IMG/VR virus record: IMGVR_UViG_3300032116_000621
Span: 1 to 37,076 of that record
DNA from: a virus
DNA: 37,076 bases
Strand: one strand, 5' to 3'
Every line of letters starts with the position of its first letter. Positions within the stretch are counted from its first letter, which is position 1. The notes under the pieces were generated by a model. That model was not told the origin of the DNA. It saw only the letters and a list, made by a program, of their open reading frames with translations, and searched no databases. Both the position numbers and the translations under genes were made by a program. This document shows positions 1 to 37,076 of this stretch, one piece after another.

Positions 1-142
1 GTAGCTTATCTCCGGTCCAACCACCGGCCCGCCATAATTTTGTGCAGGACCTATGACGACTTGATCGATCTCCAACGTGTAAGAGGTCGCAACGGTTGTT
101 GCTTGGTGGATGTAAAGCCTGTAACTAGTCGATGCAGTCGAA
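1..142. repeat. Left copy of terminal overlap (circular closure)
   Basis: Bases 1-142 match 36935-37076 except at one position (16 is t, 36950 is c). Joining the copies makes the minus-strand fibre gene continuous in frame, so this is best read as the overlap of a circular or circularly permuted genome. The difference is a silent Gly codon change (GGA/GGG) and looks like population variation. Confidence 0.93.
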
Positions 143-1140
143 ACAAAAGATGCCCTGTAAACACCTTTCCCACCGACTGGCATGTTGACCAGACTCGGGC
201 TGATCAAGGCAGAGTTGGTCACGTCGAGGATGTAAACGACGACGTCACCATTGGCGATGGTTGAACTACCCCAGTCGTAATTGAATGAGATGAAGTTGAC
301 ATCGTTTGTCGATCCGGCCGTCATCGTAAATGCGTTTGTTGCAATCCCGTGACCCTGACGGTTGTTGGCAGTCTTGGTCAAAAGGCCTGACACACTCCCG
401 TAAAGGGGTGAAGTTGTCGTCCCTTGGAAAGTCCAATCGGCGTTAGGAGACCCTGCGGCAAAAGTTGTGGGAGGAAGGGCCGCACTGTTCGTGTAGCGCG
501 TCCACCCAACAGGGTTTGCCAAGTTGGCGGTCCCCTCAAAATCCCATTCGATGTTGGAAGTCTGGATAAAGTTAATGCCAGCGCCACCCCCGCCACCGGC
601 TGCCGCAGACCATACGGTATTGGACCCATCCGTCTGAAGATACCGCCCTGCGTTTCCAGACTGAGTGGGTAGTAACGCATTCAACGCCCCGTTGGCAGTC
701 GTTTGTCCGGTCCCACCTTTGGCAACCGTCAAAGTCCCGCCAAGGTTTTGGAGAAGTAAGTTGGCTTCTGTCACGTCCACCGTCGGATTGCCCGCAACAC
801 CGTCGCCGTCGGTAACGGAAACTTTAAATGAACCTGCTGTAATCGCCCGAGTTGCGGCGGTCCCGCTTCCTGTACGCGCGATAAGTCCTGTCGTCGAGAG
901 ACCAGCAAGAGCCGTCAAGTCAATGTCACTGGCCTCATAGGCGCGTTCAACCCCGGCGTCGTCCTTTGTGTAAAGGATTCCATCGGCCTTGGTGTAGACG
1001 TACATAAACCCAGGAGGGGGTGTTGCCGGGGCTGCACCCTCGACAAGTTCAAGACGGGTAGTACTAATAGACGCCCCTGACGGGGCCGTTACAACAATAC
1101 CTTCTGCGATCTGTAAACTTTTAATTTCACCGAGTGCCAT
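1..1140 (-). CDS. Tail fibre protein, N-terminal 380 codons (gene split by window ends)
   Basis: This is the first part of an 819-aa tail fibre; the remainder lies at 36934-35615 across the circular junction. It starts with ATG at 1140 behind a good Shine-Dalgarno (AGAGG) and stays open for exactly 380 codons to base 1. The protein begins [15 protein letters not shown] region near residues 90-140 ([29 protein letters not shown]) and the motif [17 protein letters not shown] are typical of phage fibre and collar-fibre proteins. A glycine run near residue 200 then leads into a beta-rich, carbohydrate-binding-like segment. The gene follows the tail-tip genes, as expected for a receptor-binding fibre that contacts the host surface. 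Fibre identity is inferred from motifs and position; the receptor is unknown. Confidence 0.85.
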
Positions 1141-1155
1141 CGCGTAGAACCTCTT

Positions 1156-3276
1156 TTAAATATCTGTTGCGGATAGTCCTTCGAGAGGAGTTCCGGTTAC
1201 GTTTATTCCGTCGATACTAAATTCAAGGCCTATGACTTTTAGATCAACTGTCCCGCCCAAAACTTGTTCGGACTGGAGTTCAATATCGTCGCCGATAAGG
1301 ATCTCGACTGCTTTTGTCGGAGTTGTAAAAGTGTACGTCACAAAAGGACGAGACCGAAGACGTGTTATTTCTTCAAGTCTGTCTGAAATGTCATTAAGGA
1401 CATGGCGCAACCGAATATCTTTTGAAGACCGGTCTAGGAATTTAGACCTGTCGCTCTCGTCTGTGAGGGAAGAACTTATCAAGGATTTGTATGTAGATCC
1501 GGTGTTGACAAGTTCCTGAGGGTCACTCGGGTTGAAAGATATGACGCGGGACGCCAAATCCCTGTACTCGATACTTCGACTCAAGTTTAAAATGTCGGAG
1601 TCTGTGTAAATATCCCCGGGGGTGGGGGTGTTAAAAAGATACCCTTGAGCCACACCCGTATTGGAGAGGCGGATATACCCGAGAATAGACCGGAGGATTT
1701 TCGCACAAACCTCCCCGTACGTCGGATAGTCTTGTTCGTCAAAATCTGGAATTGAAAACTCACCGTAAACAAGAGGGAGAATGTCGTCAATTTGGGTGTC
1801 AAAGGTCGAGTCGGTTGTTAAACCCGCCCCCTCAAGAAGTGTTTGGAGGAGTGTCCCCGGTATGGAGGAAGTTCTACCCACGTACGCACAGTAATAAAGT
1901 TTATCCTCGACAGGTTTTAAGGTCGAGGACGCGACGTTGGATTCAAAGTTACTGACAAGGTTTGCCTCGTAGTAAGTGTTACCACCACTCGTCGCAGTTC
2001 CTGAGACCGTGTAGTCCCTTTCATACATGAGTTCATAAGTTATCCCGCCTTGAACAAGGTTGAGACAAATCATCGGGAAGTTACTTATGGTGACGGCCGG
2101 CGTGTATGTGGGGTTTACCGCAACTCCTGGGGTCCAAAGTCTGATGACAGTGTTTGCCCCGGACTGACTTAACCTGGTGACACGGTAATAATTTGTAGGT
2201 TTCGCCGCCTCTGTCAGTTTAAAAGTTACACCTATGTCAATGTTTTCAAGATCCACGTCCGCCGTGGGTATGGTCAGGGTCATGTAGTGGCCCCCACTTT
2301 GAACCTGATAGGTGATAGCCGAAAGGTTTGTTTTGTTTATTCCCGCCGTCGTGAGGGTTTCTCGCGTCCTGAAAAGACCCCACTCGCGGTTGACAGAAAT
2401 TGAAAAGGAATCGTTATAGTTGGTACACACTGCCTCTGGGAGGGACGTGTCATCAAAAACTTGAAACAGAGAAATGAGACCGGGTTTGATTCGAAACCTT
2501 GAGGCATTACCAACTATAAAAGGACAGGGTTTATCTTGTTGGTTTGGCATCACGTTAGGGAAACTATCTGACTGTCTGAGAAAGTACGCCTCTTGAGGAA
2601 TGTCTCCAAAGAAACAGGGTTTAGTTAGGGGTGAGAAGGCGTCATACAAAATAAACGACAAAAAAGAGTCAGAGACACTCAGAGACTGACAGGCCCCGTT
2701 AAATACTTTTCTCCGGTTCGTCACGTCGTCGATACAAAACCAGACATCTGTAGGGGCGTCCTTGTAACTATCATCACCCGTTAAAAACTGGTTGAAGTAG
2801 TCGTCCGCGTTCGAGACAGAAAATGTCCCGGCCGAAAACGTAAACAAACCCCCATCCAAGACGGAAGATATGGACTGACTCACGGTCGGGGGTTGAGAAA
2901 TACGGGGTAACCACTCGACCCTGGCGGTCGAGGAAGAGTCGGGGTTGAGGTTCCAATTAAGGGTTTCACCACTGGTCAGAAAGATGTGGTAGTCCAGACA
3001 AAGGATCTGAGTTGTCCCGTTAGGGGCGGAGGCCAGTCTTAACGTGACGGCGTTTGTCTCCGGGTTAAACGTGTACTGGTTGTTCCCGGACAGACTCGTC
3101 ACCAGAGTTAGACTCGTGGAGTTTATCGTCAACCCCGCGACGTACCCGGGGGAGGTTATTCCGTAGTCACTCCCGCCAAGACTTGTGACACGGCGGGAAA
3201 TGTAACGCCTCACCCGGAGACGGATGAGGAAAAATCTCTTTGTGGCCGCGTTTTCTTTAACGTCAACCAATGCCAT
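1156..3276 (-). CDS. Tail tip / hub protein candidate (706 aa)
   Basis: This is a large virion protein lying directly before the fibre gene in transcription order. It starts with ATG at 3276 after AGAGGG and overlaps the preceding gene by 14 nt. The protein is mostly beta-rich with many Asn, Ser and Thr and shows no enzyme motif I can recognise. Siphoviruses usually place the distal tail protein, then the hub or tail-associated protein, then fibres after the tape measure, and this gene fits the hub slot. It would act in the tail tip and link the tube to the fibre. It has no NlpC/P60 peptidase or lysozyme motif. The structural role is secure from context; the exact tail-tip role is inferred. 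Confidence 0.65.
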   Translation of the reverse strand: MALVDVKENAATKRFFLIRLRVRRYISRRVTSLGGSDYGITSPGYVAGLTINSTSLTLVTSLSGNNQYTFNPETNAVTLRLASAPNGTTQILCLDYHIFLTSGETLNWNLNPDSSSTARVEWLPRISQPPTVSQSISSVLDGGLFTFSAGTFSVSNADDYFNQFLTGDDSYKDAPTDVWFCIDDVTNRRKVFNGACQSLSVSDSFLSFILYDAFSPLTKPCFFGDIPQEAYFLRQSDSFPNVMPNQQDKPCPFIVGNASRFRIKPGLISLFQVFDDTSLPEAVCTNYNDSFSISVNREWGLFRTRETLTTAGINKTNLSAITYQVQSGGHYMTLTIPTADVDLENIDIGVTFKLTEAAKPTNYYRVTRLSQSGANTVIRLWTPGVAVNPTYTPAVTISNFPMICLNLVQGGITYELMYERDYTVSGTATSGGNTYYEANLVSNFESNVASSTLKPVEDKLYYCAYVGRTSSIPGTLLQTLLEGAGLTTDSTFDTQIDDILPLVYGEFSIPDFDEQDYPTYGEVCAKILRSILGYIRLSNTGVAQGYLFNTPTPGDIYTDSDILNLSRSIEYRDLASRVISFNPSDPQELVNTGSTYKSLISSSLTDESDRSKFLDRSSKDIRLRHVLNDISDRLEEITRLRSRPFVTYTFTTPTKAVEILIGDDIELQSEQVLGGTVDLKVIGLEFSIDGINVTGTPLEGLSATDI

Positions 3277-3724
3277 AGGTCACCCTCTTTGACACGTAAA
3301 CACCACACGCGGGACCGAGATACCCTGAACCTGAAAGTTCCAAGGGGAAGTTTAACCCTATCCCGACGTAAAGGGAGTCCCCGTTTCGGGTGTAGTCAAT
3401 ACTTTCCATACTCATGTGATACGTCTCAGACGAGGACAAAGGGATGAGGTCAAAGTCGAAACGGACCATGCCTCTCCATGACCCGGTCAAAGGGATTTCC
3501 GTAGACAAGTTTGTCCAGTCGGAGACGGCGAAAGGTCGGGTGAAACCAGAATCATTCCAGACTTTAATCCGGAAGGACTCCCCACCCGAAAAAGTCCCGA
3601 CTTTAATCATGGGGAGGGTGACGTGTCGGAGGTCTCCTTTGACAGACGAGATGGAGAAAGTACCGATCGGTTCCACTTCCCCGTCATTAATAACCTTCCA
3701 AAGTTGAGACTGGGGGAAAGTCAT
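3263..3724 (-). CDS. Minor tail protein (153 aa)
   Basis: This small beta-rich protein (MTFPQSQLWKV) sits between two tail-tip genes. It overlaps the upstream gene by 4 nt (ATGA type) and the downstream gene by 14 nt, so translation is probably coupled. I recognise no family motif. In siphoviruses this position is taken by small tail-tip assembly or connector proteins (compare lambda gpL and gpK, to which I see no sequence match). Expression is expected with the late tail genes. The gene itself is well supported by tight packing and lack of an alternative frame; the function is inferred from position only. Confidence 0.6.
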   Translation of the reverse strand: MTFPQSQLWKVINDGEVEPIGTFSISSVKGDLRHVTLPMIKVGTFSGGESFRIKVWNDSGFTRPFAVSDWTNLSTEIPLTGSWRGMVRFDFDLIPLSSSETYHMSMESIDYTRNGDSLYVGIGLNFPLELSGSGYLGPACGVYVSKRVTYGIG

Positions 3725-4845
3725 CCAACAACCTCACGAAATGTCAGGTTCAGGGCGTAATAATCTTTAAACAGGTGTGTGAAAGTGGCCCCCGTTTCAA
3801 ACCTCATGTACTTCGTAAACTCCCCGATACTGGAACTTACTTGTTTCAAGGGGTCGAGAGAGACGAAAAGAGGGACAGACGTCCCGAGTTCGCGAAAGAC
3901 TCGGCGAAGTTCTGCCAAATCCGTGTCGTCTATGTACTCCGCTGTGAGACTTTCAAACCTCCAGAACTTGGGGAGGACGCGGTAATACTGGACCCCCGAA
4001 GTCGAAGACTGAACCAAGGCCGGGTCTTCAAGGATGGCCGAAAACCCGGGGGAAAAGTTCCTTGTGTCGAGGGTGACATAGTCCCCGAGGTAGAGTTGAT
4101 TTATGGAAATCACGTCTTCGTCGTTTTCACGGTCTGAGATTTCAATTTGCCAATATCTATAGAGGGTGTTCAACCCGTCAAAGAATTTAAAAAAAGACCC
4201 GTCGTCTTGTAGTTCCGCCGTAATCGTGATGGCCGGAGAGGAAAAGGAGTTTGTTATGTTCCCCCTCAAGGTCACGGTGGCATTTTGGGTTAGGTATGTG
4301 TCTTGATCCACCGGCCCAATCAAACCAAAAAATCTCGGGGTAACGGCCGTTGTGAAATCCACCGTCACCTTTTCCGACGTATGTCTTCGGACGAGAGAGG
4401 CAGTCAGACCCGTCCCTGGGTCTGTGTCTGCCACTTGGGTATAGCCCAACATGTCCCACGCGGCGTTTGTCGTTTGGGTGAACCGAAGACTTCTCGTCCC
4501 TGAAGATCTCCCGATCGTGAATTTAAAATTCGTCGAGGAGTAGGTACAGGTCCAAAGGGTTGACGAGACGTTAAGTTGAGTTTGGATGTGTGACGCGAGG
4601 GCCGACCCTGAAGTGTATGACGCCACCGTCAAGGTAACGGTCTTGTTGGACCCGTCGTTAATATAAACCGTGTTGTTGGAACTCGTTACCTCGAAGTGTC
4701 CGTTAGGGATCCACCTCTTGTGTCTTTCGGGGAGGACAGAATTAGCCCCAGCCGCCCCCGATGCCGCCGAAGTGAAAGTCAGCGTTGCGTAGGAGGCGCC
4801 CAAAAAGTTGTTTTGGCAGAAACGTACCGCACCTTCGACGGCCAT
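3721..4845 (-). CDS. Distal-tail-like minor tail protein (374 aa)
   Basis: This is the first gene after the tape measure gene, the usual place of the distal tail protein that caps the tube and holds the tip complex. The protein is 374 aa. Residues about 50-150 contain a beta-domain (FEVTSSNNTVYINDG to DPGTGLTA) that resembles a region in the major tail protein of this same phage (its residues about 243-343). Residues after about 170 contain a sandwich-like region with the strings YWQIEISD and FWRFESLTAEYIDD. Only 3 nt separate its start from the tape measure stop. The role is inferred from gene order; sequence alone supports a virion beta-protein. Confidence 0.6.
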   Translation of the reverse strand: MAVEGAVRFCQNNFLGASYATLTFTSAASGAAGANSVLPERHKRWIPNGHFEVTSSNNTVYINDGSNKTVTLTVASYTSGSALASHIQTQLNVSSTLWTCTYSSTNFKFTIGRSSGTRSLRFTQTTNAAWDMLGYTQVADTDPGTGLTASLVRRHTSEKVTVDFTTAVTPRFFGLIGPVDQDTYLTQNATVTLRGNITNSFSSPAITITAELQDDGSFFKFFDGLNTLYRYWQIEISDRENDEDVISINQLYLGDYVTLDTRNFSPGFSAILEDPALVQSSTSGVQYYRVLPKFWRFESLTAEYIDDTDLAELRRVFRELGTSVPLFVSLDPLKQVSSSIGEFTKYMRFETGATFTHLFKDYYALNLTFREVVG

Positions 4846-4848
4846 AAT

Positions 4849-7617
4849 TTAAACTCCGAGTCTTGCGTTACGGCGGTTGAGATTAAGGATCGCCGTCGCG
4901 AGTTTGTCTGGACCGATATTAATTGAGGTCTCTATAGTTGTCCCACCCTCAAGTAACGCCGCAATCTTGGCGAGAAGGGGGAGGGCGTCGTCACTTCCAA
5001 TTGTCCCACTGTTAAGTTGACGAAACAGGTTTGACTGTTGACGAGGATTTAGCATCATCTCGTCCGGACGGGTCAGGGCCAGACGTTGGTCAGGTCCCAC
5101 AACTCCGCCATTAGCGAAACCGGGGACACCTGCGACCCGGAGGACCTCTGAAGCCCCACCGGTCAAAATTCCAACTACACCCCTACGGATTGGGTTGTCG
5201 GGATCACTGAATGCACTTTTAGCTTTTTGACCCGTGATTGCTTCCCTGAAACTCTTTACCCAACCGGGTTCTTCTGTCAGAAACGAAAAGGCGCCTTTAA
5301 GAATTTTTCCAATTTCGTCAATGGCACCTGTAAAAGCTGTTGCCAGATTGTTCGGAAGTTTACCTACCGCTTCGATAATGTTTCCAAATGCGGCGACAAT
5401 TCCGGGGACAAATTGGGTAAATATCCCCCTAAACGCGTCCACAGTTCCGCGAAGGATGGTTACAATCACATCAAAAATTTGACGAAAAGGTTCGGCCACT
5501 ACGGCAAAAAGATTTTGAAGAGACGTTAAAAAACTCGTGAAAAACGTAGTTAAACCGCCGACAAAAGTTCGAAGCGAGTTGATGAATGCTTGGTTTATTC
5601 CCGCAAACAGTGTTCGGCCGATGTTGGAAAAAGTCTGGCGCAACACGGTAAGGAACTGATTCAGCCCACGCGCAATCCCGTCACCAATTCCCGCGATAAG
5701 ACGGGCAATCCCTCGCGCCCCGTCTGCGAAGGCGTCGGAAATAAACTGGGCGACTACGCCTAGACCAGCCGCAATGGCTCCGACAATGTTTTTACCGGTG
5801 ACAATTTTGTTTAGTTCCACGCCAAACCATCGGCCAATAATCTCGCCAGCAATCCGGAGTGGGGCCTCGTAAAATGCTTTTGCGATGGCAAGACCAATAC
5901 GGACCGCACCACCTTTATTGACGAGGACATCTATCAAAGTTTCCACAAAAACTGGGATAGATTCAGCGATCGCGTCAATAATTTCTGGGATGGCCTCGAC
6001 AAAAGCTTTAACGGCCGCCTTTGTTTGTTCAGGACCTTGGGCAAAGAGGTCAAGAAGGGGTTTAACAGCGGAACCAATACCGGGGAGGATGGCGTCAATA
6101 CCCGCAGAAAGTGTCCCGGTGACAAACCCTGCGGCACCGGCGGCACCTTGAGACAGACCAGAGGCAAGCGGGCTGACAAATTTTGCGATTTCTTCTGTCG
6201 TCTTTTTGAAAGCTTCCTTTTGTTTAGCCGCTTCTTCCTCGACGATTTTGGTACGTTCTTTAGCATAAGAAGCGGATAGCCCTGTTATAGCTCTTTGAAA
6301 CTCGTCAAAATTAATTCGCCCTTCTTTAAAGTACCCTTCCAATTTTAATACATTGTCTTGAAGTTCTTTATCCAGACGATCAAGGGCGGGCAGGCCTTTA
6401 GACTCAAGGTCGTTTACAAACTTTAATGCCTCGTCGCGGAGTTTTTTAACTTCTTCGGCTGTTTCTGTAATCCCTTTACGCCCTGCCTGAGGGCCTTCAA
6501 CAAGGGCTTTACTGAAGTCTGTCGTAACTTCTCCGGCTTTCGCGATGCGGAAGGTTAGACTTTGAAAGTTTTTGGCAAGTTTATCTCTTTCTTGTTCGGC
6601 CCGGGTAAACCCATCGGCGAAGTTTGTCACCGTGTCGGCAACGCCTTGGACCTCATTTCCTAATTTCTGAAAAATCCCAAGGGGGATAGCTTTAATCCCC
6701 ATCGCCACGATGTCGAGATTTACGGCGAGAAGGCGCGGGATCCCCTCGATGGCGCGACTTAGAAAGGTGATGACACTTTCCACGACAGAGGCAAACGTGT
6801 CGATAACAGACAAGCCAAAGGTGATTGTCGTGTTAATCGTCGTTTGGACGGCAGACGTGAGAGACGGGCCAGAGAGAAAACCAAAGAGACTGGACAACTC
6901 TTTAAGGAGTTGTGTCAGACCTCCGGCATTTAGGACCCCTTGACCGATACTCTTGCCAACGTCTTCAAGAGATCGACTTAAACTTGCGAGGGCCGCGTCA
7001 AAGGGTATTACGCCGTCCTCTGCGGCACCTTTAAATCTTTGGGCGACAATTCGAACGGCCTCACCATTGGCGAGTTGTTCTTTTGAAAGTGTCCGAACTT
7101 CGGGGATTAACCTCCCGAGTTGTTTAATATTCCCGCTATAGGTGTTGGTTAGTTGAGCGACCGCACCCTCAAGACTGTCACCAGTCGCAGCGGCAAGGTC
7201 CAAGGCCGCAGAGGTCAGGGACTTGGCCTCATTATTTGTCAGGCCGAATGCCTTGGCCAAACTAAATGCCCCGGCGATGGCCTCGGCCTCGACAAGAGTT
7301 GTCTCCTCCAGACTCTCGGCAAAGGAAAAAATACCTTCCGCAGCTTCGCGCCCACCTGACCCGGTAAGTTTTAATTGGGCGGTAAGGCGCAGGAGAGCTT
7401 GTTCCTGCTCGCGGGCAACTTGAACGCCTTCAGTAAAGAACCGGACAAGTTCACGAGAACCAATGGCCGCCACTGCAGCAACGGCCACACCCTTTACGGC
7501 GTTGAAGGCGGAAGAAATTTGACTTGTAGACTTCTTTGTCTCGGACTCAATTTTCTTGAGAGCCGCGAGGGCTTCTTTCGTTTCAAAATCTATGTTTAAC
7601 GAAATGCCTTCAGCCAC
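4849..7617 (-). CDS. Tape measure protein (922 aa)
   Basis: This protein sets tail length and sits inside the tail tube, later helping DNA entry. It is the longest protein of the phage at 922 aa. The N-terminal third is helical with charged repeats (EALAALKKIESETKK), the middle and C-terminal parts have long hydrophobic Ala/Ile/Gly-rich segments, and near the C-terminus is a GGVVGPDQ...LTRPDEMMLNPRQ stretch typical of tape measures. The start is GTG at 7617 after CGAGGG, overlapping the chaperone T frame by 8 nt. At the commonly used value of about 0.15 nm per residue, the tail would be roughly 140 nm. The gene follows the chaperone pair, as in lambda. Confidence 0.93.
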   Translation of the reverse strand: MAEGISLNIDFETKEALAALKKIESETKKSTSQISSAFNAVKGVAVAAVAAIGSRELVRFFTEGVQVAREQEQALLRLTAQLKLTGSGGREAAEGIFSFAESLEETTLVEAEAIAGAFSLAKAFGLTNNEAKSLTSAALDLAAATGDSLEGAVAQLTNTYSGNIKQLGRLIPEVRTLSKEQLANGEAVRIVAQRFKGAAEDGVIPFDAALASLSRSLEDVGKSIGQGVLNAGGLTQLLKELSSLFGFLSGPSLTSAVQTTINTTITFGLSVIDTFASVVESVITFLSRAIEGIPRLLAVNLDIVAMGIKAIPLGIFQKLGNEVQGVADTVTNFADGFTRAEQERDKLAKNFQSLTFRIAKAGEVTTDFSKALVEGPQAGRKGITETAEEVKKLRDEALKFVNDLESKGLPALDRLDKELQDNVLKLEGYFKEGRINFDEFQRAITGLSASYAKERTKIVEEEAAKQKEAFKKTTEEIAKFVSPLASGLSQGAAGAAGFVTGTLSAGIDAILPGIGSAVKPLLDLFAQGPEQTKAAVKAFVEAIPEIIDAIAESIPVFVETLIDVLVNKGGAVRIGLAIAKAFYEAPLRIAGEIIGRWFGVELNKIVTGKNIVGAIAAGLGVVAQFISDAFADGARGIARLIAGIGDGIARGLNQFLTVLRQTFSNIGRTLFAGINQAFINSLRTFVGGLTTFFTSFLTSLQNLFAVVAEPFRQIFDVIVTILRGTVDAFRGIFTQFVPGIVAAFGNIIEAVGKLPNNLATAFTGAIDEIGKILKGAFSFLTEEPGWVKSFREAITGQKAKSAFSDPDNPIRRGVVGILTGGASEVLRVAGVPGFANGGVVGPDQRLALTRPDEMMLNPRQQSNLFRQLNSGTIGSDDALPLLAKIAALLEGGTTIETSINIGPDKLATAILNLNRRNARLGV

Positions 7618-7855
7618 GGTTTACCCTCGGAGTTTTAGAAGATTTCTTAGCCTCTTCTGCGTCGATCTCGTCCAAGACCCTGTCGATCTCTAAGAACTCG
7701 TCGATCCATCGCGCGGGGAGGGTAGCCGCGTCTATCGTTATACCGATTTTAGCAAGTCTCTTACGTTCAATATACCTTAGGACTGCCTCGTTAGCCTCCG
7801 TACCCCCGTACTTTAAACCCCGCCCCATACGCGCAATCCGCGCGGCGCGGCGCAC
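7610..7855 (-). CDS. Tail assembly chaperone, T-like frame (81 aa alone; likely made as a frameshift fusion)
   Basis: This frame lies between the G-like chaperone and the tape measure gene, the place of lambda gpT. It is in the -1 frame relative to the upstream gene and is open from 7936, so it overlaps the G frame by 76 nt. The only early starts are a GTG at 7855 and an internal ATG. A near-slippery CGGAAAG (minus strand, 7891-7885) lies in the overlap. A slip there would give a 212-aa fusion of 121 G-frame and 91 T-frame residues. The protein is basic at the N-end (RRAARIARMGRG) and acidic later (EFLEIDRVLDEIDAEE). Such fusions bind the tape measure protein during tail assembly. Confidence 0.75.
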   Translation of the reverse strand: MRRAARIARMGRGLKYGGTEANEAVLRYIERKRLAKIGITIDAATLPARWIDEFLEIDRVLDEIDAEEAKKSSKTPRVNRG

Positions 7856-7860
7856 GGAGG

Positions 7861-8247
7861 CTAGGGAGGGGAGCCGACTTCGTTCTTTCCGATGACGCGG
7901 GTACAGATTTCCGTAAGGACTGGCATCATCTCCGATTCATATTGAAGGGCGTCAAAGTCTTCGAACTTGTGGCCGTCTTTTTCGCGGACAATCTTGACTT
8001 CTGAAACAAAGTCCGGAAGTTTTTTCGCCACGGACTGCATCAAGATCCTCGCGCGGCGGGTATCTTGTTTTGCCTTGGCCTTGATCTCTTCCTCGGTTTG
8101 AGGTTCTTCACCCGGTTTCACTAGTCCGGTTTCGTCCATGAGGTCATCAGACAAAAGTTCTAGACGTTCGGCGTATGTGGGAAGGCGAAGGATAATGTGT
8201 CCGGTGTAACCCGCGGGCATGGTCGAAGGGACAAACTTAACTTTCAT
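7861..8247 (-). CDS. Tail assembly chaperone, G-like (128 aa)
   Basis: This is the zero-frame member of the tail assembly chaperone pair, immediately after the major tail protein gene and before the tape measure. It starts with ATG at 8247 behind AAAGGA. The protein is acidic and helical (LLSDDLMDETGLVKPGEE; VSEVKIVREKDGHKFEDFDAL) and resembles the tail chaperone family in size and composition. It ends IGKNEVGSPP, and the likely frameshift site falls at residues Gly120-Lys121, eight codons before the stop. The chaperone is expected in the cytoplasm and absent from the mature virion. Identity rests on gene order, size and the -1 overlap; I cannot confirm the family by search. Confidence 0.8.
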   Translation of the reverse strand: MKVKFVPSTMPAGYTGHIILRLPTYAERLELLSDDLMDETGLVKPGEEPQTEEEIKAKAKQDTRRARILMQSVAKKLPDFVSEVKIVREKDGHKFEDFDALQYESEMMPVLTEICTRVIGKNEVGSPP

Positions 8248-8280
8248 AGGGTCTTTTCCTTTGAGGGTGAGGGTATGAGG

Positions 8281-8318
8281 GGCCTCGGCAGCGACCCCCT
8301 CAAGCTACCGCCGAGGCC
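8281..8318 (-). terminator. GC-rich hairpin after the major tail protein gene
   Basis: GGCCTCGGC (8281-8289) pairs perfectly with GCCGAGGCC (8310-8318) over a 20-nt loop, in the gap between the major tail protein and the chaperone. The minus strand has no clear U-run after it. It may be a leaky stop, a processing site or an mRNA-stabilising stem that lowers expression downstream of the abundant tube protein. The hairpin is certain; its function is inferred. Confidence 0.45.
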
Positions 8319-8324
8319 TTTCGC

Positions 8325-9836
8325 TTAGAGAGTCCCGATGTAGAACTCGCCTTGACCAGAGGAGTTGACGAAACAACGTAGGCCAATGTTTGCCACGGCC
8401 AGACCGTCTTCGTCCGACACGGAGAATGAGGTCACGCTACAGGTCGGGGAGTAGGCATAACCGACTTTCCCGGGGATCCAGTTACCGCCAGACTTTTGTC
8501 CGAAAGTAACTTGGAACTTCGTGTCAGAACCTTCGCGGAACCGACGCCACACGTCCGCGTCGTAGCGACTAAGACGCGCCGTCACTGTGATTTCAACCGT
8601 CCGCGACGTGATAAGAGAACCAGAGCGACCGGATTCAGCACACAAAGAACCGAGGACGGCCCTTTCGTTTGTACCGGAAATCGACACGGCCGAGGCGTCG
8701 AAACAGACATAATCCGTTGCGTCTCCCATCATGACTTCCATGTTCTTACCGACGGTTGGGTCGATGTTGTCATAGGCTGCCGTGTAGGGGAATGCGAGGT
8801 TGAGGGCGTTGTCTGCGACGTAAAACAGAGCTCCCGTGTCGTCTGCGGCGACAAGAAATCCGATTTTCGGGCCGATCGTGTTTGCCGTGTTAGCCCCTGT
8901 GTTCCAATCAAGTTCAAGTGTCCCGGTGTCTACTTCAATGCGGAACCGGCCGGTTGTGTCACTATAGGTCACGGTAAAGACTTGACCAGAGTTACCAACA
9001 GCGCGGATTGCCGTCTGAAGGGCCGCCGCGAGGTCATGAGGATCGGAGTAGACCTTGACCGCGACGACTGCGGACTTCGCGCCACTACTATCCGTGAAGT
9101 CTAGGTAGCGGGTCGATGAGGTGATCTCGATGGGGTTAAAATAGAACTTAATACCCTCGAGACTATAGTTGGCGTTGTTCAGTTCCCCGGCGTTAAAGTC
9201 CATGGTCAGACCCGTCACGCGACAACCAGAAACCATCTGAACGGCGCCACCGTTACCGAGGTAGACCGAGGCCGTCAGTGTCGGGTGACCTTCCGTGGCG
9301 GGTTTGTAGAGTTGACACTCGCCCAGAAGAACGGCAGAAGCCGGGGCAACCGGGACGTTGAATCCCATGGTCAGGGCGTCAGTAGAAATAGAATCGATGG
9401 CGCGGACGCGGTAGCCGTTCACGCCGTCCTTAATGAGAAGGCCTTCCCCGCGTTCGAAGGTAGCCCCCTCACCCGCACCAACGTTGATAACGGAAACAGT
9501 TGAACCACTCACCGTGTCATATTCGGTGGACGTAGTGGATTTTGCCCCCATAAAGGCATGGAGGAGGTCGCCGTAGTTCGGCTCCTGACCTTCCACACCC
9601 GAAGAACGGAGGTAGTGGGAGAAGGAGACGGTCGGGTTTTCTGCCCCTTGAATGGTCTTGGCAGGGCCGATCGAGTTACGGCGCTCAGCGTTTTCGAGCT
9701 CGTCGAAAGCTGGTTCAATCGACAAGTCGTCCTGAAGGGCCACCGCGTCGGTCCCTGCGGTAGGGAGGGCGGGGACGCCTTCGGTCGTTTCGACTTTGAG
9801 GGCGAGGACACTGGAACGGGTCGTAATATTAGCCAT
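8325..9836 (-). CDS. Major tail (tube) protein (503 aa)
   Basis: This is the tail tube subunit. It starts with ATG at 9836 after AAAGGA (9-nt spacing). The N-terminus (RSSVLALKVETTEGVPALPTAG) and the segment LENAERRNSIGPAKTIQG are typical of siphovirus tube proteins of this type. At 503 aa it is long for the family, partly because residues about 243-343 hold an inserted beta-domain with the strings TVTYSDTTGRFRIEV, LDWNTGANTANTIG and ADDTGAL, a pattern seen in many phage structural proteins. The C-terminal part (EITVTARLSRYDADVW) returns to the tube fold. It lies between the tail terminator and the chaperones, and a hairpin after the gene suggests higher expression than its downstream neighbours. 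Confidence 0.88.
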   Translation of the reverse strand: MANITTRSSVLALKVETTEGVPALPTAGTDAVALQDDLSIEPAFDELENAERRNSIGPAKTIQGAENPTVSFSHYLRSSGVEGQEPNYGDLLHAFMGAKSTTSTEYDTVSGSTVSVINVGAGEGATFERGEGLLIKDGVNGYRVRAIDSISTDALTMGFNVPVAPASAVLLGECQLYKPATEGHPTLTASVYLGNGGAVQMVSGCRVTGLTMDFNAGELNNANYSLEGIKFYFNPIEITSSTRYLDFTDSSGAKSAVVAVKVYSDPHDLAAALQTAIRAVGNSGQVFTVTYSDTTGRFRIEVDTGTLELDWNTGANTANTIGPKIGFLVAADDTGALFYVADNALNLAFPYTAAYDNIDPTVGKNMEVMMGDATDYVCFDASAVSISGTNERAVLGSLCAESGRSGSLITSRTVEITVTARLSRYDADVWRRFREGSDTKFQVTFGQKSGGNWIPGKVGYAYSPTCSVTSFSVSDEDGLAVANIGLRCFVNSSGQGEFYIGTL

Positions 9837-9851
9837 GGTCTTTTAATCCTT

Positions 9852-10307
9852 TCAGACGATGATATCTTGATATTCTACACTTACGGTTAACTCGATAGCC
9901 AAAAACTTCAGTCGGTCCCCGTCTATGAACTGAATCCCAGAGTCAGACACCACGGCGGCCGTGATACACAGGCCCCCTAGTGTCGTATCTTTGTAGATTT
10001 CTTTTCTGAGCGTATCATGACTGATTAACAGTCCGGTTTCAATGAGTTCGCGGGCGTCCATGTTGTTCTGGGTCGTCAGAACTTTCGTAACAAGGGCGAT
10101 CCCAAAATCCCTTTGATAGGTTGAGTGACAACTTAGGTAACGCGCCGTCTCGTTTCCCGGCCCAATGGCGATGGCGTACCCGTTGTCTAGGTGTAGGAAC
10201 GTGTTTTCTGTCAGGGCGTAAGGGTTCGGAAGACGGACATAGGCCGTTAGTTGAGTCTCAACCAGTGTCGAAAGGGCCGTGTAAATGTCTTCTATCTTGG
10301 TAGGCAT
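9852..10307 (-). CDS. Tail terminator / tail completion protein (151 aa)
   Basis: This protein probably caps the head-proximal end of the tail tube, like lambda gpU. It starts MPTKIEDIYTALSTLVETQL, with an amphipathic N-terminal helix followed by alternating strands and a C-terminal strand LAIELTVSVEYQDIIV, a pattern common in tail terminators (about 130-160 aa). It lies just before the major tail protein, which is the standard position. It starts one base after the stop of the upstream gene. No catalytic motif is present and none is expected. The call rests on size, shape and position. Confidence 0.65.
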   Translation of the reverse strand: MPTKIEDIYTALSTLVETQLTAYVRLPNPYALTENTFLHLDNGYAIAIGPGNETARYLSCHSTYQRDFGIALVTKVLTTQNNMDARELIETGLLISHDTLRKEIYKDTTLGGLCITAAVVSDSGIQFIDGDRLKFLAIELTVSVEYQDIIV

Positions 10308-11123
10308 TTACCGACTCCAGAAAGTTGTCGAAATTTGACGTTCGATCGGTTCGATTTTCCCGTCAAGGTTACGGTCGATGATGGGATATCCCGTATCGAG
10401 GGCCTTTCGGTAGTCGTCCCGCGCCCGTGTGAGTTGGTCGGCGTAGGGTTGACCGAGGGCGCGGTAAATGATTTCCGCGACCTTGTGACAACTTGCCTCT
10501 TCAAACTGTTTCCAGTCGAAGATTTGACTACGGGAGATGACAATATTTTTCTTCTTCAGGTCCGACTCGATCATTTCCGCGGCGGCGAAGTGTTGTTCAT
10601 CCCAGTTGGTTTTCCCTGTCGCGAAAGAAGACCTAATCGTCGTGTTGTTCAGGTCAGGATAGTAACTGTAGAGGACAGAATCGGTCGAAAACTTCTGGCC
10701 GATGTAGGAAATAACGGGAGACCCGGTAAAATTCTGGAACCATGAGAACCGAAGCCAATACTTCCAATAGATTTTAAACGAGGAAATCCCTGCCACATCT
10801 TCTGAAGTCTGTTCGATGTCCCAACCTTTTAAACGGTCGGTTGACCACGATACACGACCGGAAAGAGTCAAGGCGGTTGTCTCGTCTGTCAGGTCCACAA
10901 CGTCCACCCAAGAATTTCCCCACCAGTTTTGAATGGAAACGACAGAAGAGGCGTTTGTGTTAAGTCCTGACATCTGGAACCACAGGTTGTTAAATGGCGT
11001 CACCGAACCTACGTATAGGTAAGACCCTGCGACGTAGGCAAAAGACTGTGTTCCCGCGCGGAAGTCGTTAACCTTAGGGGAAATATCTATCGAATTGTAG
11101 ATGGCGCGAAAGTCTTGACTCAT
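10308..11123 (-). CDS. Virion structural protein, discoidin-like N-terminal region (271 aa)
   Basis: I do not recognise a precise family. The N-terminal half is rich in aromatic residues and strands (YLYVGSVTPFNNLWFQMSG; QNWWGNSWVDVVDLTDET), resembling a beta-sandwich that may decorate the neck or tail. The C-terminal half is helical and charged (HFAAAEMIESDLKKKNIVISRSQIFDW; ARDDYRKALDTGYPIIDRNLDGKIEPIE), the latter resembling a small Asp-rich loop. It overlaps the upstream gene by 4 nt and abuts the tail terminator. Position between head genes and tail tube genes suggests a neck or head-tail component, possibly with a surface-exposed domain. Function is inferred from context. Confidence 0.5.
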   Translation of the reverse strand: MSQDFRAIYNSIDISPKVNDFRAGTQSFAYVAGSYLYVGSVTPFNNLWFQMSGLNTNASSVVSIQNWWGNSWVDVVDLTDETTALTLSGRVSWSTDRLKGWDIEQTSEDVAGISSFKIYWKYWLRFSWFQNFTGSPVISYIGQKFSTDSVLYSYYPDLNNTTIRSSFATGKTNWDEQHFAAAEMIESDLKKKNIVISRSQIFDWKQFEEASCHKVAEIIYRALGQPYADQLTRARDDYRKALDTGYPIIDRNLDGKIEPIERQISTTFWSR

Positions 11124-11986
11124 GTCCCGTCCCTTGTAACTGTGTCACGTTCACTTCCGACCATCCCCACAGTGAGGCGGTCTTTGGAGTTGGCAACGTC
11201 TCTAAAGGTCACTGTGGCCGTGTCTCCAGACCCAGGGGTTATAGTCGTCTTCCCTGCGGCAACGGCGAGAAGAATTCTTAAAACCTCATTTGCAGATAAA
11301 GTCCCCTCGATAGTCTCCGTCCAAGGGTTACCAGCAGACCCCGCAGCGTTGACTTTTTCCCCCATAGTTCCTGCCGCGTTGTAGGTCGCAGCAAGAGCGC
11401 CCCAAACAGCTTCTGCAAGTTTTGTAGGCGAGAACTCGTTTTCCAAAGACATGTCGGCGGACATGGAGGCGGTTGCAAAATAGTTGGCGTTGGTCAAAGT
11501 CAAAGAACCAAGAAGATTTGCAATCATTCCAACAATTGCGCCAAGCTGCGCGTTGGTAATTGTCAGACTCGCGTTAATGTCCGCCACAAGACTTGCAGAT
11601 GCCGACAATTCCGCATCTGTCAGGCTCAAAGCCGCCGACAGGTTTGCAATCAAATCAGAAATAAGCTGAAGCTGCGGAGGAGTCAGCGTAAGAGCCGCAG
11701 ACAGACTGGCGTCGAGACCACGTCCAGAGACAAGACTTGCAGAAGTCGTTTCAAGTTCTGCAATTAAAAGCTTGTAACTTGCAATCCCTCCAGCAATTCG
11801 GGGCATCATCAAAGAGTATGGGTGAAGATATCCGTTTGGAGTCGCGGATTTCGGGAGAAAACCGTCTCCATAAAAGCGATTAAATTTTCTAGAACCATGC
11901 TTCATCGCAGTGTTGTTAAAAGAAAACGAGCCAGCCCCAAAAGAGCCAGCTACATGCGCTAAATTATGGTTCGTTAAAAGCCCCAA
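11120..11986 (-). CDS. Virion protein with four 21-residue repeats (288 aa)
   Basis: The protein carries four tandem 21-residue repeats at residues 95-115, 116-136, 137-157 and 158-178, each with the core pattern L-x-x-x-L-T/S-L/I-T followed by Asn or Asp, then Ala-Asn or Ala-Asp at the end. The C-terminal part (EAVWGALAATYNAAGTMGEK; LSANEVLRILLAVAAGKTTI) matches a tail common in siphovirus minor structural proteins. The N-terminus (MGLLTNHNLAHVAGSFGAGS) is unlike the rest. It lies just after the paralogous pair at 11990-14021. It is likely a virion surface or fibre-like component; which structure it joins is unknown. Confidence 0.6.
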   Translation of the reverse strand: MGLLTNHNLAHVAGSFGAGSFSFNNTAMKHGSRKFNRFYGDGFLPKSATPNGYLHPYSLMMPRIAGGIASYKLLIAELETTSASLVSGRGLDASLSAALTLTPPQLQLISDLIANLSAALSLTDAELSASASLVADINASLTITNAQLGAIVGMIANLLGSLTLTNANYFATASMSADMSLENEFSPTKLAEAVWGALAATYNAAGTMGEKVNAAGSAGNPWTETIEGTLSANEVLRILLAVAAGKTTITPGSGDTATVTFRDVANSKDRLTVGMVGSERDTVTRDGT

Positions 11987-11989
11987 GGC

Positions 11990-13141
11990 TTACCCCCAAG
12001 CAACGTCAATATGGCCGAAAAGAGAACTGTTTATCGGGGTGTTGACCCCCGAATAAAGGAGCCACTGCAAATTTGCTCCGTCGTAGATACGGGGCATCGA
12101 CGGAAGTTGGTTTACAAGGTCGCGCTCTGTCGCCACGCCCAAAGTTGTCAGAGGAATTGTCAAAAGGGGACGACAAAGGCCAATCGAAAACTCACCGGAC
12201 ACGTAAGAGACGGAAATCGTAACAGAGGTTACTTCGGCGATACCAGCATCAGCCCCTTGCATCGGCATAAATGGTCCGTATTTACCGGAACCTGTGCCAG
12301 AGTAAAGAATAAGACCGTTGGCAGGTGCAGTCTTACCGATGGGAAGAACCGTAGGCGTTGCACGCCCCGTGTCCTGTGTCGAGTTCCTGTAGGCGATCGA
12401 CAAGTTGGGAGTTGCCGCACCAAGTGCCGTGGCATTTGTGTTCCACATGAACGCGCGAACACCAGCGCCCGAGGTGTAGCGAGGAAGAAGGGTGTTGATC
12501 GTATGCGTCCCCGTCCCGGCGTCTGTGATGTCGATTGCCGTACCCGCGACGGCGTTGGCATAAGACGTTGCAAGCCTGCAAGTCGTATCTGAAACATAAA
12601 TGACAAAATAATCTGTTGCAGTAGCCAGACCCGCCGGAAGTGTGCCTGACGTGGTAAGTCTTACACGAGTAAACGGAAACAGATTGTAGAACGTATGGGT
12701 CAAAAGGTTTGTCGAAGGGTCTGCCGTGAAGTTATTTGTAACACTCAAGGTGTTGGTCAAGGTCTGCGCCGTGGTCGTTGTGACAGACGTCACTCGGTAA
12801 AAACCAAGCAAATCCACAAGCATCAAAACGCATGGGTTGACAGTCGCTGCCGCGGAAAAAGCCGATGCGTTAATAATATGCTTGGTCGCGCCCGGGGATT
12901 TGTTCCCGTCGTGCTGAAACGTACCGGCGTTGGTTGTTGTATCCGACACTGGCTGAAACGCCAAGTTTGTCCCGGTATTGTAAAGGGCATCGGCGGCTGG
13001 AGACCCCCCACCACGAGCAAGACAGTGCCACTCCCCAGCCACAGCCGGCGTTGTGGGTAAAAACAATTTGTTCCAGTCGAGCCTTTGAAAATTACCCGAA
13101 GCGGTCTTCGAGACAAGATCGTCCATTGATGTAAACGGCAT
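11990..13141 (-). CDS. Virion structural protein, paralogue of next gene (383 aa)
   Basis: This protein and the 292-aa product of 13143-14021 are related: both have LPRY-T/A-S/N-G-x-GV, a following strand with R-x-TP, a PFM-x-x-Q-x-x-D-x-G-x segment, an RPL/KPL segment and a C-terminal VAWG/TVWG. This copy carries an extra module (FTRVRLTTSGTLPAGLATA to AIDITDAGTGTHTI) of a kind widespread in phage structural proteins. The genes are separated by one base, so an old tandem duplication is likely. The role is probably a minor capsid, neck or fibre subunit. I see no enzyme motif. Confidence 0.6.
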   Translation of the reverse strand: MPFTSMDDLVSKTASGNFQRLDWNKLFLPTTPAVAGEWHCLARGGGSPAADALYNTGTNLAFQPVSDTTTNAGTFQHDGNKSPGATKHIINASAFSAAATVNPCVLMLVDLLGFYRVTSVTTTTAQTLTNTLSVTNNFTADPSTNLLTHTFYNLFPFTRVRLTTSGTLPAGLATATDYFVIYVSDTTCRLATSYANAVAGTAIDITDAGTGTHTINTLLPRYTSGAGVRAFMWNTNATALGAATPNLSIAYRNSTQDTGRATPTVLPIGKTAPANGLILYSGTGSGKYGPFMPMQGADAGIAEVTSVTISVSYVSGEFSIGLCRPLLTIPLTTLGVATERDLVNQLPSMPRIYDGANLQWLLYSGVNTPINSSLFGHIDVAWG

Positions 13142-13142
13142 A

Positions 13143-14021
13143 CTATCCCCAAACTGTTTCTATGGTCCCTTGCAGGTTCTGCCCAGCAAAAGAGACGTTG
13201 GCGGTACCTATAAGACTCAAAAAAGCATTGTTGTCTATGGTAGGCATAGCAAAACCACGGTCTGTCAGATAGTCCGTTTCACACGGCGCCGCGGCGGATC
13301 TGAACGAAAAAGAGGCCAGAGGCTTTACCAAGACAAGGGTAATCAGACCCACGTCTGAACCACTCGTAAACTGTATCGACTGTATGCTTCTAACTCCAGA
13401 ATCCCCAGACTGAAGAGCCATAAACGGATTAGCTGTTGACGCCAAACCGCCAGTCTCCGTAGCGTTACTAGTAGAAATAATTCCTGTAAAAAAACTGGCC
13501 GAGGTCAAAGTATGAGGCGGAGTCACCCTTCCGCCAACCCCGTTTTGATTGGTGTAGGTCACAACAAAAGGGATGTTACCCGTCGCATGTTGGGCAACAG
13601 TTACTGGCATGATTTTAACGCCGTTGCCATTTGCGTACCGGGGAAGAGAGACAGTGTTGACAAGCTCCTGAACGTCGTTTGTGTCTTCTGCAATGAAGGG
13701 ATAATAGAAAAGAATGTCACACAACATGAAGTAACCGACGCCACTAGCAAACGACGCCGCCATAAAAGAAAAATCTTTTAAATACTTCTTTGCCGGAGCT
13801 GGAGCGTTACCATGCCTTATCCCGCCGCGAGACGCATCTACCGGAGCCCCGACAAGCGGTTCACTCGCGTAATAAAATGGGGAGGGGTTGCCGGGGGAGA
13901 TTGTCGTGTCGATCCATATTCCCGTTGACGTAGTTTGACTCGGGACTTTTCGAAATGAAAAAACAGTCTCTTTTCCAATTTCCTTGGAATCGACAATACT
14001 TTTTACACTTCCAAAAGCCAT
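13143..14021 (-). CDS. Virion structural protein, paralogue of previous gene (292 aa)
   Basis: This is the shorter member of the tandem pair. It begins MAFGSVKSIVDSKEIGKETVF and ends GTIETVWG, aligning with GHIDVAWG at the end of its partner. It lacks the inserted beta-module of the 383-aa protein. Residues about 130-230 contain LPRYANGNGVKIMPV and NPFMALQSGDSGVRSIQSI, which pair with the equivalent strings in the partner. Its start (ATG at 14021) sits next to GAGGCAGG. It belongs to the late structural operon. The function is unknown; two diverged copies may form hetero-oligomers or alternative surface subunits. Confidence 0.6.
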   Translation of the reverse strand: MAFGSVKSIVDSKEIGKETVFSFRKVPSQTTSTGIWIDTTISPGNPSPFYYASEPLVGAPVDASRGGIRHGNAPAPAKKYLKDFSFMAASFASGVGYFMLCDILFYYPFIAEDTNDVQELVNTVSLPRYANGNGVKIMPVTVAQHATGNIPFVVTYTNQNGVGGRVTPPHTLTSASFFTGIISTSNATETGGLASTANPFMALQSGDSGVRSIQSIQFTSGSDVGLITLVLVKPLASFSFRSAAAPCETDYLTDRGFAMPTIDNNAFLSLIGTANVSFAGQNLQGTIETVWG

Positions 14022-14033
14022 TCCTGCCTCAAA

Positions 14034-14441
14034 TCAGTCGAGAGTAAAGACCAAGGATCCAGCGGCAAATTGTGGCTGAATCCCTGTTGCGACGTTGACC
14101 GACGAGTTCAAAGCACCGTAGCAGATGATATCTCCTGCTCCGGAAGCACTGGTCACAATCGAAACATGAGTAACCGTGTTTGTTCCGGACGTACACACGG
14201 GAAACTGTTCAAGGTTCGCGTTCTCCACAGTCGCCCCGGAGACGGTCAAATCCGATGCACGGGTAAGAACTACACGGGCGTAACCGCCATAGGTTGCTTC
14301 ACTTGTTGTGGCAGTCCCAGTTTCACCGGGGTTTGCCGTGTGAAGGGCGAGCCAAAGGTTGGTGTTGCCGTCCCAACCAACGTTTGTTCCTTTAAAGATA
14401 TAATCGAGAATTGCAGTTTCTGCGGCATTACTGAATGACAT
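14034..14441 (-). CDS. Small tail-fibre-family structural protein (135 aa)
   Basis: The protein begins MSFSNAAETAILDYIFKGT and contains LWLALHTANPGETGTA and GGYARVVLT. This combination is a recognisable small phage structural family often annotated as tail fibre or minor structural protein. It ends with alternating strands (GIQPQFAAGSLVFTLD). The start ATG at 14441 directly follows the TAA of the 47-aa gene upstream. The family call is from memory of these motifs and is fairly good; the place in the virion is not established from sequence. Confidence 0.65.
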   Translation of the reverse strand: MSFSNAAETAILDYIFKGTNVGWDGNTNLWLALHTANPGETGTATTSEATYGGYARVVLTRASDLTVSGATVENANLEQFPVCTSGTNTVTHVSIVTSASGAGDIICYGALNSSVNVATGIQPQFAAGSLVFTLD

Positions 14442-14585
14442 TTAATTATCCCCCGTCGCGACTTGTTCGACGTATGCGAATTTAATGATTTGATCTTGGT
14501 TAAGAGAAAACCCCTCCAAGATTTGAGACATATAATATTTGTAAAGCCCAACCGGGTCTTCTCTAAGCATTTTATTCTCGTCCAT
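14442..14585 (-). CDS. Small protein (47 aa), unknown
   Basis: A 48-codon frame runs from ATG at 14585 to TAA at 14444-14442. It begins MDENKMLREDPVGLYKYYMSQ and continues with a helical, mixed-charge sequence. The start follows the TAG of the upstream gene without a gap, and its stop is followed at once by the ATG of the 135-aa gene, so it fills an otherwise empty 144-nt slot exactly. A GGGTGGT stretch precedes the start. This tight fit is the main support. I do not recognise the protein. Confidence 0.6.
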   Translation of the reverse strand: MDENKMLREDPVGLYKYYMSQILEGFSLNQDQIIKFAYVEQVATGDN

Positions 14586-14783
14586 CTACCACCCCGCAGG
14601 AAAGTAGGCGTTTGCTTTTATCGTCACAGTGCCCGGTGTTGTTTCGACAACCACTCCGCCTGATGCATCAATAATGACTGCACCAGTTTCTCCGTTTATT
14701 GAATCAACTCCACTGCTGCCGCCGCTGCCTCCAGCATCAGTGTAATCTAAATTCCCGGTGAACGGGTTAAAACGCCACGGCAT
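14586..14783 (-). CDS. Small fibre-like structural protein (65 aa)
   Basis: The protein begins MPWRFNPFTGNLDYTDAGG, a start seen on many phage fibre and head-fibre proteins, then a Gly/Ser-rich linker and the string DSINGETGAVIIDASGGVVV, resembling the short beta-repeat of fibre shafts (SVNGKTGAVV type). At 65 aa it looks like only the N-terminal attachment and first shaft repeat of a larger fibre, so it may be a reduced fibre remnant or a small adaptor. It is packed without gaps between 14785 and 14585. Virion association is inferred. Confidence 0.6.
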   Translation of the reverse strand: MPWRFNPFTGNLDYTDAGGSGGSSGVDSINGETGAVIIDASGGVVVETTPGTVTIKANAYFPAGW

Positions 14784-14784
14784 A

Positions 14785-15033
14785 TTAAGTCCTAACGGCC
14801 GATGTCAGCCGTTCTTTTGTCGAAGTCGCATAGGTCAAAGTAATCAAGGCGACAGTGTCTCCAGAAAGCTTAAAGTCATACACTTCCGTTGTCGCAGTCG
14901 GGTAAGTCACATCCACCCTGTCGTATCTTTCTGGAGCCAGGCCTCCGGAAAGAGCGACCCTTACCGTTGGGCCTTCCGCGCCGTCGATAAACTTCTGATA
15001 CTCACGGTCGTTTAACGCTGCGGGAAGGGTCAT
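14785..15033 (-). CDS. Small structural protein (82 aa)
   Basis: The most likely start is the second of two adjacent ATG codons (15033), six bases after an AAAGG Shine-Dalgarno; a longer frame reaches 15078 but would run through a hairpin. The protein begins MTLPAALNDREYQKFIDG and then has several strands (VRVALSGG; VYDFKLSGDTVALITLTY). This layout is common in small phage proteins that describe or attach fibre or capsid components. One base separates its stop from the next gene. I cannot give a more exact function. Confidence 0.55.
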   Translation of the reverse strand: MTLPAALNDREYQKFIDGAEGPTVRVALSGGLAPERYDRVDVTYPTATTEVYDFKLSGDTVALITLTYATSTKERLTSAVRT

Positions 15034-15052
15034 CATTAACCTTTCAACACAA

Positions 15053-15074
15053 GCGGGAAGGTTCCCCTTCCCGC
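15053..15074 (-). terminator. Strong hairpin after decoration-like gene
   Basis: GCGGGAAGG (15053-15061) pairs perfectly with CCTTCCCGC (15066-15074) across a TTCC loop, in the 64-nt gap after the 132-aa gene. The minus-strand side continues TTGTGTTG, a poor U-run. It is a likely leaky terminator or mRNA-stabilising stem separating highly expressed capsid genes from the small structural genes. Confidence 0.5.
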
Positions 15075-15097
15075 CCACTCGTTACTACCTAGAACCC

Positions 15098-15496
15098 TTA
15101 GGCCGCCATGTATTTCACGACAATTTCGATTTCGCCAGCGGTCAAAGCTGCCGTACCGATCGTCATGAGGACTTTGGAAGCTGCGGGGAGGCGAACTGGC
15201 AAGTCTGCCAGAGCGTCGCGCGACAAGAGGGCGTTAGCCGTCAAGTTGGCAACTGCACCCGCTGTCGTGTTAACGAACAAGTTGGTCGTACCCGTCACAC
15301 CAAAGATGACCGTCGCCGATCCGCCGGACGTACAGGTAACTTTAACGAGAGCATGGAAGTGGGTCAAAACGACGTCACTTTCTGCCTCGAAAAGGTCGAT
15401 CGCGCCGATCGCTCCACCATCTGCGGAGAACTTGTACATTTTGCGAACGACGACTTCTTCATTCTTAAACGCTGGACCGATTTTAAGTGATGGCAT
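15098..15496 (-). CDS. Capsid decoration-like / head structural protein (132 aa)
   Basis: This protein follows the major capsid gene and precedes a strong hairpin, the expected spot for a highly expressed head decoration or stabilising protein. It begins MPSLKIGPAFKNEEVVVRK and is a strand-rich, Ala/Thr/Val-rich polypeptide with a final strand EIEIVVKYMAA. Its start overlaps the 71-aa gene by 14 nt. No catalytic motif is visible. Decoration function is inferred from position, size and composition; a head fibre or tail role is also possible. Confidence 0.55.
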   Translation of the reverse strand: MPSLKIGPAFKNEEVVVRKMYKFSADGGAIGAIDLFEAESDVVLTHFHALVKVTCTSGGSATVIFGVTGTTNLFVNTTAGAVANLTANALLSRDALADLPVRLPAASKVLMTIGTAALTAGEIEIVVKYMAA

Positions 15497-15698
15497 CTCT
15501 TAATTCCTTTTTGGATTTAGTCTGTTTTTTAACGGGCAAGTGGCCTACCACGTAAGCCACCTGCCTTGTCCCGTAACTGGTTACCGCAATGATCTTGATC
15601 GGTGTCTTGATCGCCTTGAGCGTCAACACAAGTTCGTCCGGGGAGGCCGCCGTGACGGCCTCCAGAGACTGATAAGGGTTGAGAGAATCAAAGTCCAA
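15483..15698 (-). CDS. Small protein (71 aa), unknown, in head gene cluster
   Basis: The frame starts with TTG at 15698 behind GGGGTAAG and ends with a lysine-rich tail (KKQTKSKKELRDAIT). The N-terminal half (MDFDSLNPYQSLEAVTAASPDEL) is acidic and helical; the middle has two strands (IKIIAVTSYG; QVAYVVGHLP). It lies between the major capsid gene and the decoration-like gene and overlaps the latter. Small proteins here can be head-tail connectors or capsid accessories, but nothing in this one decides. Confidence 0.5.
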   Translation of the reverse strand: MDFDSLNPYQSLEAVTAASPDELVLTLKAIKTPIKIIAVTSYGTRQVAYVVGHLPVKKQTKSKKELRDAIT

Positions 15699-15710
15699 GA
15701 CTTACCCCGA

Positions 15711-16568
15711 TTAAGCAGTGACGGTGATGTGCTTCAAGCCTGCGTCGATTCCGAGTTTTGCGCCGAAGATCATGTCGATCGACATGACGACGCCAAACTT
15801 CTTCTGGCTATGAAGGTCCGAGATTTTCACTTGAACCTGTTGCTGGGTAACCATGTGCATGAACGAGGGGTGGAACGCGAGGCCAAAATCTGAAGTGCGA
15901 CTATTGTCTTCCGCGATAATAAAACCATAACGCTTCAAGCCAACCACTCCGCCAATCAGAGGAGCGTCAGCGGCTCCGAAGTCTGCACTGGTGATGGTCG
16001 ATGCATTGAGCATATCACTGTAATACTGGGGGTCCAGCATCAGATACCAGCCTGGGACTTGCGGCCACTTGGCTTTAGCAGCCAAGGTGCGGAGGTTTCC
16101 GAGTTGGGATGCGTTGAAGTCCGTCACGCCCGTAACCGTGTGGTCAGGAGTCGAGGTCGATGGAGCGACCAAGCTGTAGAGGTAGTCATTGATCTGCTTC
16201 GCCATGGCGTAGCGAAGGGATTCCATGATCTCAGGATTTTCGCGGCTAATTTGGGATTGCAGTTCGGTAAGGTCCGCAAATTCGTAGGCAGCAACAGCAC
16301 GTTTGTCAGCTTTGATATCGACAAACGATGTGCTGACAGCTTCCGTGTTAAACGTATCCGCGTCAGTTCCGACGGTCAGAAGTTGACCTTCGGGAGCGTT
16401 GACTTGGCTAACGCGAACGGTATCGCCTTGACGGGCGATGGCACCTTCGTAGGTCTTGTCGATCAGCGAACCAAGCATCAGGCTTTCGCGGAGTTGCTTG
16501 GTGAAGATAGGCGACCAGTATTTTTGAATCTGATTCTGAACTTCTGCCAAAGTAGTAACTTGTGACAT
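15711..16568 (-). CDS. Major capsid protein, HK97-fold (285 aa)
   Basis: This is the main shell subunit. It begins MSQVTTLAEVQNQIQKYWSP and contains QGDTVRVSQVNAPE, the long spine-helix-like segment LTELQSQISRENPEIMESLRYAMAKQ (split here as adjoining strings), and WYLMLDPQYYSDML followed by GVVGLKRYGFIIAED, the usual course of a compact HK97-fold coat protein. The start follows AAGGGAG. A separate scaffold gene lies immediately upstream, so assembly is by scaffold release rather than by an N-terminal delta domain; no prohead protease is seen nearby. Length is normal for this type. Confidence 0.88.
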   Translation of the reverse strand: MSQVTTLAEVQNQIQKYWSPIFTKQLRESLMLGSLIDKTYEGAIARQGDTVRVSQVNAPEGQLLTVGTDADTFNTEAVSTSFVDIKADKRAVAAYEFADLTELQSQISRENPEIMESLRYAMAKQINDYLYSLVAPSTSTPDHTVTGVTDFNASQLGNLRTLAAKAKWPQVPGWYLMLDPQYYSDMLNASTITSADFGAADAPLIGGVVGLKRYGFIIAEDNSRTSDFGLAFHPSFMHMVTQQQVQVKISDLHSQKKFGVVMSIDMIFGAKLGIDAGLKHITVTA

Positions 16569-16585
16569 GTGCTAAAACTCCCTTT

Positions 16586-17176
16586 TTAGTCTTTAATTTG
16601 TTCCATTTTCCATTTTTTCATCTCGGCCGTGGGAAGTTTTAGCCACTCTTGACGCGAGATAAACGCCGCGTTTGCACCCATCGGGGCACCTGCCGGCATA
16701 CCCGGCGCGGGTTTCTTGAGCATCTCGGGCCAAGATTGTTTCAACTTATCCACAACCTTGGTAACTGACATATCCACAACCGCGCCCGAATCTGGGTCAA
16801 CGGCTACGTCGTCGATGTAGTTACCGATGACATCAAACCACTTGTCTTCAACCTGAGTACCCAGACCTTTAAGAACTGCAGAAAACTTTTTGGCCGCGAC
16901 TTGTCTGCGATCGTTTTCGGCAAGTTTGGCGCGGAGGTCTTCCGCTTCCTTCTTCGCCATCTCAGCGATCTTCTGATATTCGCCGCGTGCTTCCAGTTCT
17001 TTTTTCTCGCGTTCAGACTTTTCAGACTCAAACGCGCGAAGCTGCTCTTTAAGTTTCTTTTCACGCTCGACGGCCTTTTCATAGGCTTCGCGCGTGACGG
17101 TATCGGGTTTAGAGTCTTCCACCGGCGCAACCGGGGGATTCTGAGGCGCAACCTCAGAAGGGGCTTGTTGAGTCAT
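16586..17176 (-). CDS. Capsid scaffolding protein (196 aa)
   Basis: The gene lies directly before the major capsid gene. The protein has a Pro-rich disordered N-terminus, a long charged coiled coil (about residues 28-95, with repeated EKxxKELE and KKEAEDLRAKL strings), and a C-terminal region ending EWLKLPTAEMKKWKMEQIKD, a basic tail like those that bind the inner capsid surface. This is the standard look of phage scaffolds, which guide procapsid assembly and are removed before or during DNA packaging. Sequence and position agree well. Confidence 0.85.
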   Translation of the reverse strand: MTQQAPSEVAPQNPPVAPVEDSKPDTVTREAYEKAVEREKKLKEQLRAFESEKSEREKKELEARGEYQKIAEMAKKEAEDLRAKLAENDRRQVAAKKFSAVLKGLGTQVEDKWFDVIGNYIDDVAVDPDSGAVVDMSVTKVVDKLKQSWPEMLKKPAPGMPAGAPMGANAAFISRQEWLKLPTAEMKKWKMEQIKD

Positions 17177-17213
17177 AAGAAAATTATGTCCCTGTTAAGT
17201 TGTGGTGTCAAAC

Positions 17214-17723
17214 TTACTTGCGACGATACCCGACGCGGGCGCGTTTCAGCAAGTCCGTAAATGTCTGCCTGTAAAATCGGAACAGTTGGTTAAACTCCAA
17301 CGTTGTGACAAAAAGGAACGGGCGGCCTTGTTCGGAGACGTACCCCGCTATCTCTTCGTTAGTCTTCTCGTCGTCACGCGCCCCCTTTGGCCCGATGACA
17401 ACCGCCCCGCGCACGGAACTGATGACGCGGAGGGAGTCAAGCATTTGACCCGTCAAAGTCAGGTTTGACCGTTTAGGTGTTGTTTGACTGTAGAGTTCCG
17501 AGAACGTGGAACGGAAGGCGACGTACTTACTGGACAAGGGTTTAAGTCTGGAGCGTTGACCAAAATTTTCTGTCGCCCCATACCCGAGGCGTGTACGGCG
17601 ACGGACAATCTCGACGGCCTTTTCTCCGACGGCCTTTGTCGCCTTGGCCGACACGGCGTCCACGACGGCGCGTTGAGCCCGTGAGAAGATTTGCCGTATC
17701 TGGAGTTCGACGTCTTTAGCCAT
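17214..17723 (-). CDS. HK97 gp10-like neck/tail completion protein (169 aa)
   Basis: The protein begins MAKDVELQIRQIFSRAQRAV. It has a helical N-terminus, then LTLTGQMLDSLRV and EIAGYVSEQGRPFLFVT, strings characteristic of HK97 gp10/Mu gpG-type head-tail joining proteins. A longer frame starts with TTG at 17741, but the GGGAGGG Shine-Dalgarno lies inside that extension and points to ATG at 17723. It overlaps the preceding gene by 8 nt. It should act at the neck or in tail completion. The preceding gene is a similar protein, so two members of this group lie in tandem. Confidence 0.65.
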   Translation of the reverse strand: MAKDVELQIRQIFSRAQRAVVDAVSAKATKAVGEKAVEIVRRRTRLGYGATENFGQRSRLKPLSSKYVAFRSTFSELYSQTTPKRSNLTLTGQMLDSLRVISSVRGAVVIGPKGARDDEKTNEEIAGYVSEQGRPFLFVTTLEFNQLFRFYRQTFTDLLKRARVGYRRK

Positions 17724-18156
17724 CTTCAGAGACCCTCCCAATTAACTTATCTAGAACCTTGTCTGGGAGACCGAGGAAGTCGCGGGCCTTCTTACGTGAA
17801 GGCGTGTCAGACCCATATGTCCCCCGGATGTTTCCATCGGCGCGGGCGTTTTCATCTGAACCCTTTTCAAACCCGATACGGAGTAGGCCGGGTTTGTCGT
17901 TTAAAATGTCGATAGCGGCCAACATGTCCCCCGAAAGAGTCAGGTTAATGTCTCCTTTTGATTTTCCCGCGATCTTGAAATCCAGAGACTTGACGTATTC
18001 TGGACTGTACCCGGGAAACTTCTTCCCCTCTTTGTCCAGTCCCCGTTGCGTCCGGTCTACAATGTGTTCAATGACAAGATCAGCGAGTTCCATCCTCTGA
18101 CTCTTCGTCAGAGTCTTCGGTATCCTCAGGTCCAGAAACTGGTGTTTCGCTGGCAT
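17716..18156 (-). CDS. Phage virion morphogenesis (Mu gpG-like) protein (146 aa)
   Basis: The start ATG at 18156 has an excellent GGAGGAAG site, which itself lies inside the portal gene: the two genes overlap by 77 nt in different frames. The protein has an N-terminal helix (SQRMELADLVIEHIVDRTQRG), then GKKFPGYSPEYVKSLDF, NLTLSGDMLAAIDIL and TPSRKKARDFLGLPDK, the order of motifs of the Mu gpG/virion morphogenesis family (tail completion or neck). It is followed by the related gp10-like gene. The long overlap suggests compaction and translational linkage to portal. Confidence 0.7.
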   Translation of the reverse strand: MPAKHQFLDLRIPKTLTKSQRMELADLVIEHIVDRTQRGLDKEGKKFPGYSPEYVKSLDFKIAGKSKGDINLTLSGDMLAAIDILNDKPGLLRIGFEKGSDENARADGNIRGTYGSDTPSRKKARDFLGLPDKVLDKLIGRVSEDG

Positions 18157-19513
18157 TATCTTCCTCCTCTGTCACAGACCCACGTTCAAGGTCGATCAAG
18201 CGGATTTTCTCGTCAATTTGTTCTTTTGTAAGTTCTGGGTTGAGCATCGCCACGGCCTCGCGGCGGCTGATAAACCCAGCGGCGTATTCTTCCTTAACGT
18301 CGCGGACAATCTGACCCCGCGACTGTTGGGGAAGTTGGACTGCGAAACGTGTCAGAACCTCTGCTCCCGGCGTAAAGAGGGCCGACACACCTTCAAGTTC
18401 ACCTTTACCGACCCAGTAGGGGTGCATCGACTCGGTGATAAGTTTCCAAAGATCCTTTTCGGCCTTCAAGTAAGTCGTCACCTGTTTTTGACGTGCCTCA
18501 AAGGTGTCCATTTCGTCGATGACTTTGGAAATACCGGAGGCGAAGTTTTCCGCCCCTAACGCCCCCACGGTCGCGGGTCTAATTCCTTTGGTCGCGAGCC
18601 ATAGAGAGAGTTGTTCCATGATGAGTTTTAAGACCTGATCGTAGTCAACCGTAGGCTTGATCGACCCAACTTCAGGTTTCTTGTCCGTCGTCGCGTCGGA
18701 CTTGAGGTTCCAAATAGCGTTAGGACTAAACTTCAAGTCCGCGTCGTTAACGTCCACGGTGTAGAGGATGGAGAAACACTGGAACATAGACGCGGCGTTA
18801 AGGTCTGAGAGCATAACCGGGAGGAGTTTGACAATCTTTAGGGCGTCAAAGTCCGGGGGCGGGATTAAATTTGCCTTCGACGAGTTGACGTAAACGAAAG
18901 GCAACACGCCGACGGGGTTGACGCCTTCGACGTTATCGAATTTTGCCATGAGGTCTCGGCGGATCTCTTCGTTAGAGTCGATAACTTGGAACTCGTCTTT
19001 GGACCAAACCCAGTAAAGTCTTTTCCCGTCGGTGTCGAAACCAGCCAGAAGGATGATATGGGTCGGGACTTCAGGGTTCATCTGGTCGTCGGAGTAGACG
19101 ACAAACCGGTCGTTTTGAATGACCCTGTATTTTGGGCGACCGTTAAAGATGTAGGGGTAAACTAATGATGTCCGACACAAGTTATAGAGTTCGTTAGAAA
19201 GGTTCATCGACTCATTAAGACCCGAACTATAGAGGCCGAGAAGGTCGGCGTCGGACTCTCTTCCACCGTCAACACGTCGGACGACAGGGGTCTGATAGAT
19301 GTTCGTCAGTTTGTCGATAACCTTGGGTAGGATATTGATCGGGGAAAGCCTTTTCTTGGCGTACTGAAAAAACTCAAAGGAGACTTGTCCCGCGAACTCC
19401 TTGGCGACGTAATCGGAAAGATTCCCCCCGTAAATGTCGAGAAGTTCCCCTTGATGGGCGAGGTAGGAAGCCTTCGACGCCACGAGTTCATTAACTTGTT
19501 TCGGTGTAAGCAT
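18080..19513 (-). CDS. Portal protein (477 aa)
   Basis: This protein forms the dodecameric ring at the packaging vertex. It lies directly after the large terminase and is of normal length for an SPP1-like portal. Visible features are an N-terminal helical region, an aromatic-rich wing region (LVYPYIFNGRPKYRVIQNDR), the long C-terminal helical stem and crown, and the segment SRREAVAMLNPELTKEQIDEKIRLI common near portal C-termini. The last 40 residues are strongly acidic (EEEDNASE; EDSDEESEDG) and are encoded where the next gene overlaps by 77 nt. Nine bases separate it from the terminase stop. Confidence 0.88.
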   Translation of the reverse strand: MLTPKQVNELVASKASYLAHQGELLDIYGGNLSDYVAKEFAGQVSFEFFQYAKKRLSPINILPKVIDKLTNIYQTPVVRRVDGGRESDADLLGLYSSGLNESMNLSNELYNLCRTSLVYPYIFNGRPKYRVIQNDRFVVYSDDQMNPEVPTHIILLAGFDTDGKRLYWVWSKDEFQVIDSNEEIRRDLMAKFDNVEGVNPVGVLPFVYVNSSKANLIPPPDFDALKIVKLLPVMLSDLNAASMFQCFSILYTVDVNDADLKFSPNAIWNLKSDATTDKKPEVGSIKPTVDYDQVLKLIMEQLSLWLATKGIRPATVGALGAENFASGISKVIDEMDTFEARQKQVTTYLKAEKDLWKLITESMHPYWVGKGELEGVSALFTPGAEVLTRFAVQLPQQSRGQIVRDVKEEYAAGFISRREAVAMLNPELTKEQIDEKIRLIDLERGSVTEEEDNASETPVSGPEDTEDSDEESEDGTR

Positions 19514-19522
19514 CCCTTGCCC

Positions 19523-20881
19523 CTAAAGTTGTCTGGTTCCGCCACTGCGGTTGTCGTTAGCCGTAAGATAACAAACCGCGTAGCCGATGGCAGTCGTGAC
19601 GTGTTGATATCTTTTTGAATCGTCTTCTATATAATGGCCGCCGTCCTTGAGTTTGACAAGGCGAAGTCCCTCGTCCACCGTTGGCGCGGTTGAGTACACG
19701 GTAAGGCGCGACTCGTCCAAGGCGTTGCGACAGTGCGCATTGACCCGGTTGTGTCTCGTCCTTATCGGGGGGTTCGAGGACGGGACGGCGTAGGTGTGAC
19801 GGAGCCCCCGCGCCTGGAGATAACTAAGGATTATATCGTAATCTGACCTGTTGGACCGCGTGTCCCGGTTCTTCCCCGAGGCGTCACCACAGACGATATA
19901 GTTCCATTCCGACTTGAGAAGACCCCTGTTCTCCAGTTCCTCCATCACCTGACCCGTGTTGGCCCCGTCCAAGATGACTTCCCCGAAGACGTGGAAGTGG
20001 CGGCCCACGTACTGGAGAAGACACATCGACATGGGTTTTCCGTACCCAATGTTGAAGTCAAAGGCGAGGACCACAGGGGCCGACGGGTCAACCGTGTAAG
20101 GGGCCGTCGAATAGTTCCTCTCACGTGAATACTCGAAGTAGACGACCTCACCTTTGATCTCAACCCAAAGGCCGTCGAGGTAACGCTGGGCCTCCTTCGG
20201 CGAGAGGTCTTGACGGAGTTGACGGACGTAGGCCCTGTCGATGAAGGGATTGTCTTCCGTCTTGGAATAAAAGACTCGGCGACTGGCGAACTGGTCCGCC
20301 CCCTCGATGAAGTATTTATAAACCCAATTGTCGGGACTTGAGGGGTTAGTTGCGGCTACAAGAAAGTTCTGGCGGACATGGGAGAGACGACGAAGACGGG
20401 CCTTTAGTTGACGAAACGCCTCAGCGTCCTCGTCATCATTCTCGACAATCTCTTCGATAATGAGGCCTGAGAGTTTAAGAGAGCGGAACTTCGAGTAGCG
20501 TTTATCTGCCCATGACACACAGATAATCTCGGACCCGTTCTTAAAACGGATCATCGGCATGGACCGGTTCAACTCGTAATGGACACCCTCGATAAAGTCT
20601 TCGGACATGTGTTCGAGGATCTCATTCCAAATTGTCCTCTTAAGGTCCGGCAAACCACGGCGTCCAAGGGCCACTCTTGACCCCCGGTGTTCGACACAGT
20701 GACGGACTGCGACATGTGCCATAAGGGTTGACTTGGACGACCCGTAGGCTCCTGACAAAAGAATTTCAGGAGTTGAAAGTTCGTAGTCCCAATATTTAAG
20801 AGTCTTTAAAACTTGACGCTGGAAAGGAATAACATCCGGCGAAAAGGCACAAAATGTAGGCCTCGACGCCGGTGCGGTCAT
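19523..20881 (-). CDS. terL: Terminase large subunit (452 aa)
   Basis: This is the DNA packaging motor and headful or site-specific nuclease. The ATPase domain has Walker A GAYGSSKS (residues 44-51), a Walker B ending LIIEE (about 140-144) and the coupling string AATNPSS (176-182). The C-terminal RNase H-like nuclease has D275 (LAFDFN), D333 (VCGDASG) and D420/D421 (YIEDDSKRYQH). Length is normal. It lies 2 nt after the small terminase. The circularly closing genome fits headful packaging but does not prove it. Function is very secure from motifs. Confidence 0.95.
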   Translation of the reverse strand: MTAPASRPTFCAFSPDVIPFQRQVLKTLKYWDYELSTPEILLSGAYGSSKSTLMAHVAVRHCVEHRGSRVALGRRGLPDLKRTIWNEILEHMSEDFIEGVHYELNRSMPMIRFKNGSEIICVSWADKRYSKFRSLKLSGLIIEEIVENDDEDAEAFRQLKARLRRLSHVRQNFLVAATNPSSPDNWVYKYFIEGADQFASRRVFYSKTEDNPFIDRAYVRQLRQDLSPKEAQRYLDGLWVEIKGEVVYFEYSRERNYSTAPYTVDPSAPVVLAFDFNIGYGKPMSMCLLQYVGRHFHVFGEVILDGANTGQVMEELENRGLLKSEWNYIVCGDASGKNRDTRSNRSDYDIILSYLQARGLRHTYAVPSSNPPIRTRHNRVNAHCRNALDESRLTVYSTAPTVDEGLRLVKLKDGGHYIEDDSKRYQHVTTAIGYAVCYLTANDNRSGGTRQL

Positions 20882-20883
20882 AA

Positions 20884-21255
20884 TTAATCTTCAGTGTCTT
20901 TATAAGAAAGTTTAAACTCTGCCTTCTCGTCATCTGTCAAAGGCGGAACGTCTCTTGCCTCTGCCCACCTTTGACGAGTTTTAAGCCAAAACATTGTCAT
21001 CGCAGGAACTTTACCAGACACTGCAAGTTGATAAGCGGTTTTCATAACATTACCGGCGGCATTCTCGCGACCTTTTGATATGGCTTCAGCAATAGTAGGG
21101 TCGCGTTCTATCATGCGGTCTAATGTAACTGATGAAACACCCATAATGGTTGCAATCTGATTAAGGTTACAGCCGATGCCCGCGAGTTTTCCCGCTTGTT
21201 CTTTTTGAGCATCGGTCCACGTAATAAGTCCAGAGCCTTTAGGGCGTCCTGCCAT
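20884..21255 (-). CDS. terS: Terminase small subunit (123 aa)
   Basis: This is the DNA-recognition subunit of packaging. It begins MAGRPKGSGLITWTD and carries a helix-turn-helix (CNLNQIATIMGVSSVTLDRMIERD, given here as the region at residues 29-52), followed by a helical oligomerisation region and the string MTMFWLKTRQRWAEA, very common in small terminases. The start ATG at 21255 follows AAGGAAGA. It lies just before the large subunit. A bulged hairpin and an AT-rich stretch precede it in the 54-nt gap, which could be a promoter or part of a pac site; this is not decided by sequence. Confidence 0.85.
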   Translation of the reverse strand: MAGRPKGSGLITWTDAQKEQAGKLAGIGCNLNQIATIMGVSSVTLDRMIERDPTIAEAISKGRENAAGNVMKTAYQLAVSGKVPAMTMFWLKTRQRWAEARDVPPLTDDEKAEFKLSYKDTED

Positions 21256-21309
21256 GAAAATATCTTCCTTGATTGCCTGCCTTCGACCTTAAAGGCGGCT
21301 AAATATTAT

Positions 21310-21489
21310 TTAATCTTCTTTAATGAGAGACCTTGACTTACCTGTGATGATAAGAGACGACGCGAGATCAGGGATAAGGACAGTCTTCCACTTCCCCTTG
21401 ATCATGATCATCCCCTGTTTCAAGTCGATAGACTGAGGGAACCAGACGCGACGCCAAAAAATCATCCCGGGGGCTTTGTACTTAATCAA
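21310..21489 (-). CDS. Small basic protein (59 aa), third gene of exported cassette
   Basis: The supported start is TTG at 21489, six bases after a GAGGT site and overlapping the end of the collagen-like lipoprotein gene by 8 nt. A longer reading frame extends to 21591, but that part is out of frame with, and covered by, the lipoprotein gene. The protein begins MIKYKAPGMIFWRRVWFPQS and continues with strands (GMIMIKGKWKTVLIP; SSLIITGKSRSLIKED). It is basic, has no signal peptide and no motif I recognise. Translational coupling suggests it works with the two exported proteins or is a regulator or chaperone for them. Confidence 0.55.
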   Translation of the reverse strand: MIKYKAPGMIFWRRVWFPQSIDLKQGMIMIKGKWKTVLIPDLASSLIITGKSRSLIKED

Positions 21490-21811
21490 AGACGACCTCA
21501 CTTTGTTTTGCGTTGATACACTCGATAATTTCAGAGCGGACGTATAGACACAAGTCCTTATCCATCTTCGGCCCTGACTTAAGGTCAACACACTTCGTCC
21601 AAGTCATGAGTGCGGAAGCTGCACCGATACAAAGAGCGGGGGCCGGCTCTCCCGGGGGTCCGGGTTCTCCAGGTTGACCGGGTACACCCGGTTCTCCGGG
21701 ACTTCCCGGACTTCCGGGCGTGCCGGGCATCCCGTCGTCACCTTCGTTAGGGGTGAAAAATCCACAACCGGAAATGAGAAGGACCAAACAGACTGCAAAC
21801 AACTTTTTCAC
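21482..21811 (-). CDS. Collagen-like lipoprotein with four-cysteine C-terminus (109 aa)
   Basis: The N-terminus is a lipoprotein signal (MKKLFAVCLVLLISGC) with lipobox ISGC and acylated Cys16. Residues 24-56 are eleven Gly-X-Y triplets rich in Pro, a short collagen-like segment that may trimerise. The C-terminus has four cysteines (C61, C74, C88, C98) spaced 12, 13 and 9, suggesting a disulphide-stapled helical hairpin. The GTG start overlaps the protease stop by 4 nt behind AGGGGG. The mature protein should sit in the outer membrane or face the periplasm. A proline-rich small lipoprotein next to lysis genes could also be an outer-membrane spanin; the collagen repeat and cysteine domain make that uncertain. 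Confidence 0.8.
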   Translation of the reverse strand: MKKLFAVCLVLLISGCGFFTPNEGDDGMPGTPGSPGSPGEPGVPGQPGEPGPPGEPAPALCIGAASALMTWTKCVDLKSGPKMDKDLCLYVRSEIIECINAKQSEVVFD

Positions 21812-22752
21812 AGGTTACCCCCTGAGATTTTTTCGTAACACGCCGTCAAAGACTTCATAGCCTCACTACAGTGAAGAGGAGGCATGCCTTGACTAATACA
21901 CCCCTTGAGCGTCTCAAGGTGTTTCATGTTGTCCTTACACTCGACAGGGTCGGAAGGCGGGGCCGAGGATCCACAGTCGAGAGAGACGCCGCACAACTTC
22001 ACATTCTTGGACGTCTCATAAGACCGCGCAAACGAGATGAACTCAGGATGATTCGTCCGGTTGTAGTAGCTACACCCTCCGCCCCCGCGTGAGTTGACTC
22101 CGAGGACTTTAAACTGTGCTGTCTTCTTCCTGTCGTCCGACCACCGGAGAAGACTTCCACCTGAGTCCCCACCTCCGAGATTGGCTGGACCACAGGTGAC
22201 AATATCTTGACCCTGAACGTTTCGGACGTTAGCCGATCCCCAATGGTGGACCCTTACCGTCGGCGCGCCCAGTCCGTTAATGAGAAGTTTTTCACCTTGA
22301 GAAACCCCCGCGACAATATCAAACGACGCCATTTGTGTACCCTGCGGGACAGGGGAGGCGAGTTTACACAGCGCGTAATCATTATAGACGGTCCGGGTGT
22401 TATAGGCCGGATGGCGCGTACAGACGGCGGGAATAGCCGTCCCAGACCCCCGGTGGGAAAACGTGATGCGCGACCCGGTCGAGACACAGTGAGAGGCCGT
22501 GAAGAGAACTTGGGGGCCGACAAGTGTCCCGGTACAGTTTCCGATCCACCCCATGGGTTCGAATTCCCCGGGGACCGAACGCGTTCCGTTATAAACGAGA
22601 GTCGTCGGATTTTCTGCCACGTCCGCCAAAAGGAAAATCGGCGAGTTCGAGACATCATCCCACCCCCTGACTGTCTGACCGAATGCCTTTGACCAAATGT
22701 CGCCGAACAAGGCCGCCGTGAAAACGAGGACGAGTAGTGCTACCCTGAACAT
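21808..22752 (-). CDS. Secreted trypsin-like (S1 family) serine protease (314 aa)
   Basis: The protein has an N-terminal hydrophobic signal (FRVALLVLVFTAALFG) with probable cleavage near residue 25, followed by a chymotrypsin-fold protease. The triad is His88 (FTASHC), Asp125 (YNDYALCKL) and Ser197 (GGGDSGGS); Cys73 and Cys89 fit the conserved disulphide near the active His. The residue six before Ser197 is Asn191, so classical Lys/Arg trypsin specificity is not expected. A Pro/Ser linker leads to a C-terminal four-cysteine module (C272, C285, C295, C305). ATG at 22752 follows GAGGGTC. It is first in a coupled cassette and is divergent from the endolysin, suggesting a role in lysis, envelope change or competition. 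Such an enzyme is unusual in a phage of this size. Confidence 0.88.
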   Translation of the reverse strand: MFRVALLVLVFTAALFGDIWSKAFGQTVRGWDDVSNSPIFLLADVAENPTTLVYNGTRSVPGEFEPMGWIGNCTGTLVGPQVLFTASHCVSTGSRITFSHRGSGTAIPAVCTRHPAYNTRTVYNDYALCKLASPVPQGTQMASFDIVAGVSQGEKLLINGLGAPTVRVHHWGSANVRNVQGQDIVTCGPANLGGGDSGGSLLRWSDDRKKTAQFKVLGVNSRGGGGCSYYNRTNHPEFISFARSYETSKNVKLCGVSLDCGSSAPPSDPVECKDNMKHLETLKGCISQGMPPLHCSEAMKSLTACYEKISGGNL

Positions 22753-22818
22753 GAGAGACCCTCAGATATTTTTTGGACTGTTTTTCCTGACTTCAATCAT
22801 GCCTCGGGAGGATACGGC

Positions 22819-23235
22819 GTGTCAAAAAAACTGTGGGTTACCCCGGATGAGTATCTAAAGGGTCGCGATAAGACTTGGCCCCTTTCGCCTCAACAACGGG
22901 CTAACATGGGCCGCCTCCTTGAGGCCCTCCATAAGGCCCGTGAGGCCTACGGCGGGCCGTTTATCGTGACCTCCGGTTACCGGCCGGAAGGGATCAACCG
23001 CGAGATCGGCGGGGCCGTAAACTCCCTCCACATCCAGTGTCTCGCCGTCGATCTTGCCGACGCGTCGGGGGGCATGAAAAGATGGTTCGCGGATAAGAAC
23101 CGCCTTGAGGAATTCGGGTTCTGGATGGAATCCCCGATCTACACCCCGAAACACTGTCACCTCCAAATTGAACCCCCCAAGTCCGGGGCGAGGATCTTTG
23201 TCCCCGGTCGGAAACCTTGGCTTACGGGGGTCTAG
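22819..23235 (+). CDS. Endolysin, M15-type peptidase (138 aa)
   Basis: This is a zinc peptidase that cuts peptide links in peptidoglycan. The core is TSGYRPEGIN (residues 51-60), followed by the metal motif SLHIQCLAVD, giving ligands His71 and Asp78, and HCHLQIEP with His114. In the usual S-x-H-x-x-G-x-A-x-D motif the Gly is replaced by Cys75 here. Length and layout match short phage M15 peptidases with no separate binding domain and no signal peptide, so a holin is needed for release. The GTG start follows GGGAGG. It is the only plus-strand gene in this area and meets the resolvase gene tail to tail with a 4-nt overlap. Confidence 0.88.
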   Translation: MSKKLWVTPDEYLKGRDKTWPLSPQQRANMGRLLEALHKAREAYGGPFIVTSGYRPEGINREIGGAVNSLHIQCLAVDLADASGGMKRWFADKNRLEEFGFWMESPIYTPKHCHLQIEPPKSGARIFVPGRKPWLTGV

Positions 23236-23786
23236 AACGTAACCGCCTTGGGTCTCTTTTTCTTAGGTGCCTCCACAGGGGCCTCAAACGCCCCTAGAAT
23301 CACTTCCCTCCCGTACCGGGCAATCCCGTAGGCGTCGATGGCCCCCTCATGAGGTTTCTTTCCAGCGGGCGTGGTGAGGCGAAATAGAACCCCCTCACGA
23401 CGCGCCCAATCCATGGCCCTTTCCTTGGGGGTCTCACCTTCCCCGGTGACGACCTTCTGCCAAGTTTGGGGCGGGACTTGAGTGAGGAGACCTTCACAGG
23501 CGTGGACGTACCCAAGGATCTCGCCAAAGTTTTTTCCAAAGGAAAATGCCGAGACGACCCCCATCTGTGGGGAGGAATGGACCTTCTCAATGTAAATGGG
23601 AACCTCGGACAGGTCAAAGGACACACTGAAATTGTGGAGTGCCGTATACACCCCCACGGCGTCGAACGTGTAAACCCTGACAGGTCTTCCAGTCTTCACG
23701 TCAATGACGACGACGGCACCAGACCGCCCGGGGTCAATGCCAGCTACAAATTGAGTGTGGCTCATGACTGAAGATCGTAAGGACAC
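23232..23786 (-). CDS. RuvC-like Holliday junction resolvase (184 aa)
   Basis: The protein has a RuvC/RNase H-like fold: GIDPGRSGAVVVID holds the first catalytic Asp, IYIEKVHS the Glu, and HEGAIDAYGIARYG the last acidic residues. The string QMGVVSAFSFGKNFGEILG is typical of phage versions. It should resolve branched or concatenated DNA before packaging. The GTG at 23786 gives 184 aa; ATG at 23765 (MSHTQFVAG) gives 177 aa and starts nearer the conserved core. Neither has a clear Shine-Dalgarno, so the start is open. The end is basic (PKKKRPKAVTF). Confidence 0.85.
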   Translation of the reverse strand: MSLRSSVMSHTQFVAGIDPGRSGAVVVIDVKTGRPVRVYTFDAVGVYTALHNFSVSFDLSEVPIYIEKVHSSPQMGVVSAFSFGKNFGEILGYVHACEGLLTQVPPQTWQKVVTGEGETPKERAMDWARREGVLFRLTTPAGKKPHEGAIDAYGIARYGREVILGAFEAPVEAPKKKRPKAVTF

Positions 23787-23845
23787 GGGTACGGGGTGGC
23801 AAGAAAAACTTTATAAACCCGACCCATTTTTCTGTCTCACACTTG

Positions 23846-23864
23846 CTGCCTAAGAAATAGGCAG
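23846..23864. repeat. Inverted repeat CTGCCTA-AGAAA-TAGGCAG
   Basis: A perfect 7-bp stem with a 5-nt loop lies about 60 nt upstream of the resolvase start. It is not followed by a U-run on either strand, so an operator or RNA stem in the resolvase leader is more likely than a terminator. Confidence 0.6.
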
Positions 23865-24015
23865 ACCCCTTCCGAACCTGCACTGCAAACGCCTTTTCAC
23901 TTTTACTATAAAAATAAACTCTCTTATCTACTCTTCTTTTTGAGGAGAGAGGATAGTACCCCCCGTGTGTAAGGTTTTGACTAAAAAATAAACAGTTTTA
24001 TGCAGTTTTAGGCGG

Positions 24016-24039
24016 TTTATGCACAATTTTGTGCATAAA
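24016..24039. repeat. 24-bp palindrome TTTATGCACAA-TT-TTGTGCATAAA
   Basis: The arms are 11 bp, perfect, with a 2-nt centre. Part of the arm (TTTATGCA) also occurs at 23997-24004 as a direct repeat. The shape suits a dimeric DNA-binding protein or an origin element. Confidence 0.75.
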
Positions 24040-24062
24040 ATGTTCTCATAAACTTTTTTGCA

Positions 24063-24123
24063 ATTGTTCATAGTAGTCTTAACAAAGGGGCTCTTGGGCT
24101 ATTGTTCAGAACTTGTGAACAAT
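24063..24123. repeat. Three ATTGTTCA motifs (two direct, one inverted)
   Basis: ATTGTTCA occurs at 24063-24070 and 24101-24108 on the plus strand and as its complement at 24116-24123. The last two form an inverted repeat with a 7-nt spacer. Iteron-like or operator-like spacing suggests binding by a phage initiator or regulator. Confidence 0.6.
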
Positions 24124-24137
24124 TTCTTCAGGGGGGA

Positions 24138-24160
24138 TATAGTGGTTTTCCACTATAGTG
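24138..24160. repeat. Overlapping palindromes TATAGTGG-TTTT-CCACTATA and CACTATAGTG
   Basis: An 8-bp arm hairpin (24138-24157) overlaps a perfect 10-bp palindrome CACTATAGTG (24151-24160). Two alternative foldings share one arm. This lies 27 nt left of the DnaA box. Confidence 0.65.
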
Positions 24161-24186
24161 AAATGGTGTAACCAAAAGTACACACC

Positions 24187-24195
24187 TGTGGATAA
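24187..24195 (-). promoter_or_regulatory. Consensus DnaA box
   Basis: TGTGGATAA on the plus strand is the exact complement of TTATCCACA, the strongest bacterial DnaA box. It stands among the repeats of the only long intergenic region, directly before the replication genes. A single box can occur by chance, but its place supports host DnaA involvement in origin firing or regulation. Confidence 0.55.
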
Positions 24196-24224
24196 CTTTG
24201 GTTTTGGGGGGGGTCAATGCCTTT

Positions 24225-24263
24225 AAAATATGTTGACTGCACGGAAGGGTTTTGACATATTTT
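24225..24263 (+). promoter_or_regulatory. Candidate early promoter overlapped by an inverted repeat
   Basis: TTGACT (24233-24238) and CATATT (24256-24261) are separated by 17 nt and form a moderate sigma70-like promoter. A perfect inverted repeat AAAATATGT (24225-24233) / ACATATTTT (24255-24263) flanks and touches both boxes, so a dimeric repressor or activator bound there would control the replication operon. Confidence 0.4.
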
Positions 24264-24282
24264 GAGAGTCCTACTCCGCCTG

Positions 24283-24397
24283 AACTCAGGTTGAGAAACG
24301 ACTACCTAACAGGCCCGTGACCGGATTTTTCTGTTCACGGGCCGAATTTTTTGTGGTTTAGTTCGGGTCAGGTAGCCGTATTTTCAAAATCTGAGTT
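24283..24397 (+). promoter_or_regulatory. Nested-stem leader before the helicase gene
   Basis: Three stems nest inside one another: AACTCAG (24283-24289) with CTGAGTT (24391-24397), CTACCT (24302-24307) with AGGTAG (24370-24375), and GGCCCGTGA (24312-24320) with TCACGGGCC (24335-24343). The inner stem is followed by a T-run (24347-24352). The outer stem ends 8 nt before the GGAGG ribosome site of the helicase. The layout suits attenuation or a structured 5' leader; no known riboswitch class is recognised. Confidence 0.45.
24312..24352 (+). terminator. Terminator-like hairpin in the helicase leader
   Basis: A perfect 9-bp GC-rich stem (24312-24320 with 24335-24343), 14-nt loop and, after GAA, six Ts. 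It would stop or slow plus-strand transcription just before the replication operon, so it is either an attenuator or a barrier to transcription arriving from the left. Confidence 0.55.
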
Positions 24398-24415
24398 TCC
24401 CAAGCGGAGGTTCCC

Positions 24416-25987
24416 GTGTCCCCTGTCGTTGCTTCATTTTCTGCCAAAATCCTCAAATATCATGGCCCCCAGTTTTCCCTGAGGCTAAACAAACTTCAGT
24501 ATCAAAAAGCCCCGATCTCTGACCCGGCCAAACTTTTCTTTTTGACCCTCGGCCACCCCAAGCCTGGAGGGGTGACGGACTTGGACCGGTTTGCCGCCGA
24601 AGTTGCGACAGACCTGACTCAAAGACTCGTCCAAGCCAAAGCAGATGAAACCGCAGAGGCCGAGGCGGCCATTGTGGACGAGATCCTAGATACCAAAAGT
24701 CTATTTGGGGCGGGGGCCGATCTCCCTTTGAGGGAAACCAAGATTTACCGAAACATTCACGGCGACAAATCGATCGTAGTTTGTCGAGGTCAAAAACTGA
24801 CTCTGTCTTGTGAGGCAGTAAAGTCTTCCCTATCGGCTCTCTTCAAAAAAACGAACTTCGCACATAGTTTTATCGTCGATCATACAGAGATTGCGACAGT
24901 CGAGTATAGTGTCCGGTCCCCGTTTATTTCGTCACGGGATGGGATGCTTTACGTGAATGAGTGGGCGCCCCCGCCTTGGACAAGTGACGAAACCGTTAAA
25001 CCCAAACCGATCGAAGTCGTCCCCGCCTCCTTCAACCTTTATGACGAGTTTATGAAAAAACTTTGTCTGACAGGCGAAGACCGTACCACAATTGAATCAT
25101 TTATGAGGGACTGCCTTTATCACAAAGCCCAGACGGCCCTTGTCATGATTTCCACCCCGGGGACGGGGAAAACGACACTGGCGCAAATTATCGGGGGGCT
25201 GGTCGGCCGAGACAACTGGATGCTTACCACTCAAAAAATGGGCGACACCCGGTTTGATTCAGGCCTGTTTAAAAAGGCCTACCTCTTTTTGGATGAAGTC
25301 CCTATCACCGAAGGCGTCGTCGAAAAGATCAAAGCATATCTTAATGATTACGTTGCTGCAGAACAGAAGTTTGTAAACCTTGAAAAGAATATCCGGTCAT
25401 TTGTTTCGATCATGTCGGCTATCAACCACGTCAAAAAGGTCCATTTCACTTTTAAGGACAGGAGGTTTAATACTCCCCAACTCCGTCGCGACGAAATCAC
25501 TATCCGAGACATGGATGAAAAACAAATCATAACACTCAAAGACTGGTCAGATGAAAATAGTCAGAGTTACAACCCTCAGTTCCTTAACGCGGTAGCTGAC
25601 TACCTCCTTAGAAATTACGTCGAAGGTTCTTCGCGCAAGGTTGTCAGAAACGCTGAGTTCAACAGGGTCTGTCTGAACAAGTATAAAAGATACCGCCACG
25701 AAAGGTTTCTTAAAGCCTGTCACTTGGGCGAGGAGTTTAACTCGAAGACGTTTAATATGAAGGGAGAGGCGGCGCGGTCGGCTAACATGACTATTGATGA
25801 GGTCTCGGATTTTATCACAGACTTTTTTGCCGACTCCAACAAAAACCTAGGTCAAGTATTTGCCAATGCCGCAGGTGGGTGGACGTTTAAACCTGCCAAA
25901 GATTTGAACCTTGGGTTCAGACCTGAAGAACTTAATTCCATCGGGTCCTTACCTGTGGCAGAAACCCCCTCCGACGTTTTGACCTGA
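24416..25987 (+). CDS. SF3-type replicative helicase (523 aa)
   Basis: This is the likely phage replicative helicase. The P-loop domain has Walker A STPGTGKTT (G249 to T254), Walker B AYLFLDEVP (D293, E294) and a motif C-like string FVSIMSAINH with Asn, the pattern of D5/SF3 phage helicases. The N-terminal 200 residues show no primase motifs I can recognise, though helicases of this group are often fused to primases. The GTG start has GGAGG at 24406-24410. It leads the plus-strand operon, next to polymerase. The C-terminal region after about residue 400 is helical and may bind DNA. Confidence 0.85.
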   Translation: MSPVVASFSAKILKYHGPQFSLRLNKLQYQKAPISDPAKLFFLTLGHPKPGGVTDLDRFAAEVATDLTQRLVQAKADETAEAEAAIVDEILDTKSLFGAGADLPLRETKIYRNIHGDKSIVVCRGQKLTLSCEAVKSSLSALFKKTNFAHSFIVDHTEIATVEYSVRSPFISSRDGMLYVNEWAPPPWTSDETVKPKPIEVVPASFNLYDEFMKKLCLTGEDRTTIESFMRDCLYHKAQTALVMISTPGTGKTTLAQIIGGLVGRDNWMLTTQKMGDTRFDSGLFKKAYLFLDEVPITEGVVEKIKAYLNDYVAAEQKFVNLEKNIRSFVSIMSAINHVKKVHFTFKDRRFNTPQLRRDEITIRDMDEKQIITLKDWSDENSQSYNPQFLNAVADYLLRNYVEGSSRKVVRNAEFNRVCLNKYKRYRHERFLKACHLGEEFNSKTFNMKGEAARSANMTIDEVSDFITDFFADSNKNLGQVFANAAGGWTFKPAKDLNLGFRPEELNSIGSLPVAETPSDVLT

Positions 25988-26006
25988 AACCTTTTGGCGG
26001 TGTCTT

Positions 26007-27998
26007 ATGAAGTTTTTGTTTTTGGATTTTGAATTCACGGGCGTAGCCGAACCTGATCTAAAACTTGTCTCATGTGCATGGGGATTAGGCGAAGGCGGGA
26101 AGATTGTAGAGAAAGGGACGGCATGGTTACACGGTCAAGGCGATCAAATTTACGAAAACAAACAAGCATTAATTACCAAAATTTATGGCTGTTTAGAACG
26201 GGGCTACACTCTTGTTTCCTACGTTTTGGAGGCGGAGATGCGTGCGATTCTGACCTTGGAACCTTATTTAGAACATGGCTCTGACTACAAATTTTTAAAA
26301 GAAGGCCCTTTAAAATTAAGCGCGTTTCACAGAGCTCTGGATATTTATCTAGAATACAGAAACATTCTCAACAGCAATCACTTCCTCAGTTATGGCGAGC
26401 AGTACATAGGTGGCAAGGTCATCAAGACAACTCCGCCGCCAAATAAGTGGGAAGTGGTAGACGGTGATGATGAAGACACACAACACCACAAGCCAGAGTA
26501 TTCCCTTGCTGCGGCGTGTTTTAAACTCATCGGCGTCAAAATTGACACGGAGGAGAAAGATAGGATCCGAGGAATTATTATCCGGGGAGACGCCGAAGAA
26601 ATAGAACGCCACAAAAAGGAAATTCTCAAATATAACGAGTCGGACATTGTCTACCTGTATGACCTTCTCAAGACGATCTCCAGACACTATGAGTTGTGTG
26701 GGAAAAGGCGGACTTGGTTTAAGGATGCTTTGAATCGCGGTAATTTCTCCATAGACACGGCCCATATGGTCCGATGTGGTTACCCTGTTAACGTAAGTGA
26801 GTTGAGAAAGTTTGCCGCCGCGTCAAAAGAGATCATGTCCGAAGTCGCCAAAGCAGTTAACGACTCCGGCGTTTGGACTTTCCGCGCGGATGGGTCGATG
26901 GACCAAAAGGCTGTCAAAACATGGGTTGAAAAGTTTGTCGCGGAAAAAGGTATTAAGACTTGGCGGCGGACACCCAAGGGCGAACTTTCAATTTCTAAGG
27001 ATGCTTTTGGGGACTTTAAAAAAGCGGTCGAGGAAACCCCTTTCGGTGCGGCCTTCCGAGAGTATCTAAGTACAAAACAATCCCTTAATGGGTTTCTCCC
27101 CCCGCGTGAAGGGTCGAAACGCAAAAAGACTTTTTGGGACTTCCTCGGATCAGACGGGAGGGTCCGCCCACACTTCGGAATCTTCGGGTCTCAAACCTCG
27201 CGGAGTCAGCCAGCGTCCACGGGGTTCATGTTTCTCAAAGCCAAGTGGATGAGGTATTTTGTCGAACCTCCACCGGGAAGTTTTCTTATCGAGGTGGACT
27301 ATTCGTCGCAAGAGTTTTTGATCGCGGCCATTATTTCTCAAGACAAGAAAATGATGAACGCCTACGAGTCTGGAGATGTGTACCTTGCGTTTGCCAAGGA
27401 CGCTGGTCTAGTTCCGAAAAATGGTGAGCGAAAGGATTACGAAGACCAGAGAAAACTCTGTAAAGGTATCGTCCTAGGTGTCTCTTATGACATGTCCGCC
27501 AAAGGTCTCGCCCCAAGAATCGGCAAAACTGAAAAGGAAGCCCAATCTTTGATCAACAAATTTTATGAAGCCTACCCCGACTATGCCGCGTGGAAGAAAA
27601 AAACAATCGAAGAGTACCGGACGGCCGGTCATCTTGAACTGTCGGATGGTTGGATGTTGGGTCCACACAATGACAACATGAGAAGCGTCGGTAATTTCCC
27701 GATCCAGGGACACGGGGCCGTTATCATGAGACATGCCGTAAGGAGCCTTTTTCGGGCAAAGATCCATGTCGCTTTTACTGTTCACGACTCTATAGTTTGC
27801 GAGATAAATCAAAGAAGACCAGAAAAGTGTGTTGAAGATATAAAATTTCTTATGAACCTTGCTTTCACGCAAGTTATGTCCGCGTTTGGCGAGACCCGTA
27901 AAGTTCGGATGGATGCCAAGGTGTGGGGAGGCGGTAAAAGATACGTCGCCGAAGGGGCCGAAAAACAACTTGCCCGCTACAAAAAGTATTTCTCTTGA
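26007..27998 (+). CDS. Family A DNA polymerase with 3'-5' exonuclease (663 aa)
   Basis: This is the replicative polymerase. The exonuclease domain has D7-x-E9 (LDFEFTG) and Y209-x3-D213 (YNESD). The polymerase domain has motif A IEVDYSSQEF (D431), the O-helix R482...K486 followed by Leu490 and Y494 (RKLCKGIVLGVSYD), and motif C FTVHDSI (D594). Aligned to E. coli Pol I, position 762 is Leu, the Gly after Tyr766 is Asp, and the HDE of motif C is HDS. Length fits exonuclease plus polymerase without a 5' nuclease. The start is ATG at 26007 with a weak GGCGG site, 19 nt after the helicase stop. Confidence 0.94.
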   Translation: MKFLFLDFEFTGVAEPDLKLVSCAWGLGEGGKIVEKGTAWLHGQGDQIYENKQALITKIYGCLERGYTLVSYVLEAEMRAILTLEPYLEHGSDYKFLKEGPLKLSAFHRALDIYLEYRNILNSNHFLSYGEQYIGGKVIKTTPPPNKWEVVDGDDEDTQHHKPEYSLAAACFKLIGVKIDTEEKDRIRGIIIRGDAEEIERHKKEILKYNESDIVYLYDLLKTISRHYELCGKRRTWFKDALNRGNFSIDTAHMVRCGYPVNVSELRKFAAASKEIMSEVAKAVNDSGVWTFRADGSMDQKAVKTWVEKFVAEKGIKTWRRTPKGELSISKDAFGDFKKAVEETPFGAAFREYLSTKQSLNGFLPPREGSKRKKTFWDFLGSDGRVRPHFGIFGSQTSRSQPASTGFMFLKAKWMRYFVEPPPGSFLIEVDYSSQEFLIAAIISQDKKMMNAYESGDVYLAFAKDAGLVPKNGERKDYEDQRKLCKGIVLGVSYDMSAKGLAPRIGKTEKEAQSLINKFYEAYPDYAAWKKKTIEEYRTAGHLELSDGWMLGPHNDNMRSVGNFPIQGHGAVIMRHAVRSLFRAKIHVAFTVHDSIVCEINQRRPEKCVEDIKFLMNLAFTQVMSAFGETRKVRMDAKVWGGGKRYVAEGAEKQLARYKKYFS

Positions 27999-28058
27999 AT
28001 TTTATTTAAGGTAAATATCCTTCACAAACCACTAATAGCCACGAAAGGAAACGGCACG

Positions 28059-28463
28059 ATGTGGAAGAAGATGGGGTCGCGGAAGTATTTTCGGTATGCA
28101 GAATGTACAGCTGGAGACGTGTTGGTTGAAGACGGCGTTTTTGTCGGAACGGAACAAGGTAAGTTTGGCGTGATTCACGTCTTCCGTCTTCCGGATCATT
28201 CAGAAGTTGTTCTCAACTCGGCGGGGAAACTTAACTACCTCGTCGAAAAATATTTGTCAGAGGGGACACGTTGCCGCGTCGTCTACGGTGGGAAAAATAA
28301 ACTCACCAAAGGTGCGATGTCCGGTAAGGATGCCCACGACTTTGAACTCTTCATCTCGGAAGACGGGTCCGAACCAAAGTCATCAACCGAGGGAGACGGT
28401 TTCGACCCTGATGATGCCTTGTCATCTTTGACGGCAGACGAAATGGACCGCATTGGACTCTGA
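28059..28463 (+). CDS. SSB-like DNA-binding protein (134 aa)
   Basis: The protein has an OB-fold-like run of strands (GDVLVEDGVFVGTEQGKFG; SEVVLNSAGKLNYLVEKYL; CRVVYGGKNKL; HDFELFISED) and a disordered acidic C-terminus (DGFDPDDALSS to DEMDRIGL), the usual form of single-stranded DNA-binding proteins. It lies between polymerase and a recombination nuclease, which fits. The start ATG follows AAAGGA. A strong intrinsic terminator follows the gene, so it ends the first early transcript. I infer SSB function from fold pattern, acidic tail and neighbours. Confidence 0.6.
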   Translation: MWKKMGSRKYFRYAECTAGDVLVEDGVFVGTEQGKFGVIHVFRLPDHSEVVLNSAGKLNYLVEKYLSEGTRCRVVYGGKNKLTKGAMSGKDAHDFELFISEDGSEPKSSTEGDGFDPDDALSSLTADEMDRIGL

Positions 28464-28479
28464 TAGTTACCCGTCCACG

Positions 28480-28512
28480 GGACCGAGGGGTCTCCTCGGT
28501 CCTTTCTTTTTT
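28480..28512 (+). terminator. Intrinsic terminator after SSB-like gene
   Basis: GGACCGAGG (28480-28488) pairs perfectly with CCTCGGTCC (28494-28502) over a 5-nt loop, followed by TTTCTTTTTT. This is a classic rho-independent terminator between the SSB-like and nuclease genes; partial read-through would feed the rest of the early block. Confidence 0.9.
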
Positions 28513-28526
28513 AAAGGACATTTAAG

Positions 28527-29408
28527 ATGAAACTACCATCGCGCGGTTTGTCACCGTCGTCATTCAAGACTTACATGAGTTGTAACCGGAAATACTTTTA
28601 TGAGAAGATTGTTGAACTCTCTCCAGACCCAGACGCAGAGACAGACACTGAAGCTTTGAACGTTGGTAAGGCATTCCATCAAGTCTTGGAAGACACGCGT
28701 CACAACCTTAAAGGGGTCACCGTCGCGCGAGTTTTCCAGACGTGTCAGGACTACAACCTCCCCGACGAAAACACTGCGGCCATGATATGGGCGATGCTTG
28801 CTGCGTACAAAAGAACTCATGAGGCCTCGGGTCTCACAGTTCTTGAGTGTGAAAAGATTATCGAGACGCCTACCTTCTACGGGATCTTTGACGCCGTTAT
28901 GGCCGGACCGGAGGGATGGTACATTGTCGACATGAAGACGGCCGCGTCATGGTCCCCCGATTCTCTTCTCGGAACACTCCCGACCGACCCACAGATGGCA
29001 CTTTATGCGGCCCACGCCCCACTTGCGGCCGAGTTTTTCAACCTTTCAATGCGTGAGTTTAAAGGCCTTCTTTATAGGGCCGCGATTAAGATGAGGGTTG
29101 TTCGGAAGGCGGATGAGTCTTTAAACGATTACGCCCTACGCCTCTCAAAAATCTCCCGGTGTTACGAAATCGAAATCCCTGCGGCCGCTGTAAAGGCCAG
29201 CGTTCTCATGGCGGAACACTCCAAGACGGTGAGAGAGATTCAGACTAAAGTCGAGTCGTCCCTCGGAGACGTCGCGGCCGCCCAAGAAAAATTCCCGAGG
29301 AACCGGACGAACTGTATGTCCTATTTTAAGCCGTGTAAGTTTTGGTCACAGTGTCACGGCCAGACGTTTACGGATATGAAGACCCTCGTCAAAGTGTCGG
29401 GAGGTTGA
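28527..29408 (+). CDS. PD-(D/E)XK nuclease, RecB/Cas4-like with Fe-S cysteines (293 aa)
   Basis: This is a recombination-type exonuclease. It begins with LSPSSFKTYMSCNRKYFY, then GKAFHQVLED (His51), FYGIFDAVM (Asp122), YIVDMKTA (Asp135, Lys137) and PQMALYA (Gln156), the ordered motifs of RecB/Cas4-like nucleases. Cys19 and a C-terminal group C263, C270 and C276 make the four ligands of a 4Fe-4S cluster. Length is normal for phage versions. The start follows AAAGGA, just after the terminator. It probably processes DNA ends in recombination-dependent replication, working with the SSB-like protein. No Cas1 or CRISPR array accompanies it. Confidence 0.88.
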   Translation: MKLPSRGLSPSSFKTYMSCNRKYFYEKIVELSPDPDAETDTEALNVGKAFHQVLEDTRHNLKGVTVARVFQTCQDYNLPDENTAAMIWAMLAAYKRTHEASGLTVLECEKIIETPTFYGIFDAVMAGPEGWYIVDMKTAASWSPDSLLGTLPTDPQMALYAAHAPLAAEFFNLSMREFKGLLYRAAIKMRVVRKADESLNDYALRLSKISRCYEIEIPAAAVKASVLMAEHSKTVREIQTKVESSLGDVAAAQEKFPRNRTNCMSYFKPCKFWSQCHGQTFTDMKTLVKVSGG

Positions 29409-29411
29409 CGC

Positions 29412-29585
29412 ATGTCAATAATTGAGCCAATGACAAAACTCCAACAAGAGCGGCGACTTTTATACATCGAAACATTTCTTAGGCTGTGCATTGAAGATTT
29501 AAAATTGCCGCCAAGTGAATGCATGTTGGTTGAGAAAAGACGAGAAGACCAAACCCTATATTGGGTTGTGCAAAAAAAAAGATGA
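29412..29585 (+). CDS. Small protein (57 aa), unknown
   Basis: A short frame starts with ATG at 29412, behind GGGAGG that overlaps the end of the nuclease gene, and ends with TGA at 29583-29585 after a run of A. The protein begins MSIIEPMTKLQQERRLLYIE and is helical and basic. The good ribosome site and position 3 nt after the nuclease support it as a real gene. No family is recognised. It opens a run of small accessory genes whose base composition is more AT-rich than the flanking replication genes. Confidence 0.55.
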   Translation: MSIIEPMTKLQQERRLLYIETFLRLCIEDLKLPPSECMLVEKRREDQTLYWVVQKKR

Positions 29586-29617
29586 GGGAAAGGCTAAGCA
29601 ATATCAGCAGGGGTTGA

Positions 29618-29965
29618 ATGATGCCGACAATCGATGAGTTGATGAAGGGTAAGCAGCCGGGGGAGATTAAGGTCAGGCTTCCTCACTGGGAGCCGGATGA
29701 GTGGTTTCAACCTTTTTTTAGAGACAAATATTGGCATGGTCGGCGTCAAATTGGATCGCATGACAGTTATATTGGCGCGGGCGATTGGCAACTCTGGCAA
29801 GAGCCTGTCGAGGAAGTCGAGGTTTTTGAGTGGATGTACAGACATCCAGACCAACACAATTGGGGAATTCATGCATTACTAATGACTGAAAGAGAAGCAC
29901 AGGAAGAATTTATTAAGAAGTATCAATACCGCAAAACCGGACGAAGCTGGAAGGTGTCGAGGTGA
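29618..29965 (+). CDS. Hypothetical early protein (115 aa)
   Basis: The frame begins with two ATG codons (29618 and 29621). The protein is rich in Trp and aromatic residues (PHWEPDEWFQPFFRDKYWHG; DWQLWQEPVEEVEVFEWMYRH) and has an acidic middle. I recognise no family. It overlaps the next gene by 4 nt (GTGA). It belongs to a set of tightly overlapping accessory genes typical of the early region in phages, often used for host takeover, but nothing in its sequence shows a target. Confidence 0.55.
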   Translation: MMPTIDELMKGKQPGEIKVRLPHWEPDEWFQPFFRDKYWHGRRQIGSHDSYIGAGDWQLWQEPVEEVEVFEWMYRHPDQHNWGIHALLMTEREAQEEFIKKYQYRKTGRSWKVSR

Positions 29966-30159
29966 GCGACACTAAACCTTTAGTGACAGACCCTGACGCT
30001 CTTAGATGGGCAAAAGAATTTTGCGAGCAGTTCCCAAACATGGATCTGTGGACAATGCACGCATGGTTTGCAAACGCCATCATGTGTGGCTGGGACAATG
30101 CGCATTGGCGAATGGAAAAGAAAAAGGCAGCAGATGACAACCAAACTCGATCAAATTGA
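29962..30159 (+). CDS. Hypothetical small protein (65 aa)
   Basis: The GTG start at 29962 overlaps the previous stop by 4 nt, indicating coupled translation. The protein is helical with several Trp residues (LRWAKEFCEQF; MDLWTMHAWFANAI; WDNAHWRMEKKKA). The following gene starts inside its last codons. This W/H-rich pattern is seen in small phage early proteins of unknown function. The gene is supported by overlap structure more than by similarity. Confidence 0.55.
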   Translation: MSDTKPLVTDPDALRWAKEFCEQFPNMDLWTMHAWFANAIMCGWDNAHWRMEKKKAADDNQTRSN

Positions 30160-30448
30160 GGCACTAAGCAAAGCCGCGACCCCTGGACCGTGGTCCACAT
30201 TTAACCGCATCGGTAACCCTGATCTGGCAGGCCCAGATCAAGTTTCCCTGTTGGGTTGCTGTGAGTATGACATGAGTATGATCTCCAAAGAAGACGGGGC
30301 TTTGATCGCCACCATGCGCAACAACATCGATGCACTGCTGGAAGTAGCACGGGCGGCGCAGAAACTTAGATGCCGTGAGAATAACAAATATCATTGTCAT
30401 GAAGTCGGGTTTACTGAACTTGAGGAAGCGTTGGACAAACTAAAATGA
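30134..30448 (+). CDS. Ea22/ead-like phage protein (104 aa)
   Basis: The protein begins MTTKLDQIEALSKAATPGPW, a pattern (AATPGPW) common at the start of Ea22/ead-like phage proteins, and continues DGALIATMRNNIDALLEVARAA, the usual second motif. An upstream in-frame ATG at 30068 would add 22 residues without similarity; ATG at 30134 follows AAAGGCAG and is preferred. It overlaps the preceding gene by 26 nt and the next by 4 nt. The family's function is not established. Confidence 0.65.
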   Translation: MTTKLDQIEALSKAATPGPWSTFNRIGNPDLAGPDQVSLLGCCEYDMSMISKEDGALIATMRNNIDALLEVARAAQKLRCRENNKYHCHEVGFTELEEALDKLK

Positions 30449-30678
30449 AACCAGAACCGACATGTCCCTTTTGTGGCGCGACCCTTTACGGACGTGAACA
30501 CACCGAGATATCCTCTATGTTTGGCCCGCCTTGTCCACTTGAAGGCTATGCTTTTGACCCCGACGAATGGAGGAGAAGACCCCTTAACGAGGGGACTTTC
30601 AGTTTTATGCCTCCAGACAATTCTGAAGTAATGTGGCTTCGGTCTTTGGTCAAAGACTTGGTGGGGAGGTTGAAGTGA
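30445..30678 (+). CDS. Small zinc-ribbon-like protein (77 aa)
   Basis: The protein starts MKPEPTCPFCGATLYG, giving one CxxC pair; a single further Cys (PPCPLEGYAFDPDEWRRRP) is present, so a complete four-Cys site is not evident within the protein. The layout resembles Lar-type restriction-alleviation proteins (CPFCG start, W-x-R end) but only loosely. It overlaps its neighbours by 4 nt on both sides. A nucleic acid or partner-binding role is plausible; the Lar link is weak. Confidence 0.55.
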   Translation: MKPEPTCPFCGATLYGREHTEISSMFGPPCPLEGYAFDPDEWRRRPLNEGTFSFMPPDNSEVMWLRSLVKDLVGRLK

Positions 30679-30857
30679 TTACCACAACCGCCACGCTGAA
30701 GTTTAAAACCTGTACAAAGTGTAAGTTGAACCAACCTCAGTCTGAGTTTGGACGCAACGCTCACATGAGAGACGGTCTGAATTATCAGTGTAAAACCTGT
30801 ATGAAAGAAGTCCGGGACCGCCGCAAACTTTACGTCACAAACGCGCGGAAGAGATGA
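30675..30857 (+). CDS. Small CxxC zinc-finger-like protein (60 aa)
   Basis: GTG at 30675, overlapping the previous stop and preceded by GGGAGG, is preferred over an upstream in-frame ATG at 30633. The protein has two CxxC pairs (CTKC and CKTC) around QSEFGRNAHMRDGLNYQ, a common small phage zinc-binding type also seen beside HNH nucleases. The C-terminus is basic. It is likely a DNA- or RNA-binding accessory protein. It is followed 4 nt later by the SNF2 helicase gene. Confidence 0.6.
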   Translation: MITTTATLKFKTCTKCKLNQPQSEFGRNAHMRDGLNYQCKTCMKEVRDRRKLYVTNARKR

Positions 30858-30861
30858 CCCA

Positions 30862-32079
30862 TTGAAAACCCTTTACCCCTTCCAACAAAAGGCCGTTGAG
30901 TTCCACCTACGCCACCACTATTCAATGAACTGTTCTGAGATGGGTTGTGGGAAGACGGTCATGGCCCTGGAGACGGCGCGGCGTGTCGGGGTGAAACGTG
31001 TCCTCGTCTTCGGGCCTAAGTTTCTTAGTCTTGTCTGGAGAGATGAGGCTGAAGAGTTTGGAATTGACGTGGAGTATATCCCCTACTCCCAAGTCCACAA
31101 GGTCAAACCAGAAAGTTTGACCCATCAAAAGTTTTGGATTCTTGAGGAGGCACACGCGATCAAATCCCCCACGACGCGAAGGACGAAGGCCGTCGTCAAC
31201 CTTCTTAAAAGAAACCTTCCCGAACGTCTCATTCTTTTGACAGGGACACCTATCAAAAACAGAGTCCCTGATATTTGGACCCTGATCGGGATGGTTTCTC
31301 TCAACCCCTTCAAGACTTCAGGACTTCCACTCCCGGAAGAGTGTCGAAGGTTCCAGAGTTTCTGTCGTTACTTTTGTGTGACTGAGAGGAAAACTTTCGG
31401 AGGCCGGTCTTTTGAAAAGTTCCTTGGACTTAAACCCTCACGCCTCACAGAGTTTAAGGATCTTCTCGCGGGGAAGATGATCCGGTTTAAGGCGAGAGAC
31501 GTTTTGACAGACCTTCCCGACCTTGTGGAAAAGGGTGTCCGGGTTAACGTCGGGGAAACCCCCGGACTGGAGACAGAGTACCTCCGCTACGTAAACGGTC
31601 AAAAGACTGACTCGACGGCCAAGTCCCTGTCGGCCCTTCTCAAGGCCGCGACGACGGCCGAGTATGTGAAAAACATTTTGGAGGAAGAAGGTGGACCCGT
31701 CCTCGTCTTTACGGACCACATTAACTCCGCCACCCAAATCGCCACGTCTATCGCGGGTAAAGTCGCCCTTATCACGGGGGCGACCCCTGCGGAAAAACGT
31801 CAAGAATGTGTCCGCCACTTTCAAGAGGGACGCCTCAAAGTCATCGTCGCGACTATCGGGTCATTCTCCACCGGGGTGACCCTTCACGCGGCCCGACATG
31901 TGGTCTTTAACGACCTCTCTTGGGTACCGTCAGACAACCTTCAGGCCGTCAAAAGGATTCACCGGATCGGTCAGAAGGCAACGGCGATGGCTCATTATAT
32001 GATAGGTTCTAAGACAGACGCCCATATCGTTAAAACTTTAAGACAAAAGATGAGAGATATCGGGGAGGCCTTGTCATGA
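30862..32079 (+). CDS. SNF2/DEAD-like helicase (405 aa)
   Basis: The protein has Walker A SEMGCGKT (residues 25-32), a motif II EEAH (95-98) in place of the usual DEAH/DEGH, motif III LLTGTPIKN (125-133), and a C-terminal RecA-like domain with SFSTGVTLHAA and AVKRIHRIGQ (motifs V and VI). It is a compact SNF2-type ATPase. It begins with TTG at 30862; no in-frame ATG is near. Phage members may act in recombination, replication-fork remodelling or removal of bound proteins. It closes the large-gene part of the early block and overlaps the next small gene by 4 nt. Confidence 0.88.
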   Translation: MKTLYPFQQKAVEFHLRHHYSMNCSEMGCGKTVMALETARRVGVKRVLVFGPKFLSLVWRDEAEEFGIDVEYIPYSQVHKVKPESLTHQKFWILEEAHAIKSPTTRRTKAVVNLLKRNLPERLILLTGTPIKNRVPDIWTLIGMVSLNPFKTSGLPLPEECRRFQSFCRYFCVTERKTFGGRSFEKFLGLKPSRLTEFKDLLAGKMIRFKARDVLTDLPDLVEKGVRVNVGETPGLETEYLRYVNGQKTDSTAKSLSALLKAATTAEYVKNILEEEGGPVLVFTDHINSATQIATSIAGKVALITGATPAEKRQECVRHFQEGRLKVIVATIGSFSTGVTLHAARHVVFNDLSWVPSDNLQAVKRIHRIGQKATAMAHYMIGSKTDAHIVKTLRQKMRDIGEALS

Positions 32080-32252
32080 CCTACATTTTAATGTATTTAG
32101 TCGGAGTTTTTAAGTTTCTAAAGGTCGTTAACACCAAGCCAGAGACCGCACCGTACTGGACCTACACTGCCATATCTAAACCCTCGCCCTTTGGAAGACT
32201 GGGACACGCCCGGTGTCTTCGAATTGGGCGTATAATCGTAAGGATCATGTGA
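32076..32252 (+). CDS. Small protein (58 aa), unknown
   Basis: ATG at 32076 overlaps the SNF2 stop (ATGA) behind GGGGAGG, and the frame ends with TGA at 32250-32252. It begins MTYILMYLVGVFKFLKVV, a hydrophobic start that could be a membrane segment or signal anchor, and ends with a basic tail (RIGRIIVRIM). The next gene starts inside its stop (TGATG). The ribosome site and overlaps at both ends support it. No family is recognised. Confidence 0.6.
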   Translation: MTYILMYLVGVFKFLKVVNTKPETAPYWTYTAISKPSPFGRLGHARCLRIGRIIVRIM

Positions 32253-32431
32253 TGAAAAAGAGAAAATCAAAACCTGGCCGCCCCAAGAAAAGGACGAAGA
32301 TGTTGACCCGTCTGGTCGCCACAAACTTGGACGAGAAGACATTCTCAGAACTGGGCCGTTACTGTAAACGAAACGACACAACCGTGTCCAAATTGTTGCG
32401 GAACCTGATTCAGGCGGAAGTCGAGAGATGA
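32252..32431 (+). CDS. Ribbon-helix-helix DNA-binding protein (59 aa)
   Basis: ATG at 32252 shares a base with the previous stop and follows AAGGA; an upstream in-frame start at 32213 is less likely. The N-terminus is basic (MKKRKSKPGRPKKRTK), then MLTRLVATNLDEKTFSELGRY forms a strand and first helix, and TVSKLLRNLIQAEVER the second helix, the Arc/CopG ribbon-helix-helix form. It should be a dimeric repressor or activator and is the only clear transcription regulator in the genome. The inverted repeats in 23787-24415 are possible targets. Confidence 0.75.
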   Translation: MKKRKSKPGRPKKRTKMLTRLVATNLDEKTFSELGRYCKRNDTTVSKLLRNLIQAEVER

Positions 32432-32589
32432 ATAAAGAGGAACAAATGAAATCTCTTTTTAAAGCAATGGTGGAAAAGTCTAAAACAGACCCCGCCACAG
32501 CTTACTTCATGTGGAAAGTCTTGAAACCGGAGTGGTTTCAGAAAGCCCCTAAACCCAAGAAACGGATCAAAAAGAAAAAGAAATCATGA
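32428..32589 (+). CDS. Small lysine-rich protein (53 aa)
   Basis: The ATG at 32428 overlaps the preceding stop by 4 nt and the frame ends with TGA at 32587-32589, which is overlapped in turn by the next ATG. The protein begins MNKEEQMKSLFKAMVEKSK and ends with a strongly basic tail (KPKKRIKKKKKS). It may bind nucleic acid. No family is recognised; the two 4-nt overlaps are the main evidence. Confidence 0.55.
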   Translation: MNKEEQMKSLFKAMVEKSKTDPATAYFMWKVLKPEWFQKAPKPKKRIKKKKKS

Positions 32590-32681
32590 CCTACCATGAA
32601 AGTCTTTGGGTGATGGCCCTTATCTTTCTCGCCACGGCGTGGGGTCTTCACCTACTGGGGAAACACGTCCCGCCTAAATGA
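32586..32681 (+). CDS. 31-aa membrane peptide
   Basis: ATG at 32586 overlaps the previous stop (ATGA) and the frame ends at TGA 32679-32681. The peptide begins MTYHESLWVMALIFLATAWG and is essentially one membrane helix with a short basic tail. It is the last gene of the plus-strand block and overlaps the convergent gene at 32674 by 8 nt. It is too short for proof by composition, but coupling and the clear hydrophobic segment favour a real small membrane protein, possibly lysis-related. Confidence 0.4.
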   Translation: MTYHESLWVMALIFLATAWGLHLLGKHVPPK

Positions 32682-32961
32682 GGTTATCGAGGAAGAGCCA
32701 CGCCAAAGGTTTTTCCAGTTTGTAGATCAACTTGTGTGGGACGTGGATTCCGTATTCCTCGGTGAAGGCGTGGATCACCTCATGAAAGAACGTGGACAGT
32801 CTCTCTTCGGGGGACTGTCCTAGTTTTATGTAGATGATTTTGTCAGTGAAGTGACAAAGGCCTAGGACCTCGGGACCATGGTCCGGAATTCTACGGCAAA
32901 AACGGACCCTCCACGTGTTGTCCCCGACAGTGATTTCGCGCGGGTAGTCCCTGAGTCTCAT
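32674..32961 (-). CDS. SprT-like HExxH metalloprotein (95 aa)
   Basis: ATG at 32961 overlaps the metallophosphoesterase stop by 4 nt; a longer frame to 33015 would lie inside that gene and is not preferred. The protein has FFHEVIHAFTEEYG with the zinc motif His60-Glu61-x-x-His64, and upstream strands (WRVRFCRRI; IIYIKLGQ) in the style of minimal SprT/gluzincin domains found in phages. It probably has peptidase-like zinc binding; the substrate is unknown. It is co-transcribed with the phosphoesterase. Confidence 0.7.
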   Translation of the reverse strand: MRLRDYPREITVGDNTWRVRFCRRIPDHGPEVLGLCHFTDKIIYIKLGQSPEERLSTFFHEVIHAFTEEYGIHVPHKLIYKLEKPLAWLFLDNLI

Positions 32962-33704
32962 AGGGGTATAAACCTCGGGCCGTGGGAGTCGATCCACCCC
33001 AGACCATGAGTCCAAGTCGCAAATGTCCTTTGTTTTGCATAACTCATGTTGGGGGTGTGAGGGTCTGCGAGATGTCCCGCGTTAAGTTCCCAAATCGTCC
33101 TTTTACCGTCCCGCATGTAAACCACTCCGCCCCGGTGGGAGTGTCCACAGATGACAGACATCCGGGCATGTGAGGCGTGGTCTCCCAACTTCGACCTCCA
33201 CCCGTGGGTGAAACACATCCCACCATAAAACCATGTGTCGTCCGTGATGGTCTCCACACCTTCAAATTTGTAGTAGTCAAAAAGACCTAGAAGACTTTCG
33301 TTTTCCGGGGCGGACTCCACGATTCTCTTGTGGGGCCTGATGTCGTGGTTTCCCATCAACATGACGACGCGGGCGCGGGGACATGCCTCGCGTAAACTCC
33401 CGAAGACTTCTTCGAGACACTTTGTCCCGCGTTTCAACTCTTCCAAGGGTGTGATCACGTTATGAGACCTAGGGAATTTTGCAAAACTGTAAAGGTCCCG
33501 CGCGTCCCCGACTTGGACAATCAAGTTAGGTTTTAGTTCCTTGAGGACAGAGATCGCCCGGCGGACACTTTTCCAATGGACCCACGGGGCGTGAAGGTCT
33601 CCGAGTACACCGATTCGAACTTCTTTGGGCACCTTGGACCCCCACAAAAGACGAGACGGAAACCTGATATTTTTGAGTGGCGACTCTGTAGAAAATTCTA
33701 CCAC
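32958..33704 (-). CDS. Calcineurin-like metallophosphoesterase (248 aa)
   Basis: All motifs of a two-metal phosphoesterase are present: GDLH (35-38), VGDARD (Asp67), GNHD (118-121), FTHG (His167) and CGHSHR (188-190). Phage members may act on nucleotides, cyclic nucleotides or DNA ends. The outer start is GTG at 33704, but it lies in a candidate extended -10 element (TGGTAGAAT, minus strand). GTG at 33632 (MPKEVRIGVLGDLH) has a G-rich site upstream and starts next to the conserved core, so the true protein may be 224 aa. It is coupled to the HExxH gene by a 4-nt overlap. Confidence 0.85.
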   Translation of the reverse strand: MVEFSTESPLKNIRFPSRLLWGSKVPKEVRIGVLGDLHAPWVHWKSVRRAISVLKELKPNLIVQVGDARDLYSFAKFPRSHNVITPLEELKRGTKCLEEVFGSLREACPRARVVMLMGNHDIRPHKRIVESAPENESLLGLFDYYKFEGVETITDDTWFYGGMCFTHGWRSKLGDHASHARMSVICGHSHRGGVVYMRDGKRTIWELNAGHLADPHTPNMSYAKQRTFATWTHGLGWIDSHGPRFIPL

Positions 33705-33720
33705 ATGTTACGATTAAACT
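33688..33720. promoter_or_regulatory. Divergent start region with candidate extended -10 boxes and small palindrome
   Basis: Between or at the starts of two divergent genes, GTAGAA-AA-TTCTAC (33688-33701) forms an inverted repeat. On the minus strand it contains TGG-TAGAAT, a good extended -10. On the plus strand TGT-TACGAT (33705-33713) is a second, weaker extended -10, and the ATG at 33721 would lie about where transcription starts, suggesting leaderless translation. No clear -35 is present for either. Confidence 0.35.
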
Positions 33721-33954
33721 ATGGATACACCCCGCGAAGAAATCATCCGCCAAGTATTTATCGCTGCAGTTTCTGGAGCGATTTTATGGTTTGTGTCTTC
33801 GGTCAGGGGTGATATCCGCGAGATGACTAATTCAATCTCCAACCTAAACATTCAGATTCATACTCTCGTCGAGAGAACGTCTGGGTACCACAAAAGGGTT
33901 GAAGAACATGAACAACGGATACGTGAGCTTGAATCGCGGCGACAGGGACGGTGA
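33721..33954 (+). CDS. Membrane-anchored coiled-coil protein, lysis candidate (77 aa)
   Basis: The protein has a short cytoplasmic N-end, one membrane segment (VFIAAVSGAILWFVSSV, about residues 12-28) and a coiled coil with heptad-like spacing (EMTNSISNLNIQIHTLVER; KRVEEHEQRIRELESRR). This form fits an inner-membrane spanin (Rz-like) or an XhlA-like lysis accessory. No Shine-Dalgarno precedes the ATG. The next gene starts inside it. Together with the following membrane protein gene it makes a plausible lysis group, although the endolysin lies 11 kb away. Confidence 0.6.
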   Translation: MDTPREEIIRQVFIAAVSGAILWFVSSVRGDIREMTNSISNLNIQIHTLVERTSGYHKRVEEHEQRIRELESRRQGR

Positions 33955-34135
33955 ACCCTTCGCGGAACTTGTCGAGGTTTCTCTCGTCGAGGATCATTTG
34001 GCGTGGCTTCGCGCCCACCTTGAAGGGAAGTACAATATCGATATCGGAGAATTAACAGAATTTATAGAGGAGTCAGTCCATGGGCGCGCTTGCCATTATT
34101 TCCTTGATCGTGTCAATCGTTCGGGCAATCCCTGA
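33908..34135 (+). CDS. Small acidic protein overlapping both neighbours (75 aa)
   Basis: ATG at 33908, behind AAGGGTTGAAG, starts a frame overlapping the preceding gene by 47 nt and the next by 56 nt, both in other frames. The middle (FAELVEVSLVEDHLAWLRAHLEGKYNIDIGEL, at about residues 17-48) looks like a real helical protein, and it is the only open frame filling 33955-34079. A short start at 33899 (TTG) is possible. Function is unknown. The double overlap makes this less certain than its neighbours. Confidence 0.5.
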   Translation: MNNGYVSLNRGDRDGEPFAELVEVSLVEDHLAWLRAHLEGKYNIDIGELTEFIEESVHGRACHYFLDRVNRSGNP

Positions 34136-34325
34136 CTTTATCGCTCTCGTCAATTTTATCCTCGCCCTTATCCGTAAAGGCGATAAGGCTAAGATGAAGG
34201 AGCGTCGTCAGAGACTTTATGAATTCCTCAAGGAAGCTCGGTCCACTCATGACTACTCCAAACTGGGAACCCGTCTTGAACTGATGAAGCGGGAACTTGA
34301 AAAGGAAATGGAGTCAGAACTCTAA
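34080..34325 (+). CDS. Holin-like small membrane protein (81 aa)
   Basis: ATG at 34080 follows GAGGAG. The first 33 residues contain two short hydrophobic runs (ALAIISLIVSIVRAI; DFIALVNFILALIRK) separated by Pro-Asp, followed by a highly charged helical C-terminus (KMKERRQRLYEFLKEA; KRELEKEMESEL). Size, hydrophobic hairpin and charged tail suit a holin or pinholin; a spanin-like role is an alternative. It ends the plus-strand run and meets a convergent hairpin terminator. Confidence 0.55.
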   Translation: MGALAIISLIVSIVRAIPDFIALVNFILALIRKGDKAKMKERRQRLYEFLKEARSTHDYSKLGTRLELMKRELEKEMESEL

Positions 34326-34368
34326 AATAAAACGCCCCTTAGGTTACAAGTACAAAACCTAAGGGGCG
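34322..34368 (-). terminator. Terminator between convergent operons
   Basis: CGCCCCTTAGGTT (34333-34345) pairs perfectly with AACCTAAGGGGCG (34356-34368), a 13-bp stem with a 10-nt loop. On the minus strand it is followed by TTTTATTTTA, so it terminates the fibre-end operon. On the plus strand there is no U-run, but the stem may also slow transcription from 34325. Confidence 0.9.
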
Positions 34369-34389
34369 CGGGATCCAAGTCCAATTATA

Positions 34390-34662
34390 TTACTTCGCCA
34401 TAATCCCGGCGACAAGTGCAGAAATCACTGCCGTCATCTTGTTGATCAAAGAAGAGATTTCTTCTGACGACAAGTCTTTAAGTTCAGCGGCGACCATGTG
34501 AGAACCTTCGATCGCGTTCTTCCCTGCGGCGACCACGGGGGCGAATTTTGGAAGGTCCATCCAGTTGACTTTTCCATCTTCTTTAGCCTTCTGAAGGGCC
34601 ACTCCCACTTCTTCCAAAAGGGACAGGAGTTCCATCGTTTCCTTGATACCTTTAGCTTCCAT
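34390..34662 (-). CDS. Small helical protein (90 aa), unknown
   Basis: ATG at 34662 has a perfect GGAGGAA site within the end of the lipoprotein gene; an upstream in-frame start at 34698 is not preferred. The protein has an acidic helical N-terminus (EAKGIKETMELLSLLEEVG), a middle with KVNWMDLPKFAPVVAAGKNAI, and a hydrophobic C-terminal helix (AVISALVAGIMAK). It is the last gene of the late transcript before the strong terminator. I recognise no family. The end helix could insert in a membrane or pack in an oligomer. Confidence 0.6.
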   Translation of the reverse strand: MEAKGIKETMELLSLLEEVGVALQKAKEDGKVNWMDLPKFAPVVAAGKNAIEGSHMVAAELKDLSSEEISSLINKMTAVISALVAGIMAK

Positions 34663-34664
34663 CT

Positions 34665-35612
34665 CTATTCCTCCATGAGATTTAAAACCGGTGTCCAATT
34701 GTAGCCTTCGATAACGGCGTGAAGCAAATCCACGGCCGGGGTTTCAAGGTTGGTCTTTCCGTCCGGTGTCTCCCACGACCCGCACCGTTGATGACGGTAT
34801 TCCCACTCGTTTGGGCGGTAACTTTTTACCCACGCGTCAAGTCCACCTTGTCCACAGTACCAATCGATAAGTGGCATGCCGTAACCCGAGGCGGCGTTAC
34901 ACCAGCGTCCACGTTCGCGTGGAGAGGGTCCGAGACCGAGGTTATCCATCGTCCGGATGGACTGATACCCGAGGTGGATACGGAAACACGCGGCCTTTGA
35001 GGCGGCAACCGCGCGCGCCCATCCCTCGAGTTGTAACATAAATGCATCATTTCTAGTGTCTGAGGGTTTGGAATGGAGATCCATCCGCCACGCGAGACCT
35101 TCTAAGAGGTAGTTAAATCCGGGCGGGAGGGTCACCCCCGCGCGAGGGTTTAGAGTCCCTGTGTCTGAGACAAGGGCGAGGTGTTCCGCGACCCAGTTTT
35201 GCCAGACTTCTTTGGCCCAACTACACCTTGAGAGTTGGGAAGAAATCCCCCGGTAAATACCGATCGCCCCGTCGAGAGAAATCTTGTCGGGTAAAGTAGG
35301 GTGACGAAACAAAACGCCCCCGTTTAGAGAATCTCTTAGACCTTCTGCGTAACCCCGGGCCTCGTCGTCACAAGGGAGGGAGGCGAGAAGAATCCCGGAC
35401 CATATGAGACTATCCCCCGTGTGTTCCAGACGGTCTGGGAAGCGGGAGACGACCCAAGGAGAAGGTTCTAGAAACCGGGGAAGACGAGCGCGGTATTCTT
35501 CATAGACGGCGCGGACAGAGTCGTCCGGGTTTGAGGTCTCCGGTTTGACGGCCGGAGACCCACAGGCGGTCAGGAGAAAAATAAGGGCCGAAACTATTCC
35601 CCTTGATTTCAT
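34665..35612 (-). CDS. Lipoprotein of unknown function next to fibre gene (315 aa)
   Basis: The N-terminus is a bacterial lipoprotein signal with lipobox LLTAC (Cys17, followed by Gly). The mature part is helical with many Trp and several Cys (DGAIGIYRGISSQLSRCSWAKEVW split across repeats of helices; FNYLLEGLAWRMDLH; WCNAASGYGMPLIDWYCGQGG). The general look recalls all-helical toroid glycosidase-like proteins, but I see no catalytic motif. It begins 2 nt after the fibre stop and should be exported to the envelope. By analogy with phage lipoproteins that block receptors, superinfection exclusion is a possible role. Confidence 0.6.
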   Translation of the reverse strand: MKSRGIVSALIFLLTACGSPAVKPETSNPDDSVRAVYEEYRARLPRFLEPSPWVVSRFPDRLEHTGDSLIWSGILLASLPCDDEARGYAEGLRDSLNGGVLFRHPTLPDKISLDGAIGIYRGISSQLSRCSWAKEVWQNWVAEHLALVSDTGTLNPRAGVTLPPGFNYLLEGLAWRMDLHSKPSDTRNDAFMLQLEGWARAVAASKAACFRIHLGYQSIRTMDNLGLGPSPRERGRWCNAASGYGMPLIDWYCGQGGLDAWVKSYRPNEWEYRHQRCGSWETPDGKTNLETPAVDLLHAVIEGYNWTPVLNLMEE

Positions 35613-35614
35613 AA

Positions 35615-37076
35615 TTACCTCACACGTCTGGCAGTAATTCTACCGATGTAACGGGGTGTATTGGCAACAAATCCCGCCCGAGTGGATAAATAAACCGTTG
35701 TCGTGGACGCCAAGGAAAAACGAACTACCGGGGTCGCAATCGAGACATCTGAACGTGTCACGTTGTACAGGACTGTCCCGTTTGCCGCCGTGTAGTTGAC
35801 ATACTGATAGGCTGTAAATGTCGTGACTGACGTACTTAATCCAGCCGCCACGGCGTCAATTGTTGTGTCTGGCGCACCGGGTCCGTCGATTGAAACAATA
35901 CCTTGAACGTCCCAGTCGCCCGCTGTGAGGCTGATTGAGGTAGCATCGACAACAACAAAATCCGAATAGTTTGTTTGGGTCCCTGTTGCTGTCAGGTACT
36001 CACCCACAAACCCTGCCGCCGCACTGTCGTTTGTGTTGGTCCCGAGGAGCTGGCCAGCACGTTGAACAAGTCCCGCCGTGTTTTGTTGGACGAGGCCGAA
36101 TTGAACTTGACCGCCCGCTCTTTTAGTCACGCGCCAGAAGGCATTAGAAGATGGCCAGTTAACAAGTCCGCCGTCGTCGTTTTCAAACTGCATATACCTT
36201 GCAAAAACGGCGTCAACGTCGGTTGTGGACCCACTCACAGCGTTAAGTTGCGCCCCTGCCGCGTCTGAACCTGTTGAAAGAATTCCGGGGACAATCCTAG
36301 ACCCATTTAGGTAAGCAGTCGCGACACTGTACCAAAGGTTTCTATCGGCGGAGACTTCGAGTTCAACAACGTCTGTCGGTTGGATCGGTGTCTGGAACCT
36401 TACCCTCTGAGTCGTGGTTCCTGACAAAGACCCGCCCATAGCCGCACCAGCGGGGCCATAAGCAAAACCACTCGCCGTGTTGCTTGAGGTCCAAGTTCCC
36501 GAGTTAAACGCATACTCAACATTGTTCGACCCCACTCCGCTGGCGGAGCCGGCCAATCCAGATATCTGTAAATCAAATTCAACCCAAACTAGTGCAGAAG
36601 AGCCTATAAATGTCCCGTTCTGCCTAGTAGCTGGGGCGCCCGCAGTAGTGTAATCATCATTTGCAAAACCGACATACGAGTGCCCATCTGCGGCGATCAG
36701 ACTGCCTTGTTTTAAAGTGGAGGCCCCGGCGTTGTTTACCCGCCATCTGCCGCAATGTGTAGTAGACCCAGACCTGACAAGAGCAGTCATGTTTGGGGGT
36801 AAGTTAAATCTAGCTTCGCTAGCGGTTGCTGTGCCGGTTGTAAACCTCGCGATAACTTTTATTCTGCCGCCGGTTTGCGTGTAAGTTGCATAATCAAAAG
36901 AGGGGGTTCCAAACCCTTGACCAGCCCCAGGGGTGTAGCTTATCTCCGGCCCAACCACCGGCCCGCCATAATTTTGTGCAGGACCTATGACGACTTGATC
37001 GATCTCCAACGTGTAAGAGGTCGCAACGGTTGTTGCTTGGTGGATGTAAAGCCTGTAACTAGTCGATGCAGTCGAA
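35615..37076 (-). CDS. Tail fibre protein, C-terminal part (gene split by window ends)
   Basis: This is the remainder of the 819-aa fibre that begins at 1140. Removing the duplicated 142 bases, the unique part is 36934-35615, adding 439 residues and a TAA stop. An apparent TTG start at 37009 is an artefact of the window edge: it equals codon 356 of the full gene. The sequence is beta-rich, with a segment [16 protein letters not shown] at the junction, a lectin-like sandwich in the middle, then QFGLVQQNTAGLVQRAGQ and a C-terminal jelly-roll-like domain (DWDVQGIVSIDGPG to YIGRITARRVR). The C-terminal part is likely the receptor-binding domain. The downstream lipoprotein gene follows after 2 nt. 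Confidence 0.85.
   Translation of the reverse strand, partial: STASTSYRLYIHQATTVATSYTLEIDQVVIGPAQNYGGPVVGPEISYTPGAGQGFGTPSFDYATYTQTGGRIKVIARFTTGTATASEARFNLPPNMTALVRSGSTTHCGRWRVNNAGASTLKQGSLIAADGHSYVGFANDDYTTAGAPATRQNGTFIGSSALVWVEFDLQISGLAGSASGVGSNNVEYAFNSGTWTSSNTASGFAYGPAGAAMGGSLSGTTTQRVRFQTPIQPTDVVELEVSADRNLWYSVATAYLNGSRIVPGILSTGSDAAGAQLNAVSGSTTDVDAVFARYMQFENDDGGLVNWPSSNAFWRVTKRAGGQVQFGLVQQNTAGLVQRAGQLLGTNTNDSAAAGFVGEYLTATGTQTNYSDFVVVDATSISLTAGDWDVQGIVSIDGPGAPDTTIDAVAAGLSTSVTTFTAYQYVNYTAANGTVLYNVTRSDVSIATPVVRFSLASTTTVYLSTRAGFVANTPRYIGRITARRVR
36935..37076. repeat. Right copy of terminal overlap
   Basis: This copy equals bases 1-142 except for c at 36950 (t at 16). The exact match to the right of the difference is 126 nt and to the left 15 nt. 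It lies inside the fibre gene, so it marks the point where the circular genome was opened rather than a gene duplication. Confidence 0.93.

Follow-up and report, generated by a model that had tools for sequence, protein, structure and literature searches.

A phage gene cassette encoding a predicted exported S1 protease and a collagen-like lipoprotein

Layout of the cassette and features of its products

The window, i.e., the whole stretch of DNA that was analyzed, corresponds to one complete virus record of IMG/VR (37,076 bases). Its matches to tape measure and tail tube proteins indicate a long-tailed phage, which an earlier note made from the sequence alone had called a siphovirus. Three open reading frames (ORFs) on the minus strand were found exactly where that note had placed them, and their overlaps were reproduced as well (Table 1). 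The TGA stop of the protease gene and the GTG start of the lipoprotein gene overlap by 4 nt (GTGA), and the TTG start of the 59-aa gene lies inside the lipoprotein gene (8-nt overlap). Each of the three starts is preceded by a purine-rich Shine-Dalgarno-like stretch. Pfam and PHROG matches show that the terminase genes come directly downstream of the cassette and that the M15 endolysin gene diverges from it, with 67 bases between the endolysin and protease starts. After the cassette, the same strand carries TerS, TerL, a portal-like protein, and then structural genes. The consensus scan that yielded the candidate promoter gave 6 matches in the region against 2.4 expected. PADLOC returned no match.

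Table 1. Cassette genes and other features of the window
Feature	Position	Strand	Characteristics
S1 protease gene (predicted)	22752..21808	-	ATG start, 314 aa; Pfam Trypsin
Collagen-like lipoprotein gene	21811..21482	-	GTG start, 109 aa; Pfam Collagen and lipobox
Small protein gene	21489..21310	-	TTG start, 59 aa; 41% identity in L002
Terminase small subunit	20884..21255	-	PHROG 309, 1.3e-12; context
Terminase large subunit	19523..20881	-	Pfam Terminase_3, 4.8e-17; PHROG 2, 7.5e-34; context
M15 peptidase endolysin	22819..23235	+	Pfam Peptidase_M15_3, 1.4e-15; PHROG endolysin, 5.5e-14; not in cassette
Candidate sigma-70-like promoter, TTGACA-18-CATGAT	22796..22825	-	Consensus scan; ahead of cassette
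77-aa single-TM and coiled-coil protein	33721-33954	+	Conserved in L002; holin or inner-membrane spanin candidate
81-aa hydrophobic protein	34080-34325	+	Conserved in L002; holin or inner-membrane spanin candidate

In Pfam, the protease matches Trypsin alone (PF00089; 1.3e-13, 51.7 bits, the cut-off being 20.6), and PDB trypsins align to it at about 7e-6. The same family is matched by the homologues found in three other phage contigs (L002, L006, and L050, described below). In an alignment of all four proteins, H88, D125, S197, and the GGGDSGG motif, which includes GDSGG, are invariant, in agreement with the intact catalytic triad claimed previously. The hydrophobic N terminus (KD 2.9) forms a signal sequence of about residues 1-26 without a lipobox, and of the 12 cysteines of the protein, the last four belong to a C-terminal tail. 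The AlphaFold model, built on an alignment of three sequences, is of low confidence (pLDDT 40). As judged from these features, the phage probably encodes an exported serine protease of predicted S1 (trypsin/chymotrypsin) fold. It resembles bacterial proteases of MEROPS S1/PF00089 in its predicted fold family, His-Asp-Ser triad, signal peptide, and predicted disulfides, but differs from them in being phage encoded and in its extra Cys-rich C-terminal tail. A further difference is that trypsin position 189 appears, in our own alignment, to be Asn (N191), and a trypsin-type preference for Lys/Arg is therefore not expected.

The lipoprotein begins with the signal MKKLFAVCLVLLISGC, with lipobox ISGC at C16, an assignment made by pattern and hydropathy only; both proteins thus carry the export signals that the earlier note had attributed to them. 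It matches Pfam Collagen (PF01391; 4.6e-7, 30.0 bits against a cut-off of 27.2) through 11 uninterrupted Gly-X-Y triplets (residues 24-56), which are followed by a C-terminal head with four cysteines. Given the collagen rise of 0.286 nm per residue, this 33-residue rod would measure about 9 nm if triple-helical. A search with the head returned L002 as the sole match. Such Gly-X-Y segments are also found in bacterial collagen-like proteins (Scl; Burkholderia, PMC4565658), from which the window version differs in being very short, lipid anchored, phage encoded, and coupled to a protease. The four-cysteine tails of the protease and the lipoprotein, which have a similar spacing (C-x12-C...C-x9-C), were also compared with each other, and homology between them was not supported (hhalign probability of 0.3%, shuffles not significant).

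Phage tail fibers often contain collagen repeats, and the cassette is the first element of the structural operon, as might be expected if its products were virion components, e.g., in head maturation or associated with the tail, rather than envelope factors. We consider this highly unlikely, since the protease and the lipoprotein carry a signal peptide and a lipobox, respectively. Moreover, a collagen search of viral contigs returned mostly long fiber-like proteins rather than lipoproteins, and nearly all of the other collagen-bearing ORFs found were longer than the window lipoprotein and had no lipobox.

The third product has neither a signal sequence nor a transmembrane (TM) segment, has no Pfam or PHROG family match, and found its only match in L002; its model is beta-rich and of low confidence (pLDDT 47). 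Its TTG start, part of the earlier description, is supported by an ATG start at the aligned position in L002.

Conservation of the cassette in a related phage

Contig L002 (IMGVR_UViG_3300042691_030506; 37,222 bases) corresponds to the window gene by gene over almost its whole length and keeps the cassette order, with identities over full alignments of 67% for the protease, 52% for the lipoprotein, and 41% for the 59-aa protein; its divergent endolysin is 75% identical to that of the window. The L002 lipoprotein has a VTAC lipobox and 10 triplets, and its Pfam Collagen score (25.4) falls just under the cut-off of 27.2. Spacing is as tight as in the window: the protease and lipoprotein genes share ATGA, the lipoprotein start has a clear GGAGG, and the 59-aa gene starts a few bases past the lipoprotein stop. 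Synonymous differences between the two phages are saturated across the three genes (pS of 0.78 to 0.85, the lowest value being that of the 59-aa gene), while pN is 0.24 for the protease, 0.35 for the lipoprotein, and 0.40 for the 59-aa gene, which indicates purifying selection on all three. Together with the conserved order, this selection argues that the cassette is real and linked.

The surroundings of the cassette have changed more. A ParB/DNA methyltransferase fusion gene (L002:11337-12485, plus strand) lies between the cassette and TerS in L002 and is absent at the matching place in the window, and the TerS that follows differs from that of the window; the cassette thus stayed together while its neighbors were replaced. 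A gene similar to this fusion is found in L003, a 9.8-kb fragment that shares 45% terminase identity with the window. There, the ParB-type methyltransferase and terminase genes adjoin a collagen-like lipoprotein gene (lipobox LISC, 9 triplets) located at the contig edge and running off its end (L003:1-491, minus strand). The fragment contains no protease, so collagen-like lipoproteins can exist without it, at least in L003.

The protease beside other lipoproteins

Pattern scans over 2.9 million viral contigs added two protease homologues to that of L002, bringing the further phage contigs with the protease to three only, all metagenomic. In L006 (IMGVR_UViG_3300020180_000084), the protease (L006:4977-5936) is 43% identical to that of the window (45% over the matched part) and is directly followed by the gene of a lipoprotein of 284 aa; between 2.6 and 4.6 kb further on come a holin-like gene, a second lipoprotein gene, and an M15 endolysin gene. 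Apart from the protease, L006 has in common with the window a partial endolysin match, one structural-domain match, and a weak lipoprotein similarity, and nothing in it matches the terminase of the window. In L050 (IMGVR_UViG_3300043411_000609), the protease (L050:5452-6375) is 40% identical (48% over 225 aa), and the compared stretch otherwise shares one tail protein with the window. The gene order is reversed here: a 142-aa Pro-rich lipoprotein (lipobox LAAC, PMPPPTPIPAPPPED), whose gene comes after two small membrane-protein genes, overlaps the protease start by 10 nt. Just before these lysis-like genes, L050 also carries an ORF with a long run of Gly-Tyr-Ser-Asp repeats (GNGYGSGYGSG...; L050:4135-4407, plus strand), which lies on a short-period DNA repeat.

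The collagen profile had no match in L006 or L050. As for the gene order, whose recurrence in other phages the earlier note had made a test of its proposal, all three genes stand together in L002, whereas the collagen-like gene and the 59-aa gene are missing from L006 and L050. Of the two findings that would speak against the proposal, an inactive triad and a host-derived moron without conserved linkage, neither was encountered where comparison was possible: the triad is intact and L002 keeps the linkage. The protease thus has an adjacent lipoprotein gene in three lineages, with three lipoprotein families, so that the recurring unit is the protease plus an adjacent lipoprotein, the collagen rod being one version of it. 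Assuming 2 lipobox genes per 34 to 51 genes, as obtained with a simple gene caller and a lipobox pattern, such adjacency would arise by chance with probabilities of 0.08, 0.12, and 0.09 in the three lineages, or about 0.0008 jointly in this post hoc calculation. Unlike those of the window and L002, the protease signal sequences of L006 (VFSC) and L050 (LMSC) contain a lipobox-like cysteine; these proteases might be lipid anchored themselves, and anchoring may differ by lineage. The window also encodes, at 34665-35612 on the minus strand, a 315-aa lipoprotein with an LTAC lipobox and no Pfam match, which is about 51% identical in L002 and bears a weak resemblance (27% over 66 aa) to the lipoprotein encoded after the protease in L006.

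A tblastn search of 50,697 named phage records gave no match to the protease even at E 5, to which search filters may contribute. Two limited scans of bacterial genomes yielded no homologue, and no match was found in plasmids. The trypsin family as such occurs in 11 of 14 control bacterial genomes, which would suit a host- or biofilm-directed moron, i.e., a protease that digests matrix or outside proteins and so aids progeny diffusion or the host, with the lipoprotein as a separate surface protein. The collagen-like lipoprotein found without a protease in the L003 fragment also fits this explanation, but the repeated adjacency in three lineages and the retention of the pair in L002 argue against it, and we regard it as unlikely.

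Candidate roles at the host envelope

The earlier note had suggested that the exported proteins act on the host envelope at lysis, remodel the surface to stop adsorption, or free progeny from surface matrix. Gene context favors the first of these functions, since endolysin, holin-like, and small membrane-protein genes are found nearby. The recurrence of the same protease by a different lipoprotein in unrelated phages suggests a protease-lipoprotein pair. We therefore lean, tentatively and a little short of calling it probable, toward a functional pair that is exported late, weakens the host envelope, and helps lysis and progeny release. The protease would leave the cytoplasm via its signal peptide and fold, stabilized by disulfides, in the periplasm or outside. 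The lipoprotein would be held by its lipid, and its collagen triplets would form a rigid trimeric rod that keeps the four-cysteine head off the membrane. The head may then dock or restrain the protease near its substrate, or the protease may cut the head and set it free. The steps inferred here are export, assembly into trimers, physical pairing, late timing, and action at lysis. The conserved cassette order beside the endolysin and the overlapping genes are consistent with pairing; a fixed molecular partnership would be putative, because the partner lipoproteins differ and, as far as could be seen, share no homology between lineages. The reversed gene order in L050 also speaks against the proposal, as does the endolysin, which is encoded on the other strand while the cassette stands first in the structural operon, so that these genes do not form one lysis transcript.

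The main rival to this lysis role is superinfection exclusion, in which an anchored or secreted protease would remove or mask a receptor such that other phages and progeny fail to adsorb to infected cells or debris. Receptor-blocking phage lipoproteins of the T5 Llp type are known. Like Llp, the window product is a phage-encoded lipoprotein that would reside in the host envelope; Llp, however, acts by binding its receptor, whereas the window lipoprotein is coupled to an exported protease. An exported protease together with a rod anchored at the surface would fit such a function, and the protease moves among phage lineages like an accessory gene. Nevertheless, the neighbors of the cassette are late/structural and endolysin genes, not early ones, and one would need to postulate a receptor shared by phages whose other genes are largely unrelated. 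Overall, we find this explanation rather unlikely. If it were correct, the system would represent a proteolytic form of superinfection exclusion, and either role would add to phages an enzyme class, the signal-bearing S1 protease, without a homologue found among the named phage records searched.

Another explanation starts from the lipoprotein, which is small and Pro-rich (14 Pro in 109 aa) and might be an outer-membrane spanin subunit (o-spanin-like), with the 77-aa or the 81-aa protein of Table 1 as its inner-membrane partner and the protease as an unrelated neighbor. The Pro-rich lipoprotein of L050, preceded by small membrane-protein genes, and the small TM coiled-coil genes present in both the window and the L002 contig are in line with it. 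However, the lipoprotein has no PHROG spanin match, no collagen is found in L006 or L050, and we know of no spanin described with collagen triplets or a four-cysteine head. Its gene is flanked by those of the predicted exported protease and the 59-aa protein, which has no TM segment, and not by that of an inner-membrane partner. About 11 kb separates the candidate partner genes from the lipoprotein gene, and likewise from the endolysin gene, compared to about 1 kb for the widest two-component spanin pair in a survey of phage genomes (PMC6139136). Overall, we consider this assignment distinctly improbable. Thus, although the lipoprotein resembles those of two-component spanins (Rz/Rz1; PMC6139136) as a short Pro-rich phage lipoprotein near lysis genes, it differs from them in having no adjacent inner-membrane partner, as well as in its collagen triplets, four-cysteine head, and protease neighbor.

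No two-component spanin was recognized by sequence in the window. In the same survey, spanins were not identified in about 13% of phage genomes, in which outer-membrane breakage is an open question, and lipoproteins were rare (PMC6139136); a protease-coupled lipoprotein is notable against this background. As a more specific and frankly speculative form of the lysis role, which we think unlikely, an exported S1 protease on a lipid-anchored rod (collagen or polyproline) might replace or assist spanins in some phages of Gram-negative hosts. If so, phages without findable spanins would open the outer membrane proteolytically, and an exported phage protease that recurs by a lipoprotein gene offers a concrete, testable candidate for this route.

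The closest parallel that we considered is Mtz-Tim of Listeria monocytogenes, a secreted metzincin with an adjacent TIMP-like lipoprotein of phage origin, which increases lysis by phage and the release of virions about 5-fold, provided that the protease is active (PMC8235301). In both systems, the gene of a secreted protease adjoins that of a lipoprotein, in association with phage, and sensitization to phage lysis has been shown for Mtz-Tim. In contrast to the window pair, Mtz-Tim comprises a metalloprotease instead of an S1 serine protease, has no collagen repeat, functions in a Gram-positive host, and resides in a chromosomal phage-remnant locus with CI/Cro-like control instead of a complete phage. 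Given its S1 family, the window pair is not a member of Mtz-Tim, yet by analogy it may work like it with unrelated proteins.

Concerning the host, the window DNA polymerase is closest to that of a Silvanigrella phage (31%, E 3e-47), the next among the matches listed being far weaker; this gives a weak hint of a Bdellovibrionota host, hence of an outer membrane. The DNA polymerase and the primase/helicase (window 24416-27998) are 92 to 95% identical to their L002 counterparts, whereas genes outside this replication module are mostly 42 to 85% identical; the module has either been exchanged recently or diverged much more slowly.
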